This document shows, piece by piece, positions 1-64,000 of a stretch of 64,000 nucleotides of DNA (within the stretch, counting starts at the first letter, position 1; the number at the start of each line of letters is the position of its first letter). Position numbers and translations under genes: made by a program. The notes beneath the pieces were generated by a model that had not been told where the DNA came from, did not search any database, and worked only from the letters and a program-made list of their open reading frames with translations. The DNA is from Chloroherpetonaceae bacterium (GTDB lineage Bacteria; Bacteroidota; Chlorobiia; Chlorobiales; Thermochlorobacteraceae), in the NCBI GenBank assembly GCA_033763895.1, contig JANRJQ010000008.1:62001-126000 (forward strand). The letters run 5' to 3'.

Positions 1-154
1 AACATGAGTATTTCAAATTCAGTATTCGGTAAGTAAAAGAAAATTACGATTTTGTTACCCTTCTTTATAGAAAGTAAACGCTTGGTTTCGTCAAATGAAT
101 GAAATATTCATCGTATCAGTTAAGTTCACATTGAAAAAATATTAAAACACAACC

Positions 155-679
155 GTGAGAATTTCATTCCTTTTGACATTCATTGGTTTCACACTTTTGT
201 CATTTTCCTGCGGGCGTTCGAACCGTGTGATTGATCGTGAAACATATACAATTTACCTTGCCTTACAAGACACGGTTCAGAAATTACAAGTCTATGGCTA
301 TGCGCGACTTCGCTATTTTAGAATTGCAGAAAGCGCGCTTTCAAAAGGGATTGAATCCACAGGTTCAAATGCCTTTGGCAATACAAAGCAATCCCTTCTT
401 GATTCGCTTTTGACATCCTTAAATGAACTTCGAGAGGGAACACAACTCTTTTCGGTTATAACATCTGAGATTCAAAATTTGAAACCAAATTCTGATCATC
501 CGGATTCGGTGGTTCGTTTTATTTTACATGCGGATTCGCTTTCAACGATTTTTCATCAACAGCATGATGCCATAAACCAAGAAACAAAAAGGGCAGAAAA
601 GCTTTACCTCGCATACACCGGAAAGCGTTGGTCGCTCGATTCGCTACCACGACAAATCCCATTAAAACAATCACAATAA
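155..679 (+). CDS. Hypothetical lipoprotein
   Basis: A 174-residue protein of unknown function that opens with a GTG codon. Residues 1-18 form a short charged end and a hydrophobic stretch, followed by Cys19 in the context LLSFSC, so it is probably a lipoprotein; the lipobox is relaxed but acceptable for Bacteroidota-type bacteria. The mature part is hydrophilic, mostly helical in character, and shows no motif I recognise. It precedes the DUF2007/cdsA genes by about 50 bases and could be the first gene of that run. The coding call rests on frame length and the export signal; the function is unknown. Confidence 0.6.
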   Translation: MRISFLLTFIGFTLLSFSCGRSNRVIDRETYTIYLALQDTVQKLQVYGYARLRYFRIAESALSKGIESTGSNAFGNTKQSLLDSLLTSLNELREGTQLFSVITSEIQNLKPNSDHPDSVVRFILHADSLSTIFHQQHDAINQETKRAEKLYLAYTGKRWSLDSLPRQIPLKQSQ

Positions 680-730
680 ATCAGAACTCACGTATTTTAG
701 GCGTGCTATTTACAAACGAATGAAATCAAC

Positions 731-976
731 ATGCAGCAAATCAACGGTTGGATTGATGTTTTCACTTCACCAACAGAGCAAATCGCGACATTGGTTCGTG
801 GCTACTTAAATGATTTTGAAATTCCAGCGCAAGTCTTTTCAAAGCGCGACCAAATGCTTCACTTGGTGATGAGTGAGCATTTTACCGTTTATGTTCCTTT
901 AGAACATCAAGAACGTGCGATGGCATTAATTCTTTCATTCGAGAGTGAATCGCAAGATCAAGGAGATAACGGGTGA
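731..976 (+). CDS. DUF2007-family small protein
   Basis: An 81-residue cytosolic protein resembling the DUF2007 (putative signal-transducing protein) family: an N-terminal strand (WIDVFTSPTEQIA), a helix that would be the 'LRGYLNDFEI' part, then VYVPLEHQERAMALI near the end. Members look like small ferredoxin-fold regulatory domains, but their role is not established. Its TGA stop overlaps the GTG start of cdsA (GTGA), which implies translational coupling with phospholipid synthesis. The family assignment comes from the residue pattern and length; the function is unknown. Confidence 0.6.
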   Translation: MQQINGWIDVFTSPTEQIATLVRGYLNDFEIPAQVFSKRDQMLHLVMSEHFTVYVPLEHQERAMALILSFESESQDQGDNG

Positions 977-1779
977 GTAATTTACTTCAACGGGTTATTG
1001 TAGCCCTTATTTTTGTGCCTCTAATTGTTCTTTCAGTCAAAGCCGGGGGATGGTGGTTTTTTATTTCCGTGAGTGCATTTGCATTGCTCTCACTTTATGA
1101 GCTTTCTGAAATGTTTGAGGTCAAACAAAGTTTCCCATTGAAAGCGATTCTTTTCCCTTCAGCCACACTTCTCCTTTATAATTTTTTTCAACCCTTTGCC
1201 GATCAAAGCGCTCTTCTTGCAGTGATTCTTATGATTTTTTCTGCCATAGAACTCTTTCGCTCGAAAGGCTCTGCGCTTCATAACTTAGGGGCTACAGCCC
1301 TTTCATTGATTTACATTATACTTGCCTTTGGGCTTTTGATTCCTTTGCGGGCCTTTGATGAAAAGGGGGATTTCGTTCTATTGATTCTCTTTTCGGTGTG
1401 GGCTGCAGATACCTTCGGCTATTTTGGAGGACGGTTTTTTGGGGGGAAAATGATAAAGCAAAAACTCTTCGAGAAACACAGCCCGAAGAAAACGTGGGAA
1501 GGCTTTTATGCTGGTTTTGCAGCAAGTATTGGCGTGGCAATTTGGTTTTCAAAGTACTTACCGAATATTCCCCTTTACCATCTTATCATTGTCGGAATCA
1601 TCATCGGCTTTTTTGGACCTTTAGGAGATTTAATCGAATCGATGTTTAAGCGCGATAGCGGCATGAAGGATTCTTCAACTTTAATTCCGGGTCACGGCGG
1701 CTTTTTTGATCGCTTCGATGTTTTATGTTTCGTATCACCGCTTGTCTTTTTTTATGCGACTCACACCTTTTTTAAGTAA
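973..1779 (+). CDS. cdsA: Phosphatidate cytidylyltransferase
   Basis: Integral inner-membrane enzyme that makes CDP-diacylglycerol from phosphatidate and CTP, the branch point for all phospholipids. The 268-residue protein has about eight hydrophobic segments and ends with the CdsA signature: SMFKRDSGMKDS followed by PGHGGFFDRFD at roughly residues 223-249, with the catalytic acidic residues intact. It starts with GTG at 973, overlapping the upstream stop, and its TAA overlaps the ATG of the next gene (TAATG), so the three genes form a tightly packed operon. Confidence 0.95.
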   Translation: MSNLLQRVIVALIFVPLIVLSVKAGGWWFFISVSAFALLSLYELSEMFEVKQSFPLKAILFPSATLLLYNFFQPFADQSALLAVILMIFSAIELFRSKGSALHNLGATALSLIYIILAFGLLIPLRAFDEKGDFVLLILFSVWAADTFGYFGGRFFGGKMIKQKLFEKHSPKKTWEGFYAGFAASIGVAIWFSKYLPNIPLYHLIIVGIIIGFFGPLGDLIESMFKRDSGMKDSSTLIPGHGGFFDRFDVLCFVSPLVFFYATHTFFK

Positions 1780-2816
1780 TGCAACAGCCTAATTCTGACG
1801 CCCCTACTCCCGATTCACTTGACTTTGCAAAACTTCACGAGCTTCGAAACGCTTTTCTCTTACAGCGTGCAGGGAAAAATGATTATTGGACAAGCGAAAA
1901 ACTTCTCTCAGATTATCACCGTACCTTTGGCCAGCGCATCAAATGGAAATGGAACGCTGTTTTAAGACGGCTTCGCGCCCTTCATTGGCAACCCAAAACC
2001 TCGCACTTTCTTGATTGGGGATGTGGAAGCGGAGCGGCTTCGGAGGCGATGGCCGAGTCATTCAATTCTTCGCTCTTTTTTCAACAAAGCCCTGAACAAA
2101 AACCTTCATTTAGCTTCTTTGATCGTTCATCACTTTCAAGTTCATTTTCAAAGAAAAACTTTAAAGAAAAATTCCCTCATTTCATTATTCAAGATGAGCT
2201 TCCTAAAAGTGGCTATACCTTGCTTTTGAGTCATCTTCTGAGCGAACTCAGTGCCAATGAGGAATCGTCATTAATCTCACAAATTCAGAACGCTGAACAG
2301 GTGATTTGGGTTGAATCTGGAGATAAAGAAACAAGCCGTAGGCTGTCATCGGTTCGTAATATTTTACGTGATAAAATGACAATCATAGCTCCTTGCACCC
2401 ACCACGCATTTTGCGGCGCGTTGGCTGAAGGGAACGAACGGCATTGGTGCCATCAATTTGCCGAAGTGCCTTCAGAAGCATTTACAACCGCGTTTTGGAG
2501 GAAATTTTCAGAGGCTTTTGAAATTGACTTAAGGTCGCTTCCATTCAGTTTTTTGGTCCTTGAAAAATTTCGGGATTCGCATTCGCTTGTTGAAATGGGT
2601 AATATGCCTAAGGATACAACGCGCCAAACCATACTCGGAATGCCGAGAGTTTATAAACCTCATGTCTCGCTCTTTACTTGCAGCGAATCCGGTTTACATG
2701 AAGCCAATATTCCAAAACGGCATTATCCGGAAGATTACAAGCGGCTTAAGAAAGGAACGCTTGCCACCCATCTTGAAGAACATGCTTCGGGTGAAATTAC
2801 AATTCAATACGAATAG
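1779..2816 (+). CDS. Rsm22/METTL17-like ribosomal small-subunit methyltransferase-fold protein
   Basis: A 345-residue protein with a SAM-binding Rossmann motif (DWGCGSG, from about residue 79) and a C-terminal half typical of the Rsm22 family: Cys206 and Cys212 in CTHHAFC, Cys224 in HWCH, and Cys301 in FTCSES. In Rsm22 and mitochondrial METTL17 four cysteines hold a [4Fe-4S] cluster and the protein assists small-subunit ribosome assembly; the spacing here allows the same. The ATG overlaps the cdsA stop, and an rRNA m5C methyltransferase follows 27 bases later, which supports a ribosome-related role. Whether it methylates anything is unknown. The family call is from motif and cysteine pattern. 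Confidence 0.75.
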   Translation: MQQPNSDAPTPDSLDFAKLHELRNAFLLQRAGKNDYWTSEKLLSDYHRTFGQRIKWKWNAVLRRLRALHWQPKTSHFLDWGCGSGAASEAMAESFNSSLFFQQSPEQKPSFSFFDRSSLSSSFSKKNFKEKFPHFIIQDELPKSGYTLLLSHLLSELSANEESSLISQIQNAEQVIWVESGDKETSRRLSSVRNILRDKMTIIAPCTHHAFCGALAEGNERHWCHQFAEVPSEAFTTAFWRKFSEAFEIDLRSLPFSFLVLEKFRDSHSLVEMGNMPKDTTRQTILGMPRVYKPHVSLFTCSESGLHEANIPKRHYPEDYKRLKKGTLATHLEEHASGEITIQYE

Positions 2817-2843
2817 ACTTAAGCGTAAAAAATAATTTACTAC

Positions 2844-4184
2844 ATGAATGCATTTTTGATTTCTCATACGCTTGAGGCTTATCAATTGGTGAGCGGCTCT
2901 TCGAAACCTGCAGATGCGATTATGACATTTTATATGAGAGGTCATAAACATTTGGGCGCAAAAGATCGCCGTTTCATTAGCGAGCATGTTTATGCCATTT
3001 TACGATTTGAGCCAACTCTTGAGAAACTCTCAAATGAAATCACCGCTTTTCTTCAAATTGACCCTCATCTTGCCGTACCGCTTCGTGTTCTGATTCACTT
3101 TGCAAAACTTGACCAAGCAACGGATGAGGAACTTGCAGTGCTATTTCAACCCTTGCTTCAACTTTCCGTTCAAACCCTTCTTGATATTTCTCACCTTGCA
3201 AGAAAGAAAAAACCTGCTGACGAACCTACAATTGAACGCCTCGCTACTGCCTATGGATTTACAGAATGGATGACGCGTGAATTCGCTGCTTCGTTTGGAA
3301 AAAATGAATTAGAAGCTTTGCTTGAATCACTCAATCATGAAGCGCCGCTTATTTTGCGCGCAAATACGCTCAAATGCACCCGTGAAGAAGCGCAGCAGGC
3401 CTTATTTGCTGAGGATATTGAATCGGAATTAGGCAAGTTTTCTCCTTTCTCACTCATCATCAAGAAGCGGCAGCCCATTTTTGCAACAAGGGCATTCAAG
3501 AGTGGGATGGTCGAAATTCAGGATGAAGGAAGTCAACTGATTTCGCTGCTCTTAAATCCTAAGCCACAAACGAAAGTGCTTGATGCTTGTGCCGGTGGGG
3601 GCGGCAAGACGCTTCATCTTGCGGCATTGATGGGAGGGCGGGGTAAAGTATTTGCCTACGATAAATTTGAATCGCGCTTTGGTAATATTCGCGATCGGAT
3701 TCGGCGTTCAGGGGCACAAAATATTGAAGTGATTGAATCGCCCGATGCTTTTGATATGTTTGAAAAAAAGCATCGAGGAACACTTGATTCTGTTTTGATT
3801 GACGCCCCTTGCACCGGATCGGGGACACTGCGTCGCAATCCGGACATGAAGCTTCGCTTAAAGCAAAGTTCATTAGAGACTCTCCCTATCGAGCAGTTGC
3901 AAATCCTGACCCGATTTTCTTCATTCTTAAAGCCGGGTGGGCGGGTGGTTTATGCCACTTGTTCATTGTTTCAAAAAGAGAATGAATCGGTTGTTGAATC
4001 TTTTCTTAAAGCAAACCAAGATTTTACACTTTTAAGCCCCTCGGAGGCAATTTCTACGATTAAATTATCGTTTGATTCGGAGTCTCTCGCCAAGCGTTTT
4101 TCTGGCGACTCTTATATGCGGCTTTCTCCTCACAAAGATGATACTGACGGCTTTTTTGCCGCTATACTTCAAAAGAAAACTTAG
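2844..4184 (+). CDS. rsmB: RsmB/NOP2-family rRNA (cytosine-5) methyltransferase
   Basis: A SAM-dependent RNA m5C methyltransferase, 446 residues. Residues 1-130 form a helical NusB-like domain, as in RsmB. Motif I is VLDACAGGGGK near residue 245; motif IV has Cys323 in APCTGSG, and motif VI has Cys373 in ATCSL. These are the release and nucleophile cysteines of the family. RsmB modifies C967 of 16S rRNA in E. coli; the exact target here is inferred. It lies 27 bases after the Rsm22-like gene on the same strand, giving a small lipid/ribosome operon. The symbol is applied at family level. Confidence 0.88.
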   Translation: MNAFLISHTLEAYQLVSGSSKPADAIMTFYMRGHKHLGAKDRRFISEHVYAILRFEPTLEKLSNEITAFLQIDPHLAVPLRVLIHFAKLDQATDEELAVLFQPLLQLSVQTLLDISHLARKKKPADEPTIERLATAYGFTEWMTREFAASFGKNELEALLESLNHEAPLILRANTLKCTREEAQQALFAEDIESELGKFSPFSLIIKKRQPIFATRAFKSGMVEIQDEGSQLISLLLNPKPQTKVLDACAGGGGKTLHLAALMGGRGKVFAYDKFESRFGNIRDRIRRSGAQNIEVIESPDAFDMFEKKHRGTLDSVLIDAPCTGSGTLRRNPDMKLRLKQSSLETLPIEQLQILTRFSSFLKPGGRVVYATCSLFQKENESVVESFLKANQDFTLLSPSEAISTIKLSFDSESLAKRFSGDSYMRLSPHKDDTDGFFAAILQKKT

Positions 4185-4239
4185 CCGTTAACATTACTAT
4201 ATTTTCGAGTTTTTTGTAACTGTTTGAAATCATGAGCCT

Positions 4240-7200
4240 ATGAGTTTATCCTCGGTCAGCATTCGTCGTCCGGTGCTTTCGATTGTAATGTCGCTTGTCA
4301 TCATTCTTTTTGGGGTTATTGGGTTTTTCTATTTGGGAGTTCGCGAGTATCCAGCGGTTGACCCGCCGGTTATTACGGTTTCGACGGGATATACAGGCGC
4401 CAATGCCGATGTGGTGGAGTCTCAAATTACGGAGCCGCTCGAGGAATCGATTAACGGTGCACCCGGAATTCGCTCACTCACATCTTCAAGTCAAGATGGG
4501 CGCAGTAATATCACGGTCGAATTTAATTTGGATGTTGATCTCGAAACTGCTGCCAATGATGTCCGGGATAGAGTTTCAAGAGCGATTCGAAGTTTACCGC
4601 CGGAAGTTGACCCACCTGTTGTCACTAAGGCTGACGCCAATTCCGACCCCATTGTCTTTCTTTCAATTCAATCGCAAACCCGCAATCTGCTTGATTTGAC
4701 CGAGATTGCTAGAAATGTTTTTCGAGAGCGGTTGCAAACAATTCAAGGCGTCAGCGAAATTCAAATTTGGGGTGAAAAGCGATACTCAATGCGGCTTTGG
4801 ATGAATCCGGCAAAGCTCGCTGCCTACGGTCTCACGCCCTCGGATGTACGTAATGCACTGAACATCGAAAATGTTGAACTACCCTCAGGAAGAATTGAAG
4901 GCAACACAATGGAGCTTTCTATTCGCACAATGGGAAGGCTTGAAACGGTGTCGGATTTTAACGACATGATTATCCGCCAATCCGAAGGTCGCGTGATACG
5001 CTTTAAGGATGTTGGCCGCGCGGAAATGTATCCTGAAAATGAACGCTTTGCTTTAAGGCGCGATGGTATTCCAATGCTTGGGCTTGTCATTGTTCCACAG
5101 CCCGGTGCCAATAACATTGCCATTGTGGATGAATTCTATAAACGGGTAGATCAAATTCAAAAAGAGCTGCCTTCTGACATTAAGCTTGGGATTGGCTTCG
5201 ATGTTACAAAGTTTATTCGCGCTTCAATTAGCGAAGTTGAAGAAACCATTTTTATCGCGTTTGGACTTGTTGTCTTGATCATCTTTGCATTCCTTCGCGA
5301 CTGGCGCTCAACATTAATTCCGGTTCTTGCAATTCCAATTTCGCTCGTTGGTACATTCTTTATCATTTTCATTGCAGGCTTTTCGATAAATGTTTTAACA
5401 CTGCTTGGAATTGTGCTGGCCATCGGACTTGTGGTTGATGATGCGATTGTTGTATTGGAAAATATCTACACGAAGATTGAAGCGGGTATGAACCCGATTG
5501 AAGCGGCGATTCGCGGTTCGAAAGAGATTTTTTTTGCCGTTGTTTCAACAACGGTTGTACTTGCAGCGGTGTTTTTGCCAGTAATTTTTTTGCAAGGATT
5601 AACCGGAAGATTGTTTAGGGAGTTTGGTTTGGTTGTTGCGGGTTCGGTAATCATATCTGCTTTTGTGGCGCTGACGCTCACACCAATGCTCAGCAGCCGA
5701 TTGCTCAAAAAGCATTCTTCAAACAATTGGTTTTATGATTTTACGGAGCCATTCTTTTCAGCCCTTACATCGGGCTATGCCCGCTCCCTGAATTCATTTA
5801 TGAAGCACAGATATGTCGGGCTTGTGATTGTCATTATTTCAATTGCCATTATTGTTGGAGTTGGTGGCGTTTTAAAGACGGAACTTGCGCCGATAGAAGA
5901 TCGCAGTTCCATTCGAATTATGTCCACAGCGCCTGAAGGGGCTTCATTTGAGTATATGGATAATTTTTTGATGAGCCTTTATGCGAAGGTCGATGCTGCT
6001 TTTGGCGAACAGTCTCAAGCCATTGTAACGGTTACCGCGCCGCGCTTTGGCGGGGGCGGCGTCAATACGGGTATGACCCGTTTTATTCTTACTGATCCTG
6101 AGAAGAGAACTCAAACGCAACAACAAATTGCTGAATCGATTCAGCCTCTAGCACAAAGCGAATCCGGTGCTCGTTCGTTTGTGATTCAAGAGCAGTCGAT
6201 TGGCGGAAGCCGCGGTGGCTTACCGGTGCAGTATGTGATTCAAGCCCCGAATATCACAAAACTGAAAGAAGTATTACCAAAGTTTTTGGCACAAGCTTCT
6301 CTTCGCCAAGAATTTCAGGTGGTGGATGTCAATTTGCGATTTACAAAGCCGGAGCTATATGTTGAAATCAACCGAGATAAAGCGCGAACAATGGGTGTTT
6401 CTGTGGCTGATATAGGGCTTACGCTTCAATTGGCATTAAGCGGGCAGCGCTTTGGCTACTTTATAATGAATGGCAAGCAGTATCAAGTCATCGGCCAATT
6501 TGACCGTCAAGATCGCAATGACCCGCTTGATTTAAGGTCACTTTATGTGCGAAGTTCGCAAGGCAACTTGATACAGCTTGACAACTTGGTATCACTTTCG
6601 GAGCGCGCTTCGCCGCCACAACTCTTTCGATTTAATCGCTATGTTTCTGCAACCGTTTCGGCAGGGCTTGCCCCGGGTCGAACGATTGGTGAGGGAATCG
6701 CTGCAATGGATGAAGTTTCAAAAGAAATTTTGGACGATTCGTTTACCACTTCACTTGCAGGTGTATCGAAAGACTTTGCGGAAAGCTCTTCAAGCCTCGC
6801 TTTTGCTTTCCTTCTCGCATTAATTTTAATTTACCTTGTCCTTGCGGGTCAATTTGAAAGTTTCCGAGATCCGTTTATCATTCTATTCACAGTTCCACTT
6901 GCACTCGCCGGATCGCTGCTTACCCTTTGGCTATTTAATCAAACACTCAATGTCTTCAGTCAAATCGGAATCATTATGCTTATTGGGTTGGTGACGAAAA
7001 ACGGGATTTTGATTGTTGAATTTGCAAATCAACGAAAGGAAGAAGGGCTGACAATGCGTGAAGCCATTGAGGATGCAGCGGCGTCGCGCTTCCGCCCCAT
7101 TTTAATGACAAGTCTTTCAACCATTCTTGGCTTCTTGCCGATTGCACTTGCCTTAGGAGCAGGCTCGGAGAGCCGAATGTCAATGGGGATTGCTGTTGTG

Positions 7201-7338
7201 GGTGGAATGACTTTTGCGACCATATTAACACTATATGTTGTTCCTGCAATTTACTCCTATCTCTCTAATGCAAATTCCGGAGCGGAGACGCTTCAAATGA
7301 AGACGCTTTTCAAAAAAGCAGAAGAAGAGCCGGTATAA
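4240..7338 (+). CDS. RND efflux pump inner-membrane subunit (AcrB/HAE1 family)
   Basis: A 1032-residue proton-driven efflux transporter of the hydrophobe/amphiphile RND family. It has the usual plan: TM1 at residues 10-30, a large periplasmic loop, TMs 2-6 around 335-490, a second loop and TMs 8-12 to the end. The proton-relay pair is Asp400-Asp401 in GLVVDDAIVVLENI, with Lys920 in GLVTKNGILIVEF. Length is normal for AcrB/MexB. No membrane-fusion or outer-membrane channel gene lies next to it, so the partners must be elsewhere. Substrates cannot be read from the sequence. Confidence 0.93.
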   Translation: MSLSSVSIRRPVLSIVMSLVIILFGVIGFFYLGVREYPAVDPPVITVSTGYTGANADVVESQITEPLEESINGAPGIRSLTSSSQDGRSNITVEFNLDVDLETAANDVRDRVSRAIRSLPPEVDPPVVTKADANSDPIVFLSIQSQTRNLLDLTEIARNVFRERLQTIQGVSEIQIWGEKRYSMRLWMNPAKLAAYGLTPSDVRNALNIENVELPSGRIEGNTMELSIRTMGRLETVSDFNDMIIRQSEGRVIRFKDVGRAEMYPENERFALRRDGIPMLGLVIVPQPGANNIAIVDEFYKRVDQIQKELPSDIKLGIGFDVTKFIRASISEVEETIFIAFGLVVLIIFAFLRDWRSTLIPVLAIPISLVGTFFIIFIAGFSINVLTLLGIVLAIGLVVDDAIVVLENIYTKIEAGMNPIEAAIRGSKEIFFAVVSTTVVLAAVFLPVIFLQGLTGRLFREFGLVVAGSVIISAFVALTLTPMLSSRLLKKHSSNNWFYDFTEPFFSALTSGYARSLNSFMKHRYVGLVIVIISIAIIVGVGGVLKTELAPIEDRSSIRIMSTAPEGASFEYMDNFLMSLYAKVDAAFGEQSQAIVTVTAPRFGGGGVNTGMTRFILTDPEKRTQTQQQIAESIQPLAQSESGARSFVIQEQSIGGSRGGLPVQYVIQAPNITKLKEVLPKFLAQASLRQEFQVVDVNLRFTKPELYVEINRDKARTMGVSVADIGLTLQLALSGQRFGYFIMNGKQYQVIGQFDRQDRNDPLDLRSLYVRSSQGNLIQLDNLVSLSERASPPQLFRFNRYVSATVSAGLAPGRTIGEGIAAMDEVSKEILDDSFTTSLAGVSKDFAESSSSLAFAFLLALILIYLVLAGQFESFRDPFIILFTVPLALAGSLLTLWLFNQTLNVFSQIGIIMLIGLVTKNGILIVEFANQRKEEGLTMREAIEDAAASRFRPILMTSLSTILGFLPIALALGAGSESRMSMGIAVVGGMTFATILTLYVVPAIYSYLSNANSGAETLQMKTLFKKAEEEPV

Positions 7339-7360
7339 CTTTTTGTATAACTTTTTTTTG

Positions 7361-7386
7361 AAGGGAGTTCATAAATGAACTCCCTT
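7361..7386 (+). terminator. Rho-independent terminator after the RND gene
   Basis: A perfect inverted repeat (arms AAGGGAGTTCAT and its complement around two bases) lies 22 bases after the RND stop and is followed by a short T-rich stretch. It separates the RND gene from the helicase gene. Confidence 0.7.
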
Positions 7387-7450
7387 TTGATTTAACTTAC
7401 ATTTAATTTTCCTACATTTTTCCATCAGTTTTTAAAATCCTTCAACCTAA

Positions 7451-8758
7451 ATGAGCAGTCCATCGCAACTTGATCTTACATCGCTCGATCTGACACCAGA
7501 GTTTTCAGAAGCTTTTCGGTTAATGGAAAAAACGACGGATTGTCTTTTTATCACGGGCAGTGCGGGAACGGGGAAATCGACTTTGCTCACTTATTTCCGC
7601 GAAAACACAGTGAAAAATGTGGTGGTTTTGGCGCCAACCGGAATCGCTGCGCTTAATGTTGGTGGGCAGACCATTCATTCCTTCTTCAAATTTCCCATTG
7701 GCGTTATTACGGGCCAAGCCATTAAAAAGGCAGAGAAACCGGAACTCTACAAAGCCATTGATACACTCATTATTGATGAAATCTCGATGGTTCGAGCGGA
7801 TATTATAGACGGGATCGATCACTTTATGCGCACGAATGGCCGGGATAAAAAACTTCCCTTTGGCGGGGCTCAGGTGATTATGATTGGCGATGTATTTCAA
7901 CTTCCGCCTGTGGTTACGAGCGAAGAAGAACAGACACTTTTCGGGTCGTATTATGAAACACCTTACTTTTTTAGTGCAAAAGTTTTTGACTCCCTGCTCC
8001 TTCGAAAAATTCGCCTCAATAAAATCTTTCGCCAACGAGATCCCCATTTTATTGAAGTACTTCAAGCAATACGAAGCAACACAGCAACCAACGAAACATT
8101 GCAGACGATTAACCAACGATTTTTTCCCGAGTTCATTCCCGATGCAGAAGACTTTTATGTTTGGCTCACATCCACCAACGATTTAGCGGCTCAAATCAAC
8201 ACTTCAAGGCTATTGCAATTAAGGGAGAATGAGTCTCGCTTTACAGCAGCGATTGATGGACGATTCGACAAGAAATTTTTTCCTGCAGAAGAAACGCTTG
8301 TATTGAAAAAAAATGCACAGGTGATGTTTTTGAAAAACGATCCCTCGAAGCGCTGGGTGAACGGGACGATTGGAAAGGTGAAGGAAGTTTTATCGGAATC
8401 GGTGAAGGTTGAAATTGAAACCGATGGTATCCGAAAAATTGTAACGGCTGAACGTGTGGAGTGGGAAATTTTGAAGTATGATTTCAATTCTAAAACCAAA
8501 CAGATTTCATCGCAATCCGCTGGGAAGTTTATTCAATTTCCTTTACGCTTGGCGTGGGCGGTTACGATTCATAAAAGTCAGGGAAAAACATTTGACCGCG
8601 TGGTGATTGATATGGGGCGAGGCGCTTTCGCCCACGGGCAACTTTATGTGGCATTGAGCCGTTGCCGAACATTGAATGGCATTATGCTTCGTTCAAAAGT
8701 TCGACCGAGGGATATCATTGTTGATGAACGTATTGTGCGATTTGTGAATGAGCTTTGA
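7451..8758 (+). CDS. Pif1-family DNA helicase
   Basis: A superfamily 1B 5'-3' helicase of 435 residues. Walker A is GSAGTGKST (residues 36-44), Walker B is LIIDEIS near 106, the next motif is GDVFQLPPV near 147-155, and the C-terminal 2B-like motif is VTIHKSQGKT near 370 followed by YVALSR. Pif1 enzymes unwind G-quadruplexes and replication obstacles and also resemble RecD2; the compact size and the motif order favour bacterial Pif1. It sits alone between the RND terminator and a convergent histidine kinase gene only 16 bases away. Confidence 0.9.
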   Translation: MSSPSQLDLTSLDLTPEFSEAFRLMEKTTDCLFITGSAGTGKSTLLTYFRENTVKNVVVLAPTGIAALNVGGQTIHSFFKFPIGVITGQAIKKAEKPELYKAIDTLIIDEISMVRADIIDGIDHFMRTNGRDKKLPFGGAQVIMIGDVFQLPPVVTSEEEQTLFGSYYETPYFFSAKVFDSLLLRKIRLNKIFRQRDPHFIEVLQAIRSNTATNETLQTINQRFFPEFIPDAEDFYVWLTSTNDLAAQINTSRLLQLRENESRFTAAIDGRFDKKFFPAEETLVLKKNAQVMFLKNDPSKRWVNGTIGKVKEVLSESVKVEIETDGIRKIVTAERVEWEILKYDFNSKTKQISSQSAGKFIQFPLRLAWAVTIHKSQGKTFDRVVIDMGRGAFAHGQLYVALSRCRTLNGIMLRSKVRPRDIIVDERIVRFVNEL

Positions 8759-8774
8759 ATTAAGTTAAGTAGAT

Positions 8775-11700
8775 TTATTTCTTCAAGGGCAACTCAATAT
8801 AAAAAGTGGTTCCTTTTCCGCTTCCTTCAGATTCAGCCCAAATTATTCCTTCGTGCATATCAATGATTTTCTTTGCAATCGATAAACCAAGTCCGGTAGA
8901 ACTTTCTCCGCCGGTGGGCTTTGCCGAAAGCCTCTGAAATCGTTTGAAGAGCCTTCCGAAATCAGTTTCAGAAAGTCCCAACCCTTCATCTTGAACCTTG
9001 AGCTGAACTGCCGCTTTCTCCTTTAACAGTTTAGACGGTGGCGAAACCATCTTTAAACTGATGTAAATGGGTTTGCCAACCGGTGAATATTTTATGGCAT
9101 TTGAAATCAAGTTATCGAAAGCCGCGTAAATCCGCTCAGAGTCAATTTCTGAAACCAAGTTTTGCTCAATATGGGTTGAGATGCGTTGCTCCTTAGCCGC
9201 TGCTTGAGCCGATGAGCTTTCAATCGCTTGTTCTAGAAGTCGGCTGACATTTGTTTCAGCCGGCGAAATGGACATTACACCTGTATCACTCGCTGCAGTT
9301 TGTAAAAGATCAGTCACAATCAAAAACATGCGATCCGATGACCGTTTGATTGCTGAGACCATCGCTCGCAATTCCATTACTTTATTCGCTTCTACCGACT
9401 CCACGCCTTCAAGTTTCTCAATAATCAGTGCCGCAAATCCACCGATACTTTGCAAAGGATTTTTTAAGTCGTGAGCCGCAATCCCCAAAAGCTCTGTTTT
9501 AAGTTTATCCGCTTCAAGCGCTTTTTCTCTCTCTTGTTCCGCTTCACTCCGAGCAAGCTCCGCTTTCCGCTTTTCTTCTCGCTCACTTCTCGTTCTTTCT
9601 TCAACCAGTTTTTCCAATTCTTTTTTTCCGGCTTCAAGAGCAATCGTTCGAAACCGTACAAACCCAAATACAGCCAACACTCCGATTACAATCATCAATG
9701 CCTTAAACCACGCAGACTCATATATGAATGGCTTAATTGATATTGAAATGGTTTGATAGGTATCCGGCCAGCGCCCTTCACTATTCGAGGCTTTTACAAG
9801 AAATGAATAATCGCCCGGCGAAAGATTGGTATAAGTGGCCTCTCGCAATGTTCCGGATTCAATCCATTTATCATCGAAGCCATTTAATTTGTAACGAAAT
9901 TTAATTTTTTCCGGAGAGTAAAAAGTTACAGAGGTAAACATAAATCGAATCCGATTTGTCCCTGCGTCGAAATCTCTTTCCTGATGCTCTCTGGGTAATA
10001 CAATTCTTTTCGTTTCAGATTGAATTTCGATCACTCGGGCAACTGCCGGTTCAGGAAGATCCTTTAAGTTTTTCGGTTGAATAAGCGATACCCCACGATT
10101 GGTCGGAAACCACAATACCCCATTCGCACCGACCGCCCCAGTTGCAGGAACTGTGCACGCATCGGTTCTCATCCCATCCGCCTTTCCAAATTGCCGAACA
10201 TCCAACTCCGCTTCAGGCAAATTCAACACTGATTTCTTCACACGCATAATGCCTTGAACTGTTCCTAACCATAACATTCCATCGTCATCTTCAAGGATTT
10301 GAAACACCGGTGTCGATAAAAGAGGATTCCGTTGCGATAAATTTTCAATTTCCCCCTCTCGTAAACAAAAGAGCCCATCCTTTGTGCCAATCCAAACAAT
10401 TCCTTTCGCATCTTCATGAATCGTAAAGATAAATTCAGAAGAAAGCCCTTGAGACTCATCAAACTGTATCGCAACACTGTCTTTCAGCAACCAAACCCCG
10501 GCACCATCACTTGAAACCCACACCCCTGACTTACCAACTGAAAGTGAATTAATAGAAACTGATTGCAACTTAGAATTCGAAAGCAGTTCAAAGGCGTCAC
10601 GCAGAGGATTATAGATTGCAATTCCTCGCCGTGTGCCTACCAATAATTGGCCTGCTGTATTTTCAACGATTGAGCGTATCGCTTTGCTCGGAAGTCCTTG
10701 ATCAGTATCATACGCTTTGAACCGATTACCCACCCGCTTGTAAAGTCCGCGGCCAAATGTGCCAACCCAAAAGTCGCCGTTTTTCTGTTTTGCAAGTGCA
10801 CGAATGACATCTGTTGGCAGTCCTACATCACTATTAAATCGAACAATCTCACCGCTCGGCATCACTTTTTGAAGCCCACCATACGCGCCAATCCACATTT
10901 CACCATTTGATCCCGGTAATATGGCGTAAATACTATTTCCCGCAAGTCCTTCTCTTGTGGTGATTGTCGTGATACTGCCATCCGTTATTTTATTTGCACC
11001 GGCACGCGCTGTTCCGACCCAAATATTTTTTTCACTATCCTGCGCGATATCCGTGATCTCTGAACTTGACAGCCCTTCTGACTCTCCAAAGTGAGTAAAC
11101 CCGTAGGCATGACCTTGAGCCGCAATTTTCAATGAAAGCCTGTGAACGCCGTCTGTCGTGCCAACCCAAACATCACCATCGGCCGCAGTTTCCACATCTA
11201 AAATGGCATTTCGCTGCGGTCCATTCGGAAAAGCATCATAATTGGTTAATCGTCCTTTCAAAAAACTTGACAGTCCCTTCAATCCGCCAATCCACAATTC
11301 GCCAACTCTTCCAACATGAAGAACAGAAATGGTATTGCTTTGAAGCCCCAAAGCTTCAGTGAAATGAAAGCGCTCTGCATTGGCCTCACCTCTACAGATT
11401 CCGTAAAGGCCCTTAAAATCTGTTCCTATCCAAAAAATACGTTTCTGCGAAAGCGAATCCCGATTCTCGGCTAGCGCACGAACTTCCATCCCTTGAAAAC
11501 GTGAAAGAAGTGAATCAGAATTTAGGGGAGCTAATTCAGGAAGCTTTGGTTTTGGGAAAAGCATCACTTTCGCAAGCCCTTTGCGTGTTCCAACCCAAAG
11601 CGCCGTGTCACTCGTTTCATAAATGGCGGAGATATTGTTATCAGGCAAACCTTCTTTGGTTGTGAAAGTCACAAAGCGTTCAGGGGTCACTAAAATAAGG

Positions 11701-12089
11701 CCGTTTCCAGTCGTTCCCAGCCATAGATTCCCAAATGAATCTTGCATAATCTTCCGAACCACATACCCTTTGAGCGTTTCACCATACTTGGTTTGAAGTT
11801 TGGCAAATTTAATTCCATCAAACACAAACACACCCTCGTATGTCCCGAAGTATAAAAAGCCTTCCTTGGATTGAAGAATGGAAAGCACCCCCGAAGGCAA
11901 ACCATTTTCACTCTGCCACGATTGAAAAACATATTGCGTGGGCGCTTTTTCAATCTGCGCTTGTGTGACGTTTGAACAAAAAGCAATTGCAATAATGACA
12001 TCAAAAACAAAAAGAATCCCCATTCTTGCTCTCGAAGGTAAAGGCCGAATGAAGGGCAATGCGAAGCTTTGTGATGATCTAGGATTCAA
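8775..12089 (-). CDS. Two-component regulator-propeller sensor histidine kinase
   Basis: A 1104-residue membrane sensor. After a signal sequence ending near VTQAQ come many regulator-propeller repeats (VWVGT, MWIGA, FWVGTF, VWIGTKDGL), then a Y_Y_Y domain (YTNLSPGDYSFLVKA), a transmembrane helix at about 795-813, a short coiled coil, and a kinase core. The H-box is AAHDLKNPL with His873; the N-box is DNLISNAIKYSP; G-boxes are DEGLGL and GLGLSIAKKI. Unlike the hybrid kinases of Bacteroides it ends after the ATPase domain, with no receiver or AraC domain, and no response regulator is adjacent. The longest frame opens with TTG one base after the upstream stop; an ATG at 12023 is an alternative start. 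The ligand is unknown. Confidence 0.88.
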   Translation of the reverse strand: MNPRSSQSFALPFIRPLPSRARMGILFVFDVIIAIAFCSNVTQAQIEKAPTQYVFQSWQSENGLPSGVLSILQSKEGFLYFGTYEGVFVFDGIKFAKLQTKYGETLKGYVVRKIMQDSFGNLWLGTTGNGLILVTPERFVTFTTKEGLPDNNISAIYETSDTALWVGTRKGLAKVMLFPKPKLPELAPLNSDSLLSRFQGMEVRALAENRDSLSQKRIFWIGTDFKGLYGICRGEANAERFHFTEALGLQSNTISVLHVGRVGELWIGGLKGLSSFLKGRLTNYDAFPNGPQRNAILDVETAADGDVWVGTTDGVHRLSLKIAAQGHAYGFTHFGESEGLSSSEITDIAQDSEKNIWVGTARAGANKITDGSITTITTREGLAGNSIYAILPGSNGEMWIGAYGGLQKVMPSGEIVRFNSDVGLPTDVIRALAKQKNGDFWVGTFGRGLYKRVGNRFKAYDTDQGLPSKAIRSIVENTAGQLLVGTRRGIAIYNPLRDAFELLSNSKLQSVSINSLSVGKSGVWVSSDGAGVWLLKDSVAIQFDESQGLSSEFIFTIHEDAKGIVWIGTKDGLFCLREGEIENLSQRNPLLSTPVFQILEDDDGMLWLGTVQGIMRVKKSVLNLPEAELDVRQFGKADGMRTDACTVPATGAVGANGVLWFPTNRGVSLIQPKNLKDLPEPAVARVIEIQSETKRIVLPREHQERDFDAGTNRIRFMFTSVTFYSPEKIKFRYKLNGFDDKWIESGTLREATYTNLSPGDYSFLVKASNSEGRWPDTYQTISISIKPFIYESAWFKALMIVIGVLAVFGFVRFRTIALEAGKKELEKLVEERTRSEREEKRKAELARSEAEQEREKALEADKLKTELLGIAAHDLKNPLQSIGGFAALIIEKLEGVESVEANKVMELRAMVSAIKRSSDRMFLIVTDLLQTAASDTGVMSISPAETNVSRLLEQAIESSSAQAAAKEQRISTHIEQNLVSEIDSERIYAAFDNLISNAIKYSPVGKPIYISLKMVSPPSKLLKEKAAVQLKVQDEGLGLSETDFGRLFKRFQRLSAKPTGGESSTGLGLSIAKKIIDMHEGIIWAESEGSGKGTTFYIELPLKK

Positions 12090-12090
12090 T

Positions 12091-13104
12091 TCAGGAAGAT
12101 TTTAGTTCGGTTGATAGGGTAATCTTTCCGCAACTTTCACCGCTTTCGATGTATTTCAATGCTGCCGGTAATTCTTGAAAAGCAAAAGTCTTTCCCATAA
12201 TGGGTTGATAGTTTCCTTTTCGATAAAGCTCAAAAAGACTTTGATATACCGATTCAAACCAAGGCGGGTCTGCGGTTGCGGCCCGCATCGAAAAGCCTAA
12301 AATTTGATGGGAATGAAAAACCAATTCATAAGGGTTAAATGGCGGAATATCTCCGGCAGAATTTCCGTAGAGTACAACCTTTCCAAAAAGCCGCAGGTAT
12401 CGGAAGTTTTGTGAAAATTCACTTCCCCCGTTTCCATCAAATACAAGAGATACACCACGATCTCCGGCACACTGATGAATTTCGTCCTCTTTTTGAGCCC
12501 GCCCCGAGACCACACACCACTCCGGTGGTTCAAGTTTTAACTTTTCTAAAAACCACGCTTTTTTTTCTGCTTTCCCCACCAATGCCAGCACTCGAAACCC
12601 AAAATGCTTTGCCATTTGAACCACGGCTGTACCGGTTGCCCCAGCCGCTGCATGAACAAGGCAGACGGCATTTTGATGATGCAATTCCTTCACTCCCTGA
12701 ATATGCAAAAGATTATAAGCGGTTTGAGCAGCCACACCGAACCCGGCGGCTTCAGTAAAACTCATCCCAATCGGAATTCGCTGAATCGCATATTCCGGAA
12801 CAATCATTTTTTCTGCAAATGCCCCTCCCCAATGATTGACTGCGAATACGCGCTCTCCAATTCCAAATCGGAAAGCATCGCGGCCAGTCCTGCTTACCAC
12901 CCCAGAAACTTCCGAACCCGCTTCTTGCGCTTTTCGCGTACCTCGTTCAAGTGAGTGGCCGGCTATCTGAGCACGAAGAATTTTGATATCGGCATAATTT
13001 AACCCTGCAGCTTTAACGGTAATTTCTACTTCATTATCGTGAAGCACGGGCACATCAATCTCTTTCAACTGATAATGCCCATTTTCAAATACCCACTTTT
13101 TCAT
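12091..13104 (-). CDS. NADPH:quinone oxidoreductase-like medium-chain dehydrogenase
   Basis: A 337-residue member of the medium-chain dehydrogenase/reductase superfamily. The GroES-like half (GLNYADIKI, VVSRTGRDA) is followed by a nucleotide-binding Rossmann motif VHAAAGATGTAVVQMAK at about 155. The structural-zinc cysteine cluster is absent, which points to the quinone-oxidoreductase/VAT1-like branch rather than zinc alcohol dehydrogenases. It probably reduces quinones or enones with NADPH; the substrate is not evident. Its stop lies one base before the TTG frame of the sensor kinase, so the two may be co-transcribed. Confidence 0.82.
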   Translation of the reverse strand: MKKWVFENGHYQLKEIDVPVLHDNEVEITVKAAGLNYADIKILRAQIAGHSLERGTRKAQEAGSEVSGVVSRTGRDAFRFGIGERVFAVNHWGGAFAEKMIVPEYAIQRIPIGMSFTEAAGFGVAAQTAYNLLHIQGVKELHHQNAVCLVHAAAGATGTAVVQMAKHFGFRVLALVGKAEKKAWFLEKLKLEPPEWCVVSGRAQKEDEIHQCAGDRGVSLVFDGNGGSEFSQNFRYLRLFGKVVLYGNSAGDIPPFNPYELVFHSHQILGFSMRAATADPPWFESVYQSLFELYRKGNYQPIMGKTFAFQELPAALKYIESGESCGKITLSTELKSS

Positions 13105-13122
13105 TGCCTTTAACGAATCACA

Positions 13123-13656
13123 TTATTCAATTGCAAGCCCTAATGCTTTTGCCGCCGACATCACTTCCTCTGCATGACTTTCCGGTTTTACTTCCTGAAA
13201 TACTTTTCGAATTATGCCCTCTCGATCAATCAAAAAAGTCACACGCTTCGCTAATCCAATTGATCCCAAAACCCCATACCTTTTACTCACTTCCTTGCTT
13301 TCATCCGAAACCAAAGTGAAATTAAGTTTCTCATTTTTCCTGAATTCTTCATGTGATTCAATATCATCGGTGCTGATTCCAATCACCTCAATTCCAGTTG
13401 CCTCAAAAGCATCCATTTTATCCCGAAATGAACACGCTTCTTTTGTACAACCCGGAGTCCCGTCTTTAGGGTAGAAATAAAGGACAACAGCCGATTTCCC
13501 CTTAAATTGTGAAAGGGTTACTGTATTCCCATTGTCCGATTTTAGAGCAAAGTCCGGCGCTTCTTGATTTTCCGAAAGAATTACAGCCTGCTCGCTGCAA
13601 CTTGCGGCAAATATCACCATCATCACGAGAGTGAAATATCTAAAGTTCAATGTCAT
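13123..13656 (-). CDS. Exported lipoprotein peroxiredoxin (PrxQ/Bcp type)
   Basis: A thiol peroxidase of 177 residues. Cys70 in DGTPGCTKEAC is the peroxidatic cysteine and Cys75 the resolving one, the five-residue spacing that defines the PrxQ/Bcp class. Unlike cytosolic Bcp it carries an N-terminal hydrophobic segment and a lipobox (FAASC, Cys20), so it should be anchored in the cell envelope, where it would remove peroxides. A reductant partner is not visible nearby. It precedes the quinone oxidoreductase gene by 18 bases on the same strand. Confidence 0.88.
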   Translation of the reverse strand: MTLNFRYFTLVMMVIFAASCSEQAVILSENQEAPDFALKSDNGNTVTLSQFKGKSAVVLYFYPKDGTPGCTKEACSFRDKMDAFEATGIEVIGISTDDIESHEEFRKNEKLNFTLVSDESKEVSKRYGVLGSIGLAKRVTFLIDREGIIRKVFQEVKPESHAEEVMSAAKALGLAIE

Positions 13657-13691
13657 ATCGAATTCATTTCATCATTATTGAATCACGCCAA

Positions 13692-14789
13692 TTACTTGGT
13701 TTCAGTTGCAAGAGGCGTGATATCTTCCTTTTGACTTTGCAAATCATTGATGAGTTTATTGGTCAAAGAAATATCAAATGCCAAGGCTTCTAAATTTTGC
13801 TTCACAACAATTCGCTCTAAAAGCTCTTTTTGCGCAGGTGTGGTTCGAGAGCTAAAGAGTTTTGCAACACCTATGGCAATATTAATAAGACCTCCCGCAA
13901 AAAAAGCACTCGTTCGATTTCGATAAATCCATTCCGTTTGCCCTTCAACTCCATCGCCAAACCTCATTGAAATCACCATCTTTTGAATTTTGGCAATATT
14001 TCCGGTTTCAGCAAGCGATTGATTGCTGCTTGTCAGCCCGCGAAGTGCCGCAAGGCTCCACTCTGCCACACCGCCGACCAACCACATTTGCGATTTATAG
14101 CGAGCCGTTTCAACAAGCGGTCGCAAGAGAGTATCACTTTCCCAAAAACTTTTGTTTCCTGAAAGGTACTCTTCCGCAAAGCGCGTTTTACTTGAAACAA
14201 GCAGCCGCCCTTCATCTGTAATTGCAGCGAAAAGCCGTGGCTTAAGCCTTGTAATCCGTGGGTCACTCCAAGTTTTTTGAAGTGTATCTTTTTGTGAAAA
14301 TCCAGTGAGTAGGAGCGATAGCTTTTCAATCGGTAAACGACCGCTTACAAGCAAAAGGAAATCCGGCTCATACCCTTCCCTTGCCTCAGCAGCATAAATT
14401 AGTGTATCAAGATCGCGCAGAAGCACAAAATCAAGCGATTTCGCAAGCGAATCCAACGATGCTTCCCCCAAAGTGGCACGCGAATCTTTAATCGAATCCG
14501 GAATAATCTCTTTCCAAAACACCGTTTTCCGAATATCATGAAGGCTTAAAAAAACGATGAGATTGACGCCTTTAGGTAACCGATCAAGGCTTTGGTACAT
14601 TGCCGGAGAAATGGATTCACAAGGCAAGCGCTCTAATTCCCAATTGATTCGAAGTGCAACGCCCATAAAAAGCATTGAAATTATAGATACAAAAATCAGA
14701 ACGCCATACCGATTTTTTTTCGGCAGCATTCCTCCCATTGGGTCACTGCTTGGGTCAAGTGGTGGTGGCGTTTGTAAGTCTTCAGGCAT
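13692..14789 (-). CDS. Membrane-anchored protein of unknown function (DUF3352-like)
   Basis: A 365-residue protein. After a Pro-rich cytosolic N-terminus there is one transmembrane helix at about residues 28-46 (YGVLIFVSIISMLFMGVAL), then a large presumably periplasmic part. The phrases LPKGVNLIVFLSL, DFLLLVSGRLP and LLVSSKTRFAEEYL recall DUF3352-type surface proteins, but the match is loose. No catalytic motif is visible. It starts 22 bases from the rnhA stop and continues toward the prxQ gene on the same strand. Its function is unknown. Confidence 0.6.
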   Translation of the reverse strand: MPEDLQTPPPLDPSSDPMGGMLPKKNRYGVLIFVSIISMLFMGVALRINWELERLPCESISPAMYQSLDRLPKGVNLIVFLSLHDIRKTVFWKEIIPDSIKDSRATLGEASLDSLAKSLDFVLLRDLDTLIYAAEAREGYEPDFLLLVSGRLPIEKLSLLLTGFSQKDTLQKTWSDPRITRLKPRLFAAITDEGRLLVSSKTRFAEEYLSGNKSFWESDTLLRPLVETARYKSQMWLVGGVAEWSLAALRGLTSSNQSLAETGNIAKIQKMVISMRFGDGVEGQTEWIYRNRTSAFFAGGLINIAIGVAKLFSSRTTPAQKELLERIVVKQNLEALAFDISLTNKLINDLQSQKEDITPLATETK

Positions 14790-14810
14790 GTTACTTCTAT
14801 TTGAAATGAA

Positions 14811-15272
14811 TCAGTTTCGATGGTTTGAAATTGCAGAGGTTGCAAGGAAATCCGCGCGGTTATTAAGTTCGTCGTCACTATGCCCTTTCACTTTTACAAA
14901 AGTCACCGTGTGCTTTTCGGTCAGCGACTCCAGCTGTTTCCAAAGGTCTTGATTGAGAACGGGAGATTTTTTTGCGGTTTTCCAACCGCGCGACTTCCAG
15001 CCTTGAAGCCAGCCTTCGTTAAAGGCTTGAACAATGTAATTCGAATCGGTGTGAAGGTGAACACTGCAGCGTTCCTTTAGCTCGGAGAGCGCCATTATGG
15101 CAGCCATCATCTCCATTCGGTTGTTGGTGGTTTCCTTGACATACCCAGAAATTTCTCGTTGAGTTCCGTTGTAAATCAGAATTGCTCCCCAACCGCCCTC
15201 GCCCGGATTTCCGCTACAGGCGCCGTCGGTATAAATGATGACCTCTTTTTCTTTTGTTTGAGATAATGCCAT
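14811..15272 (-). CDS. rnhA: Ribonuclease HI
   Basis: Cuts the RNA strand of RNA/DNA hybrids, removing R-loops and primers. The 153-residue protein matches E. coli RNase HI in length and carries all four metal-binding carboxylates: Asp16 (IYTDGACSGNPG), Glu54 (NRMEMMAA), Asp76 (HTDSNYI) and Asp141 (NNRADFLA), plus His131 in KGHSDD. It begins 29 bases from the end of the hairpin that follows rpmB, so it probably has its own promoter. Confidence 0.95.
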   Translation of the reverse strand: MALSQTKEKEVIIYTDGACSGNPGEGGWGAILIYNGTQREISGYVKETTNNRMEMMAAIMALSELKERCSVHLHTDSNYIVQAFNEGWLQGWKSRGWKTAKKSPVLNQDLWKQLESLTEKHTVTFVKVKGHSDDELNNRADFLATSAISNHRN

Positions 15273-15300
15273 AATAAAACCCGTTATCTCGAAAGATAAA

Positions 15301-15337
15301 AAGATTCCGATGATCTCCTTGAAACCATCGGAATCTT
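15301..15337 (-). terminator. Terminator downstream of rpmB
   Basis: Perfect 12-base stem (AAGATTCCGATG with its complement) and a 13-base loop. T-rich tails follow on both strands, so it may act in both directions, but on the minus strand it directly follows rpmB. Confidence 0.8.
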
Positions 15338-15388
15338 TTTTTATTCTGTTATGATTTGACTTGAAAAAAGAAACTCGTAAAGTATCCC

Positions 15389-15622
15389 TTAGAGTTTTCC
15401 TTCAGATCTTAAATAGGCCGCAAGTTCAGCTGTTCCGTTTTTGCTGATGTTCTTGATTGCACGGGTTGATAGGCGCACGCGAACCCATTTTTTTTCATCT
15501 TCAAGCCAAATTCGCTTTTCTTGCAAATTCGGTTCGAAACGGGTTCTGCTGTGATTGTTTGCATGTGAAACGGTGTTTCCGTACATGTGCTTTTTTCCGG
15601 TTAAAACACAAACTTTAGACAT
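15389..15622 (-). CDS. rpmB: Large ribosomal subunit protein bL28
   Basis: A 77-residue basic protein matching L28 over its whole length: [16 protein letters not shown] at the start, [12 protein letters not shown], and [16 protein letters not shown] in the C-terminal half. It is part of the 50S subunit. The N-terminal and central zinc-binding cysteines found in some L28 forms are not all present (only Cys5), so it is the zinc-free type. It has its own terminator and a possible structured leader, and no L33 partner gene is adjacent. Confidence 0.95.
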
Positions 15623-15662
15623 AGTAATCGTAGTTAAGCCGTTGATTCAAAAAATTTTGCCC

Positions 15663-15696
15663 GGGAGCACGCTTTTTTTAAGCGGACTGGGTTCCC
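15663..15696 (-). promoter_or_regulatory. Possible structured leader of rpmB
   Basis: About 40 bases upstream of the rpmB start the sequence can fold: an outer GGGA/TCCC pairing and an inner CGCTT/AAGCG hairpin around an A/T-rich loop, separated by an asymmetric internal loop. It could be a leader for autoregulation or simply the end of a transcript. Nothing else supports it. Confidence 0.25.
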
Positions 15697-15821
15697 TAGA
15701 TATTCTCCAAAAATAAGGGGGCAAATATACGCCAATTTCTTTATTTTACAAGTCGTTTTCACATAATTAAAGCTCCACCATTATTCTTCATTAATTTTCA
15801 GCCGCCCGAAGCGCTAATAAA

Positions 15822-15844
15822 AAAAGCCCTTTATCCGGGCTTTT
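15822..15844 (-). terminator. Terminator of the first ferredoxin gene
   Basis: Stem AAAAGCCC/GGGCTTTT around a seven-base loop, 23 bases past the ferredoxin stop, with a T run on the minus strand. Confidence 0.8.
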
Positions 15845-15866
15845 AGATTAACGTATAAGAAATGCT

Positions 15867-16163
15867 TTATTTCCCACCATTGAGCGATTCTTTTTTGGCT
15901 AAGAGGGCCTCTTTGGTTTCCGGAAAATTTGGGTCTTTCACACAAGCGTCAACAGGGCAAACCGCCGCACATTGAGATTCTTCATGAAACCCTACACACT
16001 CTGTGCATTTCGCCGGGGTGATATAATAATGATCATTGGAAAGTGCCGCATGCTTTTCTCCACCAAGCTTCCATTCATAACCCGGTTCGTAAATTGCTGT
16101 ATTTGGGCACTCCGGCTCACAAGCGCCGCAAGTAATACAATCATCTGTGATGTGTAACGCCAT
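15867..16163 (-). CDS. 2[4Fe-4S] ferredoxin
   Basis: A 98-residue electron carrier. The first cluster motif is [12 protein letters not shown] (C-x2-C-x2-C-x3-CP); the second is C-x2-C-x8-C-x3-CP in [18 protein letters not shown]. An insert of about 20 residues lies between the clusters, and a charged tail follows, as in Bacteroidetes/Chlorobi ferredoxins. Low-potential ferredoxins of this type serve enzymes such as pyruvate:ferredoxin oxidoreductase. A clear AAAAAGGAG ribosome-binding site stands before the ATG. It is monocistronic with its own terminator. A paralogue lies at 50023-50322. Confidence 0.93.
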
Positions 16164-16350
16164 AGATTACTCCTTTTTACTTCATTTTTTTGATTAAATG
16201 CCCGTCTCCTTTTCGGGCGAAACTTAGCAAAAATACCAAAAAAAGATTTTTTAATAAAACAGCTCCTAAAATTGTGAACACACGGGGTTTAATGATGATT
16301 TCGCCCCTGCGGGGCTTGGGGCTTTCTTTATAATATTTTTTAAGCAAAAA

Positions 16351-16382
16351 AACGAAATCCCGTAATGCAACAGGATTCCGTT
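16351..16382 (-). terminator. Terminator of the esterase gene
   Basis: Ten-base stem with one mismatch on this strand (AACGGAATCC against GGATTTCGTT on the minus strand) followed by a run of T residues; it begins 32 bases past the esterase stop. Confidence 0.65.
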
Positions 16383-16413
16383 TTCTAACAATTAAGAATT
16401 AAATAATGATCAA

Positions 16414-17124
16414 CTACAAATACACCCTTACCATTCGGTGCCACGACGGCCAATCGTGAGGGGCATCGTTCCAAATATCACGCTGATTCCAGATGCCTTT
16501 GCTCCACATTTTATGAGAAAGCTGGATTGTGGTTTCGCGGCATTCTTCAATATCCCACGTGCTTGTTACCAATTTCCAATCAATGCCTCGGATTCGCTCA
16601 AGGGTGTAATGATCGTGCATATTCGGAATGTACTCTAAAGGCGAATTGAAATAAATATCGCTGCTGTGATAACCTCCAAAGAAATCTGTCTCATAGCCGC
16701 CTGCCATTGCTACAACTTTATTGACATACTCGGGATGTTTCAAAGCAAAATTGACAGCTAAAAAAGCACCAAAACTTGCGCCGGTTAAAATGGTAAAGGT
16801 ATTCCAATTTTTATATCGCATAAAGGGATAAACTTCATGCATCACATATTGTTCCCATTGATTATGATACCACATTCGGGTATCGGGGTGCGCATTGTAA
16901 TTATACCAAGTGGCACCTGCAAGTGAATCGATAAGGTAAAATTGCAAATGACCATTATCAATCTTATCGCCCAACGTATTCATCATCCCTTGGTCTTTCC
17001 ATTCATAGAAACGGGCGTATGAAGTTGGCAATACCAAAACGGGAACACCGGTGTGGCCGTAAACGAGCAATTCCATATCGCGGTGAACGCGGTGACTATA
17101 CCATTTGTGATACTCGACGTGCAT
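16414..17124 (-). CDS. Alpha/beta-hydrolase esterase (esterase D-like)
   Basis: A 236-residue cytosolic protein with the putative-esterase fold. The nucleophile elbow is GASFGA (Ser117); likely acid and base are Asp191 (STWDIEE) and His223 (APHDWPSW). The start MHVEYHKWYSHRVHRDMELLVYG is typical of a widespread family of uncharacterised esterases related to S-formylglutathione hydrolase and mycolyltransferases. There is no signal peptide. Substrate unknown. It is followed by its own terminator and lies 114 bases downstream of the MalK-type ATPase gene, on the same strand. Confidence 0.82.
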   Translation of the reverse strand: MHVEYHKWYSHRVHRDMELLVYGHTGVPVLVLPTSYARFYEWKDQGMMNTLGDKIDNGHLQFYLIDSLAGATWYNYNAHPDTRMWYHNQWEQYVMHEVYPFMRYKNWNTFTILTGASFGAFLAVNFALKHPEYVNKVVAMAGGYETDFFGGYHSSDIYFNSPLEYIPNMHDHYTLERIRGIDWKLVTSTWDIEECRETTIQLSHKMWSKGIWNQRDIWNDAPHDWPSWHRMVRVYL

Positions 17125-17238
17125 AAAAGGTTGTTTTATTTCTTAATCTCTGATTTGACGCGTGAAAAAAAACCTGATATTATTTGGTTTCCAAAACTTC
17201 CGCAAAAATGCTGAACTTTTGTACGCTTTGCTTGATTT

Positions 17239-18357
17239 TTAATTAAGCGTGACTTCGGTTTGCTTATCAAAGAAAAGAATTTTTGAAACATCCATTGCAA
17301 ATTCAAATTCTTCGCCAACCTTTGGAACATGTCTCATATCGACACGGCTGACAAACATATTATTCATTTGCGAGCTTTGGAGGGCATAATAAATAAAGGT
17401 TTCATTTCCCATCGGCTCCACAACATCAATCGGCAATTTCGCTTTTACAACATTTGAAGCCCTTTGAGAAAAGCCTGCGTCATAAATGTCTTCCGGCCGA
17501 ATTCCCATTACAACTTCTTTACCGACCATTTGCTTGACTTTTGCCGCCACTTCTTGAGGAAGTGTAAATTCCATCTTCCCGTTTTTATCTTTGAAACCCA
17601 CGCCGCCGGTATCGACAATCATGCCATCAACAAAATTCATTGCCGGACTTCCGATAAAGCCTGCTACAAATTTATTGACCGGATGATTATACAAATTAAG
17701 TGGTGTATCGATTTGTTGAACACGTCCATCCTTCATGACCACGATTCTATCGGCCATTGTCATTGCTTCAACTTGGTCGTGTGTGACATAAACCATCGTT
17801 GCGCCAAGCATTTTATGAAGCCGCGAGATGTTGGTTCGGGTTTCGACGCGCATTTTGGCGTCGAGATTGGAGAGGGGTTCATCGAAAAGGAAGACTTTGG
17901 GTTTGCGGACAATGGCGCGTCCGACGGCAACGCGTTGCCTTTGACCGCCTGAGAGCGCTTTCGGCTTGCGATCCAAGTATTTATCAAGACCCAAAATACG
18001 GGCAGCTTCATCGACTCGGGTTTTTATTTCTTCTTTAGGATATTTTCTCAATTCAAGCCCGAACGCCATATTTTCAAATACAGTCATGTGCGGGTAAAGA
18101 GCATAATTTTGAAACACCATTGCGATATCTCTGTCCTTTGGTGGCACATCGTTCATTCGAACGCCATCTATCAGTAAATCACCACCAGAAATTTCTTCTA
18201 ACCCAGCGATCATTCTTAAAGTGGTTGATTTGCCGCATCCTGACGGCCCTACCAACACCACAAATTCTTTATCGGCAATTTCGAGATTGACCGCATGCAC
18301 GGCTTTGACACCGCCTTCGTAAACTTTTTCGATTTGATTGAGAACAACTGTTGACAT
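17239..18357 (-). CDS. ABC transporter ATP-binding subunit (MalK/UgpC type)
   Basis: A 372-residue sugar-importer-type ATPase. Walker A is GPSGCGKST, the Q-loop is MVFQNYALYPHMTV, the signature is LSGGQRQRVAVGRA, Walker B is VFLFDEPLSNLDAKMR, and the switch histidine is in VTHDQVEA. The C-terminal TOBE/OB regulatory region (MGIRPEDIY, ETFIYYAL) is present. The family usually energises uptake of maltose, glycerol-3-phosphate or other sugars. The ATG at 18357 is chosen because relatives begin close to VVLNQIEKVY; a frame extending to 18378 adds only seven residues. No permease or binding-protein gene is adjacent, so it may serve several importers. Confidence 0.88.
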   Translation of the reverse strand: MSTVVLNQIEKVYEGGVKAVHAVNLEIADKEFVVLVGPSGCGKSTTLRMIAGLEEISGGDLLIDGVRMNDVPPKDRDIAMVFQNYALYPHMTVFENMAFGLELRKYPKEEIKTRVDEAARILGLDKYLDRKPKALSGGQRQRVAVGRAIVRKPKVFLFDEPLSNLDAKMRVETRTNISRLHKMLGATMVYVTHDQVEAMTMADRIVVMKDGRVQQIDTPLNLYNHPVNKFVAGFIGSPAMNFVDGMIVDTGGVGFKDKNGKMEFTLPQEVAAKVKQMVGKEVVMGIRPEDIYDAGFSQRASNVVKAKLPIDVVEPMGNETFIYYALQSSQMNNMFVSRVDMRHVPKVGEEFEFAMDVSKILFFDKQTEVTLN

Positions 18358-18519
18358 AGGTTTTTTGCTTAGCGGCAATGCCGATTTCGCTTAAGTTAAT
18401 TGGAAAAGTAATGATTGAATATATCCTTATAAATGTTCTTCAACGCTTATTGAAGCAAATAACCGCTTAAGTTTCTCTTTCAAGGTTTTTGAAATTTTTA
18501 TTCGTTTCTCTTGAAATCT

Positions 18520-19377
18520 TTACGCAATACAAAGCCTGTTTTTCAATTTTTGTACCCAACTGTATGGCACCGTAAGCTTACCAAAATTTTCATCATCTTG
18601 AGGCTTAACACCGTGATAATCAGCGCCGCCGGTCATTACCAGAAAATACTCGTTTGCAATTGCACGGTAAAACTCACGCCTCTCTTCGTTGTGAGAGGGA
18701 TGAACAATTTCCATTCCATCAAGCCCCTCATCGATGAGGTAACGCACTGTATCATCCGGTACAAACCGACCGGGATGTGCCAGCACCGAAAGTCCACCTG
18801 CTTCATTAATTAAACGAATCACTTCAGCTGGCGCTGTCTCAATCCCCTTTTCATAGGACTCACAGTGCGTTCCGATATAGCGGTTAAAAGCTTCATTAAA
18901 ACTTTGAACATACCCTTGCTCTTGAAGCACAGCGGCAATATGAGGTCTTCCGACCGAGCCGTTTCCGGCTTTTTTCAAAATTTGCTCAACCGTGATATTG
19001 ATGCTTTCGCGCTTTAAATTTTCTACAATTCGATCGGCACGCTTCAAGCGTTCTTTTCGGCAATACGCGAGGTAATCGACAAGCGGCGAATGATGATAAT
19101 CGATATAATATCCTAAGACATGTATATCGCGCCCTTCATGCGAAGTGCTCACTTCAACGCCCGGAACCAATTCCATTCCAAGCTCCCGCGTGCGTTCAAG
19201 CGCAATATCAATTGCGGCGAAATTATCATGATCGGTGATGCTAATGGTATGAAGCCCGGCGTGATAAGCCTTCTCTACCAATTCCAATGGCATCAGTGCC
19301 CCGTCCGAACAAGTGGTATGCATATGCAAATCAGCCACAGCACCATTGGGTACTGCGCTGCCTACGTCCATAGACAT
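18520..19377 (-). CDS. PHP-domain phosphoesterase
   Basis: A 285-residue metal-dependent phosphoesterase of the PHP family. The metal-binding motifs are in order: DLHMHTTCSDG near residue 17, SITDHDN near 45, GVEVST, HVLGYY, VLAHPGR near 200 and GADYHG near 255. This arrangement fits the YciV/RNase AM group (3',5'-nucleoside bisphosphate phosphatase or 5'-3' RNA exonuclease). It stands alone on the minus strand, divergent from the CNB-phosphofructokinase gene with 280 bases between them. The precise substrate is inferred from family only. Confidence 0.85.
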   Translation of the reverse strand: MSMDVGSAVPNGAVADLHMHTTCSDGALMPLELVEKAYHAGLHTISITDHDNFAAIDIALERTRELGMELVPGVEVSTSHEGRDIHVLGYYIDYHHSPLVDYLAYCRKERLKRADRIVENLKRESINITVEQILKKAGNGSVGRPHIAAVLQEQGYVQSFNEAFNRYIGTHCESYEKGIETAPAEVIRLINEAGGLSVLAHPGRFVPDDTVRYLIDEGLDGMEIVHPSHNEERREFYRAIANEYFLVMTGGADYHGVKPQDDENFGKLTVPYSWVQKLKNRLCIA

Positions 19378-19657
19378 TTTTGTTTAGGTTAACGTTATGT
19401 AAAATTAGTTTCATGAGAATATAATAAAATTCAGTTATCAGAATTCAACAAAGAGTTATGATTGACGAATAATCTTGAGGAGATAAGCGTTTTCAAGTAT
19501 GGATGATTGATTGAAAGATGTAAAGGCGTCGAATTTTAACCCCAGTAAAGAAATAGAAAATTGTTTTGGCTCGCGACTCATAAGCAGAACTCTCAAAAAG
19601 GAATGTTATTTTGACCTCTGTTCGAAGAGCGGCTTCAAATGAAGTGCTCATAACGAA

Positions 19658-21181
19658 ATGTCATTCACCAATCAAATCTGCAGTATGCCGAAAGAAGTAT
19701 CCTTTTCAGCCGAATCTCACGAGACGCTCACGCTCCTCAAAAGCCTTCCGATATTTAAACGATTTTCAGATACCGACTTGCTTTCAATCGGAAAGTTGAT
19801 GCTCCGGTTTGAATACGCAGAAGGTGAGTATGTTTTTCATGAAGGTGAAACCGGAAAGGAGCTTTTCATTGTCGAAAGTGGAAAGCTTGCCCACGAGCGG
19901 CATCATCATACCATTTTCTTTTATACCGAGCGCGAAGTATTTGGCGAGGAATCAATGTTTCAGGGTCGCCACCATCAATATTCGGTTAAGGCAGTTCAAC
20001 CAACCACCATTTATTCAATTTCCTCCGATGCTTTAACGAATGGGCAAGGGTTGCCATTAGAAGTATATGCCAATTTCTACCGAGAAGTCTGCGATTTTAT
20101 GACCGTTCGCTCTCACGAAGAAGAAATGATTTACCGCGAAATGGATGTGCTCTTGGTTCAAGACGGAGGCTGCGCACCGGGTTATAATCCGGTTACGGCT
20201 TTTTTGACTGAGTTTCTTGAGCAAGCCGGTCGCCGTGTATTTATAGCCAAAGAAGGCTTTAAGTCGCTTGTCAGTGGGCAACAAGACGATTATCGCTACT
20301 TGGTTTACAGTATGGGGCTATACAAACAATTGGAGCGAATTCCGGGCGTGATTTTTTCTCCACCGCTTCGCGAAGCACGCGGGGCCGACTTTCGCACAGA
20401 GCGTTACGGCGATTTCAAGCACGACGAAAATATCCGCAAAGCAGCAGAGAACTTGATTCAACGCAAAGTAAAAGTGCTTATCGGTATTGGTGGAAACGGC
20501 ACTTTCAAGGGAATTGATCGGCTGAGCCAACTTTTACCCGAAACCGTTCAAACTTTCTTTATTCCGGTGACGATTGATAGCGATATTATCGGCACCGAGT
20601 GCATTGGGCAACATACCGGTGTGGAAGTTGGGGCAGAAAAAATTCGATGCTATATGGCCGACGCGCGCACGCATCACCGATGCTACATCATTGAATTGAT
20701 GGGTGCCGCCGGCGGTTACCACGCCTTGCACTCATGCTTAGGCGCGGGGGCTCATTTGGCTGTTCTTCCACAATCGAATTATGACCCTGTAAAGCTTTCT
20801 CAAGCACTTAAAAATAGAACCTCAACGGTGATTGTTGTGGCTGAAGGATATAAGGCAGACGAACGAAAGTCAAAAGGATATCAAGGAAACGCGGCTGAAT
20901 ACTTCCGTGATCAATTGCTTGCGGCAGGCCTTCAGACGCGTCAACGGGTGATTTGCGAACCCTTTTCGAGAGATGTGCGCGGCGCCCGACCCAATAATAA
21001 CGACATTACGCTCGCTCAGCGGATGGTTTGCAAACTCACCGAACTTATCAAAGACAAACATAATCGTATGATGCCCGCTGTGCTTTCGGGTAGAGATTAC
21101 GCCATTCCATTTTATGAAATCAGAACCGAAAATTCGGTTGAATCGAATTTAGCCGAGCTTGCAAATCGTTTGGGAGTGTAG
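19658..21181 (+). CDS. Cyclic-nucleotide-binding domain fused to a phosphofructokinase-like domain
   Basis: A 507-residue two-domain protein. Residues about 25-140 form a cyclic-nucleotide-binding (CNB) beta-roll with EGEYVFHEGETGKELFIVESG and VFGEESMF (Phe95-Gly96-Glu97). Residues about 160-507 match the phosphofructokinase fold: QDGGCAPGYN, IGIGGNGTFKG, PVTIDSDI and IIELMGAAGG. Catalytic Asp307 and Asp309 remain, as does an Arg (341) matching the fructose-6-phosphate arginine. However GGDG has become GGNG (Asn280), TIDND is TIDSD, MGR is MGA and the C-terminal GHxQRGG motif is missing. In the CNB cassette the usual phosphate-binding Arg seems replaced. It may be a regulated kinase, a kinase with another substrate, or a sensor. 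A normal phosphofructokinase is encoded at 39900-41042. Confidence 0.82.
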   Translation: MSFTNQICSMPKEVSFSAESHETLTLLKSLPIFKRFSDTDLLSIGKLMLRFEYAEGEYVFHEGETGKELFIVESGKLAHERHHHTIFFYTEREVFGEESMFQGRHHQYSVKAVQPTTIYSISSDALTNGQGLPLEVYANFYREVCDFMTVRSHEEEMIYREMDVLLVQDGGCAPGYNPVTAFLTEFLEQAGRRVFIAKEGFKSLVSGQQDDYRYLVYSMGLYKQLERIPGVIFSPPLREARGADFRTERYGDFKHDENIRKAAENLIQRKVKVLIGIGGNGTFKGIDRLSQLLPETVQTFFIPVTIDSDIIGTECIGQHTGVEVGAEKIRCYMADARTHHRCYIIELMGAAGGYHALHSCLGAGAHLAVLPQSNYDPVKLSQALKNRTSTVIVVAEGYKADERKSKGYQGNAAEYFRDQLLAAGLQTRQRVICEPFSRDVRGARPNNNDITLAQRMVCKLTELIKDKHNRMMPAVLSGRDYAIPFYEIRTENSVESNLAELANRLGV

Positions 21182-21320
21182 GTTTCAAAATCAAAAAGGT
21201 TTGTTAAACTATTTTTTTACAAAAAAATCTTTTTGAATGAGTCCGAATCAAACTATCCTCTTCGTCTTGAGAGTGTAGAGCATAAAGTTCTACATTTATC
21301 AACAAAAAAGGAGAAAAGTT

Positions 21321-21863
21321 ATGATTTTAATAATGAAAATTTCAGGTTTGGTTATCCTCTCATTTGGGTTAATCATTTTCCTTCTTTCATTGGTTTCACC
21401 AAACTCAATCGTCATTTCAAGAAAAATTTACATAGATGCACCAAGAGAGCAGGTTTTCTTTACAGTGTCTCAATTAAATCTTTTTCCAAAATGGTCACCA
21501 TTTTTAGAAAATGATCCTCATCAACAGTATGAGATTATTGGTGAAGATGGAAAAATTGGAGCTCACTATCGTTGGGTTGGCGTCAATGAAACAAGTGAAG
21601 GAATTCAACGGCTAACGGAGTTAAACCAAAACGAAAGCATTGCATTCACTTGTGAAATAACAAAACCTTTTGAATCAAAACCTTCGTTTGATTATCGATT
21701 TGATGTAAAAGGAAACGGCACATTAGTGACACAAACATTTAGGACTCAACTCCCATTTCCTTCCAACATTATCTCTAAATTAGTTTCGCTTTCAGAAAAG
21801 ATTTCTGTAACCAATGAAAAAGGATTAAAAAACCTAAAAAAGTACATTGAAATGAAAAAATAG
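21321..21863 (+). CDS. SRPBCC (START-like) family protein
   Basis: A 180-residue protein with an N-terminal membrane helix (residues 7-27) and a SRPBCC/polyketide-cyclase-like domain: RKIYIDAPREQVFFTVSQL, FPKWSPF and a C-terminal long helix. The fold binds hydrophobic ligands; no ligand is known here. A strong AAGGAG ribosome-binding site lies eight bases before the ATG. It is the first gene of a cluster with a YCII protein and an ECF42-type sigma factor, a combination often seen in such loci. Confidence 0.75.
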   Translation: MILIMKISGLVILSFGLIIFLLSLVSPNSIVISRKIYIDAPREQVFFTVSQLNLFPKWSPFLENDPHQQYEIIGEDGKIGAHYRWVGVNETSEGIQRLTELNQNESIAFTCEITKPFESKPSFDYRFDVKGNGTLVTQTFRTQLPFPSNIISKLVSLSEKISVTNEKGLKNLKKYIEMKK

Positions 21864-21901
21864 GATTGTTCCATCGTTCTAAATCTTAAAACAAAATCTA
21901 T

Positions 21902-22264
21902 ATGAATAAATACATGCTTTTATTTCGCGACTTAAAAATGAATGATGAAGCCTTTGCTTCTCTTTCTCCAAAAGATATGCAAGCCTCTTTAGAAGAATGG
22001 GGCAAATGGATGGGCAAACTTGCAGCAGAGGGAAAATTACTTGGTGGAGAACCCTTGTTGCCATTTGGGAAAGTGATACGTGGGACAATTAAAAAAATCA
22101 CTGACGGCCCGTTTATGGAAAGTAAAGAAATCGTTGGTGGATATTTAATTATCAATGCTGCATCGCTTGAAGAAGCAACAGAGTTGGCCAAAGACTGTCC
22201 AACTTTGAAATCCGCGGATGGGAGCGTTGAAATCAGAGAAATAATGATCGTTAACCAACAGTAA
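21902..22264 (+). CDS. YCII/DGPF-domain protein
   Basis: A 120-residue protein of the YCII-related family with the DGPF signature: TDGPFMESKEIVGGYLII near residues 61-78. The start MNKYMLLFRD and the ferredoxin-like fold are typical. DGPF proteins are the standard genomic partners of ECF42 sigma factors, and one follows after five bases. Their molecular role is not established; they may be enzymes or partners of the sigma factor. The short spacing and common strand suggest co-transcription with both neighbours. Confidence 0.88.
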   Translation: MNKYMLLFRDLKMNDEAFASLSPKDMQASLEEWGKWMGKLAAEGKLLGGEPLLPFGKVIRGTIKKITDGPFMESKEIVGGYLIINAASLEEATELAKDCPTLKSADGSVEIREIMIVNQQ

Positions 22265-22269
22265 CAGAA

Positions 22270-23571
22270 GTGGATTCCTTCTTAAAAGGTACTAAGATTA
22301 ATGAAATCACTGACCATCTTTTCAGACGCGAGTCTGCGAAGATGGTCTCAGTGCTTACTTCAATCTTAGGGAATGATCATTTCGACTTAGCCGAAGATGT
22401 GGTACAAGAAACTTTGCTACAGGCTCTAAAAGAATGGCGTTTTAAGGGCGTACCGGATAACCCAAGTGGTTGGCTTTTTACGGTAGCGAAAAACAAAGCC
22501 CTTGATGTTATTCGTAGAGATAAAAAACACATTCAATTGAGCGCAGCATTATCTGACTTAATTGAAGAACGCTCAACTCAATCTAATCCTCATCCGCTTT
22601 TTGAACATGATTATTTTTTGGATGAAGAAATTAAGATGATGTTTGTTTGTGCAAATCCAGATTTACCGCAAGAGTCACAAATCGCAATCATTTTAAAGGT
22701 GCTCTGTGGGTTTAACAACAAAGAAATTGCAAATGCCTTTTTAATTTCCCCAATTGCTGTAGAAAAAAGACTTACTAGGGCAAAAGAGATGCTCAGAGAA
22801 ACTAAAATATCATTCAACCCATTATCTGAACCTGAAGTAACGGAGAAAACGCAAACGGTTTTAATGTCTTTATACTTACTCTTTAATGAAGGATATAATT
22901 CAAGTATTTCAAGCTCTATAATCAGGGAGGAGCTTATGGATGAAGCGATAAGACTTACTGCGATGCTCTTGCATATCGAAAGTACTTCTATTCCGGAAAC
23001 ATACGCTTTGCTTTCTCTGATGCTCTTTCATTATTCTCGAACGAAGAGCCGATTAGATGAGACAGGAAATATCATTTTATTAAAACATCAAAATAGATCT
23101 CGATGGGACCAATCAATGATTTCTTTAGGTCTCAATTTTTATAGAAAATCATTGTATGGAAATAATATTAGTAAATTTCATATTGAATCCTCCATTGCTT
23201 TAGAACATATCAAAGCAGAGACCTATGAAAAAACTGATTGGAATCAACTCATACATTTATACGATATGCTTTATTCGTTGGAACCATCTCCGATTGTCGC
23301 CTTGAATCGTGCCGTAGTCTATGGTGAAGTATATGGGCCGGATTATGCTCTAAAGTCTATTTTTTCCGATGAAACTACTTCTAACCTTAAAGACTCTCAT
23401 TTTCTCTTTTCTGTTATCGGAGAATTGTACTTAATGAAAAATGACATCAACAATGCATTGATTAGTTATGAAAAATCTTTAGTACTCTGTAAATCAGAAA
23501 AAGAAAAGTTTTTAATTATTTCAAAAATTAATGACATTATCGAAAAGAATTCTAACCTTAATAGTTTATAA
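22270..23571 (+). CDS. ECF42-type RNA polymerase sigma factor
   Basis: A 433-residue sigma factor that starts with GTG. Region 2 (LAEDVVQETLLQAL, WLFTVAKNKALDVIRRDK) covers residues 15-85 and region 4 (IAIILKVLCGFNNKEIANAF) about 135-185. The remaining 240 residues are a TPR-like helical extension (LFNEGYNSSISSS, ALNRAVVYGEVYGP), the hallmark of ECF42 (formerly SigJ-like, with DUF6596). In this family no anti-sigma factor is known, and the extension is needed for activity. Neighbouring YCII and SRPBCC genes match the known context; the target promoters are not known. Confidence 0.9.
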   Translation: MDSFLKGTKINEITDHLFRRESAKMVSVLTSILGNDHFDLAEDVVQETLLQALKEWRFKGVPDNPSGWLFTVAKNKALDVIRRDKKHIQLSAALSDLIEERSTQSNPHPLFEHDYFLDEEIKMMFVCANPDLPQESQIAIILKVLCGFNNKEIANAFLISPIAVEKRLTRAKEMLRETKISFNPLSEPEVTEKTQTVLMSLYLLFNEGYNSSISSSIIREELMDEAIRLTAMLLHIESTSIPETYALLSLMLFHYSRTKSRLDETGNIILLKHQNRSRWDQSMISLGLNFYRKSLYGNNISKFHIESSIALEHIKAETYEKTDWNQLIHLYDMLYSLEPSPIVALNRAVVYGEVYGPDYALKSIFSDETTSNLKDSHFLFSVIGELYLMKNDINNALISYEKSLVLCKSEKEKFLIISKINDIIEKNSNLNSL

Positions 23572-23574
23572 AAC

Positions 23575-24750
23575 ATGAAAGAAAGGACTGAATGGATTAA
23601 TAATCTAAGAACAGCTATTACAATTTTAGTGGTTGCCCATCACGCTTCACTTTCATACACAACTTTTGCTAAATTTGACTCAACTAGGTATATTAATTCA
23701 ACTCATCCAATTGTTGACACTCAACGATCATTAGCTTTAGATATCTTTGAAAATTTTAATGATATCTTTTTCATGTCCTTGATGTTTTTGATAGGCGGTT
23801 TTTTTTTGAATCAAAGCTTTATAAAAAAGGGTTTTTATGACTTTCTGAAAGACCGATTTTACCGCTTAGCCATTCCATTTATTTTCAGTACTTTTTTTAT
23901 GTGGATTGCTTATTTTCCTCCTTATATTGTAGCCACAAATTCTTATGACTTTATCTCACATATATTTGATTTTTTTTCACAACAAGATTGGCCTTCTGGA
24001 CCTCCGTGGTTTATATGGGTTCTTTTTGTATTTAACTTTATTTTTGCCCTTACTTACAAGTTTTTTCCTTTTCTTCCATCTAGTTATAACTCCATTGGCT
24101 ATCCTTTAAATAACAAGCGTATCTTGTTTTCCCTTTTTATTTTCTTTCTACTCATTTACATCTCTTTTGTACCCTTAGCAATGTCAGTTGGTATAGGAAC
24201 TTGGATTGGGTATGGTCCGTTAGATTTTCAATTACCACGAATTTTACAGTACTTCTTATTTTTTGCTTTAGGGATATATCTTGGAAAAATTGATTTTAAT
24301 AATAATCTTTTTTCGATAAATTCCTTTCTCGTCAAAAATTCTTTTATTTGGCTAGCAGTTTCAATATTTTTTTATTCTCTTCTTACATTAAATGATTACT
24401 TCGGGTTTTTACGATCCTTGGTTCTCAACAACATCCTTCCTGAACTTATTGCTTGGTTAGTTTATTTTTCTATTTACCTACTGAGTTGTTTATTTTCCTG
24501 TTTAACGTTCCTTACTATCACCAAGAAGTATTTCAACTCATCAAATCAATTTATTGAATTTTTGAATAATAATGCATACTTATTATACTTAATTCATTTT
24601 GTTTTTTTAATTTGGTTTCAATTTTTATTTACATTTTTTTCTTTACACCCAATAATTAAGTTTTTCTTTGTTTTTATTTTTTCTTTACTTGCCAGTAATT
24701 TACTATCTGTTTATTTGCGCAAAATTAAAATTATTCGAATTTATCTTTAG
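23575..24750 (+). CDS. Acyltransferase-3 family membrane protein
   Basis: A 391-residue integral membrane protein with about ten hydrophobic segments. The N-terminal WINNLRTAITILVVAHHA carries the conserved histidine of the acyltransferase-3 (OafA/OpgC-like) family, and SGPPWFIWVLFVFNFIF matches the second conserved block. Members acylate sugars or lipids at the membrane. The gene is very AT-rich: the 60 bases at 24121 contain only 18 G/C. It starts three bases after the sigma gene. An unrelated second acyltransferase of the same family lies at 28214-29275. The substrate is unknown. Confidence 0.82.
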   Translation: MKERTEWINNLRTAITILVVAHHASLSYTTFAKFDSTRYINSTHPIVDTQRSLALDIFENFNDIFFMSLMFLIGGFFLNQSFIKKGFYDFLKDRFYRLAIPFIFSTFFMWIAYFPPYIVATNSYDFISHIFDFFSQQDWPSGPPWFIWVLFVFNFIFALTYKFFPFLPSSYNSIGYPLNNKRILFSLFIFFLLIYISFVPLAMSVGIGTWIGYGPLDFQLPRILQYFLFFALGIYLGKIDFNNNLFSINSFLVKNSFIWLAVSIFFYSLLTLNDYFGFLRSLVLNNILPELIAWLVYFSIYLLSCLFSCLTFLTITKKYFNSSNQFIEFLNNNAYLLYLIHFVFLIWFQFLFTFFSLHPIIKFFFVFIFSLLASNLLSVYLRKIKIIRIYL

Positions 24751-24755
24751 CCTTC

Positions 24756-25346
24756 ATGAATCAAGATCAACCAAAACAAACGCATAAACTCCTTACCCTT
24801 TTTAAACATTTTTTTTCAATAATAATTCCTACACTGCTAGGTGTTTTTATTGGTTTAGCAGGAAGTAATTATCAGAAACAAAAGGAATTAATGACTTATC
24901 AAGAAAAAATATTGGTTGCTATTTTGGAGGAACATCGTAATAATTCAATTGAGATAAAACACCAATTAACCCTTCATAATTTGTTAATTGATTCGTTATC
25001 TAAATATAATTCTGCAACAAATGTAAAGGTTATTGACATTATTCAAACTCTAAAGGGATTTAAAACTCCTACTATTCGATCAATCTTTTGGAAGTCTTTG
25101 GTTTCAGTGAATCTTCTTACCATAGAACTTGCTCGATTTGAACTCCTATCAAAAATTCAAAGTGAAACCGATAATTATTATTATCTCGAAAAAAAAATTG
25201 CTGATAAGCTTTATAACTCTTTGTATTCTTCATCAAAAGAAGATAAGGCCGTATTGGCTATAATGATAAGTGATTTGGTGTTTTTTGAAAACTCGCTATT
25301 GTCCTATTATCAACAATACGAGACGCTCTACCTGAAGTATGATTAG
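24756..25346 (+). CDS. Hypothetical membrane-anchored protein
   Basis: A 196-residue protein with one membrane helix at about residues 22-40 (FSIIIPTLLGVFIGLAG), then a hydrophilic, mostly helical domain rich in Lys, Ser and Tyr. No family motif is recognised. It starts five bases after the acyltransferase gene and shares its low GC content, so the two may have arrived together. The function is unknown; candidate roles such as a partner or sensor for the neighbouring genes would be guesses. Confidence 0.55.
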   Translation: MNQDQPKQTHKLLTLFKHFFSIIIPTLLGVFIGLAGSNYQKQKELMTYQEKILVAILEEHRNNSIEIKHQLTLHNLLIDSLSKYNSATNVKVIDIIQTLKGFKTPTIRSIFWKSLVSVNLLTIELARFELLSKIQSETDNYYYLEKKIADKLYNSLYSSSKEDKAVLAIMISDLVFFENSLLSYYQQYETLYLKYD

Positions 25347-25450
25347 TGTATTTTGATAATTTTTTCACTTTTCTCATCCGTTTTGCTGGGGAAGTTTGTC
25401 TTAAATGTGTTCTCAAGTTCTGAGAACCTTGTAACACAACTTCTTGATGT

Positions 25451-26062
25451 ATGAAAACGAATTTAAGATTAGCCATTCGAGGCATATTGTTTATGCTCGT
25501 TCTTAGTGGAAGTGCTTTTGCACAGACCAATTCTCAACCATTAAAACATAAACTTGAAACCCTGCACGGGACTTATTCCGACCAAATTGCTGTGGACTGG
25601 GGGAGAGGCACTTACGGCAAAAGTGTTTTTACTTTTAACAATGGGCACTGGACACTTCATTTCACTCTTGCCTTGGATTCACTTTTAAAAAATCCGGTGT
25701 TCGTTTTCCGAACCGTGGGTTTCTATAAAGTCATTGAGCCCAATTCTTCACTCCCGAATACCTTCAATGCCATTTTTTATGAAGATAAAAAGTGGGTGAC
25801 ACTTAAAACATCAGACCCTAAATTGGCTGAAGCCTTTGGCCTTTCGAGCTGCGGATTATTGCCAAACATCGAAAAGGATATTTCTGAAACGGGTTGCTCA
25901 TTATGGAAACCCGTAAAGGCGTGCAATGAAGATCATGATTTGCTTTCGCTTGACAGCGAAGGCCGACTTTACTTTGGCTTAAGACCACCGGACAACGATA
26001 TGTGCACCCCAGAAAAACGCCCCAAAACATTGTATCTGCCGGTAATTAAACAAAAAAATTAA
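25451..26062 (+). CDS. Secreted APCDD1-like domain protein
   Basis: A 203-residue protein with a signal peptide ending near SGSAFAQ. The mature part resembles the animal Wnt inhibitor APCDD1 (APCDDC domain) in its C-terminal stretch: a GSW/SCG region followed by ISETGC and GRLYFGLRPPDNDMC then TPEKRPKTLYLPVI, which parallel the human phrases ending RPEKRATSYQMPLV. Here it has four cysteines, Cys-rich in the second half. Its role in bacteria is unknown; it probably works in the periplasm or outside. It is followed after nine bases by a SnoaL-like gene and then an ECF sigma factor. The family call is from memory of the domain, so it needs a profile search. Confidence 0.65.
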   Translation: MKTNLRLAIRGILFMLVLSGSAFAQTNSQPLKHKLETLHGTYSDQIAVDWGRGTYGKSVFTFNNGHWTLHFTLALDSLLKNPVFVFRTVGFYKVIEPNSSLPNTFNAIFYEDKKWVTLKTSDPKLAEAFGLSSCGLLPNIEKDISETGCSLWKPVKACNEDHDLLSLDSEGRLYFGLRPPDNDMCTPEKRPKTLYLPVIKQKN

Positions 26063-26071
26063 GGAGCAAGG

Positions 26072-26416
26072 ATGAATCATATCGCAAAGAAACTTGTCAA
26101 CTTGATTGAAAAACAAGATTTTAGTGGTGCTCGGCAAAGCTTGTACCATCCAAATTGCAAAAGCATAGAACCCGGTAGCGAAGCCTTAATTGGAATTCAG
26201 GCACTTGGCGAAAAAGAAGCAAAGTGGCGAAGCGGGATAGAAGTTATTAACTCTGTTCGATGTTCTGAACCGATTTATGGTGGGCGTTATTTTGCAATTG
26301 GCATCACTTGGCAAATTACTTATAAAGGGCAATCGCCAACATTTTGGGAAGAATTAGCCTTATTTGAAGTTCAAAACGAAAAAATAATTTCTGAACAGTT
26401 TTTTTACACCGCTTGA
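26072..26416 (+). CDS. SnoaL/NTF2-like protein
   Basis: A 114-residue alpha+beta-cone protein. The sequence begins with a helix (IAKKLVNLIEKQDF), then YHPNCKSIEPG, VIQ-type strands, and closes with the strand YFAIGITWQITYKG and FWEELALFEVQNEKI, the SnoaL-like/NTF2 layout. These proteins bind small ligands, and many are not enzymes. It lies between the APCDD1-like gene and an ECF sigma gene, with spacings of nine and four bases, and is likely co-transcribed with them. The ligand is unknown. Confidence 0.75.
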   Translation: MNHIAKKLVNLIEKQDFSGARQSLYHPNCKSIEPGSEALIGIQALGEKEAKWRSGIEVINSVRCSEPIYGGRYFAIGITWQITYKGQSPTFWEELALFEVQNEKIISEQFFYTA

Positions 26417-26420
26417 AACA

Positions 26421-27266
26421 ATGAATAGCCAATTTCATAGTCATGAAGAGGCATTGAAAGGCGCAATGGATGGTAACATCCACGCCTTTCATTTTTTATT
26501 CGACGCCTTTCGTCCACAGCTCAGAAGTTACATCTTTCGGCTTACAGCCAATTTTGATGATGCCGAAGATTTGGTTCACGACACTTTTCTTCGCGCCTTC
26601 GATCATATTTCCACATACCGTGGGGAAGCGGCACTGAAATCGTGGGTGTTCCAAATCGCAACGAATTTGGCGTTGAATCTTCTTTCTACGCGAGCCCGTT
26701 GGGTGCCGGATGTGAAGCAACGCGCAAAGGCTTTAGCACTGAGCAACTCGGAGGTAATGGATTCAGTTCTTAACACATTGAAGGAGAATCCTGCTGAAAA
26801 GTATGAACTCACCGAGCATATTGATGCATGTTTTACTTGCCTTTCTAAAACACTTCCATTAGACGAACAAATCGCTGTGATTTTGAAGGATGTTTATGAT
26901 TTTTCACTTGCAGAAATGTGTTTGATTTTGGAGAAATCGGAAGGTAAAGTGAAATATTTGCTTCAAGGTGGGAGAAAAAAATTGATGGAAATTTTCGAGC
27001 ACAAATGCGCACTCATCAGCAAAATGGGCGTTTGCCATCAATGCAGCGAGTTAAATGGAATATTTAATTCGAAGCAGCAAGCCGAGGAGGAAGAATCGAA
27101 ACTTGATTTAGTCAAAAATCGGGAAAGATATGAACGAGAAGCGCTTTACAGTTTAAGAGTGGAACTTATACGCGGCATTGACCCGCTTCAAAGCCGGGGG
27201 CCGCGGATTCAAGCGGCGTTGCTGAAGGTTGACCGAATGGCAATGGGTGAAGTCAGCCTTCCCTGA
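26421..27266 (+). CDS. ECF RNA polymerase sigma factor with Cys-rich tail
   Basis: A 281-residue sigma-70-family regulator. Region 2 (YIFRLTANFDDAEDLVHDTF, FQIATNLALN) covers residues 25-90 and region 4 (IAVILKDVYDFSLAEMCLILE) about 150-190. The last 90 residues are unusual: Cys196 and GVCHQCSELNG (Cys205, His206, Cys208) form a plausible metal-binding site, followed by a charged helix and a segment ending RIQAALLKVDRMAMG. The same tail is seen in related sigma factors of this lineage, so it is not an error. No anti-sigma factor is recognisable. The neighbouring APCDD1-like and SnoaL-like genes are likely co-transcribed. Confidence 0.85.
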   Translation: MNSQFHSHEEALKGAMDGNIHAFHFLFDAFRPQLRSYIFRLTANFDDAEDLVHDTFLRAFDHISTYRGEAALKSWVFQIATNLALNLLSTRARWVPDVKQRAKALALSNSEVMDSVLNTLKENPAEKYELTEHIDACFTCLSKTLPLDEQIAVILKDVYDFSLAEMCLILEKSEGKVKYLLQGGRKKLMEIFEHKCALISKMGVCHQCSELNGIFNSKQQAEEEESKLDLVKNRERYEREALYSLRVELIRGIDPLQSRGPRIQAALLKVDRMAMGEVSLP

Positions 27267-27283
27267 TTAGGGTTTTACCAACA

Positions 27284-27763
27284 TCACTTTTTCTTCTTTG
27301 TGCTTTCTTGTTTTTGAATTGAAGATTGATAGCGTTCTACCCAAGTTGAAACGGTAATTTTTGTAGCAAGTGATTTGATCAAGTCATAGGGAATGGCGTC
27401 GGGCTTTTTGAATCGAAGGCAGCTTTTCCCCATATCTAATTTTGAAGAGACCGATTTCGCATACTCCTCTTGAAACCATTTGAGAAGGGATTCATCGCTA
27501 TAAAGCGCCATATGATAAAGCGCGATATGGCTTTTCTGAGACGCAATAGAAATAAATGGGAGCGGGTCTTTGGGGTTGGTGTGGTAGCCGTCAGGGAAAA
27601 TCGTGTGTGGAACGACATAACTAATCATGCCATATTGCATCACTTCCTCAAAACCTTTCGGAAGAGCCTCTTTCACTGTTTTGCGAAGCTTTGAAATCGC
27701 GGCTTTTCGGTCTTCAGGTAAGCTTTCGATGTAGGCATCGGGGGTTTTGGCTTCATTTTTCAT
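27284..27763 (-). CDS. DUF1801-family protein
   Basis: A 159-residue protein of the DUF1801 (YdhG-like) family: YIESLPEDRKAAISKLRKTV at the start, PKGFEEVMQYGMISYVVP, FISIASQKSHIALYHM, and GKSCLRFKKPDAIPYDLI. One member is called an iron-sulfur assembly helper (Fra/YdhG), but the function is not well established. It overlaps the end of the upstream membrane-protein gene by 11 bases and converges with the sigma gene on the other strand with 17 bases between. Confidence 0.8.
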   Translation of the reverse strand: MKNEAKTPDAYIESLPEDRKAAISKLRKTVKEALPKGFEEVMQYGMISYVVPHTIFPDGYHTNPKDPLPFISIASQKSHIALYHMALYSDESLLKWFQEEYAKSVSSKLDMGKSCLRFKKPDAIPYDLIKSLATKITVSTWVERYQSSIQKQESTKKKK

Positions 27764-28181
27764 TTGATTTCATTCGATTTGTTTTTCTTACCAAAAGAAA
27801 AATACTTAAATGAATGAAAACAAAACCCAAAAATTCCAACTTACTCCAATCCATTCCTTCTGAAATTTGCCATTGGGTGAAATTAACTTTAGAATAAAGG
27901 AATAATAAAAAACTGATGCTATTCCAAAGAAAAATGGTGCGAAGTGTTTGTGGTGAATAAATTTCCTGAATTTGAATCACCCTAAAAATCAAAATGGCAC
28001 CAATCACACCAAGAAACTCCTCGCAAAAGCCCAAAAAATGGGTTTTTTGAAACGGAAATTCATATAGCACGTTTCTTACAAACAGATAGGATGAAAGGAG
28101 ATTTCCATTCAGAAACGGTCTTAAACTAATCGCCAAAAGTGCACTAATAAAAAAGTACTCAACCCAATTTTCCTTTTTCAT
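27753..28181 (-). CDS. Hypothetical membrane protein
   Basis: A 142-residue protein with about four hydrophobic segments (YFFISALLAISL, FVRNVLYEF, GVIGAILIFRV, FLGFVFIHLSIFLLV). No family motif recognised. It is AT-rich like the nearby acyltransferase. The stop overlaps the DUF1801 start by 11 bases, suggesting coupled translation. The function is unknown. Confidence 0.55.
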   Translation of the reverse strand: MKKENWVEYFFISALLAISLRPFLNGNLLSSYLFVRNVLYEFPFQKTHFLGFCEEFLGVIGAILIFRVIQIQEIYSPQTLRTIFLWNSISFLLFLYSKVNFTQWQISEGMDWSKLEFLGFVFIHLSIFLLVRKTNRMKSNEK

Positions 28182-28213
28182 AAATGTTCATCAAACTCTC
28201 AATTATAATGTTA

Positions 28214-29275
28214 TTAGTAACCAAAGAGTAATTTGCTTCGGCTCGGGAAGTACGCTTTTGCAATTTCTACAAAGAGAAAACTATAGGCAAACGTGAATAC
28301 GATAAGTATGAAGGTATTATTGCTAATGGCAAGCGATTCATATCCAACGGCTTTTTCTAAAATCATAATCACCCATTGATGCAGAAAAAATATGGGAAGG
28401 CTTCTTTCAGAAATAAATTTTAACGGAGCACTCACCTTGGTTACCCATTTCGTAAATAATACCCACAAAAAAATGATGATGAAACCTTCTTTCAAATAAA
28501 AAAGATCAAACCCGTTAAGGGTCAAAAATGACTCCTTATGCAAATTCAAGTGGGTTTGAAAGAGGTTTACTTGTATGAATGAAAGAAGGGTTGCCGAAAT
28601 GCCAAAATAAATCAAAGCTTTTTTTGGCATATTTAGAATTTTCATTTCATACTTCGCAGCTAATATTCCCATCAAATAAAAAACGCTGAATGTAATGGAA
28701 GAATGAATTGGCGAAATATTATCGAACGATTTTTGCGAGAATCCTGAAACAATGAATAATATAACGAGAATCGAAATCTGCCACTTTAAATCAATCCGAC
28801 TAAATCGAATAAACAGTGGCGATAGTAAAAAAAAGATAAAAATGGTGGGAATAAACCAATAAGGAATGGCAATTCTTCCTGTCCATAAGTAATTGAAGTA
28901 AAGTTCTATCCATTCAAACAAAGAGTAATTAGCCTTTTCTTCTGTAAAATGCCGGACATAAGGCGGAAGTTTCTCGAAAATAAAATAAAGCGATAAAAAC
29001 ACACCAGTTAAAACGGCATAGGGAATTAAAATTGTTTTTGCGCGTTTGGTTAGGAATGTTAAAAAATTAAACTCTGATTCCGACCCTTTTTGAAATAGAA
29101 ATCCGGAAACAAAAAGAAAAATGCTTGAACCTCCCGAAATGAGCCGCAGAATTGTCATTTCAAAAATGTTTTCAGCATTTTTCCCTCCAATGCAGTGCGT
29201 TACGACCACCATTATCACTGCGATCGCACGAATTCCATCGATTGATGCATTTCTTCTTTGTAACTCTTGATTCAT
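28214..29275 (-). CDS. Acyltransferase-3 family membrane protein
   Basis: A 353-residue protein with ten or so membrane segments. The conserved N-terminal block is ASIDGIRAIAVIMVVVTHC with the catalytic-type histidine; IAIPYWFIPTIFIFFLL matches the second family block, and ISERSLPIFFLHQWVIM the last one. It probably O-acylates a cell-envelope glycan. The ATG at 29275 is preferred because the longer frame (to 29341) begins inside the terminator of the upstream gene. Related in family, not closely in sequence, to the acyltransferase at 23575-24750. Confidence 0.82.
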   Translation of the reverse strand: MNQELQRRNASIDGIRAIAVIMVVVTHCIGGKNAENIFEMTILRLISGGSSIFLFVSGFLFQKGSESEFNFLTFLTKRAKTILIPYAVLTGVFLSLYFIFEKLPPYVRHFTEEKANYSLFEWIELYFNYLWTGRIAIPYWFIPTIFIFFLLSPLFIRFSRIDLKWQISILVILFIVSGFSQKSFDNISPIHSSITFSVFYLMGILAAKYEMKILNMPKKALIYFGISATLLSFIQVNLFQTHLNLHKESFLTLNGFDLFYLKEGFIIIFLWVLFTKWVTKVSAPLKFISERSLPIFFLHQWVIMILEKAVGYESLAISNNTFILIVFTFAYSFLFVEIAKAYFPSRSKLLFGY

Positions 29276-29303
29276 TTTTTTCAAGTTTACTTCGGTGCAA
29301 AAA

Positions 29304-29330
29304 ATCAGGCGCGAATCCCTCACGCCTGAT
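29304..29330 (-). terminator. Terminator after the lipoprotein gene
   Basis: Eight-base stem ATCAGGCG/CGCCTGAT with a T run on the minus strand, 32 bases past the stop of the lipoprotein gene at 29362. Confidence 0.8.
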
Positions 29331-29361
29331 ATTTGATACAATTAGATCGCTTTAAGGCTGT

Positions 29362-30126
29362 TTATTCCGCAGTTTCACCATTTGTAAGATTGACCGAATA
29401 GGACTTTCCATTGACGACAACCGTTGCGGCTTGATTGCCTAAGAAGGTTATTGATACCGTGTAAGTGGCCGAACTTCCTGTTGAAAGTGCAACAGCAATT
29501 GTGCCCGATGCGGTGCCGCTAAGAATGCGTTTGGTTGCTCGGCTGACTTGCAGGTTAGAAACCGTTAAGGAAATCGTGCTTGTAAACACTGCTTTTTGAC
29601 GCACCTTTGAAGTTTGACTGCCATTTCTGGTGTAGGTTCCGTTCACACTAAAAGCCGTTGCGGTAGGGAGAATGCCGCCGATTGTGAGGCTTGCGTTTGC
29701 ACTATCGTTTGAAGAAACACGCGGCAAGTCGTAAGTGCCTTTCATTGAATAGGTGAAGGTTGCGGAAGTTGGGGGCGTGTTTAAGGCGTAGGCATAAGAA
29801 AATTGATAATTATAGGTTCGTGTACCTGTGTTTTTGACCTTTGAAATGGTGGTGTCAAAATTGCTGAATTCAACTGAAGGGATTTCGATGCTTTTCAGGG
29901 TTTCGCTTGATGCCGGTTCTGAGAGAATGACGGCGTCGCTCATTTGCGCTGCCAAACCGTTGGTTGCATCGCCATCACCTAAGCTTGCAGCAACTGCGTC
30001 CGCAGCATCGGCTTCTTCTACGCCGGCGGTTTCAAGGCCATTCTCTTTGCAGGAGCTTAGTGATAATGCAAAAACCAGAAAAATAAAAGTGTGTTTTAAG
30101 ACGGAGTGTACAATTTGGCGTTTCAT
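29362..30126 (-). CDS. Hypothetical lipoprotein
   Basis: A 254-residue exported protein. The signal sequence ends in the lipobox LSLSSC (Cys26). An acidic, Ala-rich linker (residues 30-60) is followed by a beta-strand-rich domain dense in Ser and Thr (FTYSMKGTYDLP, LTIGGILPTATAFSVNG, GTASGTIAVALSTGSSATYT), reminiscent of surface-exposed beta-sandwich domains. No known family or catalytic motif is visible. It has its own terminator and is monocistronic. The function is unknown. Confidence 0.6.
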   Translation of the reverse strand: MKRQIVHSVLKHTFIFLVFALSLSSCKENGLETAGVEEADAADAVAASLGDGDATNGLAAQMSDAVILSEPASSETLKSIEIPSVEFSNFDTTISKVKNTGTRTYNYQFSYAYALNTPPTSATFTYSMKGTYDLPRVSSNDSANASLTIGGILPTATAFSVNGTYTRNGSQTSKVRQKAVFTSTISLTVSNLQVSRATKRILSGTASGTIAVALSTGSSATYTVSITFLGNQAATVVVNGKSYSVNLTNGETAE

Positions 30127-30470
30127 ATTGATTTTATGTTAAGTAATGAAAGACGCCTATTGGAGTGTTGAGAGCCTTATTTTGTTTAATGTGATTTTGA
30201 ATTCATTGATGAAAATCACAAAAAAGTTGTTCAATAATATTTTTCCTAAATGCGATTAAACCCTTCGAGATTTATCACCGTCTAAACGCATTTCTTCCTT
30301 CTTTACAGATTTTGACTGACCTGCCCAAAGTTTTTGATACCCCTCTATTCAAATTGCCAACCTTAAATAGATCTTGATTTTTTGCAAGTGATTGAATCGA
30401 AATGAGAAATGATAATGATGAGAGTCTTGAAATGGGTTAAGAACGGAAAGCAGAATCAGGCATTGAAGGG
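30127..30470. other. Intergenic stretch, nothing recognised
   Basis: A 344-base AT-rich gap between the lipoprotein gene and the saccharopine-dehydrogenase-like gene (both on the minus strand). It must contain the lipoprotein promoter. I see no gene, RNA, repeat or clear hairpin. Confidence 0.5.
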
Positions 30471-31595
30471 TTACTTTTTGCCGGCATTCTCTTCAACTTC
30501 AAATTGAACCCCCATCTTCCCTAAGTCGCTAAAGAAAGTCACGGGTTCGATATAAAGGCCTTGAAAATGCAAGCCGGGTTCGCGTTTACCTTCGAGGTAT
30601 TGAATAATGCAAGAAGCAACCGATGCAGCGGTAATGGCATAACCATCTTCGTGGAAAAGGGACATCGTGATTTTCGCGGGCTTATCGTTTCGAATTCCCG
30701 AAGCAATGAGCTTTAACATCACTCCGTAAGGCGGGCGAGCAAATTGATCGAAACTCCACCGAAGCAATTTTCCTATCGGATTAAAAACTTGGGCGTGCCC
30801 AACTTTAACCGCCGCGACACTCACAGGCAAAACAAGAAAATCTGAAATCCAATTAAATCCTGCAATGTAAAACCCTGTTTCTTCCAAGCTCGGAATCAAT
30901 ACGGGCAGTGGCCACATTTCCTCTAACTTAAGCGGGGCACAGCGGCGATGTCCGAATTTTTTTCCAAAATCCACCCGTATCGAATGACTCCAACTTTCCT
31001 TCCACTTTTTCTTTTCAAAGTACGATGGGTGAAAGTCATCCAATTCTTCAGCCAATTCACGCGCGGCGCTTTCCGTGATTTGATTGTTGTTGCTATTGAG
31101 TTTGATTAAACTTGCCACATTGGCCTTTTCCAATTTTGAAAATTCGTTGGCGATAAACCGCACCATTGCGGAGGGAATTCCGGGATGAAACCCGCAATCG
31201 GTGATAAAGCATCTGCCGCTTTGTTGAATTCGTGGGGCAAGCTTTCTTAGGCCTTTTATCTTTTCTGTCGCAGATAAATTGAGATCAAAATAATCGATGT
31301 TTGCTTCTAAAGCAGCCTTCGCGATTTGCGGGTCATTATCCATTGTGCTTGAGGCAACCACAACCATATCCACCTGAACCAGCAAGCGCATTAATTTTTT
31401 TGTATCAGACGCATCCACAACCACACAATCCACTCGATTACCGCGATGCTTTGCAGAGAGCGCCGCGACGGCTGCCTCAATTTTAATTTTGTTTCTTGCC
31501 GCTAAGATGACAAGCATCGAGGTATGTTCTAAGAGCAAATCCGCTAAGCGAATGCCGACATTGCCGTATCCGCCAAGGATAAGTACGCGTTGCAT
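30471..31595 (-). CDS. Saccharopine dehydrogenase-like NAD(P)-dependent reductase
   Basis: A 374-residue protein. The N-terminus is a Rossmann nucleotide-binding fold (VLILGGYGNVGIRLADLLL) as in saccharopine dehydrogenase and related trans-acting reductases; the middle has CGFHPGIPSAMVRFIA, also typical of the family. The C-terminal part differs from lysine-pathway enzymes, and no lysine genes are nearby, so the substrate may be something else, such as a carbonyl compound or lipid precursor. It stands alone on the minus strand at the edge of the accessory pocket. Confidence 0.78.
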   Translation of the reverse strand: MQRVLILGGYGNVGIRLADLLLEHTSMLVILAARNKIKIEAAVAALSAKHRGNRVDCVVVDASDTKKLMRLLVQVDMVVVASSTMDNDPQIAKAALEANIDYFDLNLSATEKIKGLRKLAPRIQQSGRCFITDCGFHPGIPSAMVRFIANEFSKLEKANVASLIKLNSNNNQITESAARELAEELDDFHPSYFEKKKWKESWSHSIRVDFGKKFGHRRCAPLKLEEMWPLPVLIPSLEETGFYIAGFNWISDFLVLPVSVAAVKVGHAQVFNPIGKLLRWSFDQFARPPYGVMLKLIASGIRNDKPAKITMSLFHEDGYAITAASVASCIIQYLEGKREPGLHFQGLYIEPVTFFSDLGKMGVQFEVEENAGKK

Positions 31596-31856
31596 AAATG
31601 TTTGGGTATGATGAATTCAACTCTATTCCATAAGGTAGAGGAGAGCAATGACATTCAAGATTAAATTTTTGTTTCCTAACCTATATTAGCCCCTTCGCTC
31701 GCCCATCGCCGTTGTTTTCCTTCGCTTCACCTCTTCTTAGCGAATCTCATTCATCCATCGAGACTTTCGTGCATATCGCGCTTTCATAAAGGAGGCTGAG
31801 AGTTGTTTTCAAAGGCTTTCTAAAGCAATAAATAAGGCTTCCGAAAATCGTTTTAA

Positions 31857-31969
31857 GCTTAAAAACAAAAAATTTATAACCTTAAAACAAATTGTTTTTA
31901 GCCTTAAAACAAAATGATTTAAGGTTAAACACTGCTTATTTTTAGCCTAAAAGTCATTTAAAACTGCGT
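31857..31969. repeat. AT-rich imperfect tandem repeat of about 22 bases
   Basis: Four to five degenerate units with the core CTTAAAACAAA and a T-rich second half (for example CCTTAAAACAAATTGTTTTT and CCTTAAAACAAAATGATTTA) lie directly before the first RHS-like fragment. The copies drift in sequence, and I see no CRISPR-like spacer pattern. The function, if any, is unknown. Confidence 0.45.
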
Positions 31970-31971
31970 GT

Positions 31972-32208
31972 TCATTTTGCTGGTAAAAAGCGTAAGATGG
32001 CGCATGATTCCACCTCTCCGCCAAAGTGGAAGCCAAATGAAACGAGAAATGAATTGGGATTTTTGAATTTAAGTTTGAATTGCTTGCCCTTGATATCTAA
32101 GGCATAGAAACGGTTGAAGTCTGTATTGTATAGCCGCATTCTTAAGTTCCATAATTTGCCACCCGGTTCGTTATTTTGAAAGATATAATAACCTTTTCTT
32201 ACAAACAT
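31972..32208 (-). pseudogene. RHS-like C-terminal tip, fragment A
   Basis: A 78-codon open stretch whose first part reads KLWNLRMRLYNTDFNRFYAL, which parallels the Bacteroidetes RHS-repeat-associated core phrase (a tyrosine/Arg motif followed by R(L/M)YNxxxxRFYALD). A tail of about 35 residues follows. No upstream RHS repeats are present, so this looks like a cut-off tip of a larger polymorphic-toxin gene, not a whole gene. The 24 bases at 32098-32121 are repeated exactly at 33034-33057 in fragment B. The RHS identification is inferred. Confidence 0.45.
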
Positions 32209-32301
32209 TCGCCCAAAAGCGCAGAATTTTTGATAAGATTTTATAATCGCTTTGATTATTTTGTACTTTGTTTATCTCACCATTAAAAATTCTCTAAAAC
32301 T

Positions 32302-32550
32302 ATGGCAATACAAATCATTAAGGGTAAAGACGGGTTAAACACAGGCGTTTTCGTTCCAATTGAAGAATGGATAACCATTATTCAAAAACATGAAGATTTA
32401 AAAAATTTGGTTGACTTGGAACAGAAACCCAAGCGAAAGATCTCTGAGCTTGCCGGTACTCTTTCCCCTGAGGCTGGTGAAGCATTATTGAAACATGTTG
32501 CTGATTCTCGAAATGAGTGGGAGGAAAGATTCAACCGTGAACTGAAGTAA
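32302..32550 (+). CDS. Antitoxin of a VapBC-type pair
   Basis: An 82-residue protein starting MAIQIIKGKDGLNTGVFVPI, a beginning shared by many small antitoxins of Bacteroidota and Chlorobiota, followed by a charged, helical C-terminus (WEERFNREL) that would wrap the toxin. The N-terminal strand-turn would be the DNA-binding or dimerisation part. Its TAA overlaps the ATG of the PIN toxin (TAATG), so the two are translated together. It probably binds its own promoter to repress the pair. Confidence 0.75.
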   Translation: MAIQIIKGKDGLNTGVFVPIEEWITIIQKHEDLKNLVDLEQKPKRKISELAGTLSPEAGEALLKHVADSRNEWEERFNRELK

Positions 32551-32933
32551 TGCTATACCTTTGGGATACCAATATCGTGATTCAATTTCTCGCAGGTTCT
32601 TTTCCTGAAAATGCAAGGTTATTTTTGACTTCAATTTCAAATGAAGAGCCTTCTCTTTCAGTTGTTACACAAATAGTAGCCTTAAGTTTTAATTTTTTTT
32701 CCATAAATGATGAATTGATTATGAATTCATTTATTGATGGGTCAAAAATTATCCCCCTAAATGACTCAATTATTTTAAGAACAATCGAACTAAGGAAAAG
32801 TATTAGGATTAAACTCCCAGATGCTATAATCGCTGCAACTGCTTTAGTTTATGATTTCGTATTGATTACGAGAAACACTTCTGATTTTAAGAATATTGAA
32901 GGAATAAATCTCTTAAATCCGATTCAATTATGA
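32550..32933 (+). CDS. PIN-domain toxin (VapC-like)
   Basis: A 127-residue ribonuclease-type toxin. The PIN acidic residues present are Asp6 (YLWDTNIVI), Asp in LPDAIIAATAL and Asp in TRNTSDF. The glutamate normally found in the segment corresponding to SVVTQIVALSF is missing: it reads Val where relatives have Glu (a single-base change, GAA to GTA, would do it). Active VapC toxins cut tRNA or rRNA; this copy may be weakened or inactive. It is flanked by RHS-like fragments. Confidence 0.8.
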   Translation: MLYLWDTNIVIQFLAGSFPENARLFLTSISNEEPSLSVVTQIVALSFNFFSINDELIMNSFIDGSKIIPLNDSIILRTIELRKSIRIKLPDAIIAATALVYDFVLITRNTSDFKNIEGINLLNPIQL

Positions 32934-33018
32934 AATCTTCAAATTATGCCTACTTATTTATCTACTTTATCGACAACCCTCAGGTGATATTTATTCAGAG
33001 GGCATAAGATGAGAATTG

Positions 33019-33204
33019 CTAACCCTTTGAGTTTAAGGCATAGAAACGGTTGAAGTCGGTGTTGTAAAGTCTCGCTCTAAAGTTCCAGATTTTGCCCTCG
33101 CCTTCGTTTTCTTGGCCGGAGAAGTAATAGCGGTACCAAGGCGTAGCTCCCCAACCTACAGAACTTGGTGGAAGCATCCAACGCCCAAAGGTATTCTTCC
33201 TCAA
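33019..33204 (-). pseudogene. RHS-like C-terminal tip, fragment B
   Basis: A 61-codon open stretch with TPWYRYYFSGQENEGEGK followed by IWNFRARLYNTDFNRFYAL, matching the RHS-associated core of Bacteroidota (YRYxFxGQEN…RxYNxxxxRFYAL). It stops right after this motif (NSKG), with no toxin domain, and no RHS repeats precede it, so it is a fragment. It shares an exact 24-base direct repeat with fragment A on the other side of the toxin-antitoxin pair. The RHS identification is inferred from residue pattern. Confidence 0.5.
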
Positions 33205-33306
33205 TGGCGATTTATCATTATTAATTTATTTACCCTATTCCTTCACTTTCAGTGCATCGCATTTCCCCGCCTTTTCATACATTGCCCCTCAATGAATTTT
33301 TGAAGT

Positions 33307-34899
33307 ATGACTGAAACCATCAAAACCGATATTCTCGTCATCGGCAGCGGGATTGCAGGGCTTTTCTTTGCGCTGAAGTGCTCCGAATTTGCCGATGTTA
33401 CCATTATCACCAAAAAAGAACGCTCCGATTCCAATACCAACTGGGCACAAGGGGGAATCGCGGCCGTGCTTACGCCTGAAGACTCCTTCGAATCGCACAT
33501 TGCTGATACGCACGATGCCGGCGCCGGACTTTGCAACAGCGCAACGGTCGAGATTCTCGTGAAAGAAGGGCCGGAGCATGTGCGCAAGCTCATCGAGCTT
33601 GGGGTTGAATTCACTCGGGAATCGGGGGCACTACACCTTGTGAAGGAAGGCGGACACTCGGCTTATCGAATTGTGCACGCGGCTGATCTTACCGGAAAGG
33701 AAGTTGAAAGGGCGTTGCTTGCACGCGTTGCGGAAAACCCACGCATCACCGTGCTAGAGCATCATGCCGCGATTGAACTAATTACAGAGCACCACTTAGG
33801 GAAGAAAACCAATGACATTAATTGTTACGGCGTTTTCGCGCTCGACAGCCAAACCGGTTCTTTCAAAAAAATTCTTGCACGATTTACAATGCTTGCCACC
33901 GGCGGTGCAGGTCATGTGTATTTGCACACCACCAACCCCGATATTGCCACCGGCGATGGCGTTGCAATGGCCTACCGCGCCGGAGCGGAAATTCACAATA
34001 TGGAGTTCGTTCAGTTTCACCCCACTACGCTTTATCATCCCAAAGCCAAATCGTTTCTTATCTCCGAGGCAGTTCGCGGATTTGGCGGCATTTTGCGAAC
34101 AAAGAACGGCGATTCATTTATGAAAAAATATGATGCGCGCGAATCGCTCGCACCCCGCGATATCGTTGCCCGCGCAATCGATTCAGAACTCAAGCGCACC
34201 GGCGATGAATTCGTGTATTTGGATATCACCCATAAAACCGAACATGACATCAAAGAGCACTTTCCTAACATTTATGAAAAGTGTCTTTCCTTTGGAATTG
34301 ATATCGCGCGTGAAATGATACCCGTTGTCCCCGCGGCACATTACTTCTGCGGCGGCGTAGCAACAGACTTGAAAGGCGCAAGCACCATTCAGCGGCTTTA
34401 CGCGTGCGGCGAGGTTTCTTCAACCGGCGTTCACGGCGCCAACCGATTGGCAAGTAACTCGCTTTTGGAAGCGCTTGTCTTTTCACACCGAGCCTACCGA
34501 GATATCATTGTCAATTTTGATACCGTTAAAAATTCCGTTGATTTTCCCGATTGGGATGAAAGCGGCACCGAAAGCCCCGAAGAGTGGATTCTCATTTCTC
34601 ATAACCGCAAAGAAGTTCAGCAGGTGATGAACGATTATGTGGGAATTGTCCGTAGTGACTTGCGGCTCGAACGCGCTCGGCGGCGGATTGAATTTTTGAA
34701 AGATGAGACCGAGGCATTCTACAAAAAAACCAAAGTTTCATCGGAACTGATTGAACTGCGCAACATTATCAAAGTGGCAAAGTTGGTTGTGGAAGCAGCA
34801 ATGAAACGGCGAGAATCGCGCGGGCTGCATTACACTACCGATTACCCTCAGCGAGATAACAAGCATTTTCTTCATAATACCATTCTCCGTTCCTTCTGA
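33307..34899 (+). CDS. nadB: L-aspartate oxidase
   Basis: A flavoenzyme of 530 residues that oxidises L-aspartate to iminoaspartate, the first step of NAD synthesis; it can use oxygen or fumarate as acceptor. The FAD-binding motif [14 protein letters not shown] (from residue 11), [17 protein letters not shown] and [17 protein letters not shown] are present, as is the C-terminal helical domain. nadA and nadC are not in the window. Its TGA overlaps the ATG of a truncated haemoglobin (TGATG). The gene is GC-rich compared with its flanks (36 of 60 bases at 33901). Confidence 0.95.
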
Positions 34900-35279
34900 T
34901 GACGACACACTATGAGCGGCTTGGCGGTGAAGCTAAGGTTCGCGAACTCGCCGAGACTTTTTACCGAATTATGGATACAGACCCAAACGCGAAAACCATT
35001 CGCGCCCTGCATCCTTTTTCGCTGCATGAATCCACAGAAAAATTTTTCTATTTCCTTTCGGGTTGGACAGGCGGGCCGCCGCTCTATACCGACCGCTTCG
35101 GTCATCCGCGTTTGCGGGCAAGGCATCTTCCCTTTCCTATCGGAGAGAAGGAGCGCGATGAATGGCTTTATTGTATGCAAAAAGCACTGAATGAAGTTGT
35201 GGCAGATGAATCACTCAAGTTCGAACTCTTGGGCTCCTTTGCTCGCACGGCTGATTTTATGCGGAATAAAGAAGGATAA
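34899..35279 (+). CDS. Group II truncated haemoglobin
   Basis: A 126-residue two-over-two globin. The start YERLGGEAKVRELAETFYRIMD, RALHP, FLSGWTGGPPLY, the GHPRLRARHLPF segment with the proximal histidine, and ERDEW (TrpG8) identify group II (YjbI/GlbO). Tyr at B10 and Trp at G8 suit tight oxygen binding, peroxide handling or oxygen delivery. It overlaps nadB by one base, so the two are translated together; an oxygen-supply or oxygen-sensing link to aspartate oxidase is possible but unproven. Confidence 0.92.
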   Translation: MTTHYERLGGEAKVRELAETFYRIMDTDPNAKTIRALHPFSLHESTEKFFYFLSGWTGGPPLYTDRFGHPRLRARHLPFPIGEKERDEWLYCMQKALNEVVADESLKFELLGSFARTADFMRNKEG

Positions 35280-35336
35280 TTTTTCTTCGATTCAACCGGT
35301 TTCTTTTTCACATCTCAATTCATCTTTTCACCAACA

Positions 35337-36269
35337 TCATTTTTCAGAAAGCCATTGCATAACTTTTGGGAAGAGTTGATGAATGGCGTGAACGCTTCTA
35401 AAAGAATCGCTCTCATTTCCATACACCAAAAGCGGAACGGGGTTTAGTGTATGCTGTTCGGTGGAAAGGTCTTCAAAATTTCCGTGATCGCTGGTTAGAA
35501 CAAGAAGTGTATGGCGAGGGTCGATTTGTGAAATGATTTCGCATAAAAATCCTTCAAGCCGCCGAATAATTTCAGATGAGGGAAGCTTTACGCGGGCGTG
35601 CCCGGCAAGGTCGGGGAGAAAGAATTCGAAAAAAACAGCCGTACCATCTTTTGCACAGTTCATCGCATTTCTCGCGGCTTCTTCAGGTGAGATTTCTTCG
35701 ATCTCGGGATTTCCGTGTTCAAGATTTTTTTTCCACCACGCGCCTGTAATATCTCCCGAAACGGCTCTACCCGCCTTCAATTCCGGCACAGAAAAAAAGG
35801 CTTGACCAGCCAAAGCTGCGGCTTCAAAGAGAACTGAGGAACGAATTTTTCCTATCTGCCGAAGTTTCAGGCATGTTTCAATAAAGATGTTTGGATATGC
35901 ATTCAGGTATATCGTTTTTAACCCAAGTTCGTTTAGGCACGTGAAGGGATTGAATTCACTTAGGAGCGGCTTTAAGCTTGAAGGCAGATGTGGGCCGAAG
36001 TGCCTTCCAAACCGCTCTGCCCCATTGATTCCGGTATAAATCGAAAACTGCCCTGTGCCGCTTTGACCAGCACCGGCCACATCAAGTCCGGCGTCGATTG
36101 GGAGAAGAAGAAAATCGTGAAGGGTTGATTTCGCAAGTGGTGTTACAAATTCGGTTCCGGTTAAAGCCTTGAGCCGTTTCATTGGAAACACGGAGAGTGG
36201 ATTTGTTTCAGAAGCAGAACCAAGCCCAAGCCCATCCACAAAAATGAAGATGAGATTTTTCTCCCTCAT
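35337..36269 (-). CDS. Alkaline-phosphatase-superfamily metalloenzyme (phosphomutase-like)
   Basis: A 310-residue protein with the metal-binding motifs of the alkaline phosphatase/phosphopentomutase/iPGM superfamily: IFVDGLGLG at the start, AGQSGTGQ with the nucleophile Ser/Thr near residue 70, SDHGNFED near 265 and HTLNPVPLLVYG after it. It is short of a normal phosphopentomutase or iPGM (no large inserted domain), so it may be a phosphomutase, nuclease or pyrophosphatase relative. It is last in an ArsR-PAP2 operon and converges on the trHb gene. Confidence 0.72.
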   Translation of the reverse strand: MREKNLIFIFVDGLGLGSASETNPLSVFPMKRLKALTGTEFVTPLAKSTLHDFLLLPIDAGLDVAGAGQSGTGQFSIYTGINGAERFGRHFGPHLPSSLKPLLSEFNPFTCLNELGLKTIYLNAYPNIFIETCLKLRQIGKIRSSVLFEAAALAGQAFFSVPELKAGRAVSGDITGAWWKKNLEHGNPEIEEISPEEAARNAMNCAKDGTAVFFEFFLPDLAGHARVKLPSSEIIRRLEGFLCEIISQIDPRHTLLVLTSDHGNFEDLSTEQHTLNPVPLLVYGNESDSFRSVHAIHQLFPKVMQWLSEK

Positions 36270-36284
36270 TCAATCGTTCCCTTT

Positions 36285-36899
36285 TCAGTTTTTCTGCGGC
36301 GAAGCCTTTTGGCGTCGAAACAGTACCCAATTTTTCATGATATAACTATAAACACCGTAGCTCACCATTGCAGCAAAAATGCCAATCACAAACCCACCCA
36401 ACACATCGCTTGGATAATGAACCCCCACATAAATTCTTGACCAACCTACAAGCAGGGTATAAACCCCGAGTGTCCACACAAAGGCTCGATCAATATTTCT
36501 TTGCTGCTCGCTTGTCTTCCAAAAGAAAAAGAAAATGATGGTGAATACTGCCATTGTATTCGCGGCGTGAGAGGAGGCAAAAGAAAATGAGCGAGATTGA
36601 TCGACCAAAAGCCGAACATTTTCAAGCGCAAAACAGGGGCGGGTTCGTGCAACGAGCGGCTTAAAGAAACCGGAAGCGATTTGATCGGCAATGGCAATGG
36701 AAATCACAGCAAGAAGAACAATTACCACACCATCCCACTTTCTTCGGTAAACCGTGAAGAGTGCAACACCCGCAGCAATCCACCACGATTTCTTCAATGT
36801 TGTGAGATACACCAAGAGCGTATCCCAAAAGGGATTCGAGAGGGTTTCGTTGAGAAATCGAAACAGCCCAACATCAACCTGATATAGCCACTCTATCAT
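36285..36899 (-). CDS. PAP2-family phosphatase
   Basis: A 204-residue membrane phosphatase with about six transmembrane segments. The three PAP2 motifs are KPLVARTRP (motif 1), SFASSHAAN (motif 2, with SSHA replacing the usual PSGH) and SRIYVGVHYPSDVLGG (motif 3, catalytic His). Such enzymes dephosphorylate phosphatidate, undecaprenyl pyrophosphate or similar lipids. The start overlaps the ArsR stop by four bases, and the phosphomutase-like gene follows 15 bases later. The substrate is unknown. Confidence 0.85.
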   Translation of the reverse strand: MIEWLYQVDVGLFRFLNETLSNPFWDTLLVYLTTLKKSWWIAAGVALFTVYRRKWDGVVIVLLAVISIAIADQIASGFFKPLVARTRPCFALENVRLLVDQSRSFSFASSHAANTMAVFTIIFFFFWKTSEQQRNIDRAFVWTLGVYTLLVGWSRIYVGVHYPSDVLGGFVIGIFAAMVSYGVYSYIMKNWVLFRRQKASPQKN

Positions 36900-37474
36900 T
36901 TCTTTGTTGTTTCGGCAATTGGATAAAATGTGGCGGTGATTCCAAACGTCTGTTCGCCATTCTTCTGATTTGATTTTTCACATTCTTCAATCCACGCCTC
37001 AAATTGTGCTTGAAGTTTTGTGGCTTTCTCTTTTGAAGTGCGAATTTGCAGGCGCCGAAAAAAGGGATGCGAACCACTGCTTTTAATCAATTTTTTATTC
37101 AAGCTCTCTTTGAGCTCAGAAAGTGTGGCTTGCAAGGCCGAAGAGAATGTCAGTTCAGAACTTTTTGATTTCTCTTCATCGGTATCGAGCCTTACTTCAA
37201 AAAGAACGGGAGAGAGGGTGAAATGCTTGGCTATAGCTTGATAATACTTTTCAAGCGTTCCGCGGTTTTGTTTCGTGTGTGTGAGTTTAATGAGTCCGGC
37301 GGATTCGAGGGTTTCAACGTGATGATACAGTTTATTCACGTTCTCGCCTAAGTATTCTGCCACTTGTTTTGTTGTCATGCTTTGCTCGCTCAGGACATTT
37401 AAAATCTTTAGCCTTAAAGGATCCGCAATGGCTTTGATTTGCTCTAATTCGCGTAGCATGTAGATATCGGTCAT
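36896..37474 (-). CDS. ArsR-family transcriptional regulator
   Basis: A 192-residue protein. The N-terminal winged helix (IADPLRLKILNVLSEQSMTT, KQVAEYLGENVNKLYHHVE, LESAGLI) is ArsR-like and probably binds DNA; the C-terminal half is unrelated and may bind a ligand or dimerise. No metal-binding Cys pair is seen, so it is unlikely to be a metal sensor. It leads the PAP2/phosphomutase-like operon and may regulate it. Confidence 0.8.
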   Translation of the reverse strand: MTDIYMLRELEQIKAIADPLRLKILNVLSEQSMTTKQVAEYLGENVNKLYHHVETLESAGLIKLTHTKQNRGTLEKYYQAIAKHFTLSPVLFEVRLDTDEEKSKSSELTFSSALQATLSELKESLNKKLIKSSGSHPFFRRLQIRTSKEKATKLQAQFEAWIEECEKSNQKNGEQTFGITATFYPIAETTKK

Positions 37475-37516
37475 AACTCTTCTTTCACTTCTTTGGTTAA
37501 GCGGCGAATATAAAAC

Positions 37517-37547
37517 AAAAAGCCCGCTTGGTTTTTGCAGGCTTTTT
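37517..37547 (-). terminator. Terminator after the PII-like gene
   Basis: Stem AAAAAGCC/GGCTTTTT with an AT-rich loop and T run on the minus strand, about 66 bases past the sbtB stop. It separates the bicarbonate operon from the ArsR operon. Confidence 0.8.
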
Positions 37548-37612
37548 GTAAAGAATTTTTCCCTGAGTTTTGTTGAAAAATCAAAAAAATTCGCTTTTCC
37601 AAATGCAATTTG

Positions 37613-37915
37613 TCATAGAAATTTTTCTCCGCGAATCACCTCAGCATCAGTGAGATAAGCAATGAGACTGTAACGGTTGAAATAGTCTTGTGAAAGTTTT
37701 TCAACAATTTTTTCCGCCATTGCCTCTCCAACCAATACTTCCAAGCGAATATTTTCTCCTTCCCACTCACTCATTCGTTCCATTGCTTCCCCTTTTCCAG
37801 TTGCCTTTTCGATGGTGTAACCTTTCACACCGAGAACAGAAAGTTCATTTGTAAGTGAACTTTGAAGCGTGTCTTCGGCAATAATGGTAATGCACTTTAG
37901 CTTAACCGTTTTCAT
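37613..37915 (-). CDS. sbtB: SbtB-like PII signalling protein
   Basis: A 100-residue trimeric PII-fold protein. It matches SbtB in GVKGYTIEKATGKGEAMER (the nucleotide site), IRLEVLVGEAMAEKIV and YFNRYSLIAYLTDAEVIRGEKF. In cyanobacteria SbtB binds cAMP and adenine nucleotides and controls SbtA bicarbonate transport. The C-terminal Cys-containing R-loop of some SbtB proteins is missing. It follows the sbtA gene by eight bases, and a strong GGAGGAG ribosome-binding site stands before its ATG. The symbol is given on context plus sequence. Confidence 0.85.
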   Translation of the reverse strand: MKTVKLKCITIIAEDTLQSSLTNELSVLGVKGYTIEKATGKGEAMERMSEWEGENIRLEVLVGEAMAEKIVEKLSQDYFNRYSLIAYLTDAEVIRGEKFL

Positions 37916-37923
37916 TTCTCCTC

Positions 37924-38970
37924 CTACACATGATAAAGTAATTTTGCAAAGTAATGATACAGCGGCAACCCAACGATGATGTTGAATGGGAAGGTTATCG
38001 CTAAAGAGGCGGTCAGATAAAGCGTTGGCGAGGCTTGCGGTAACGCTACACGGCAGGCCGCAGGTGCGGCAATGTAGGAAGCGCTAGCAGCAAGCACACC
38101 AAGGATAGTTGCACCACCTAAGCTTAGCCCCGCAAGTTTTCCTAAGTAAATACCGAGCATTGCGTGAAGAATGGGCATCACAATCCCAAAGCCAAAAATA
38201 AACGGGCCGACTTTTTTCAAATCGCTAAACCTGCGCCCGGCAACAAGCCCAGCTTCCAAAAGAAAGAGCGTAAGAATGCCACGAAACGGTAAATCGAAAA
38301 ACGGTGAAACTTGCTCCCATCCACGTTTCCCACAGGCAAGCCCGATGATCAGAAAACCGATCATCAGATAATTACTTTTCCCAGCAATTAACTCTTTAAG
38401 CACTGAAGTAAGTGATGCGTCTACACTTTGACTTTTTCCATCCGTTTTTTTCAAAGCAATTCTCGCTGTGAGTATCGCAATGATAATCGCCGGAAACTCC
38501 ATAATAGTTAAGAGCCCGGGCATAAAGCCTTCATAGAGTGCACCACTTGCTTTGAGCATCTCATCGGTCATCGCAGGGTTTTGCTGAAGAAATGCTGCTT
38601 TAAGATTATCATGAAAGGCAAGGGCTTCTGCAAAAGTTACGGCAGAAACAGAGCCGTAATGTGCTGCCAAAGCTGCGGCATCGGCGATTTCAAATTTCCC
38701 TAAGTGGCGAAGCAACTGATACGACCAAATCGGGATCACGATTCCCAGAATCAATGCTGCAATCGCTGGAAATACAATTTCCTGAAACGGTGTAATCGAA
38801 AGCTTATATCCACCCTTAATCCCAATGGCAATTAGAAGATAAATGGTTAGCGAAGTGTAGAGTTCTTCCGGAAATTTTAGATCGCTTTTAATCATTGTTG
38901 CCACAATACCCAGCACAAAGGCTAAAACCATCGGCGAAAGCAGGGCAACTAATAAAGCTTGTAATTCCAT
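37924..38970 (-). CDS. sbtA: SbtA-type sodium-dependent bicarbonate transporter
   Basis: A 348-residue membrane protein with about ten transmembrane segments of the SBT/DUF897 family: LAFVLGIVATMIKSDLKFP, LLIAIGIKGG, AAHYGSVSAVTFAEAL (the conserved G-S-[IV]-S motif), and ASASYIAAPAACRVALP. In cyanobacteria SbtA imports bicarbonate with sodium. It is the middle gene of the operon secreted carbonic anhydrase-sbtA-sbtB, with 17 and 8 base gaps, so it likely supplies bicarbonate for carboxylation reactions such as the reverse TCA cycle or PEP carboxylase. Confidence 0.9.
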   Translation of the reverse strand: MELQALLVALLSPMVLAFVLGIVATMIKSDLKFPEELYTSLTIYLLIAIGIKGGYKLSITPFQEIVFPAIAALILGIVIPIWSYQLLRHLGKFEIADAAALAAHYGSVSAVTFAEALAFHDNLKAAFLQQNPAMTDEMLKASGALYEGFMPGLLTIMEFPAIIIAILTARIALKKTDGKSQSVDASLTSVLKELIAGKSNYLMIGFLIIGLACGKRGWEQVSPFFDLPFRGILTLFLLEAGLVAGRRFSDLKKVGPFIFGFGIVMPILHAMLGIYLGKLAGLSLGGATILGVLAASASYIAAPAACRVALPQASPTLYLTASLAITFPFNIIVGLPLYHYFAKLLYHV

Positions 38971-38987
38971 AGTTTATGTGATTGTGG

Positions 38988-39674
38988 TTATTTCAAGGTT
39001 TCGGGTAAAAATTCCACTTCACCCGTTGCGAGGTTATACACTGCCCCTACAATCTTCGATCGTCCTGAACGCATTGATTCTGCAAGAATGGGTTCCAATT
39101 GGCGAAGCTGCTCAACTTGCATCCGTACGTTTTCTCTCACCGTTGCATTCAGGACATCGGGCTGTTTGATACGCCCTGCTTTGAGTTCATTTTCAATTTT
39201 GAGCGCAGCGGGTTTAATCGCATTCACTAAGGTGATAATGTTTCCGGGCACGGCATTTTTGTAATTGCACGCTGCATTTACAGCCCCGCACTCGGTATGG
39301 CCAAGAACCACAATCAAATTTGCACCAAGAACCGCCTCAGCGAATTCGATACTGCCATACGAAGCCCCGGCCGAAACCTGACCCGCAGTGCGAACAATGA
39401 ATAAATCGCCTAAACCTTCGTCGAAAATGATTTCGTTTGGAACGCGGCTATCGGCACAGCCCACAATGATGGCAAAAGGCTTTTGGCCTTTGGCGACTTC
39501 GCGAATTCGCTCCGGGTTTTGACGCGGATGAATGGTTTTGCCTTCCATAAATCGCTTGTTGCCCGCTTTTAAGCGTGCGATGGCGCTATCGGACGAAAGC
39601 GGACTGCGGTTCTGAGCCACAACAAAGACGGAGGTGAAAAGGAGGACTGCCAAAATGAAAAGTTTCTGTTTCAT
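38988..39674 (-). CDS. Secreted beta-carbonic anhydrase
   Basis: A 228-residue beta-type carbonic anhydrase. Zinc ligands are Cys73 and Asp75 in CADSR, and His126 and Cys129 in HTECG; Asp75-Arg77 is the usual dyad. Unlike most beta-enzymes it has an N-terminal signal peptide (residues 1-20, ending VVAQ), so it should convert CO2 to bicarbonate in the periplasm. It is the first gene of the operon with sbtA and sbtB. An inverted repeat 31-60 bases upstream may be its operator. Confidence 0.9.
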   Translation of the reverse strand: MKQKLFILAVLLFTSVFVVAQNRSPLSSDSAIARLKAGNKRFMEGKTIHPRQNPERIREVAKGQKPFAIIVGCADSRVPNEIIFDEGLGDLFIVRTAGQVSAGASYGSIEFAEAVLGANLIVVLGHTECGAVNAACNYKNAVPGNIITLVNAIKPAALKIENELKAGRIKQPDVLNATVRENVRMQVEQLRQLEPILAESMRSGRSKIVGAVYNLATGEVEFLPETLK

Positions 39675-39704
39675 ATTCGCTTATAAGTTATTATTAAGAT
39701 TTAA

Positions 39705-39734
39705 TTTAATAAAAGTGACCGCAATTTTATTAAA
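39705..39734. promoter_or_regulatory. Perfect inverted repeat upstream of the bicarbonate operon
   Basis: Two 10-base arms, TTTAATAAAA and TTTTATTAAA, separated by 10 bases (GTGACCGCAA), lie 31-60 bases before the carbonic anhydrase ATG. The arm centres are 20 bases apart, two helical turns, as expected of a dimeric regulator's operator. A further TTAATAA sits at about 39742. The regulator is not known. Confidence 0.4.
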
Positions 39735-39899
39735 GTTTTCCTTAATAAACAAGTTTTCACAAATATTTTTAAAAAAACGAATGCTTGAATCTGCTGCAAT
39801 TTTATAGTTGTATGAAGCAGGCTATGAATTGAAGTGCTTATGTGTGAAGATGTAGGAGGAAGTGGCGATGTTAGAGAGAGGGAAAATGGGGGAAATCAA

Positions 39900-41042
39900 T
39901 TAATCTCCGAATGAAATACCCAATGATTTTCCGGAGCGAATGAGGTCGTGTGTGGGTGGTACAAATTTATTTTTTCCGGCTACTTCCGAGATTGGAACGG
40001 CCACCATTTGTGCGCCACGCAAAGCAACCATTTTCGCGAATTCACCGCGCATCACCATATGAGCGGCGTAAGAACCAAAGCGTGTTGAAAGAATCCGGTC
40101 GAACGCCGTTGGTGTGCCGCCGCGCTGTAAGTGGCCAAGGATTGTAACCCGTACTTCAATGTCCTTTAGAAACTCTTCCAATTCGGCCGCCAAGCGATGA
40201 CCGACACCTCCCAAACGCAATTGATCGAAGCTTTCCTTCACCATTTTTTGAACCACCAGTTTTCCATCCGTGGCTTTTGCGCCTTCTGCAATGACAATGA
40301 TTGTAAAGCCTTGTCCTTGTTTATTTCTGTTTTTGCATACTTCAACCACCTTTTCGATATCATATGGGATTTCGGGTAAGAGAATGACATCAGCGCCACC
40401 GGCCATTCCGCCGTAAAGCGCGATCCAACCCGCATAACGACCCATCACTTCAATCACCATTACCCGATGATGCGACATCGCGGTGGTATTAATACGATCA
40501 ATTGACTCACAAACGATTTGAACCGCTGTATAAAACCCGAAGGTTAAATCGGTGGCCATCAAATCATTATCGATGGTTTTCGGAATCCCTACGGTTGGCA
40601 ATCCCATTTCTGTAAATCGTGCCGCCATCGACATTGTGCCATCTCCGCCGATGGCAATGAGTGCATCAATTCCTAATTTGTGCGCGTCTTCAACAACCCT
40701 TTTCGATACATCTTTGAAATCGCCGGTTTCGGGCTGATACTGGCGAAAAGGGTTCGCTTTATTGGATGTACCCAATATGGTTCCTCCAATAGAAAGAATT
40801 CCAGAAACATCTTTATTCGTAAGCTCTCGATATTCATTTTCAATCATTCCTCGAAACCCATCGCGATAGCCAATAACCTTGACGCCATAATCAGCAAGAA
40901 GCGTTTTTACGGCTGCTCGCAGGGTGGCATTGAGTCCGGAGCAATCTCCCCCAGATGTTAGAATACCAACCGTTTTAATATTCTTTTGAATTTCTCCACT
41001 TAATTGCTCTGATGAGCCTTCCATAACAGGTGTAACCGACAT
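39900..41042 (-). CDS. pfkA: 6-phosphofructokinase (ATP type, group III/plant-like)
   Basis: A 380-residue glycolytic kinase converting fructose 6-phosphate to fructose 1,6-bisphosphate. All active-site blocks are intact: TSGGDCSGLN, AIGGDGTMS, PKTIDNDL, HHRVMVIEVMGRYAG and GHLQRGGTP. Gly at the position equivalent to E. coli 104 with Lys at 124 is the plant-like ATP-dependent pattern, not the GGDD of pyrophosphate enzymes. There are about 20 extra residues at the N-terminus. It is monocistronic. A modified CNB-fused relative lies at 19658. Confidence 0.93.
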   Translation of the reverse strand: MSVTPVMEGSSEQLSGEIQKNIKTVGILTSGGDCSGLNATLRAAVKTLLADYGVKVIGYRDGFRGMIENEYRELTNKDVSGILSIGGTILGTSNKANPFRQYQPETGDFKDVSKRVVEDAHKLGIDALIAIGGDGTMSMAARFTEMGLPTVGIPKTIDNDLMATDLTFGFYTAVQIVCESIDRINTTAMSHHRVMVIEVMGRYAGWIALYGGMAGGADVILLPEIPYDIEKVVEVCKNRNKQGQGFTIIVIAEGAKATDGKLVVQKMVKESFDQLRLGGVGHRLAAELEEFLKDIEVRVTILGHLQRGGTPTAFDRILSTRFGSYAAHMVMRGEFAKMVALRGAQMVAVPISEVAGKNKFVPPTHDLIRSGKSLGISFGD

Positions 41043-41166
41043 TGATAAATGAATTGGTTATGAGCGTTTCAAAAAGTCGCCGTGAATTTAAAGCAGCCGA
41101 AGGAATTAAATGAATCTAATTTCAAGAATTCTCTCCCTACACTTGCAAAAGAAGAAATCAAATCAT

Positions 41167-43344
41167 TCAAGGAATATTATTACCCTTTGAATTCCACAGA
41201 TTGTTTTCAGGATTGATATCCGGGAATTTCTTTTCGGGATCAAGGAGTATCGATTTGATTTTTTTTGGAATAAAAAATCCTGAAAGAAATCGGTTCCCCT
41301 TAAACCAAATTTCTACCGGCAAGTCTTTTCGCGCTGTAGTGCCGTCCTCAAAAGTGAGTTCCATTTTCACAGGCATCACCATTGTCCGGAGATTGCGCAA
41401 TTCAATTTGCACATAATACTTACCGAGCGAATCGCTTTGCATGACGGTATCAATCGACTGATCTAATAATGCGGTTGTATAATACCATCCTCTCCAAAAC
41501 CAAGCCAAATCTTCGCCTGCCGCATTTTCCATTGTTCTGAAAAAATCTGTCGGTTGTGGATGTTTGTACTTCCATTGTTCAATAAACTCCTTAAAGGCAA
41601 AATCGAATTTTTCTGGGCCAAGAACTTCTTCCCGAAGAGTAATCAATGAAAGCGACGCTTTATCATATGCGTTGGCGCCTAAATCCAATATTTCTTCCGG
41701 ATGTGTTAAAAGCGGTTGATGATTTTCGGAGAGCATATACGGTACAATGGCTCGCCCTTTCGAGACTTGCGCCATCAACTCTGGATACTTTTCCACGGTT
41801 CCATAGTGCTCTAAAAATGAATTCAAGCCTTCATCCATCCAAGCATAACGCCGCTCATCATTTTGAACCACCATTGGAAACCACGTATGACCAATTTCAT
41901 GAAGGGTTACACTGTAAAGGAAAAAATCATTGAAGCGCTCACGACAAAAGATGATCATCGGATATTCCATTCCGCCGGGAACAGCCCCATTGACATTAAT
42001 CATTGTTTCATACGGGTACGGCATCCATCGAGAAAGATGAATGAGCGATTCACGAACCATTTGAGTCGAGTTTTTCCAAATCTTGGCGGCTTCCTTAGGA
42101 TAAAGCGACGCTGCGAGAATCGATCGTTCTCGTGCACCATCAATGATCTTCGCTGCCGCGGCATCCCAAATGAATGCAGCTGAACTTGCCCAAGCAAAAT
42201 CTCTTACATTTTTAGCGGTGTATCTCCAAGTGAGCAAGCCGTTAAGCTTGGGCCTCACAGCGGATGTCGCAAGTTCACTTTCACCAACAATGACAACGGT
42301 CTTTTCAGATTGCTTTGCCTCTTTCAATCGGCTTTGAACAAGCGGGGTGAGCACCTCGCTTGGGTTTTGCAAAGTTCCGGTTGCAAGGCAAATATGTGTG
42401 GCTGGCACTGTGAGCCTAACATCAAAGTTTCCAAATTCGGTATAGAATTCACCGGCACCAAAGTATTGCTGCGTGTTCCACCCATTTACATCGTCATAAA
42501 CGCACATCCGAGGATACCACTGAGCAATTTGATAGACCCATCCGCCGCTTAATTCTTCCCTTCCTGTCCGGCCGGTAAGCTGAATCGGGTATTCCCACTC
42601 CATTACGATTTCTAACGAATCGTTTGAACTTAGTTCTGTCTTTAGATCGACCCGAAGCATTGTGTCGTTGATGTAATAGCCCGGCCTGTATTTTCCTACT
42701 TGCACTGTGTCCTTAAAAGACTCCATCGCTAGCATTTCTTTGGATGAAAGGGCCTTCGGTAACGCTCTCGGAAATCTTGACCGTGCCTTGAGTGGAACAT
42801 TCACTTCGGGATTTTCCGGCAATTTCTTTTTTGGGAATGATTGAATTTCAAGGTTCGTCAGTGTTAAACCACCTTCGAATTCAAATTCTTTTCGTGAAAA
42901 AAGCCCTTCCAAATCCTCAGGTTCAGGCAGGGCAAGTTTCACCCTTCCGTTGGGTTGAAGCTGGTTTTGATCAAGCTGAAGCCAAAGGTAACCCAAGGCA
43001 TCGGGAGAAAAATTGAAGTATCGAAGTTTCATTTTTCCTTTTACACGGTGCTTGGAAGTATCGAGTTCAGCATCGATAGTATAGTCGGCTCTTTGCTGCC
43101 AATAGGCATTTGTCGGAGAACCTTTGGCATTGCGCGTTATACTGGGCGGTGCATATGGCAACGGTCGAAAAGGTGAGGCGTTTTCACTTTCAGGCACAAT
43201 TCCGGTTTCGCTCGAAATAAACTTTCCCACTTCAATCGTCAACTGATTTTTATCTGTTTGAATTACCGATTCCGTTTTACAAGAAGCAAAAAACAGAATT
43301 GAGATCAATAAGAGTGCACGCACGGCACGATGCAAAAAAATCAT
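41167..43344 (-). CDS. M1-family aminopeptidase lipoprotein
   Basis: A 725-residue zinc metallopeptidase. The active site is HEIGH at residues 482-486 with the third zinc ligand Glu505 (x18 spacing, DEGLNS), the classic HEXXH-x18-E. The N-terminus (start at 43344) has a lipobox FFASC, so it is a lipoprotein on the periplasmic side. The frame can extend to 43392, but that start lies inside the terminator of the upstream gene. Family members cleave peptides from the N-terminus; GAMEN-type specificity is seen as GGMEYPM near 470. The substrate is unknown. Confidence 0.9.
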   Translation of the reverse strand: MIFLHRAVRALLLISILFFASCKTESVIQTDKNQLTIEVGKFISSETGIVPESENASPFRPLPYAPPSITRNAKGSPTNAYWQQRADYTIDAELDTSKHRVKGKMKLRYFNFSPDALGYLWLQLDQNQLQPNGRVKLALPEPEDLEGLFSRKEFEFEGGLTLTNLEIQSFPKKKLPENPEVNVPLKARSRFPRALPKALSSKEMLAMESFKDTVQVGKYRPGYYINDTMLRVDLKTELSSNDSLEIVMEWEYPIQLTGRTGREELSGGWVYQIAQWYPRMCVYDDVNGWNTQQYFGAGEFYTEFGNFDVRLTVPATHICLATGTLQNPSEVLTPLVQSRLKEAKQSEKTVVIVGESELATSAVRPKLNGLLTWRYTAKNVRDFAWASSAAFIWDAAAAKIIDGARERSILAASLYPKEAAKIWKNSTQMVRESLIHLSRWMPYPYETMINVNGAVPGGMEYPMIIFCRERFNDFFLYSVTLHEIGHTWFPMVVQNDERRYAWMDEGLNSFLEHYGTVEKYPELMAQVSKGRAIVPYMLSENHQPLLTHPEEILDLGANAYDKASLSLITLREEVLGPEKFDFAFKEFIEQWKYKHPQPTDFFRTMENAAGEDLAWFWRGWYYTTALLDQSIDTVMQSDSLGKYYVQIELRNLRTMVMPVKMELTFEDGTTARKDLPVEIWFKGNRFLSGFFIPKKIKSILLDPEKKFPDINPENNLWNSKGNNIP

Positions 43345-43378
43345 TTCAAAATTGGTTTGTCGTGAATTAGAAAAATCA

Positions 43379-43415
43379 GATGGCAACCTCACGCTTCTAA
43401 TGAAAGGTTGCCATC
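43379..43415 (-). terminator. Terminator after the GH13 gene
   Basis: Eleven-base stem GATGGCAACCT/AGGTTGCCATC with a 15-base loop and TGATTTTTC tail, six bases past the GH13 stop. It places the M1 peptidase start downstream of 43379. Confidence 0.85.
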
Positions 43416-43420
43416 ATCGC

Positions 43421-46400
43421 TTATTTGGCTTTTGAAGAGGACTTCTTTTTTTGGCTTGTTTTCGTGGAAACCTTTTTCACGCTTACCGCTTTTTTTGAAA
43501 CGCTTTTAGCGGATCCCTTCACATCACTTTTTGTTTTGGCTTTCGCCATAGCAACTTTCTTCACTGGTTGAGAATTACTTGTGCTTTTGGTTTTTGATGT
43601 AGTCAATTTAGACTTGCTTTTGCTTTTCGTCGCTTGATTCACTTTCAATGACATCACCTTCTTTTTTGCTACCGGTTTCGGAGATTCCTGAACGACTGTT
43701 TTCTTCGATTTCACGCTTGACGATTTTGAACTTGATTTTTTCGGCACGGTACTCACCTTTTTAGCGAAAGGTTTTTGCTCCGTTTTTTTCTTTGCGGGCG
43801 TTGCCGCTTTGCTTTGCGAAGCTTGACTGACTTTCAAGGATTTCACTGTCTTACCCTTCTTTGAAACTGCCTTTTTTTCCGGCTTTACATCTGCTGTGAT
43901 AACTTGTATCGGCTTCGGTTTCTTCGTTTCAACTTGTGCAACACTGACTTTTTCATTCACCGATTTCGCTTCTTTTAAGTTTAACTCTGTGAGAAGTTGA
44001 ATGAATCTCGCCAATTGAAACTCGCTTTGGGCAATTAAAGACTCCACTTGTTTCAGTTCCAAAATAGAAAGTGATCTTCCCAATTGAAGTGCCGCCATTA
44101 CCATTATCCACTTTAGATGGTACTCCGCGGCTTCTTTATTAAACCAAACAATACCATTATGCAGATTTGAGCCAATCAACGCTTTTAATTCGTTGGTTGA
44201 AAGTGCCGTGAGTATGGAGTCATAAAGTGAAACAGGTGCAGTTAACAGCATTTCCGAAAAGACGGCAGCGAGCGCCGCTTCATAATTGGCACGGCCTTCA
44301 TCAGCCCCGCATTCGCTGAAAAATCGGCGTGATAGCTTTATTAAGTGCCACTCGCGTGCCAAATTCTTCCTTTCTCCCTTATGAAGCAGTGATACTTCAT
44401 GCATCACAAGTGCCGCATAGAAAACTCGCCAACCTTCTCCTGACTTATTTTCTTTGGGGAAAAAGGTATTTACGAGTGCCGTGAAGTCTCCTCCATTTTC
44501 AGCCTTCAGGATTTCTGATAGGGTTATTAATTTCTTTTCAAGTAACATTCCTGCCTCTTTGGATTGCAGTGGAGCGTGCGAAACTTCTGCGATGGCCTTG
44601 GCAAGTTTCTCGAAGTGGGTGTTTAATGTTAGGACTGTTTCTTTGTCACTTTTAAAAGATGTTGCATTTTGAATTACCTTCATCAACAGTTTAGGAGAAA
44701 GAATCTCTTGAACCGATTCATGAACCGGCCTTAAACTAATTTCTAGGACCGCCTCTTCAATTGAAGGAACCCCTCTACCTCCGAGCAAATGCTCCAATTC
44801 GTCATAAGGGCGCAATTTTGAGGGCACCACTTCTCGCCAATCTAAAAACACATGACTTTTGAAACCGCCAAGTTCAACAAACATTCCCTTTGCCCAGAGT
44901 TCTTTAATGGAACGGATATATTCAAGACCCGAAACTTGATCCCGAAAAACAGCAAATTGATTGTTATTATGTGAGAGCCCTAAACCCTCTCCCAATTCTC
45001 GTTGAATGACTTTTCCACCGTGAAGAAACCCGGCCGATGTTTTTATCCATCCCGATGTAGAATCATACTTGTTATTGAAAAAAACCAACGCCCGCTCTTC
45101 GCCATATCGGTTGCTGAAAGCGAAAACGTTTTCATTGACAATCCCTTCGTCATAAAAGTCATAGAGGTGGTAGTTATCAACATTGGCAAAGAGGTATCGC
45201 TTTTTTAGCAGTGGGAAGATTTCTCTTTCGTGCCGCCTAATCAGGTGTTCATCCGGAATTTCATTGTAATACGCCTTTTTGTATTCCATTCCATACTTTT
45301 CCGAAAAGCCCTCAATTTGCCCGTGCCCGAACATCGGTAAGCCCGGAAGAGTCGCCATCATCACACAAACACCAAAATATTTATCATCCTTTCCAAATTG
45401 ATTGACAGCAGTTTCTTCATCAGGGTTATTCATAAAATTGACATACCGCTGAAGAATTCGCGGGTCAAACTCAAGGGTGTTTTTAATGAGATATCGGTAC
45501 TCTTTATTCTCTTCTTTTTTGAACATGTGCATAAATGCACTGTTATAGACGCGGTGCATTCCCAGTGTACGCACAAAATATCCTTCAAGCATCCAAAAAG
45601 CTTCGGCGAGCAGAAGCGTATCCGGAGCTTCTTTTTGCACCCGATCCACCACCTCGCGCCAAAATTCTTCGGGCATTAGGCGGTCGAATTCCTCTTTTGT
45701 CATTGCAAATGCCGAGCGAGAAGGGATTGCACCACCTTTACCGGGTTCGGGGAACCAAAGCCGCTCGACATGAATCTTCGCAAGCACCATTGCGGCATCA
45801 AACCTGATTACGGGAAACATTTTTGCCACTTTCAAAATGGTTTGAATGACAACTTCTCGCACTTCTTCTTTCAAAAAGTTCAGTTGTGCAGTATCGTTCC
45901 AAGGCAATCCGGTGCCATCGTTGCCGTGATAAATAAACTTCACATCACCCGTCCATCGATCGAGCCGAGCAAAAACCACCGAGGCGTCTGTTTTTCTCCA
46001 GTAGCCATCTTCAAGAAATATTCCGATGCGAGGGTCTTTTGAAAGGTCAGTCCCGTTGAAAGTATAGTTAGGAAAAGGAGGATAGTCTGTGGAAAGAAAC
46101 CATTCAGGATGATTGATGACCCACGAAGAGTCAAGCCCCATATGATTTGGTACCATATCGCTTGCTAAACGAACTCCAAATTTTGCAGCACGGGTTTTCA
46201 GATTTTCATAGGCTGAAACACCGCCTAATTCCTCAGCGATTTCGTATGAATCAAGTGAATACGCCGAAGCAACGGCTTCAGGGTTACCGTTGATATTTTT
46301 TATTTTTTTGGAAGCGTAACTGCGTTCCCAAATTCCAATGAACCAGAGGCCGGTAAATCCATAGCGTGAAAGCCGTTCAAGCTCTTCATCAGGTATTTGA

Positions 46401-47476
46401 TCAAGCCTTATAATCGGCCTCCCGTATTGCTTTGAGAGCTGATCAAGCCAAACATAGGTTGACTTCGCTATGAGAACCAATCGTGGCATCCAGTTTTCAT
46501 CTTTGGTATAACGCTCCGGTGCGCTGCCGTAAAGCGGGTCTGCATAATCAGCGACTTGAGGCGTTGGTTTTTCGCCCCAGCCCCAAAATTCCACGCCGCG
46601 AATTTCTTCAGGCATCTTGGCCTTATCATCTGCCGCTGCGGAAATCATCCAAAAATATTTTCCTTCTTCGCGGATATAATCCGTTGAAAGCAGAAGTTTC
46701 TTTTGAAGCGGCGTTCTTGCAATCAACTGTTCCCACTTCTGAAGCACAAATTGCAATTGACCCATAATATTATCGGGAGAGGCAAGTGCCGGCGCAAGAA
46801 GCATTTTAAGAAGCGGTTGAGAATCCGGTCCAAAAGGTGGTTGCTGGTCAAAAAAGGCGTCAGCCGTTTTGATAGATTTCGAGTATTCTGTTTCAAGCAA
46901 AAGTTCGTTATCGTCGATAAGGTCGCGAATCATTCGATAGGCAGGGTTTTGATTTTCTACCCAAAGCAGCAACATTTCTTCGAGGTTCAATTCACGATTG
47001 GGCACACCCTCCGAGCTATGGCTTAAGTAATCGTTTGCTGTAAGTTCACCGCGATACACTTGAAGAGAAGGAAAATCGGAGGCAAAGCGGCGAAAGAGCC
47101 TCTCCCCGCTTTCATCGCCAAGTGTTGAGAGAATTGCCTTTTCGCAATTTTCCATCGCCTTTGGGTTCACATCTTCTTTATATAGCCCAATGACAAAGTG
47201 AAGCACTTCATGTAGCAAGCCCATTGCATGAAGTTCCGCAGTTCTGACCAAAGCTGTTTCGGGAAGAGCTTGCGCTTTACGATATGTGTTAATCGATTCA
47301 GCGAGCTTAAGAGTGGTTTGAAAGTTTTCAGCAATTACGGTTCCTTTGATCGAAAAAAACGATTCATCGAATTGGTAAGTATCTCTCGCTTTTTTGGAAA
47401 TATGAAATTCGAATTTTGGGGAAAGATTTTTTGCAGAAGTGGCTTGCAAATTCGCTTGAATGCGGCCTAAACTCAT
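43421..47476 (-). CDS. Giant cytosolic GH13-family glycosidase with Lys/Ser-rich tail
   Basis: A 1351-residue protein without a signal peptide. The alpha-amylase barrel spans about residues 340-760: SDMVPNHMG near 440, IRFDAAMV with nucleophile Asp near 558, LLAEAFWML with acid Glu near 623, and NNPDEE near 683. It is flanked by long helical N- and C-terminal regions not seen in simple amylases. Residues 1177-1351 are almost wholly Lys, Ser, Ala, Thr and Val, with a repeated SLKV(S/N)QA(S/T) unit near 1214 and 1280, resembling histone H1-like tails. It may act on glycogen or maltodextrins; the tail may bind DNA, RNA or polyphosphate. Substrate unknown. Confidence 0.85.
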   Translation of the reverse strand: MSLGRIQANLQATSAKNLSPKFEFHISKKARDTYQFDESFFSIKGTVIAENFQTTLKLAESINTYRKAQALPETALVRTAELHAMGLLHEVLHFVIGLYKEDVNPKAMENCEKAILSTLGDESGERLFRRFASDFPSLQVYRGELTANDYLSHSSEGVPNRELNLEEMLLLWVENQNPAYRMIRDLIDDNELLLETEYSKSIKTADAFFDQQPPFGPDSQPLLKMLLAPALASPDNIMGQLQFVLQKWEQLIARTPLQKKLLLSTDYIREEGKYFWMISAAADDKAKMPEEIRGVEFWGWGEKPTPQVADYADPLYGSAPERYTKDENWMPRLVLIAKSTYVWLDQLSKQYGRPIIRLDQIPDEELERLSRYGFTGLWFIGIWERSYASKKIKNINGNPEAVASAYSLDSYEIAEELGGVSAYENLKTRAAKFGVRLASDMVPNHMGLDSSWVINHPEWFLSTDYPPFPNYTFNGTDLSKDPRIGIFLEDGYWRKTDASVVFARLDRWTGDVKFIYHGNDGTGLPWNDTAQLNFLKEEVREVVIQTILKVAKMFPVIRFDAAMVLAKIHVERLWFPEPGKGGAIPSRSAFAMTKEEFDRLMPEEFWREVVDRVQKEAPDTLLLAEAFWMLEGYFVRTLGMHRVYNSAFMHMFKKEENKEYRYLIKNTLEFDPRILQRYVNFMNNPDEETAVNQFGKDDKYFGVCVMMATLPGLPMFGHGQIEGFSEKYGMEYKKAYYNEIPDEHLIRRHEREIFPLLKKRYLFANVDNYHLYDFYDEGIVNENVFAFSNRYGEERALVFFNNKYDSTSGWIKTSAGFLHGGKVIQRELGEGLGLSHNNNQFAVFRDQVSGLEYIRSIKELWAKGMFVELGGFKSHVFLDWREVVPSKLRPYDELEHLLGGRGVPSIEEAVLEISLRPVHESVQEILSPKLLMKVIQNATSFKSDKETVLTLNTHFEKLAKAIAEVSHAPLQSKEAGMLLEKKLITLSEILKAENGGDFTALVNTFFPKENKSGEGWRVFYAALVMHEVSLLHKGERKNLAREWHLIKLSRRFFSECGADEGRANYEAALAAVFSEMLLTAPVSLYDSILTALSTNELKALIGSNLHNGIVWFNKEAAEYHLKWIMVMAALQLGRSLSILELKQVESLIAQSEFQLARFIQLLTELNLKEAKSVNEKVSVAQVETKKPKPIQVITADVKPEKKAVSKKGKTVKSLKVSQASQSKAATPAKKKTEQKPFAKKVSTVPKKSSSKSSSVKSKKTVVQESPKPVAKKKVMSLKVNQATKSKSKSKLTTSKTKSTSNSQPVKKVAMAKAKTKSDVKGSAKSVSKKAVSVKKVSTKTSQKKKSSSKAK

Positions 47477-47516
47477 CGCTTGAATGTTTTTAGTGATAGA
47501 AAACCGCTTAAGTTAA

Positions 47517-47556
47517 ACGGGGCGGCTCAATTGGCAAAAAAATTCATCCGCCCCGT
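47517..47556 (-). terminator. Terminator after the DUF4386-like/OMP gene
   Basis: Nine-base GC-rich stem ACGGGGCGG/CCGCCCCGT with a 22-base loop, 16 bases past the stop at 47573, on the minus strand. The T tail is short (TTTAAC). Confidence 0.65.
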
Positions 47557-47572
47557 CGTTTCAAGCAATCTT

Positions 47573-48814
47573 CTAGAAGAAAAAACTATACCCAACGCCG
47601 GGGTTCGGGCGCAATTTTGGTTGATGACCGGGCGCTACAAGAACCGAAGCACCTAACCGGACATTCAAGCCTTTCCAAAGAAAATAACGGGTGCCTGTTT
47701 CAAACATAAATCCACTTTCTCCTTCATATTGCTTTGAGAGTCCAAATACATAAGAAATCCCGCTGTAAAGCGCGAATTTACGATCCGATGTCACGGGCAG
47801 CCAGCCTGTAATTCCAACACGAATAAAAGTGGTACTCTCATTTTCGTTTTCGCTGTTGGTGCTGATAATCGTGGGGTAAAATCCGATGTGAAATGAGATT
47901 GCGGATATCCGATATTCAGCGCCAATAGAGGGATTTCTAAAAAAGTTAAACCCAAGTTCACGGTCAGGGATGTATGCATTTTCTTCTGTACTGCTCTGGC
48001 TTTCTGTTTGCGCAAAACTCTTTTCATTGAAGAGGAAACTTGATAAAAGAATGAAGGAAACCATCAACGCTCTTGGAACCTTGTTTTGAACTCGGCTTTT
48101 CTCCAACTCTGAATTTTCCTCTTTCACAAGCATTAAAAATACCCCCACCCCAAGCATCCAAAGAATGAAGACCGTGCTTCCCAGTTGCACTGAAATCGAC
48201 GCCCATTCAATTCCAAACGCTTCAAGAATTCCAATAAGCGTCCCTATGGCACCCAAATAAGCAGGCCACGACATCCATTTCGGTAAAAAATCAAACTCAC
48301 CTGATCGAATTTTGTTGGCAAAAACTATCCCATAAACCCCAAGAGTTAAAAACCCTAAGTGCTCTCCAATACTGAAACCGAAGTAAGTATGAAAAGCTTC
48401 AAAAAGAATTTCAATGGATTCTTGTTTTGTTTCCGTAACCATTGGCATCATGTATTCCTTTGCCAACATTGGGACTAAAAACACCCATCGCATAAAACCA
48501 AGCGTATTGAATAACCCCGATAACAACCCAATGCCGCTTAGGAACTCCCAATTCTTGATTCCCCTTTCATTGAGAATGCTTTGAAACAAGAGTGTTCCAA
48601 ATGTAAATGCAATTGAACCCATTGTCATCAAGTACCACCATAGTTGAATTTTAAATTCATTTTGGTGGTAAACCTTTAATGTCTCCTTTGCGCCTTTTCG
48701 GAGAATATCGGGATAGGAAAATTCAATTTCCAACATTGTGAAACCCGCAAAAAGAATGAGGGAAAAAAAGATGAAAAATATTCCTGTTATTTTTGATTTC
48801 GTTACAAGAGTCAT
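47573..48814 (-). CDS. DUF4386-like membrane protein fused to an outer-membrane-type beta domain
   Basis: A 413-residue open frame. Residues 1-233 contain about six transmembrane helices with DUF4386-like features (RWVFLVPMLAKEY, LEAFGIEWASISVQLG). A stretch from about 245 (ALMVSFILLSSFLFNEKSFAQ) looks exactly like a signal peptide, and from about 270 the sequence is beta-strand-rich with a C-terminal GVGYSFFF, an outer-membrane-protein-like ending. An ATG at 48064 could start the second part on its own. It may be a true fusion, two genes that have merged, or translation from two starts. It is divergent from an AraC regulator. Confidence 0.65.
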   Translation of the reverse strand: MTLVTKSKITGIFFIFFSLILFAGFTMLEIEFSYPDILRKGAKETLKVYHQNEFKIQLWWYLMTMGSIAFTFGTLLFQSILNERGIKNWEFLSGIGLLSGLFNTLGFMRWVFLVPMLAKEYMMPMVTETKQESIEILFEAFHTYFGFSIGEHLGFLTLGVYGIVFANKIRSGEFDFLPKWMSWPAYLGAIGTLIGILEAFGIEWASISVQLGSTVFILWMLGVGVFLMLVKEENSELEKSRVQNKVPRALMVSFILLSSFLFNEKSFAQTESQSSTEENAYIPDRELGFNFFRNPSIGAEYRISAISFHIGFYPTIISTNSENENESTTFIRVGITGWLPVTSDRKFALYSGISYVFGLSKQYEGESGFMFETGTRYFLWKGLNVRLGASVLVAPGHQPKLRPNPGVGYSFFF

Positions 48815-48927
48815 GATTATTATTGATTCGTTTTAAAAGACGTTACTTCCTTACGATTCAAAACTACCGATGAACCCACTTTTGTAACTTGACACTTTGT
48901 ACCATTTCTTTGACTTATCACGACATT

Positions 48928-49932
48928 ATGGACATATCTTCTGCCATCATCCGCGATATCCTTTTCTTTGCAGCCTCAAAAGGCACTCCGATTGAAAAGT
49001 TGACGCAATCCCTTGGCATCTCTCTGAATGATTTACACAACGATGATTATCGATTTCCCCTTGCCTTGGCAGATTTAACGTGGAGGGAATCAGTGGCTTT
49101 TACCGGAGATACTCTTCTCGGTTTGCACTCAGGTATTGCAGCGGATTTTTCCAGTGCTGGCCTTGTTGGGTTCTTAATGCAAAACAGCCCGACTCTCTAC
49201 ACCGCCTTACTCCGCGCATCAGAATATTATTCACTCTTCAGCAATCTGATTCATATTGAACTAATTAAAAATGGAGAACACACCGCTTTAACCCTTACTC
49301 CTATTCCTCAATTTGAATCCTGTTTCGGAGCGAAACATGCGGTTGAAGGAACAATGAGCTTCACGATGAATGCAGTAAGAAAATTGACTTCAAAAAAAAT
49401 TATTCCAACCTATATTTCATTCACCACTTCATTTCCCAAGGAGATAGAATCATACGAATCAATTTTTCAATCAAACATTGACTTTGGGGCAAAATCAAAC
49501 TGTATTCGTTTTCGCAATCAGGATTTAGAGCTTCCAGTGATTACCTATAATCGACATCTCTATGACCTTTTAAATCAAGAAGCATCGAGGTTACTTGTTA
49601 CTCAAAAAAATCTCCCGATTTTGGTTTTAGAAGTTCAACACTGCTTAAACCAATTATTTCAATCTGAATTCCCTCACCTTGAGCTTGTTGCTCGAAAACT
49701 TAAAAAAAGCACTCGTTCTCTTCAGCGCGAATTGCAAGAACTTGGCTTTACTTTTCAGGATATTTTAGAAGAAACGCGGAAGGAAATCGCTTTGGCTTAT
49801 GTGCAAAATCCGAAATATTCGTTTTCTGAAATTGCCTTTCTTTTAGGCTACGCTGAGTCAAGTATTTTCACTCGCTCTTTTAAGCGTTGGACCGGTAAAA
49901 CACCAAAAGAATTCAGGGAATCGAAGAAATAG
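48928..49932 (+). CDS. AraC-family transcriptional regulator
   Basis: A 334-residue regulator (ATG at 48928; the longer TTG frame from 48889 is less likely). The N-terminal two-thirds is the Arabinose_bd-type ligand domain of the OruR/ArgR-like AraC branch (HSGIAADFSSAGLVGFLMQN, YYSLFSNL), and the last 100 residues are the two-helix-turn-helix DNA-binding domain (LELVARKLKKSTRSLQREL, EIAFLLGYAESSIFTRSFKRW). It is divergent from the DUF4386-like gene, which it may control. The ligand is not known. Confidence 0.88.
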   Translation: MDISSAIIRDILFFAASKGTPIEKLTQSLGISLNDLHNDDYRFPLALADLTWRESVAFTGDTLLGLHSGIAADFSSAGLVGFLMQNSPTLYTALLRASEYYSLFSNLIHIELIKNGEHTALTLTPIPQFESCFGAKHAVEGTMSFTMNAVRKLTSKKIIPTYISFTTSFPKEIESYESIFQSNIDFGAKSNCIRFRNQDLELPVITYNRHLYDLLNQEASRLLVTQKNLPILVLEVQHCLNQLFQSEFPHLELVARKLKKSTRSLQRELQELGFTFQDILEETRKEIALAYVQNPKYSFSEIAFLLGYAESSIFTRSFKRWTGKTPKEFRESKK

Positions 49933-49981
49933 GGTTTATGATTGGATAAAGAGCTTGAAGAATTCACCTTTTCTTAGAAAC

Positions 49982-50009
49982 AAAAACAGCCTCTTGCGAG
50001 GCTGTTTTT
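49982..50009. terminator. Bidirectional terminator
   Basis: Stem AAAAACAGCCTC/GAGGCTGTTTTT around TTGC lies between the convergent AraC and second ferredoxin genes, with T runs on both strands. Confidence 0.9.
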
Positions 50010-50022
50010 GAAAAAAAATAAT

Positions 50023-50322
50023 TTACTTCTTGTCGGCTTCGAGTGCATCTTTTTTGGCCAAAAGTTCTTCCTGTGTTTCAGGGAAGTTTTCATCGGCAAC
50101 GCAGCAGTCAACCGGGCAAACTGCTGCACATTGCGGTTCTTCGTGAAAACCTACACACTCTGTGCACTTATCCGGCACAATGTAATAGATGCTGTCAGAA
50201 AGCGGTTCGTAGGTTTCGCCGTAAAGTGACCAGTTTTTTCCGCCTTCATAGATAGCGGTATTTGGACATTCTGGTTCGCATGCACCACAATTGATGCATT
50301 CTTCAGTAATCTTGAGAGCCAT
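50023..50322 (-). CDS. 2[4Fe-4S] ferredoxin, second copy
   Basis: A 99-residue ferredoxin with the same motif order as the first ([12 protein letters not shown] and [18 protein letters not shown]) and a similar charged tail, so the two are paralogues, differing mostly in the insert between the clusters. A very strong AGGAGGA ribosome-binding site precedes the ATG, indicating high expression. It has its own terminator and stands alone. Partners cannot be told from context. Confidence 0.93.
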
Positions 50323-50532
50323 TTTTATTCCTCCTAGGATTGATTGATGATTGATAACAAGAAAAAAAACTCCTTTATTCTCTGGCTTTGGATGCGAGAG
50401 AGATTCTCATAAACTTTTATGTTCTAGAGATTTACGACGCGAATATTAAAAAAAATTCGTTCATAAACGTTCTAAAAAACGCTTTATTTCGCTTGTTTTC
50501 GCTATTTGGAAGAAGTCTAAATTGGAATTTTA

Positions 50533-51708
50533 TTACACGGTTTCAATGAGCATTGCACAGGCTTCGCCGCCGCCGATACAAATTGCCGCGATACCGCGCT
50601 TTAACCCTCGCTCATGAAGCGCATGAACCAACGTCACCAAAATTCGATTTCCTGATGCACCGATAGGATGACCTAAAGCAACTGCCCCACCGTTGATATT
50701 GACTTTCGTATGATCTATGCCAAAACTTTTTTGTGCTGCCATAGTTACAACAGCAAAAGCTTCATTGATTTCGAAAAGGTCAATCTCTTTCGGCGTAAGC
50801 CCTGTTTTTTTGAAGAGCTTTTCCATTGCATCAATCGGTGCGGTTGTAAATCGAATCGGGTCTTTTGCTGCCGCTGTAAAGGCAATAATCTTTGCAAGTG
50901 GTTTTAATCCTCGCGTGCGAACGGCTTCACCTGAGGCCAATACGGTTGCAGATGCGCCGTCATTTATTTTAGAAGAATTCGCGGGTGTTACTGTTCCATC
51001 TTTCGAAAAAGCAGGCTTTAATTGGGGAATTTTGTCAGGCTTAAAGTTTTTGGGTTCATCATCTTCAATAATCGTCACGGTCTTTCCTTTTTCCTCCCAC
51101 GAGACCGCGGTTAATTGCGAAGCAAATTTACCCTCCGATTGTGCTTTTCTGGCGCGTTCATAACTCATAACGGTAAATTCATCTTGCGCTTCACGAGAGA
51201 TTTGGCATTCTTTGGCGCATAGATCGGCTGCATTACCCATCAAAACTTTGTTATACACATCAGTTAAGCCATCGTATTGAATGCTGTCTAACACTTCGGC
51301 ATTGCCATAGCGATATCCGTTTCGTGCTTTTGGCAACAAATATGGCGCATTCGACATTGATTCCATTCCCCCGCTTACGCCAATGGCAACCTCGCCCAAT
51401 TGAATATTTTGAGCCAGAAGCATCGTTGCTTTAAGCCCCGAACCACAAACTTTATTTACAGTTGTGGCAACGGAAGAATCGGGCACACCGGCAAATTTCA
51501 TTGCCTGCCGTGCCGGTGCTTGTCCTACCCCAGCAGTGAGAACGTTCCCCATTACACATTCTTCAATATCACTCGGTGAAAGCGCTGAAGCCTCAATGGC
51601 CGCTTTTATAGCAAGAGATCCTAATTCCGGGGCCGTTTTAGTAGAAAGGCTTCCCATAAGGCTGCCAATAGGGGTACGTTTTGCAGAGAGAATAAAAACT
51701 TCGTTCAT
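50533..51708 (-). CDS. Acetyl-CoA C-acetyltransferase (thiolase)
   Basis: A 391-residue thiolase. The nucleophile Cys is in NKVCGSGLKA (near residue 88), and the second pair is in ALGHPIGASG (His) and CIGGGEACA (Cys). It condenses two acetyl-CoA to acetoacetyl-CoA or runs the reverse, for fatty-acid oxidation or polyhydroxybutyrate and ketone metabolism. ATG at 51708 is used because family members begin MNEVFILSAKRTPIG; the longer frame to 51741 adds 11 unrelated residues. No neighbour shows which pathway it serves. Confidence 0.93.
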   Translation of the reverse strand: MNEVFILSAKRTPIGSLMGSLSTKTAPELGSLAIKAAIEASALSPSDIEECVMGNVLTAGVGQAPARQAMKFAGVPDSSVATTVNKVCGSGLKATMLLAQNIQLGEVAIGVSGGMESMSNAPYLLPKARNGYRYGNAEVLDSIQYDGLTDVYNKVLMGNAADLCAKECQISREAQDEFTVMSYERARKAQSEGKFASQLTAVSWEEKGKTVTIIEDDEPKNFKPDKIPQLKPAFSKDGTVTPANSSKINDGASATVLASGEAVRTRGLKPLAKIIAFTAAAKDPIRFTTAPIDAMEKLFKKTGLTPKEIDLFEINEAFAVVTMAAQKSFGIDHTKVNINGGAVALGHPIGASGNRILVTLVHALHERGLKRGIAAICIGGGEACAMLIETV

Positions 51709-51799
51709 TGTTCTTTTATCACCGTTAAAGTTTGTGGGCAAAAGTAAAAAAAATTATGCGTTGACCAAGCCTGAAGTTACTTTCGTGGAGATAAAAAAA

Positions 51800-51815
51800 C
51801 CTCGCCGGAGCGAGG
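51800..51815 (-). terminator. Terminator after the Tudor-like gene
   Basis: CCTCGC-CGGA-GCGAGG hairpin with a T run on the minus strand, about 25 bases past the stop at 51841. The same stem-loop recurs at 52396-52411. Confidence 0.85.
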
Positions 51816-51840
51816 CTTCAAAATGGCAGATTTTGAGATC

Positions 51841-52287
51841 CTACGGTTGAATTCGAATCACCTTGATGGTTGTCCATTCTTTATCGCCATCGTCATATTC
51901 AATATAAATTTGGCCGTCGTTATTTATCTTGGCGATTTTCCCCCAATAGTAAACTTTGCCATTTTGCCAACGTGCATTTACCCGAGTGCCAATATCTACT
52001 CTAAGCGGCATCAAATCTTTATAAGTAACCCACGCGATGTCGCCATCTAAATACTTAACATGAACTTTCCCGTCAGCAATTTCATCGATAACTGCCGGAT
52101 AAAAAAATGGCTCGGTAAGCCAACGCGCCATTACCGGATTCCCTACTTTCCATTCCGTGTTTTCTAAACCCGAACTGCTCCCTTTTTCTTGTGCAAAAAG
52201 AAATGAAGTTGAAGGAATTAGGAGAACAATGAGATAAAAGAACTTCCTTAACGAAAAAATTTGAGAAGACTTTATTTGAATAGGCAT
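51841..52287 (-). CDS. Secreted protein with two Tudor/agenet-like repeats
   Basis: A 148-residue protein with a signal peptide ending FLFAQ (about residue 33). The mature part holds two repeats of one unit: VGNPVMARWLTEPFFYPAVI...YLDGDIAWVTYKDL and IGTRVNARWQNGKVYYWGKI...YDDGDKEWTTIKVI. Both resemble Tudor or agenet beta-barrels, normally ligand-binding modules in eukaryotic nuclear proteins. In an exported bacterial protein the ligand is unknown, perhaps a modified protein or cell-wall part. It has its own terminator and precedes the thiolase on the same strand. Confidence 0.75.
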   Translation of the reverse strand: MPIQIKSSQIFSLRKFFYLIVLLIPSTSFLFAQEKGSSSGLENTEWKVGNPVMARWLTEPFFYPAVIDEIADGKVHVKYLDGDIAWVTYKDLMPLRVDIGTRVNARWQNGKVYYWGKIAKINNDGQIYIEYDDGDKEWTTIKVIRIQP

Positions 52288-52395
52288 CGTTATTTCTGTT
52301 TAAGTTAAAAAAAACATGAAAACGAGTTGCCTGAGAAGAAATGTATAAGAAAGCGGATAAATAATATTGTAATCTATTTCAATAAAATGAAAAAA

Positions 52396-52411
52396 CCTCG
52401 CCGGAGCGAGG
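52396..52411 (-). terminator. Terminator after the OmpA-like gene
   Basis: The same CCTCGC-CGGA-GCGAGG hairpin as at 51800, followed on the minus strand by a T run; 29 bases past the stop at 52441. Confidence 0.85.
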
Positions 52412-52440
52412 TTTTTAAACATTGAATCACGTGAACTCAT

Positions 52441-54048
52441 TTACAAGGCCTTGAATTCGATGCGTCGATTTCTTGCACGCCCTTCCTCAGTGTTATTGTC
52501 ATCAATCGGTTCATCTTGACCCGCTCCTCGAATCTGTAATCGACTTGAATCTACTTTCTTTCGAACCAAATAGTCTTTAACTGCTTTAGCGCGGTCTAAT
52601 GAAAGCTTTGCGTTTAATTCCATACCACGCTTTGCATTTTGCTCGTCCGTTTCATTCCCCCTTTTTGCCGGGCCTGTGTTATCGGTATGGCCGGAGATTT
52701 CCAACTTCAATTCTTTTCGAACATACATTTTAAGTGCAATGCTATCCAATTTTGGCAAAAATGCCTTTTCAATTTTTGCACTTCCCGTTGCAAATTCCAC
52801 CTTAATGGTTAGGGTTTCGCCGGATTCGATATTTGCGATATCTTTCGCCTTTACCTCTTCAGAAAGTGTTACCGGCCCGCCGCCCCCTGTGGCAGTAAGC
52901 GTAAAGGTTGTGGTTTCATCAACTGTAACATACTTATACCCTGAAGCAGAAACTGTTCCAACACCCGATATTGAAACGGATTCGGCATTTTTGGATTCCC
53001 ATTGCAATTTTACCTGTGTCCCTTCACCACGAGCGACAATTTTCGGATAAACGGTGAATTTTGTAACGGAAACCGGTTCTTTAACCTCAACTGAAACTGT
53101 TTTGGTTACGGGCTTCCCGTCTTTTCCGGTTGCAGAAATTGTAAAGGTTTTGTTCTCTGTTACAGGCACTTCTTTCGATCCTTTTGTGGATACACCCCCA
53201 AGTTCAGCAATCATCGCCGTATCGGCACCGGTGACTTCCCAAGAAAGCGTTGCGGAAGTTTGTTTTCCTCGAACCAGCGACGAAGGCGATGCAGTGAACG
53301 ACTGAATCACAGCCGGAGGCAAAACGGCGGCAATTGGTACGGGGGTCATTTCTTTAGGTGCTTCGGCAGTACTTGAATTTTCACCAAAGTAGAAATTCAT
53401 TCCTAAAGTGAGCGTGAAATACATATCATTGCTCTCGTTTTGCTTATCAGTCAGAGTCGGGAAACCGCCAACAAATGTTCCACTATAGGGAGCCGCTTCC
53501 ATTCGGTCAGAAAGCAAATAGGTGTAAGTCAGGTTCGCATCAAAGCTGACCTTTTTATTCAAAAAGAATTCAAAACCGGCACCACCGCTCAGACCCAAAC
53601 TCATAGACCGATCGATAAAGCGGGTGTTTTCTACCAATTCGCCGCCATTTCTTGAAATTGTGGGTGAACCGGGGAATAAAAATGAAGCCCCCACATGCGC
53701 ATACGGGTTGACAGTTTCGTCAAGAAAAAAATTATACTGAATGCCAAGATTTCCAACGAGCGCTATCTGATCACCTAATCCTAAGCGACCAAAACCGGTG
53801 TATGTTTCTTCTCTTTCAGAAAGATACAACCCTTCAGCACGTAGCCTTACATTGATTTCAGGGGTAATAAAATACTTGCCTTGAACGCCAAACGCTGCAC
53901 CGGTTTTATAAGGATAATCGATTGTTGGGAAGTTCATCCCACCAAAAAAGCCAAATCCCCATTCTGCACCGCGTAGCTGCGCTTGGACTTGTGAAGTTGA
54001 AATTGCCATCATCACAAGCAAAACGAGTTTACTCACTTTTGTTTTCAT
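52441..54048 (-). CDS. OmpA-family outer-membrane protein with Ig-like repeats
   Basis: A 535-residue protein (ATG at 54048, giving a good signal peptide ending VQAQ; a longer frame to 54120 lacks one). Residues 25-225 form a beta-barrel-like domain with aromatic strands. Two repeats follow (FTASPSSLVRGKQTSATLSW and FTVYPKIVARGEGTQVKLQW), each Ig/PKD-like. The last 120 residues are the OmpA peptidoglycan-binding domain (IKVEFATGSAKIEKAFLPKL, LEISGHTDNTG, RGAGQDEP, GRARNRRIEF). It probably links the outer membrane to peptidoglycan; the repeats may extend it or bind partners. Confidence 0.9.
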   Translation of the reverse strand: MKTKVSKLVLLVMMAISTSQVQAQLRGAEWGFGFFGGMNFPTIDYPYKTGAAFGVQGKYFITPEINVRLRAEGLYLSEREETYTGFGRLGLGDQIALVGNLGIQYNFFLDETVNPYAHVGASFLFPGSPTISRNGGELVENTRFIDRSMSLGLSGGAGFEFFLNKKVSFDANLTYTYLLSDRMEAAPYSGTFVGGFPTLTDKQNESNDMYFTLTLGMNFYFGENSSTAEAPKEMTPVPIAAVLPPAVIQSFTASPSSLVRGKQTSATLSWEVTGADTAMIAELGGVSTKGSKEVPVTENKTFTISATGKDGKPVTKTVSVEVKEPVSVTKFTVYPKIVARGEGTQVKLQWESKNAESVSISGVGTVSASGYKYVTVDETTTFTLTATGGGGPVTLSEEVKAKDIANIESGETLTIKVEFATGSAKIEKAFLPKLDSIALKMYVRKELKLEISGHTDNTGPAKRGNETDEQNAKRGMELNAKLSLDRAKAVKDYLVRKKVDSSRLQIRGAGQDEPIDDNNTEEGRARNRRIEFKAL

Positions 54049-54394
54049 ACAATATTTATTAATCTGTGAAAAATAAAATAAATCGTAAAAACCTAACCGG
54101 ATTGAAGTATTCATTGCCAAGTTTTTTTACAAGCCAATAGACTTCGATTATCCTATTTCAAAACTTTAGAGGTGTCAATCCAAGAACCTCCTCAAAAGCC
54201 GCGCGAATTTAGAGAAAAACACACTTAAACGGAAAACTTTTTCACCCTTGGGGTTGGTTGCTCGAGTTGAATATTCGAATCCCTACATTTTTCCACGAAA
54301 AAGCATCAAAAAATATCCCGTTTTATTGGAAGGGTTTGAAATAAGTTTATCTTAATGAAAAAGAAATTCTTGAGAATATTTTTTATTTAATCCT
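54049..54394. other. Intergenic stretch, nothing recognised
   Basis: A 346-base gap between the divergent OmpA-like and renalase-like genes. It must hold both promoters. I see no hairpin, repeat or RNA gene; a TTCGAATCC stretch near 54270 has no tRNA fold around it. Confidence 0.5.
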
Positions 54395-55378
54395 GTGCCA
54401 ATTTCTTCTGTTATTATCGTTGGAGCGGGAATAAGCGGTCTTTTGGCCGGCACGGTTTTGCAAAAAAACGGTATTCAAGTTACCCTTATTGATAAAGGCC
54501 GTGGTGTCGGTGGAAGGCTTGCAACACGGCGGATGGATGAAAGGATCTTTGACCACGGCGCCCAATATTTTACCGCCCACGACTCGCGTTTCCAAAAGTT
54601 TATTGATGAACTTCTGGAATTGGGAATTATTCGAGTTTGGACGCGTGAATTCCACTCAGGAACCGCGAACTCATTTATGAGCGATAACCCGCGATACATT
54701 GCCCCTCAAGGGATGACCGCAGTTGCAAAGCATTTTGCGAAATTCCTTGATGTGAGAACCTCTGAACAAGTTGTTTTTGTTTCTCGAAATAAGCATTCTT
54801 GGCAAGTTGAAACTGAAAGCGGCCTGACTCTTTCGGCAGATGCCTTAATTCTTACGCCGCCTTTACCGCAATCTTTGGCTCTCCTTCAAACTGCAAATTT
54901 TGAACTTGACCCCATTCATCGTGAAGAGCTGCAACGAATCACTTATCAAGCCTGCTTTTCGCTATTGGTATCAATGAATGAAACAAGTCAAATACCTTCT
55001 CCCGGTGGGATTTGGTTTACCACCGACCCTAAAATTAAGTGGATAGCCGATAATTATATGAAAGGAATTTCTCCTTCACCTTGTATTACCGTACAATCAA
55101 GCGGAGAATTTGCTTTGAATTTTTGGGAAACGCCGGATGAAGAAATAGCGAATGAACTGCTTTCAGCAATAAAACCTTATGTGAATGGGAGTGTATTGCG
55201 TTACGAGCTTAAGCGCTGGCGCTACGCCTTTGCATCAACATTTTATCATGCCCCCTACGAAATTTTAAACTCGGATCCCCCGCTCGCTTTAGCCGGAGAT
55301 GCCTTTTATGCGCCAAGGGTCGAGGGTGGTGCAATCAGTGGAATCTCTGTCGCAGAAGCACTTCTAAAACTTCCTTGA
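54395..55378 (+). CDS. Renalase-like FAD-dependent oxidoreductase
   Basis: A 327-residue flavoprotein that starts with GTG. The N-terminal FAD-binding motif is VIIVGAGISGLLAG followed by GRGVGGRLATRR (the GR-rich loop), FDHGAQYFTA near 47, and GDAFYAPRVEGGAISG at the C-terminus. This order is typical of the renalase/amine-oxidase-like family that oxidises isomeric dihydro-NAD(P)H forms. It is divergent from the OmpA gene and convergent with panC. The substrate is likely a NAD(P)H isomer by family. Confidence 0.85.
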   Translation: MPISSVIIVGAGISGLLAGTVLQKNGIQVTLIDKGRGVGGRLATRRMDERIFDHGAQYFTAHDSRFQKFIDELLELGIIRVWTREFHSGTANSFMSDNPRYIAPQGMTAVAKHFAKFLDVRTSEQVVFVSRNKHSWQVETESGLTLSADALILTPPLPQSLALLQTANFELDPIHREELQRITYQACFSLLVSMNETSQIPSPGGIWFTTDPKIKWIADNYMKGISPSPCITVQSSGEFALNFWETPDEEIANELLSAIKPYVNGSVLRYELKRWRYAFASTFYHAPYEILNSDPPLALAGDAFYAPRVEGGAISGISVAEALLKLP

Positions 55379-55411
55379 TTACTTCCATTTAAAGGAAAAC
55401 TAAACGATTGG

Positions 55412-56263
55412 TTAGGCGGTAAAGAAAAGATTGTCCAATAGCCTCACCCCTTCAACTCTGACCGTAACCAGCAAAACATATTCTACACCCTTTTCTAACT
55501 TTTCGGGCGTTTGGAAATCGTTTAATCGAACAATGTCGAGATAATCAATTGTCAGTTTCGAGAAAGTTTTCAATTCGCTTTCTACCGCAAGGAGCAACTT
55601 TTCCATATCTCGCTCTCCGGAATCAATTGAATGCTTTGCGTTGAAAATCGCCTTCGAGATGACCCCCGCTTGTTGCCGTGACTCCTCAGTTAAATACATA
55701 TTTCTTGAACTCATCGCCAGCCCATTCGGTTCGCGCACTATTTCCCCGCCAAGAATTTCAATATCAAGATTTAAATCTTCGGTCATTCTTTTGATCACCG
55801 CAAATTGCTGTGCATCCTTTTTTCCGAACACCGCAACTTCAGGCATCACCGTTCCAAAAAGTTTCATCACAACGGTTGAAACCCCGCGAAAATGACCGGG
55901 TCGAATGGCGCCCTCAAAACGCTCCGTGAGGCCTTCAACTGAGACAAAGGTTTGGTGAGACTCTGCGTAAAAGTCGCTTGCTTCCGGCAAAAAAAGAACA
56001 TCGACTCCTGCATTTTCAGCAAGCGCGGTATCTTTCTCTATCGGGCGTGGGTATTTTGAAAAATCTTCATTCTTGCCGAATTGTAACGGGTTTACAAAAA
56101 TCGACAATACAACAAGGTTCGCGCGAGTCTTAGCGAGGCTAATCAAACTTAAGTGCCCTTGATGCAATGCACCCATTGTTGGCACAAACCCAATCGTTTT
56201 GCCCCTTCGCCTCTCATTTCGCGAAAATTGTTGCATTTCAGCCGAACCTTTAATAATGTTCAT
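55412..56263 (-). CDS. panC: Pantothenate synthetase
   Basis: A 283-residue ligase joining pantoate and beta-alanine with ATP, the last step of vitamin B5 synthesis. The HIGH-like motif is PTMGALHQGHLSLI (residues about 27-40), and NPLQFG, RPGHFRGVSTVV, GKKDAQQ and MSSRNMYLT follow. Length is standard. No panB or panD gene is adjacent. The rsmI gene ends 18 bases upstream on the same strand, so they may share a transcript. Confidence 0.95.
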   Translation of the reverse strand: MNIIKGSAEMQQFSRNERRRGKTIGFVPTMGALHQGHLSLISLAKTRANLVVLSIFVNPLQFGKNEDFSKYPRPIEKDTALAENAGVDVLFLPEASDFYAESHQTFVSVEGLTERFEGAIRPGHFRGVSTVVMKLFGTVMPEVAVFGKKDAQQFAVIKRMTEDLNLDIEILGGEIVREPNGLAMSSRNMYLTEESRQQAGVISKAIFNAKHSIDSGERDMEKLLLAVESELKTFSKLTIDYLDIVRLNDFQTPEKLEKGVEYVLLVTVRVEGVRLLDNLFFTA

Positions 56264-56281
56264 AACAGATTAGATTGCGGT

Positions 56282-57043
56282 TTATTCGTCAATGTCTTCT
56301 TCTGTCTTCATACCAAGCGATTCTGAAGTGTCCATTTCATTATCATTTTTTCCGGCAACAATCAACACAAATTCGCCCAGCGTTTTTTTGGACGAAATTG
56401 CAGAGGCTAATTCGCTTGCTTTACCGATGCGGATTTCCTCGAATTTTTTGGTCAGTTCTCTTGCAATCATCACATCACGATTCCCAAAAAAACGGTCGAT
56501 TTCCTCCAAAAGTCGCATCACACGATGCGGAGATTCATAAAAAACAATAGCTGATTCTAACCCTGCAAGCAATTGCAAACGTGTTTGCCGACCCTTTTTG
56601 TGGGGCAAAAATCCCTCGAATGTGAATCGATTGCACGGGATAGGGCATGCCGAAAGTGCCGCAACCGCTGCTGAGACTCCCGGAATCGGAATGACACGGA
56701 GATTTCGTTTGTGGGCTTCGCGAATAAGAATAAAGCCGGGGTCAGAAATTGACGGGGTGCCGGCGTCGCTGATGAGTGCCGCTGCTTCGCCGTTTTCAAT
56801 ATGTGTTAAAATTCTTTCTGATGCTCCGCGCTCATTAAAATTATGATAACTCACCAGAGCCTTGCCCTCGATACCGAAGTGACGAAGAAGCTTTAAACTT
56901 TCACGGGTATCTTCACACGCAATTAGAGTGACGGATTTGAGGGTTTTGATTGCACGGAGGGTAATGTCTTCGAGATTTCCGATTGGCGTAGCAACGACAT
57001 AAAGCGCCGGCTCAATCTTTTCGTTCTGATTCTCGATATCCAA
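56282..57043 (-). CDS. rsmI: 16S rRNA 2'-O-ribose C1402 methyltransferase
   Basis: A 253-residue SAM-dependent methyltransferase of the tetrapyrrole-methylase fold. LYVVATPIGNLEDIT near residue 13, CEDTRESLKLL, ALISDAGTPSISDPG and PIPGVSAAVAALSA match RsmI. It modifies C1402 of 16S rRNA together with RsmH, tuning decoding. The frame opens with TTG; no nearby ATG gives a better family start. A short acidic tail ends it. It is upstream of panC on the same strand. Confidence 0.92.
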   Translation of the reverse strand: MDIENQNEKIEPALYVVATPIGNLEDITLRAIKTLKSVTLIACEDTRESLKLLRHFGIEGKALVSYHNFNERGASERILTHIENGEAAALISDAGTPSISDPGFILIREAHKRNLRVIPIPGVSAAVAALSACPIPCNRFTFEGFLPHKKGRQTRLQLLAGLESAIVFYESPHRVMRLLEEIDRFFGNRDVMIARELTKKFEEIRIGKASELASAISSKKTLGEFVLIVAGKNDNEMDTSESLGMKTEEDIDE

Positions 57044-57110
57044 TTTTTTTTCAGGTTGAATGGTTTTTGACTAATCTATTGCCTCCAAACGAACCTTCAA
57101 AAGAAAATCT

Positions 57111-58142
57111 TTAAAAGTCAATTGAAACCCGGGCTTCCGGTTGCAAATACCCCGTCATTGGATTTTGAGACATTTGAAAATAGGCTCTAACCGATTTGTT
57201 GTACTCGGCTGTGCTCCATATTGCATCAGCAAGGCTTAAGACGTGATTTAGAATAATGATGCTTATGAATGTGGAGGCCGAACTTAAGATGTCATTGGCA
57301 TTTTGACGAATTTGAGCGTACTCTTGTCCAAATAGCCCTTCATACACGGCGAAATTCGCGCTTAAACGTGACTCGTCATAATCATCCCACCCAATAAAAA
57401 AATTGTCGTATTTGCCAATAAGTTCATAATACTGTTGGGAACCAAAAGAAGGCAAGGTATGGGAGAGTGCATTCCCGTTGGAATAGAGCGCAAGTCGCTC
57501 AAACTGATTGAGCGTTCGAAAATCCTTTTGAGCAATCGCAGTTAAATCCATTGTGGCTGCTAATTCAGAAAGCGGTTTGCCGTTTGAGGCTAAGCGAGAA
57601 TCGGAAGCATAAATTGTCTTTAACCGTTCGGCATAACGAAGAGGGCTCCAGCGGTCGTTGGCAATCGCCACAAAATTTTGTTCCGCACGATGTCCTTCAT
57701 TCAGTAAGCTGATATGACGGTACCAGAGAAATCCTTCAATGGCAATAAACATCGCGGCTTTCCAATAGCTTTCTGCATAAAGTTCGCCCAGCCCCGGCAC
57801 AACCGCCGAAAAGACTGCGGCTAAAAACGGCGAGCGGAGCTTTAGTTCTCCGTCTTTTTCGCTTTCTAACGCATACCCCAAGGCAACGCGGTTCATTTCT
57901 ATTTGAAGCGCTTCTTTTGTCTCATGTTGCGAAAAAGAGGCTTGATTCAACTTTTCTTTTTGGCTAAAAAACTTTAATGGCTTTTTTTTCACCAATGTTT
58001 CTTCCTCTTCATTGAATCGATAAACGGAGGTTTTTGCAAATGCCTGAAGTTTTGAAACCGGATGCATGATCGAGATAATCATAACCGCCACATAAAGAGA
58101 CTTCTTAAATCCTTGAGAGCAAATCAAAGAATCTTGGTTCAT
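57111..58142 (-). CDS. Hypothetical secreted or membrane protein
   Basis: A 343-residue protein. The ATG at 58142 gives a signal-like start (SLYVAVMIISIMHP) and avoids a longer frame that overlaps hldA by 50 bases. Residues 118-160 contain FLAAVFSAVVPGLGELYAESYWKAAMF, a DUF5683-like membrane segment seen in many Bacteroidota proteins, and another hydrophobic run (FISIIILNHVLSLADAIW) lies near 300. The middle is charged and helical. No enzyme motif is visible, and the function is unknown. Confidence 0.65.
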   Translation of the reverse strand: MNQDSLICSQGFKKSLYVAVMIISIMHPVSKLQAFAKTSVYRFNEEEETLVKKKPLKFFSQKEKLNQASFSQHETKEALQIEMNRVALGYALESEKDGELKLRSPFLAAVFSAVVPGLGELYAESYWKAAMFIAIEGFLWYRHISLLNEGHRAEQNFVAIANDRWSPLRYAERLKTIYASDSRLASNGKPLSELAATMDLTAIAQKDFRTLNQFERLALYSNGNALSHTLPSFGSQQYYELIGKYDNFFIGWDDYDESRLSANFAVYEGLFGQEYAQIRQNANDILSSASTFISIIILNHVLSLADAIWSTAEYNKSVRAYFQMSQNPMTGYLQPEARVSIDF

Positions 58143-58239
58143 TTTTGAAATTCGGTTGCTTTGAAGAATCTGTTTTGAAAGGCTGTAAGAAAAGCAAAGG
58201 TTATCTTCTATGAAGGGATAAGTTTTTCCTACGGCGTTG

Positions 58240-59220
58240 TTATAGATGCTTAAGACAATCGTTATAAAGCTTTTCTTTATCAACCGCAACAGCCCCTACT
58301 TCGGCACACACGATGCCCGCTGCGATATTTGCCATTCGAGTTGCTTGAAGAATTGGCATACCCGCAGCAAGCCCGGTAGAAAGCACACCGATAACGGTAT
58401 CGCCTGCGCCAGAAACATCCGCAACTTCCAACGCCATAGTCGGAATGTGAATCGGTGATTTTTCAAAAACTGTTACGCCCTTTTCGCTTCGCGTCAGTAC
58501 AATTGCTTTGGCTTTTGTTTTGGCTTGCAAGAGTTTGCAAGCTTTTGCAATGTTTTCATCGGTATTCGAAAATTTAATCCCTAAAGCATCGGAGGTTTCT
58601 TTTAAGTTGGGCTTAAATACTGTCACGCCTTGATAAGCAAAAAAGTTATCATGTTTAGGATCTACGGCAATGGGAATATCATTCTTTTTGGCAAATGTGA
58701 TAACCTTTGTGATGAGAGACGGTGTCAAAACGCCTTTGTTGTAGTCTTCCAAAATAATGGCGTGCAAGCCTTTGGAATTTTCTTTGAGGTGAGTAAGAAT
58801 CAAAGTTTCCACTTTTTGTGAAATTCCTTTTCGTTCCTCAGAGTCAATTCGGACAATATGATGATTTTGAGCGATTACACGGGTTTTGCAGGTTGTTGGC
58901 CGAGCTTCGTCGGTCACCAAAAACTCACCGGTTAAACCCGAGCTTTCCAATTCCTGTTTTAGAAGCTGGGCTTCATCGTCTTTACCTATGACACCAATCA
59001 ACATTGCTTTTGCACCTAAAGCATGAATATTAATCGCGACATTGGCGGCACCGCCTAAACGATAACTTTGCGAAGAGACATCGATAATCGGAACCGGTGC
59101 CTCAGGAGAAATTCTGGAAACCTTCCCAAAAATGTATTTATCGAGCATAACATCCCCAATAACGGCGATGGTCAACTCTTGAAAGGACTTGAATAGACGG
59201 GAAAGTGATGACGAATTCAT
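58240..59220 (-). CDS. hldA: D-glycero-beta-D-manno-heptose-7-phosphate kinase
   Basis: A 326-residue sugar kinase of the PfkB family, matching the kinase half of HldE. IGDVMLDKYIFGKVSRISPE, GGAANVAIN, EDYNKGVLT, VDPKHDNF, KPNLKE and DVSGAGDTVIGV (catalytic Asp) are all present. It makes ADP-heptose precursors for lipopolysaccharide core, supporting a Gram-negative envelope. The nucleotidyltransferase half is missing, so HldB/HldC must be elsewhere. It is divergent from the HD-GYP pair. Confidence 0.93.
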   Translation of the reverse strand: MNSSSLSRLFKSFQELTIAVIGDVMLDKYIFGKVSRISPEAPVPIIDVSSQSYRLGGAANVAINIHALGAKAMLIGVIGKDDEAQLLKQELESSGLTGEFLVTDEARPTTCKTRVIAQNHHIVRIDSEERKGISQKVETLILTHLKENSKGLHAIILEDYNKGVLTPSLITKVITFAKKNDIPIAVDPKHDNFFAYQGVTVFKPNLKETSDALGIKFSNTDENIAKACKLLQAKTKAKAIVLTRSEKGVTVFEKSPIHIPTMALEVADVSGAGDTVIGVLSTGLAAGMPILQATRMANIAAGIVCAEVGAVAVDKEKLYNDCLKHL

Positions 59221-59507
59221 AACCTAATCTTCAAATTTGGGGCGCAATATACAATCGCTTCACTATTACAAATATCGATTTCTCATATCAAAATGGGCAG
59301 TGTTTGGGTTCAAATAATATGCGTTTGGATTCTGTTGGAATATTTATATTCCAAAAAGTAACATTCATTTTAACACTTTTTTCTATCCGGTTTTTTTATA
59401 ACCCAATAGATGATATAGGCGAATGCGTGCTCTGATTTTAAGCACCTTTGGCTTAATGCACTATCGAATGAGGGTTATCAATTATTTAATAGAAAAAGTT
59501 GATTCCG

Positions 59508-61601
59508 ATGACAAATAAAATTCATATTCTCGATCAAGTTGGGCTTGATAATGCCGTATTGCAACACGGTTTGATTCTCTTGAATCATGTTTTTGAGTAT
59601 CATTCCCCGCTTGAGTGCAAGCATTTTTTGGAAGAAACGCTCCATTCAGATTCCTTAAGTGATTCGAAATTCTTACTTCTTGTTGATCCGTTTACTTTTC
59701 ACCGTGCTAAACGGCTGGTTCCTTTCCAATTGGAAAAAAACATTGCGATTGTTGTTATTGCGTCACATCACGAATTAGAAACTGAGTTTGATTGCACCGA
59801 GGTTTTGGGGTCAAACGAAGTGATTGATGTTGTTGAGGCACCAATAAGCCCAAATTCATTCTCAATCATCCTTCGGCGGGCAGAGCTCCACTTTCAAAAT
59901 CAGCATCGTTTTGATCTTTTGAGCCTTGATTCACTCGAGCAGAGAAATGAACTAAAAAAACTCAACGATCTTGGGATTGCGCTTTCGGTTGAGCAAGATG
60001 TGGTGAAGCTATTGGATATGATACTGACGGTGAGTATGGAATTCACCAATGCAGACGCGGGCAGTATGTATATCGTTGAGGATAAGCAAGGTGTTCAACC
60101 TGACCCTACCAACTACTTTACCAATAAGCAGTTTCGCTTTAAGCATGCCAAAAATTTCAGCCGCGAAGTTCCATTTAAGGAAATGACTTTTCCGATTACG
60201 AGAAACAGCATCGCAGGTTATACCGCACTCTCGGCTGAAACGCTCAATTTACCGGATGTGTATTTTATTCCACAAGGCTCTGAGTTTTCATTTGGCGGAA
60301 GAGGGTTTGATAGCGCAATTAACTATCGCACAAAATCGATGCTTGTCGTGCCGATGTTGAACCATCAAAAAGAAGTTATTGGGGTCATTCAATTGATTAA
60401 TAAGAAGAAAGATGCCTCTCTTAAACTGAATACGCCGGAGGAAGCCGATTCCATCGTGATTCCATTTACAAGAAAAGATGAACGGCTTATTTCCTCTCTG
60501 GCCTCACAAGCAGCGGTTACGCTTGAAAATCAAATTCTATTTGAATCTCATAAAATTCTTCTTGAGTCTTTTATTCGTCTTATTGCAGAGGCGATTGATA
60601 AAAAGTCGGCTTATACCGGTGGCCATTGTAACCGTGTCCCGATTCTTACCGAAATGCTTGCCAAAGCGGCGGTGGAATCAACCTCTGAACCATTTAAGGA
60701 ATTTTCACTCACCTCAGAACAGTGGTACGAATTGCATATCGCGGCGTGGCTACATGATTGCGGAAAAGTCGTAACGCCTGTGCATGTAATGGATAAAGCT
60801 ACCAAACTTGAAACCATTTACGACCGAATCAATACTGTCAAAGCCAGATTTGAGGTTTTGAAAAGAGATGCCCAAATTGATTACTTGACGGCACTCCAGC
60901 GAAACGGCAAATCTCACGATCAGATTGATGCCGAGTATCAGGCGACTTTGAAATCGATTGAAGAGGATTCGAAATTTATTGAGGAAGTCAATATTGGCGG
61001 CGAATTTTTAAGTGATGAAAAAATCGCTCGAATTAAGTCCATCGGTGCTCGCAAAATTAAAATGAATGGCACTGAAACCACTTTGCTCACTGAAGAAGAA
61101 GTGTATAATCTTTCGATTCGCCGCGGAACACTTTCGAATGAAGAGCGGAAGATTATCAATGACCACATTGTTGTAACCATTGAAATGCTCGAAAAACTGC
61201 CTTTCCCACGTAATCTTTTACGGGTTCCGGAATATGCCGGAGGGCATCACGAAAAAATGGATGGTACCGGTTATCCGAAAGGGCTTACCAAAGATCAAAT
61301 GTCAATTCCCGCAAGAATTATGGCAATTGCCGATGTTTTTGAAGCCTTAACCGCGGTTGACCGTCCGTATAAAAAAGGCAAAACGCTCAGCGAATCAATG
61401 AATATTATGGCCAAAATGAAAGAAGAACACCATCTTGACCCTGAGCTTTTAGACCTCTTTGTGACCTCAGGCGTATATAAAGAATATGCTAAAAAATTCA
61501 TGCAGCCTGAACTGATCGATGAAGTTGATGAAACTCGAATTCTAAACGCGAAACCGAAACCCTCAAACGGTGAGGCAAAGCGCCCTGCAATGGCTCATTA
61601 A
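59508..61601 (+). CDS. GAF/HD-GYP cyclic-di-GMP phosphodiesterase-like protein, first copy
   Basis: A 697-residue signalling protein (ATG at 59508; a TTG three codons earlier is also in frame). Residues 1-130 look like a worn receiver domain (LVDPFTFHRAKR, VVVIASHHE). A GAF domain spans about 155-345 with MSMYIVEDK-type phrasing and SMLVVPMLNHQKEVIGVIQL. The HD-GYP core follows: AWLHDCGKV (His416-Asp417), HIVV with metal His, HHEKMDGTGYP (from His580) and IADVFEALTAVDRPYKKGKT. HD and HHE are 164 residues apart, about 100 more than usual, because of a coiled-coil-like insertion (427-540). It should hydrolyse c-di-GMP; the insertion may regulate it. The second copy follows 12 bases later. Confidence 0.87.
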   Translation: MTNKIHILDQVGLDNAVLQHGLILLNHVFEYHSPLECKHFLEETLHSDSLSDSKFLLLVDPFTFHRAKRLVPFQLEKNIAIVVIASHHELETEFDCTEVLGSNEVIDVVEAPISPNSFSIILRRAELHFQNQHRFDLLSLDSLEQRNELKKLNDLGIALSVEQDVVKLLDMILTVSMEFTNADAGSMYIVEDKQGVQPDPTNYFTNKQFRFKHAKNFSREVPFKEMTFPITRNSIAGYTALSAETLNLPDVYFIPQGSEFSFGGRGFDSAINYRTKSMLVVPMLNHQKEVIGVIQLINKKKDASLKLNTPEEADSIVIPFTRKDERLISSLASQAAVTLENQILFESHKILLESFIRLIAEAIDKKSAYTGGHCNRVPILTEMLAKAAVESTSEPFKEFSLTSEQWYELHIAAWLHDCGKVVTPVHVMDKATKLETIYDRINTVKARFEVLKRDAQIDYLTALQRNGKSHDQIDAEYQATLKSIEEDSKFIEEVNIGGEFLSDEKIARIKSIGARKIKMNGTETTLLTEEEVYNLSIRRGTLSNEERKIINDHIVVTIEMLEKLPFPRNLLRVPEYAGGHHEKMDGTGYPKGLTKDQMSIPARIMAIADVFEALTAVDRPYKKGKTLSESMNIMAKMKEEHHLDPELLDLFVTSGVYKEYAKKFMQPELIDEVDETRILNAKPKPSNGEAKRPAMAH

Positions 61602-61613
61602 CAAGCTTTACTT

Positions 61614-63620
61614 ATGAGTACTGAAAGTAAAATTCTAATTATCGATCAAGTTGGGCTTGATCGAAATATCTTCCGTTCAGGCCTATCGATTTATGCAGAG
61701 AAATTTCATTATCTCGCTCCAAACGAACTTTCAGATTTCCTTGCCCGCTCAAAACATACCGGTCAAAACGCCCGTGTTTTGCTTTTGGTTGATGCCCTAA
61801 CCTTTCACCGTTCAAAACGAATTCTTCCGTTTCATCTTGAAAGACAGTTGGCAATTGTTGTTATTGCTTCAAGAGAAGAGTTGGATGGCGATGCCTTCAT
61901 TTCAAAGCTTTTGGGAACCAATGAAGTGGTTGATGTACTTGAAATGCCGGTCAGTGCCAATGAAATCTCTCTTATGCTTCGGCGCACGGAAGTTTATTTT
62001 GAAGAAAAACATCAATTTGATGAATTGAGCCGGGAGTTTTCAGAGCAGCGCGATGAAATGAAAAAATTAAATGAAATCGGAATCGCGCTTTCGGTTGAGC
62101 AAGACATCACACGGCTTTTGGATATCATTCTGACCATTAGTATGGAACTGACGGGTGCCGATGGCGCAAGTCTTTATCTCGTTGAAGAGAAACAGGATAC
62201 TCAGTTTGATAAAGCGAACTTTTTTTACAATAAACAGTTTCGATTCCGGCACGCCAAAAACTTCAGCCGCGAAGTTCCTTTTAAGGAAATGACAATGCCG
62301 ATTACGCCCAACAGCATTGCCGGTTATGCCGCTTTATCTCATAATCCTATCAATTTACCCGATGTGTATTTCCTTTCCCCGGGGGTTCCATATTCGTTTG
62401 GTGGGCGAGGGTTTGATCAGGTTATCAACTATCGCACCAAATCAATGCTCGTTGTCCCAATGCTTAACCGAGAGCAAGAAACGATTGGGGTTATTCAACT
62501 CATGAACAAAAAATCGGTTGAAGGCGCAAAGCTTGGTGCACCCGATGAGGCCGATCACCTTTTCATTCCTTTTTCCAAGAAAGATGAAAACTTAATTTAT
62601 TCCCTTGCCTCTCAAGCCGCCGTGGCGTATGAAAATCGGCAGTTATATGACAGCATTCAAACGCTTTTCGAAGGATTTATTAAAGCCTCAGTGACGGCCA
62701 TCGAATCGCGAGACCCCACGACCTCCGGTCACTCCGAGCGGGTTGCCCTTTTTACTGTTGGGCTTGCGGAAACTCTGAATAAAATTGAAACCGGAACATT
62801 CAAAGACCTGAAGTTTTCTGCCAAGGAAATTCGGGAAATTAAATATGCCTCACTTTTGCATGACTTTGGCAAAATCGGCGTTCGCGAAAATGTCTTGATA
62901 AAATCAAAGAAACTTTACGAAACCGAAATCATTCAAATCAAAAATCGTTTTGAAATTCTTCGTCGCTCAATCGAAGGAAATATTACCAAAAAGAAACTCC
63001 AAATTCTCTTGGAAAAGGGGCGCGAAGAAGGCTACGCCGAACTTGCTGCATTGGATAAGCAATCGGCCGATGAACTGGCTCAGCTTGATAGTTACCTTGA
63101 TTTTATTATCAAAACCAATGAACCCACAGTTCTAAAAAGTGAAGGCTTTGGGATGCTTCAACAAATTCGTCAAAAAGAATATTCGTTTGAAGATTTCAGC
63201 CACCCCTGCCTTACCGATGAGGAAGTTCGCCGTCTTTCGATTCCCAAAGGAAGTTTGGATGATAGTGAACGGAAAGAAATTGAATCGCATGTGGTTTATA
63301 CTTACCGCTTTCTTAAACAAATTCCTTGGACTAACGATTTGCGAAATGTCCCTGAAATAGCCTACGGCCACCACGAAAAGCTCGATGGCACCGGTTACCC
63401 GCAGCGGCTTGCAGGACAAAGCATTTTAATTCAATCGCAAATGATGTCTATTGCCGATATCTATGATGCACTCACCGCTCGCGACCGCCCGTATAAACCG
63501 GCAGTTCCTGTTGAACGCGCTCTCGATATTTTGCGAAAAGAATTTGTAGATCGTGGCCAAATTGATCGTGGGCTTTTTGACGTATTTGTAGATGCAAAAG
63601 TCTATGTAGTTCCGGAGTAA
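61614..63620 (+). CDS. GAF/HD-GYP cyclic-di-GMP phosphodiesterase-like protein, second copy
   Basis: A 668-residue paralogue of the preceding protein with the same layout: worn receiver-like start (ILIIDQVGLDRN, LLLVDALTFHRSKR), GAF domain (about 155-345) and split HD-GYP core. LLHDFGKIG (His416), SHVVYTYRF, HHEKLDGTGYP (from His586) and IADIYDALTARDRPYKP are intact, so it looks active. The insertion between HD and HHE is again about 100 residues. It lies 12 bases after the first copy, so the two are one transcript. Sequence identity to the first copy is highest in the GAF domain. Confidence 0.87.
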   Translation: MSTESKILIIDQVGLDRNIFRSGLSIYAEKFHYLAPNELSDFLARSKHTGQNARVLLLVDALTFHRSKRILPFHLERQLAIVVIASREELDGDAFISKLLGTNEVVDVLEMPVSANEISLMLRRTEVYFEEKHQFDELSREFSEQRDEMKKLNEIGIALSVEQDITRLLDIILTISMELTGADGASLYLVEEKQDTQFDKANFFYNKQFRFRHAKNFSREVPFKEMTMPITPNSIAGYAALSHNPINLPDVYFLSPGVPYSFGGRGFDQVINYRTKSMLVVPMLNREQETIGVIQLMNKKSVEGAKLGAPDEADHLFIPFSKKDENLIYSLASQAAVAYENRQLYDSIQTLFEGFIKASVTAIESRDPTTSGHSERVALFTVGLAETLNKIETGTFKDLKFSAKEIREIKYASLLHDFGKIGVRENVLIKSKKLYETEIIQIKNRFEILRRSIEGNITKKKLQILLEKGREEGYAELAALDKQSADELAQLDSYLDFIIKTNEPTVLKSEGFGMLQQIRQKEYSFEDFSHPCLTDEEVRRLSIPKGSLDDSERKEIESHVVYTYRFLKQIPWTNDLRNVPEIAYGHHEKLDGTGYPQRLAGQSILIQSQMMSIADIYDALTARDRPYKPAVPVERALDILRKEFVDRGQIDRGLFDVFVDAKVYVVPE

Positions 63621-63643
63621 AACATTTTAGCCACCGAAGTTCT

Positions 63644-64000
63644 ATGTCCTCTCAGTCAAACCCGAAGCGATTTCGAATCAATTCTTCTCGGCATCTTTCT
63701 TCCAACTTTCTCTCCATTCTCTGCCCAAGGCTTTGTATTGTCTGCGAAAGAATCTTGCCAACTGATGTCAACGCACTTTATAAAAATTACCTTTGTCAAT
63801 ATTGCTTTCAAGACCTTGATCGAATGGATTTGCCCGGTGAGTCACGAAAACGTGTATTCGATCGAGCGAAAAAGCATTTTGTGGGTTTGGTTCCGTTTGA
63901 TGATGCCTTCGTAGGGTTTCAGTTTCATAAACAAGGCAAATTGCAACGCGTCATTCATGCATTTAAATATGAAGGTATTTCTGGCGTGGCAGAAGCGATG
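63644..64000 (+). CDS. comF: ComF-family protein (3' end outside the window)
   Basis: The first 119 codons of a gene that runs off the window. Cysteines in CPRLCIVCERIL and YLCQYCFQDL form the zinc-binding N-terminus of ComF-like phosphoribosyltransferase relatives, and FDDAFVGFQFHKQGKLQRVIHAFKYEG matches the segment that follows. The family is linked to DNA uptake in competent bacteria; many non-competent bacteria have it too. ATG at 63644 begins 23 bases after the HD-GYP stop. The phosphoribosyltransferase motif itself lies outside the window. Confidence 0.85.
   Translation, partial: MSSQSNPKRFRINSSRHLSSNFLSILCPRLCIVCERILPTDVNALYKNYLCQYCFQDLDRMDLPGESRKRVFDRAKKHFVGLVPFDDAFVGFQFHKQGKLQRVIHAFKYEGISGVAEAM

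Follow-up and report, generated by a model that had tools for sequence, protein, structure and literature searches.

The window, that is, the whole stretch of 64,000 nucleotides analysed, carries a gene in which a cyclic-nucleotide-binding (CNB) domain stands in front of a phosphofructokinase (PFK) domain. Both domains, read from the sequence alone as parts of one frame, were recognized by Pfam above their gathering cut-offs: PF00027 on the CNB domain with an E-value of 1.4e-14 (54.2 bits against a cut-off of 27.5) and PF00365 on the kinase half with 2e-47 (162.3 bits against 30.9). A profile search of the PDB with the kinase domain matched muscle PFK at 3e-58. The two AlphaFold2 models are of low confidence (pLDDT 64 and 62), probably because only 9-10 sequences were usable; Foldseek on the low-confidence model matched PFK at 1e-13 in addition to CNB domains (Table 1). 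All 16 aligned sequences have Met10, whereas residues 1 to 9 vary, and translation may thus begin at nucleotide 19685. The possibility that two separate genes were joined by error is ruled out, as the full-length fusion recurs in many independent assemblies.

Table 1. Positions of the fusion gene, its domains and motifs, and of related loci
Feature	Position	Strand	Basis or remark
CNB-PFK fusion gene, 507 aa	19658..21181	+	single unbroken reading frame, no stop
CNB domain, residues 52-127	19811..20038	+	Pfam PF00027 cNMP_binding; Foldseek CNB matches, E 7e-10
Phosphate-binding cassette FGEESMFQGRHHQYSV, residues 95-110	19940..19987	+	alignment with 15 relatives; His106 replaces the cAMP-phosphate arginine
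Predicted helical sensor-kinase linker, residues ~134-160	20057..20137	+	AlphaFold2 model, helices 134-149 and 152-160
PFK domain, residues 164-464	20147..21049	+	Pfam PF00365 extent; homology continues to the C terminus
GGNG motif, residues 278-281	20489..20500	+	Asn280 at Asp103, Gly281 at Gly104
TIDSD motif, residues 305-309	20570..20584	+	Asp307 at catalytic Asp127, Asp309 at Asp129; Ser308 replaces Asn128
MGA motif, residues 348-350	20699..20707	+	Ala350 at Arg171
SRDVRGARP block, residues 437-445	20966..20992	+	family's form of GHxQRGGxP; Arg438 at His249, Arg441 at Arg252
Ordinary PFK, TIGR02483 'mixed' type	39900..41042	-	genome's only other PFK
REC-PFK loci L074-L083	e.g. L080:164-1663, L082:1492-2964	+, - respectively	
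CNB-PFK and PPDK pairs	L016:6004-10445, L024:6030-10601, L033:8978-13527	same strand within pair	gene order

The neighbours on the opposite strand encode a PHP-domain protein and a MalK-type ABC ATPase. Downstream, between 21321 and 23571, polyketide-cyclase-like, YCII-like (YCII-related) and sigma-70-like/DUF6596 genes stand in a row, the last encoding a sigma factor of the ECF type, for which the others are plausible partners. Apart from the fusion, the genome has one PFK gene only; this ordinary PFK, already taken for a normal one, matches the PFK family at 4e-105 and scores 435 bits with TIGR02483, above its cut-off.

Active site and effector site of the kinase half

Kinase positions were mapped via Salmonella PfkA and follow the usual Bacillus numbering. 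Residues R249, G281, T305, D307 and D309 of the window protein, at positions 72, 104, 125, 127 and 129, are retained, as are R341, M348, G349, E396, R430 and R441, at 162, 169, 170, 222, 243 and 252, together with Gly11 and Phe76. Thr125, Asp127 and Asp129 are invariant among 20 aligned family members, and position 243 is Arg or Lys across the CNB-PFK family. The contacts to the sugar and the 6-phosphate of fructose 6-phosphate (F6P) are retained, the change of His249 to Arg being a basic replacement. The sequence-only reading had placed the two aspartates and the GGNG, TIDSD and MGA motifs correctly. Its statement that the GHxQRGG block is lacking holds for the canonical form, which is gone; the block itself is present, altered to FSRDVRGARPN at residues 436-446, with R441 at Arg252 and R438 at His249.

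The unusual motifs are not fixed in the family. Position 103 is Asn in the window kinase and Asp in many relatives, and position 171 is Ala in the window kinase and Arg in L013, L014 and L015, so that GGNG alternates with GGDG and MGA with MGR; Asn103 is found also in a Parabacteroides PFK annotated as ATP-dependent. GGNG and MGA, being polymorphic among close relatives, are therefore ruled out as proof of a dead enzyme. The earlier view that the motif changes point to another substrate or to a mere sensor is weakened by this alternation, by the Parabacteroides enzyme and by the F6P-contact and catalytic positions, which are all retained or conservatively replaced. The signatures of the family are instead Val124, Ser128 and Arg249, within the motifs PVTIDSD and SRD[IV]RGAxPN. 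We know of no biochemical precedent for Ser128, Val124, Arg249 and Asn103/Ala171 as a set.

Position 104 is Gly in ATP-dependent PFKs and Asp in pyrophosphate (PPi) enzymes, and position 124 is Gly in many ATP enzymes and Lys in PPi enzymes. The window kinase has Gly104, while its Val124 matches neither; the phosphoryl donor is probably ATP, since Gly104 favours it and Val124 is uninformative. The window kinase falls under every cut-off of the NCBIfam subfamilies TIGR02482, TIGR02483, PRK03202, PRK14072 and PRK06830, its best score being 132.8 bits against 253 (PRK03202), followed by 110 against 371 and 102 against 431. With PfkA of the E. coli and Bacillus stearothermophilus type it shares the family (PF00365), Gly104, Asp127/Asp129 and the F6P-binding residues, but CNB-PFK lies far under the PfkA cut-offs (110 against 371; 133 against 253), has Val124, Ser128, Arg249 and an N-terminal sensor, and is devoid of the ADP/PEP effector site. 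The effector residues Arg21, Arg25, Arg54 and Arg154 are A, E, L and M in the window kinase and 211-213 are deleted; the same four positions are replaced, and 211-213 deleted, in all aligned CNB-PFKs and in their receiver-domain relatives (REC-PFKs, see below). Mean pairwise identity among 16 members is 0.68 in the kinase half against 0.32 in the N-terminal half. To judge from the alignment, this pattern is that of a functioning, conserved active site coupled to a fast-evolving regulatory half.

Distribution of the fusion and exchange of its input domain

CNB-PFK was found in 14 of 296 and then in 16 of 394 sampled genomes of the window's phylum. These belong to four families, namely f1 (the window's own, which includes Candidatus Thermochlorobacter, loci L016 and L017), f2, f5 and f50, and the fusion is absent from all listed genomes of f3, a family of the same order as the window. 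Outside this phylum, one MAG with the label Deltaproteobacteria (L021) is a carrier, and the phylum to which two rumen MAGs (L022, L023) belong has the fusion in 4 of 149 genomes. The relatives share 46-64% identity with the window protein over the full length. A taxonomic survey, suggested by the sequence-only reading, thus finds the full-length fusion across four families of the window's phylum and at least two groups outside it; a kinase unique to the window genome is ruled out by these relatives. No relative was found in viral contigs, where the ordinary PFK likewise gave none, and plasmids yielded only distant PFKs with at most about 29% identity among the matches listed; a phage or plasmid origin was rejected on these results. 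One frame, in genome G268 (L033:8978-10539, also L012), is broken inside the CNB domain into two ORFs, with an in-frame stop reported, which reflects decay or an assembly error.

At least one further PFK is present in nearly every carrier, the exceptions being G297, G555 and G584, all draft genomes of unstated completeness. The other PFK of the f2 and f5 carriers has a GGDD motif. This motif (Asp104) is associated with PPi-dependent PFKs; none of the NCBIfam PPi models attains its cut-off with these proteins.

The cassette of the window protein reads FGEESMFQGRHH, with His106, and does not match the pattern FGE[LIV]AL..[PV]R with its phosphate-binding arginine; the suspected loss of this arginine is confirmed for the window copy. 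Members of f5, for example L018, carry the cassette FGEIALMDEQPRTGSVRA, which is canonical by the definition in PMC2246266. Of the 16 aligned CNB members, 12 retain the arginine that contacts the cAMP phosphate; the window copy and three relatives do not. Damaged cassettes occur in other CNB-PFK lineages too, and the CNB domains of L023 and L072 are too divergent for a Pfam match. Because most aligned members keep the arginine and the window copy does not, it is plausible that the family senses cyclic nucleotides, but uncertain whether the window member does; with His at this position, the ligand of the window copy may be other than cAMP. Families of CNB domains that naturally possess His or Met there exist (PMC2246266). 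Gating by the textbook ligand is likely for some members, whereas for others it is uncertain.

Ten sampled genomes of the phylum of L021 possess the same kinase with a different N-terminus. These kinases score 577-599 bits against the family profile, the match starting only at position 126-133. The N-terminus of L080 and of L082 is a receiver domain (Pfam PF00072, E-values 5.6e-26 and 2.7e-25), and that of L074 gave no Pfam match. The acceptor aspartate is retained only in L080 and missing in the other nine; sensor residues therefore erode while the domain stays, in both versions of the protein. A maximum-likelihood tree built from 38 PFKs, in which the placement of some long branches is unreliable, unites CNB-PFKs and REC-PFKs in a single clade (100/100) with a very long stem of about 4 substitutions per site, and the REC-PFKs form a clade of their own (100/100) within or beside the CNB-PFKs. 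The unity of the whole is plain from the common motifs QDGGCAPG, PVTIDSD, ADARTH and SRDIRGAxPN as well as from the tree. Since proteins with different N-termini form a single kinase clade, this comparison shows that one kind of kinase has had its input domain exchanged, in one direction or the other.

Cyclases and gene neighbourhoods

Class III cyclases are encoded in all 16 CNB-PFK genomes tested (1 to 11 each), in none of six f3 genomes, which are relatives devoid of CNB-PFK, and in five of six REC-PFK genomes, a co-occurrence drawn from a small and phylogenetically clumped sample of few independent lineages, cyclases being common. The one exception among the REC-PFK genomes is G517, the genome of L080 with the only intact receiver. 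The window genome encodes five class III cyclases and six CNB proteins. Its best-scoring cyclase (G000:C10:58163-58678) has an in-frame TAG within the match.

No universally conserved neighbour of CNB-PFK was found, and the neighbours vary by lineage. Three members of the genus Thermochlorobacter (L016, L024, L033) have a gene for pyruvate phosphate dikinase (PPDK) 3' of CNB-PFK on the same strand, after a gap of some 90-190 nt; the pair may be an operon that unites two control points of glycolysis. In f5, 4-alpha-glucanotransferase (malQ) is found two genes from CNB-PFK, and glgC and glgA are near it in G290. In the rumen phylum, an aldehyde dehydrogenase gene is located immediately upstream at all four loci (L022, L023, L108, L109), with a metallo-beta-lactamase-fold hydrolase on the other side, adjacent or one gene off. 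The neighbouring PPDK and glycogen genes speak for F6P as the substrate and for a setting of carbon storage or glycolysis.

A putative signal-gated phosphofructokinase and its alternatives

Among the options raised earlier, a second, signalling-linked enzyme is best supported, by the conserved fusion, the receiver swap, the cyclase co-occurrence and the loss of the effector site. The observed fusion, clade, residue conservation, domain swap and co-occurrence lead us to infer activity, substrate, donor, ligand and direction of control along the following lines. The C-terminal domain would phosphorylate F6P, probably with ATP, and the CNB domain, acting via the helical linker, would replace the ADP/PEP effector site as the allosteric switch. 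The input of the family would probably be a cyclic nucleotide from the cell's class III cyclases; in the other phylum, a receiver domain would control the same kinase in place of the CNB domain. Alongside the ordinary PFK, CNB-PFK would set glycolytic (glycogen-burning) flux upon a signal. The window copy, with its His106, may bind cAMP weakly or have another nucleotide or a partner protein as its ligand. The whole chain, a signal-gated, probably ATP-dependent F6P kinase beside an ordinary PFK, is given an even chance; that the protein is an active sugar-phosphate kinase is held with more confidence than this.

The invariant family substitutions at 124 (Val), 128 (Ser) and 249 (Arg), the long stem of about 4 substitutions per site, the aldehyde dehydrogenase and metallo-hydrolase beside the gene in the rumen phylum and the nearly constant presence of an ordinary PFK would all suit a sensor-regulated kinase for another sugar phosphate, such as another ketose 6-phosphate or sedoheptulose 7-phosphate, with glycolysis left to the ordinary PFK. 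This appears unlikely, as the sugar- and 6-phosphate-binding residues of F6P kinases are retained or conservatively replaced and other lineages have glycolytic or glycogen gene neighbours. An ordinary active second PFK, whose CNB or receiver domain is a mere dimerisation or docking platform free of ligand gating, is also considered unlikely: most CNB members retain the arginine, the cassette of one family is of the textbook kind, and a kinase that has lost the classical effector site would be expected to be under some other control. The platform would nevertheless explain why the N-terminal domain diverges fast (0.32 identity), why the window protein and three aligned relatives have no cAMP arginine, and why the receiver aspartate is lost in nine of ten.

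Very unlikely is a catalytically dead sensor that binds sugar phosphate and nucleotide and relays its state to a partner. It is suggested by Asn for the Mg-binding Asp103 and Ala for Arg171 in the window copy, but in some close relatives Asp and Arg occupy the same positions, no aligned member departs from catalytic Asp127 and Asp129, GGNG is shared by the Parabacteroides PFK annotated as ATP-dependent, and the whole kinase is under strong constraint.

Returning to the signal-gated F6P kinase, a broader proposal is given slightly less than an even chance: this PFK clade, if indeed undescribed so far, would be a modular signal-output enzyme that gates glycolytic commitment directly, with CNB (in Chlorobi and relatives) and receiver (in another phylum) exchanged on the same kinase.

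Several known systems resemble parts of this arrangement. The window CNB domain shares the cassette FGE with CRP/PKA-type CNB domains (PF00027; PMC2246266), and some relatives have the full canonical cassette; it differs in its His at the cAMP-phosphate arginine and in its output, a glycolytic kinase. The survey of Kannan et al. 2007 describes many CNB fusions and does not mention phosphofructokinase (PMC2246266). Response regulators with enzymatic output (PMC5847659) follow the same principle, since a receiver joined to a metabolic enzyme is the sister group of the window protein, although most receivers on PFK have no acceptor aspartate. The archaeal two-component census reports receivers on metabolic enzymes in general, with no mention of PFK output (PMC5847659). 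In Myxococcus xanthus, Pkn4 acts on PFK and glycolysis (PMC6213207); signal transduction likewise bears directly on a bacterial PFK there, but Pkn4 is a separate Ser/Thr kinase, whereas the sensor of CNB-PFK is fused. A kinetoplastid phosphoglycerate-kinase-like protein (PMC7729029) combines, like CNB-PFK, a glycolytic-enzyme domain and a CNB domain in one chain, though the enzyme is another and the organism eukaryotic. The literature searched, mostly outside subscription journals, contained no paper describing CNB-PFK or REC-PFK fusions, which given this scope is weak evidence of novelty, and database listings of domain architectures may already show the CNB-PFK fusion.

In textbook accounts, the metabolites ADP and PEP control bacterial PFK; in CNB-PFK the site for them is gone, a signalling module is attached, and two alternative modules are found on the same kinase. 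If the proposed gating is true, it would amount to direct second-messenger or phosphorelay control of glycolysis within one polypeptide, and the family would be a natural experiment in the swapping of allosteric inputs and a ready design for signal-controlled glycolysis. A CNB-PFK member is present in the complete single-contig genome G005 (3,293,456 bp), and the system should therefore be testable.
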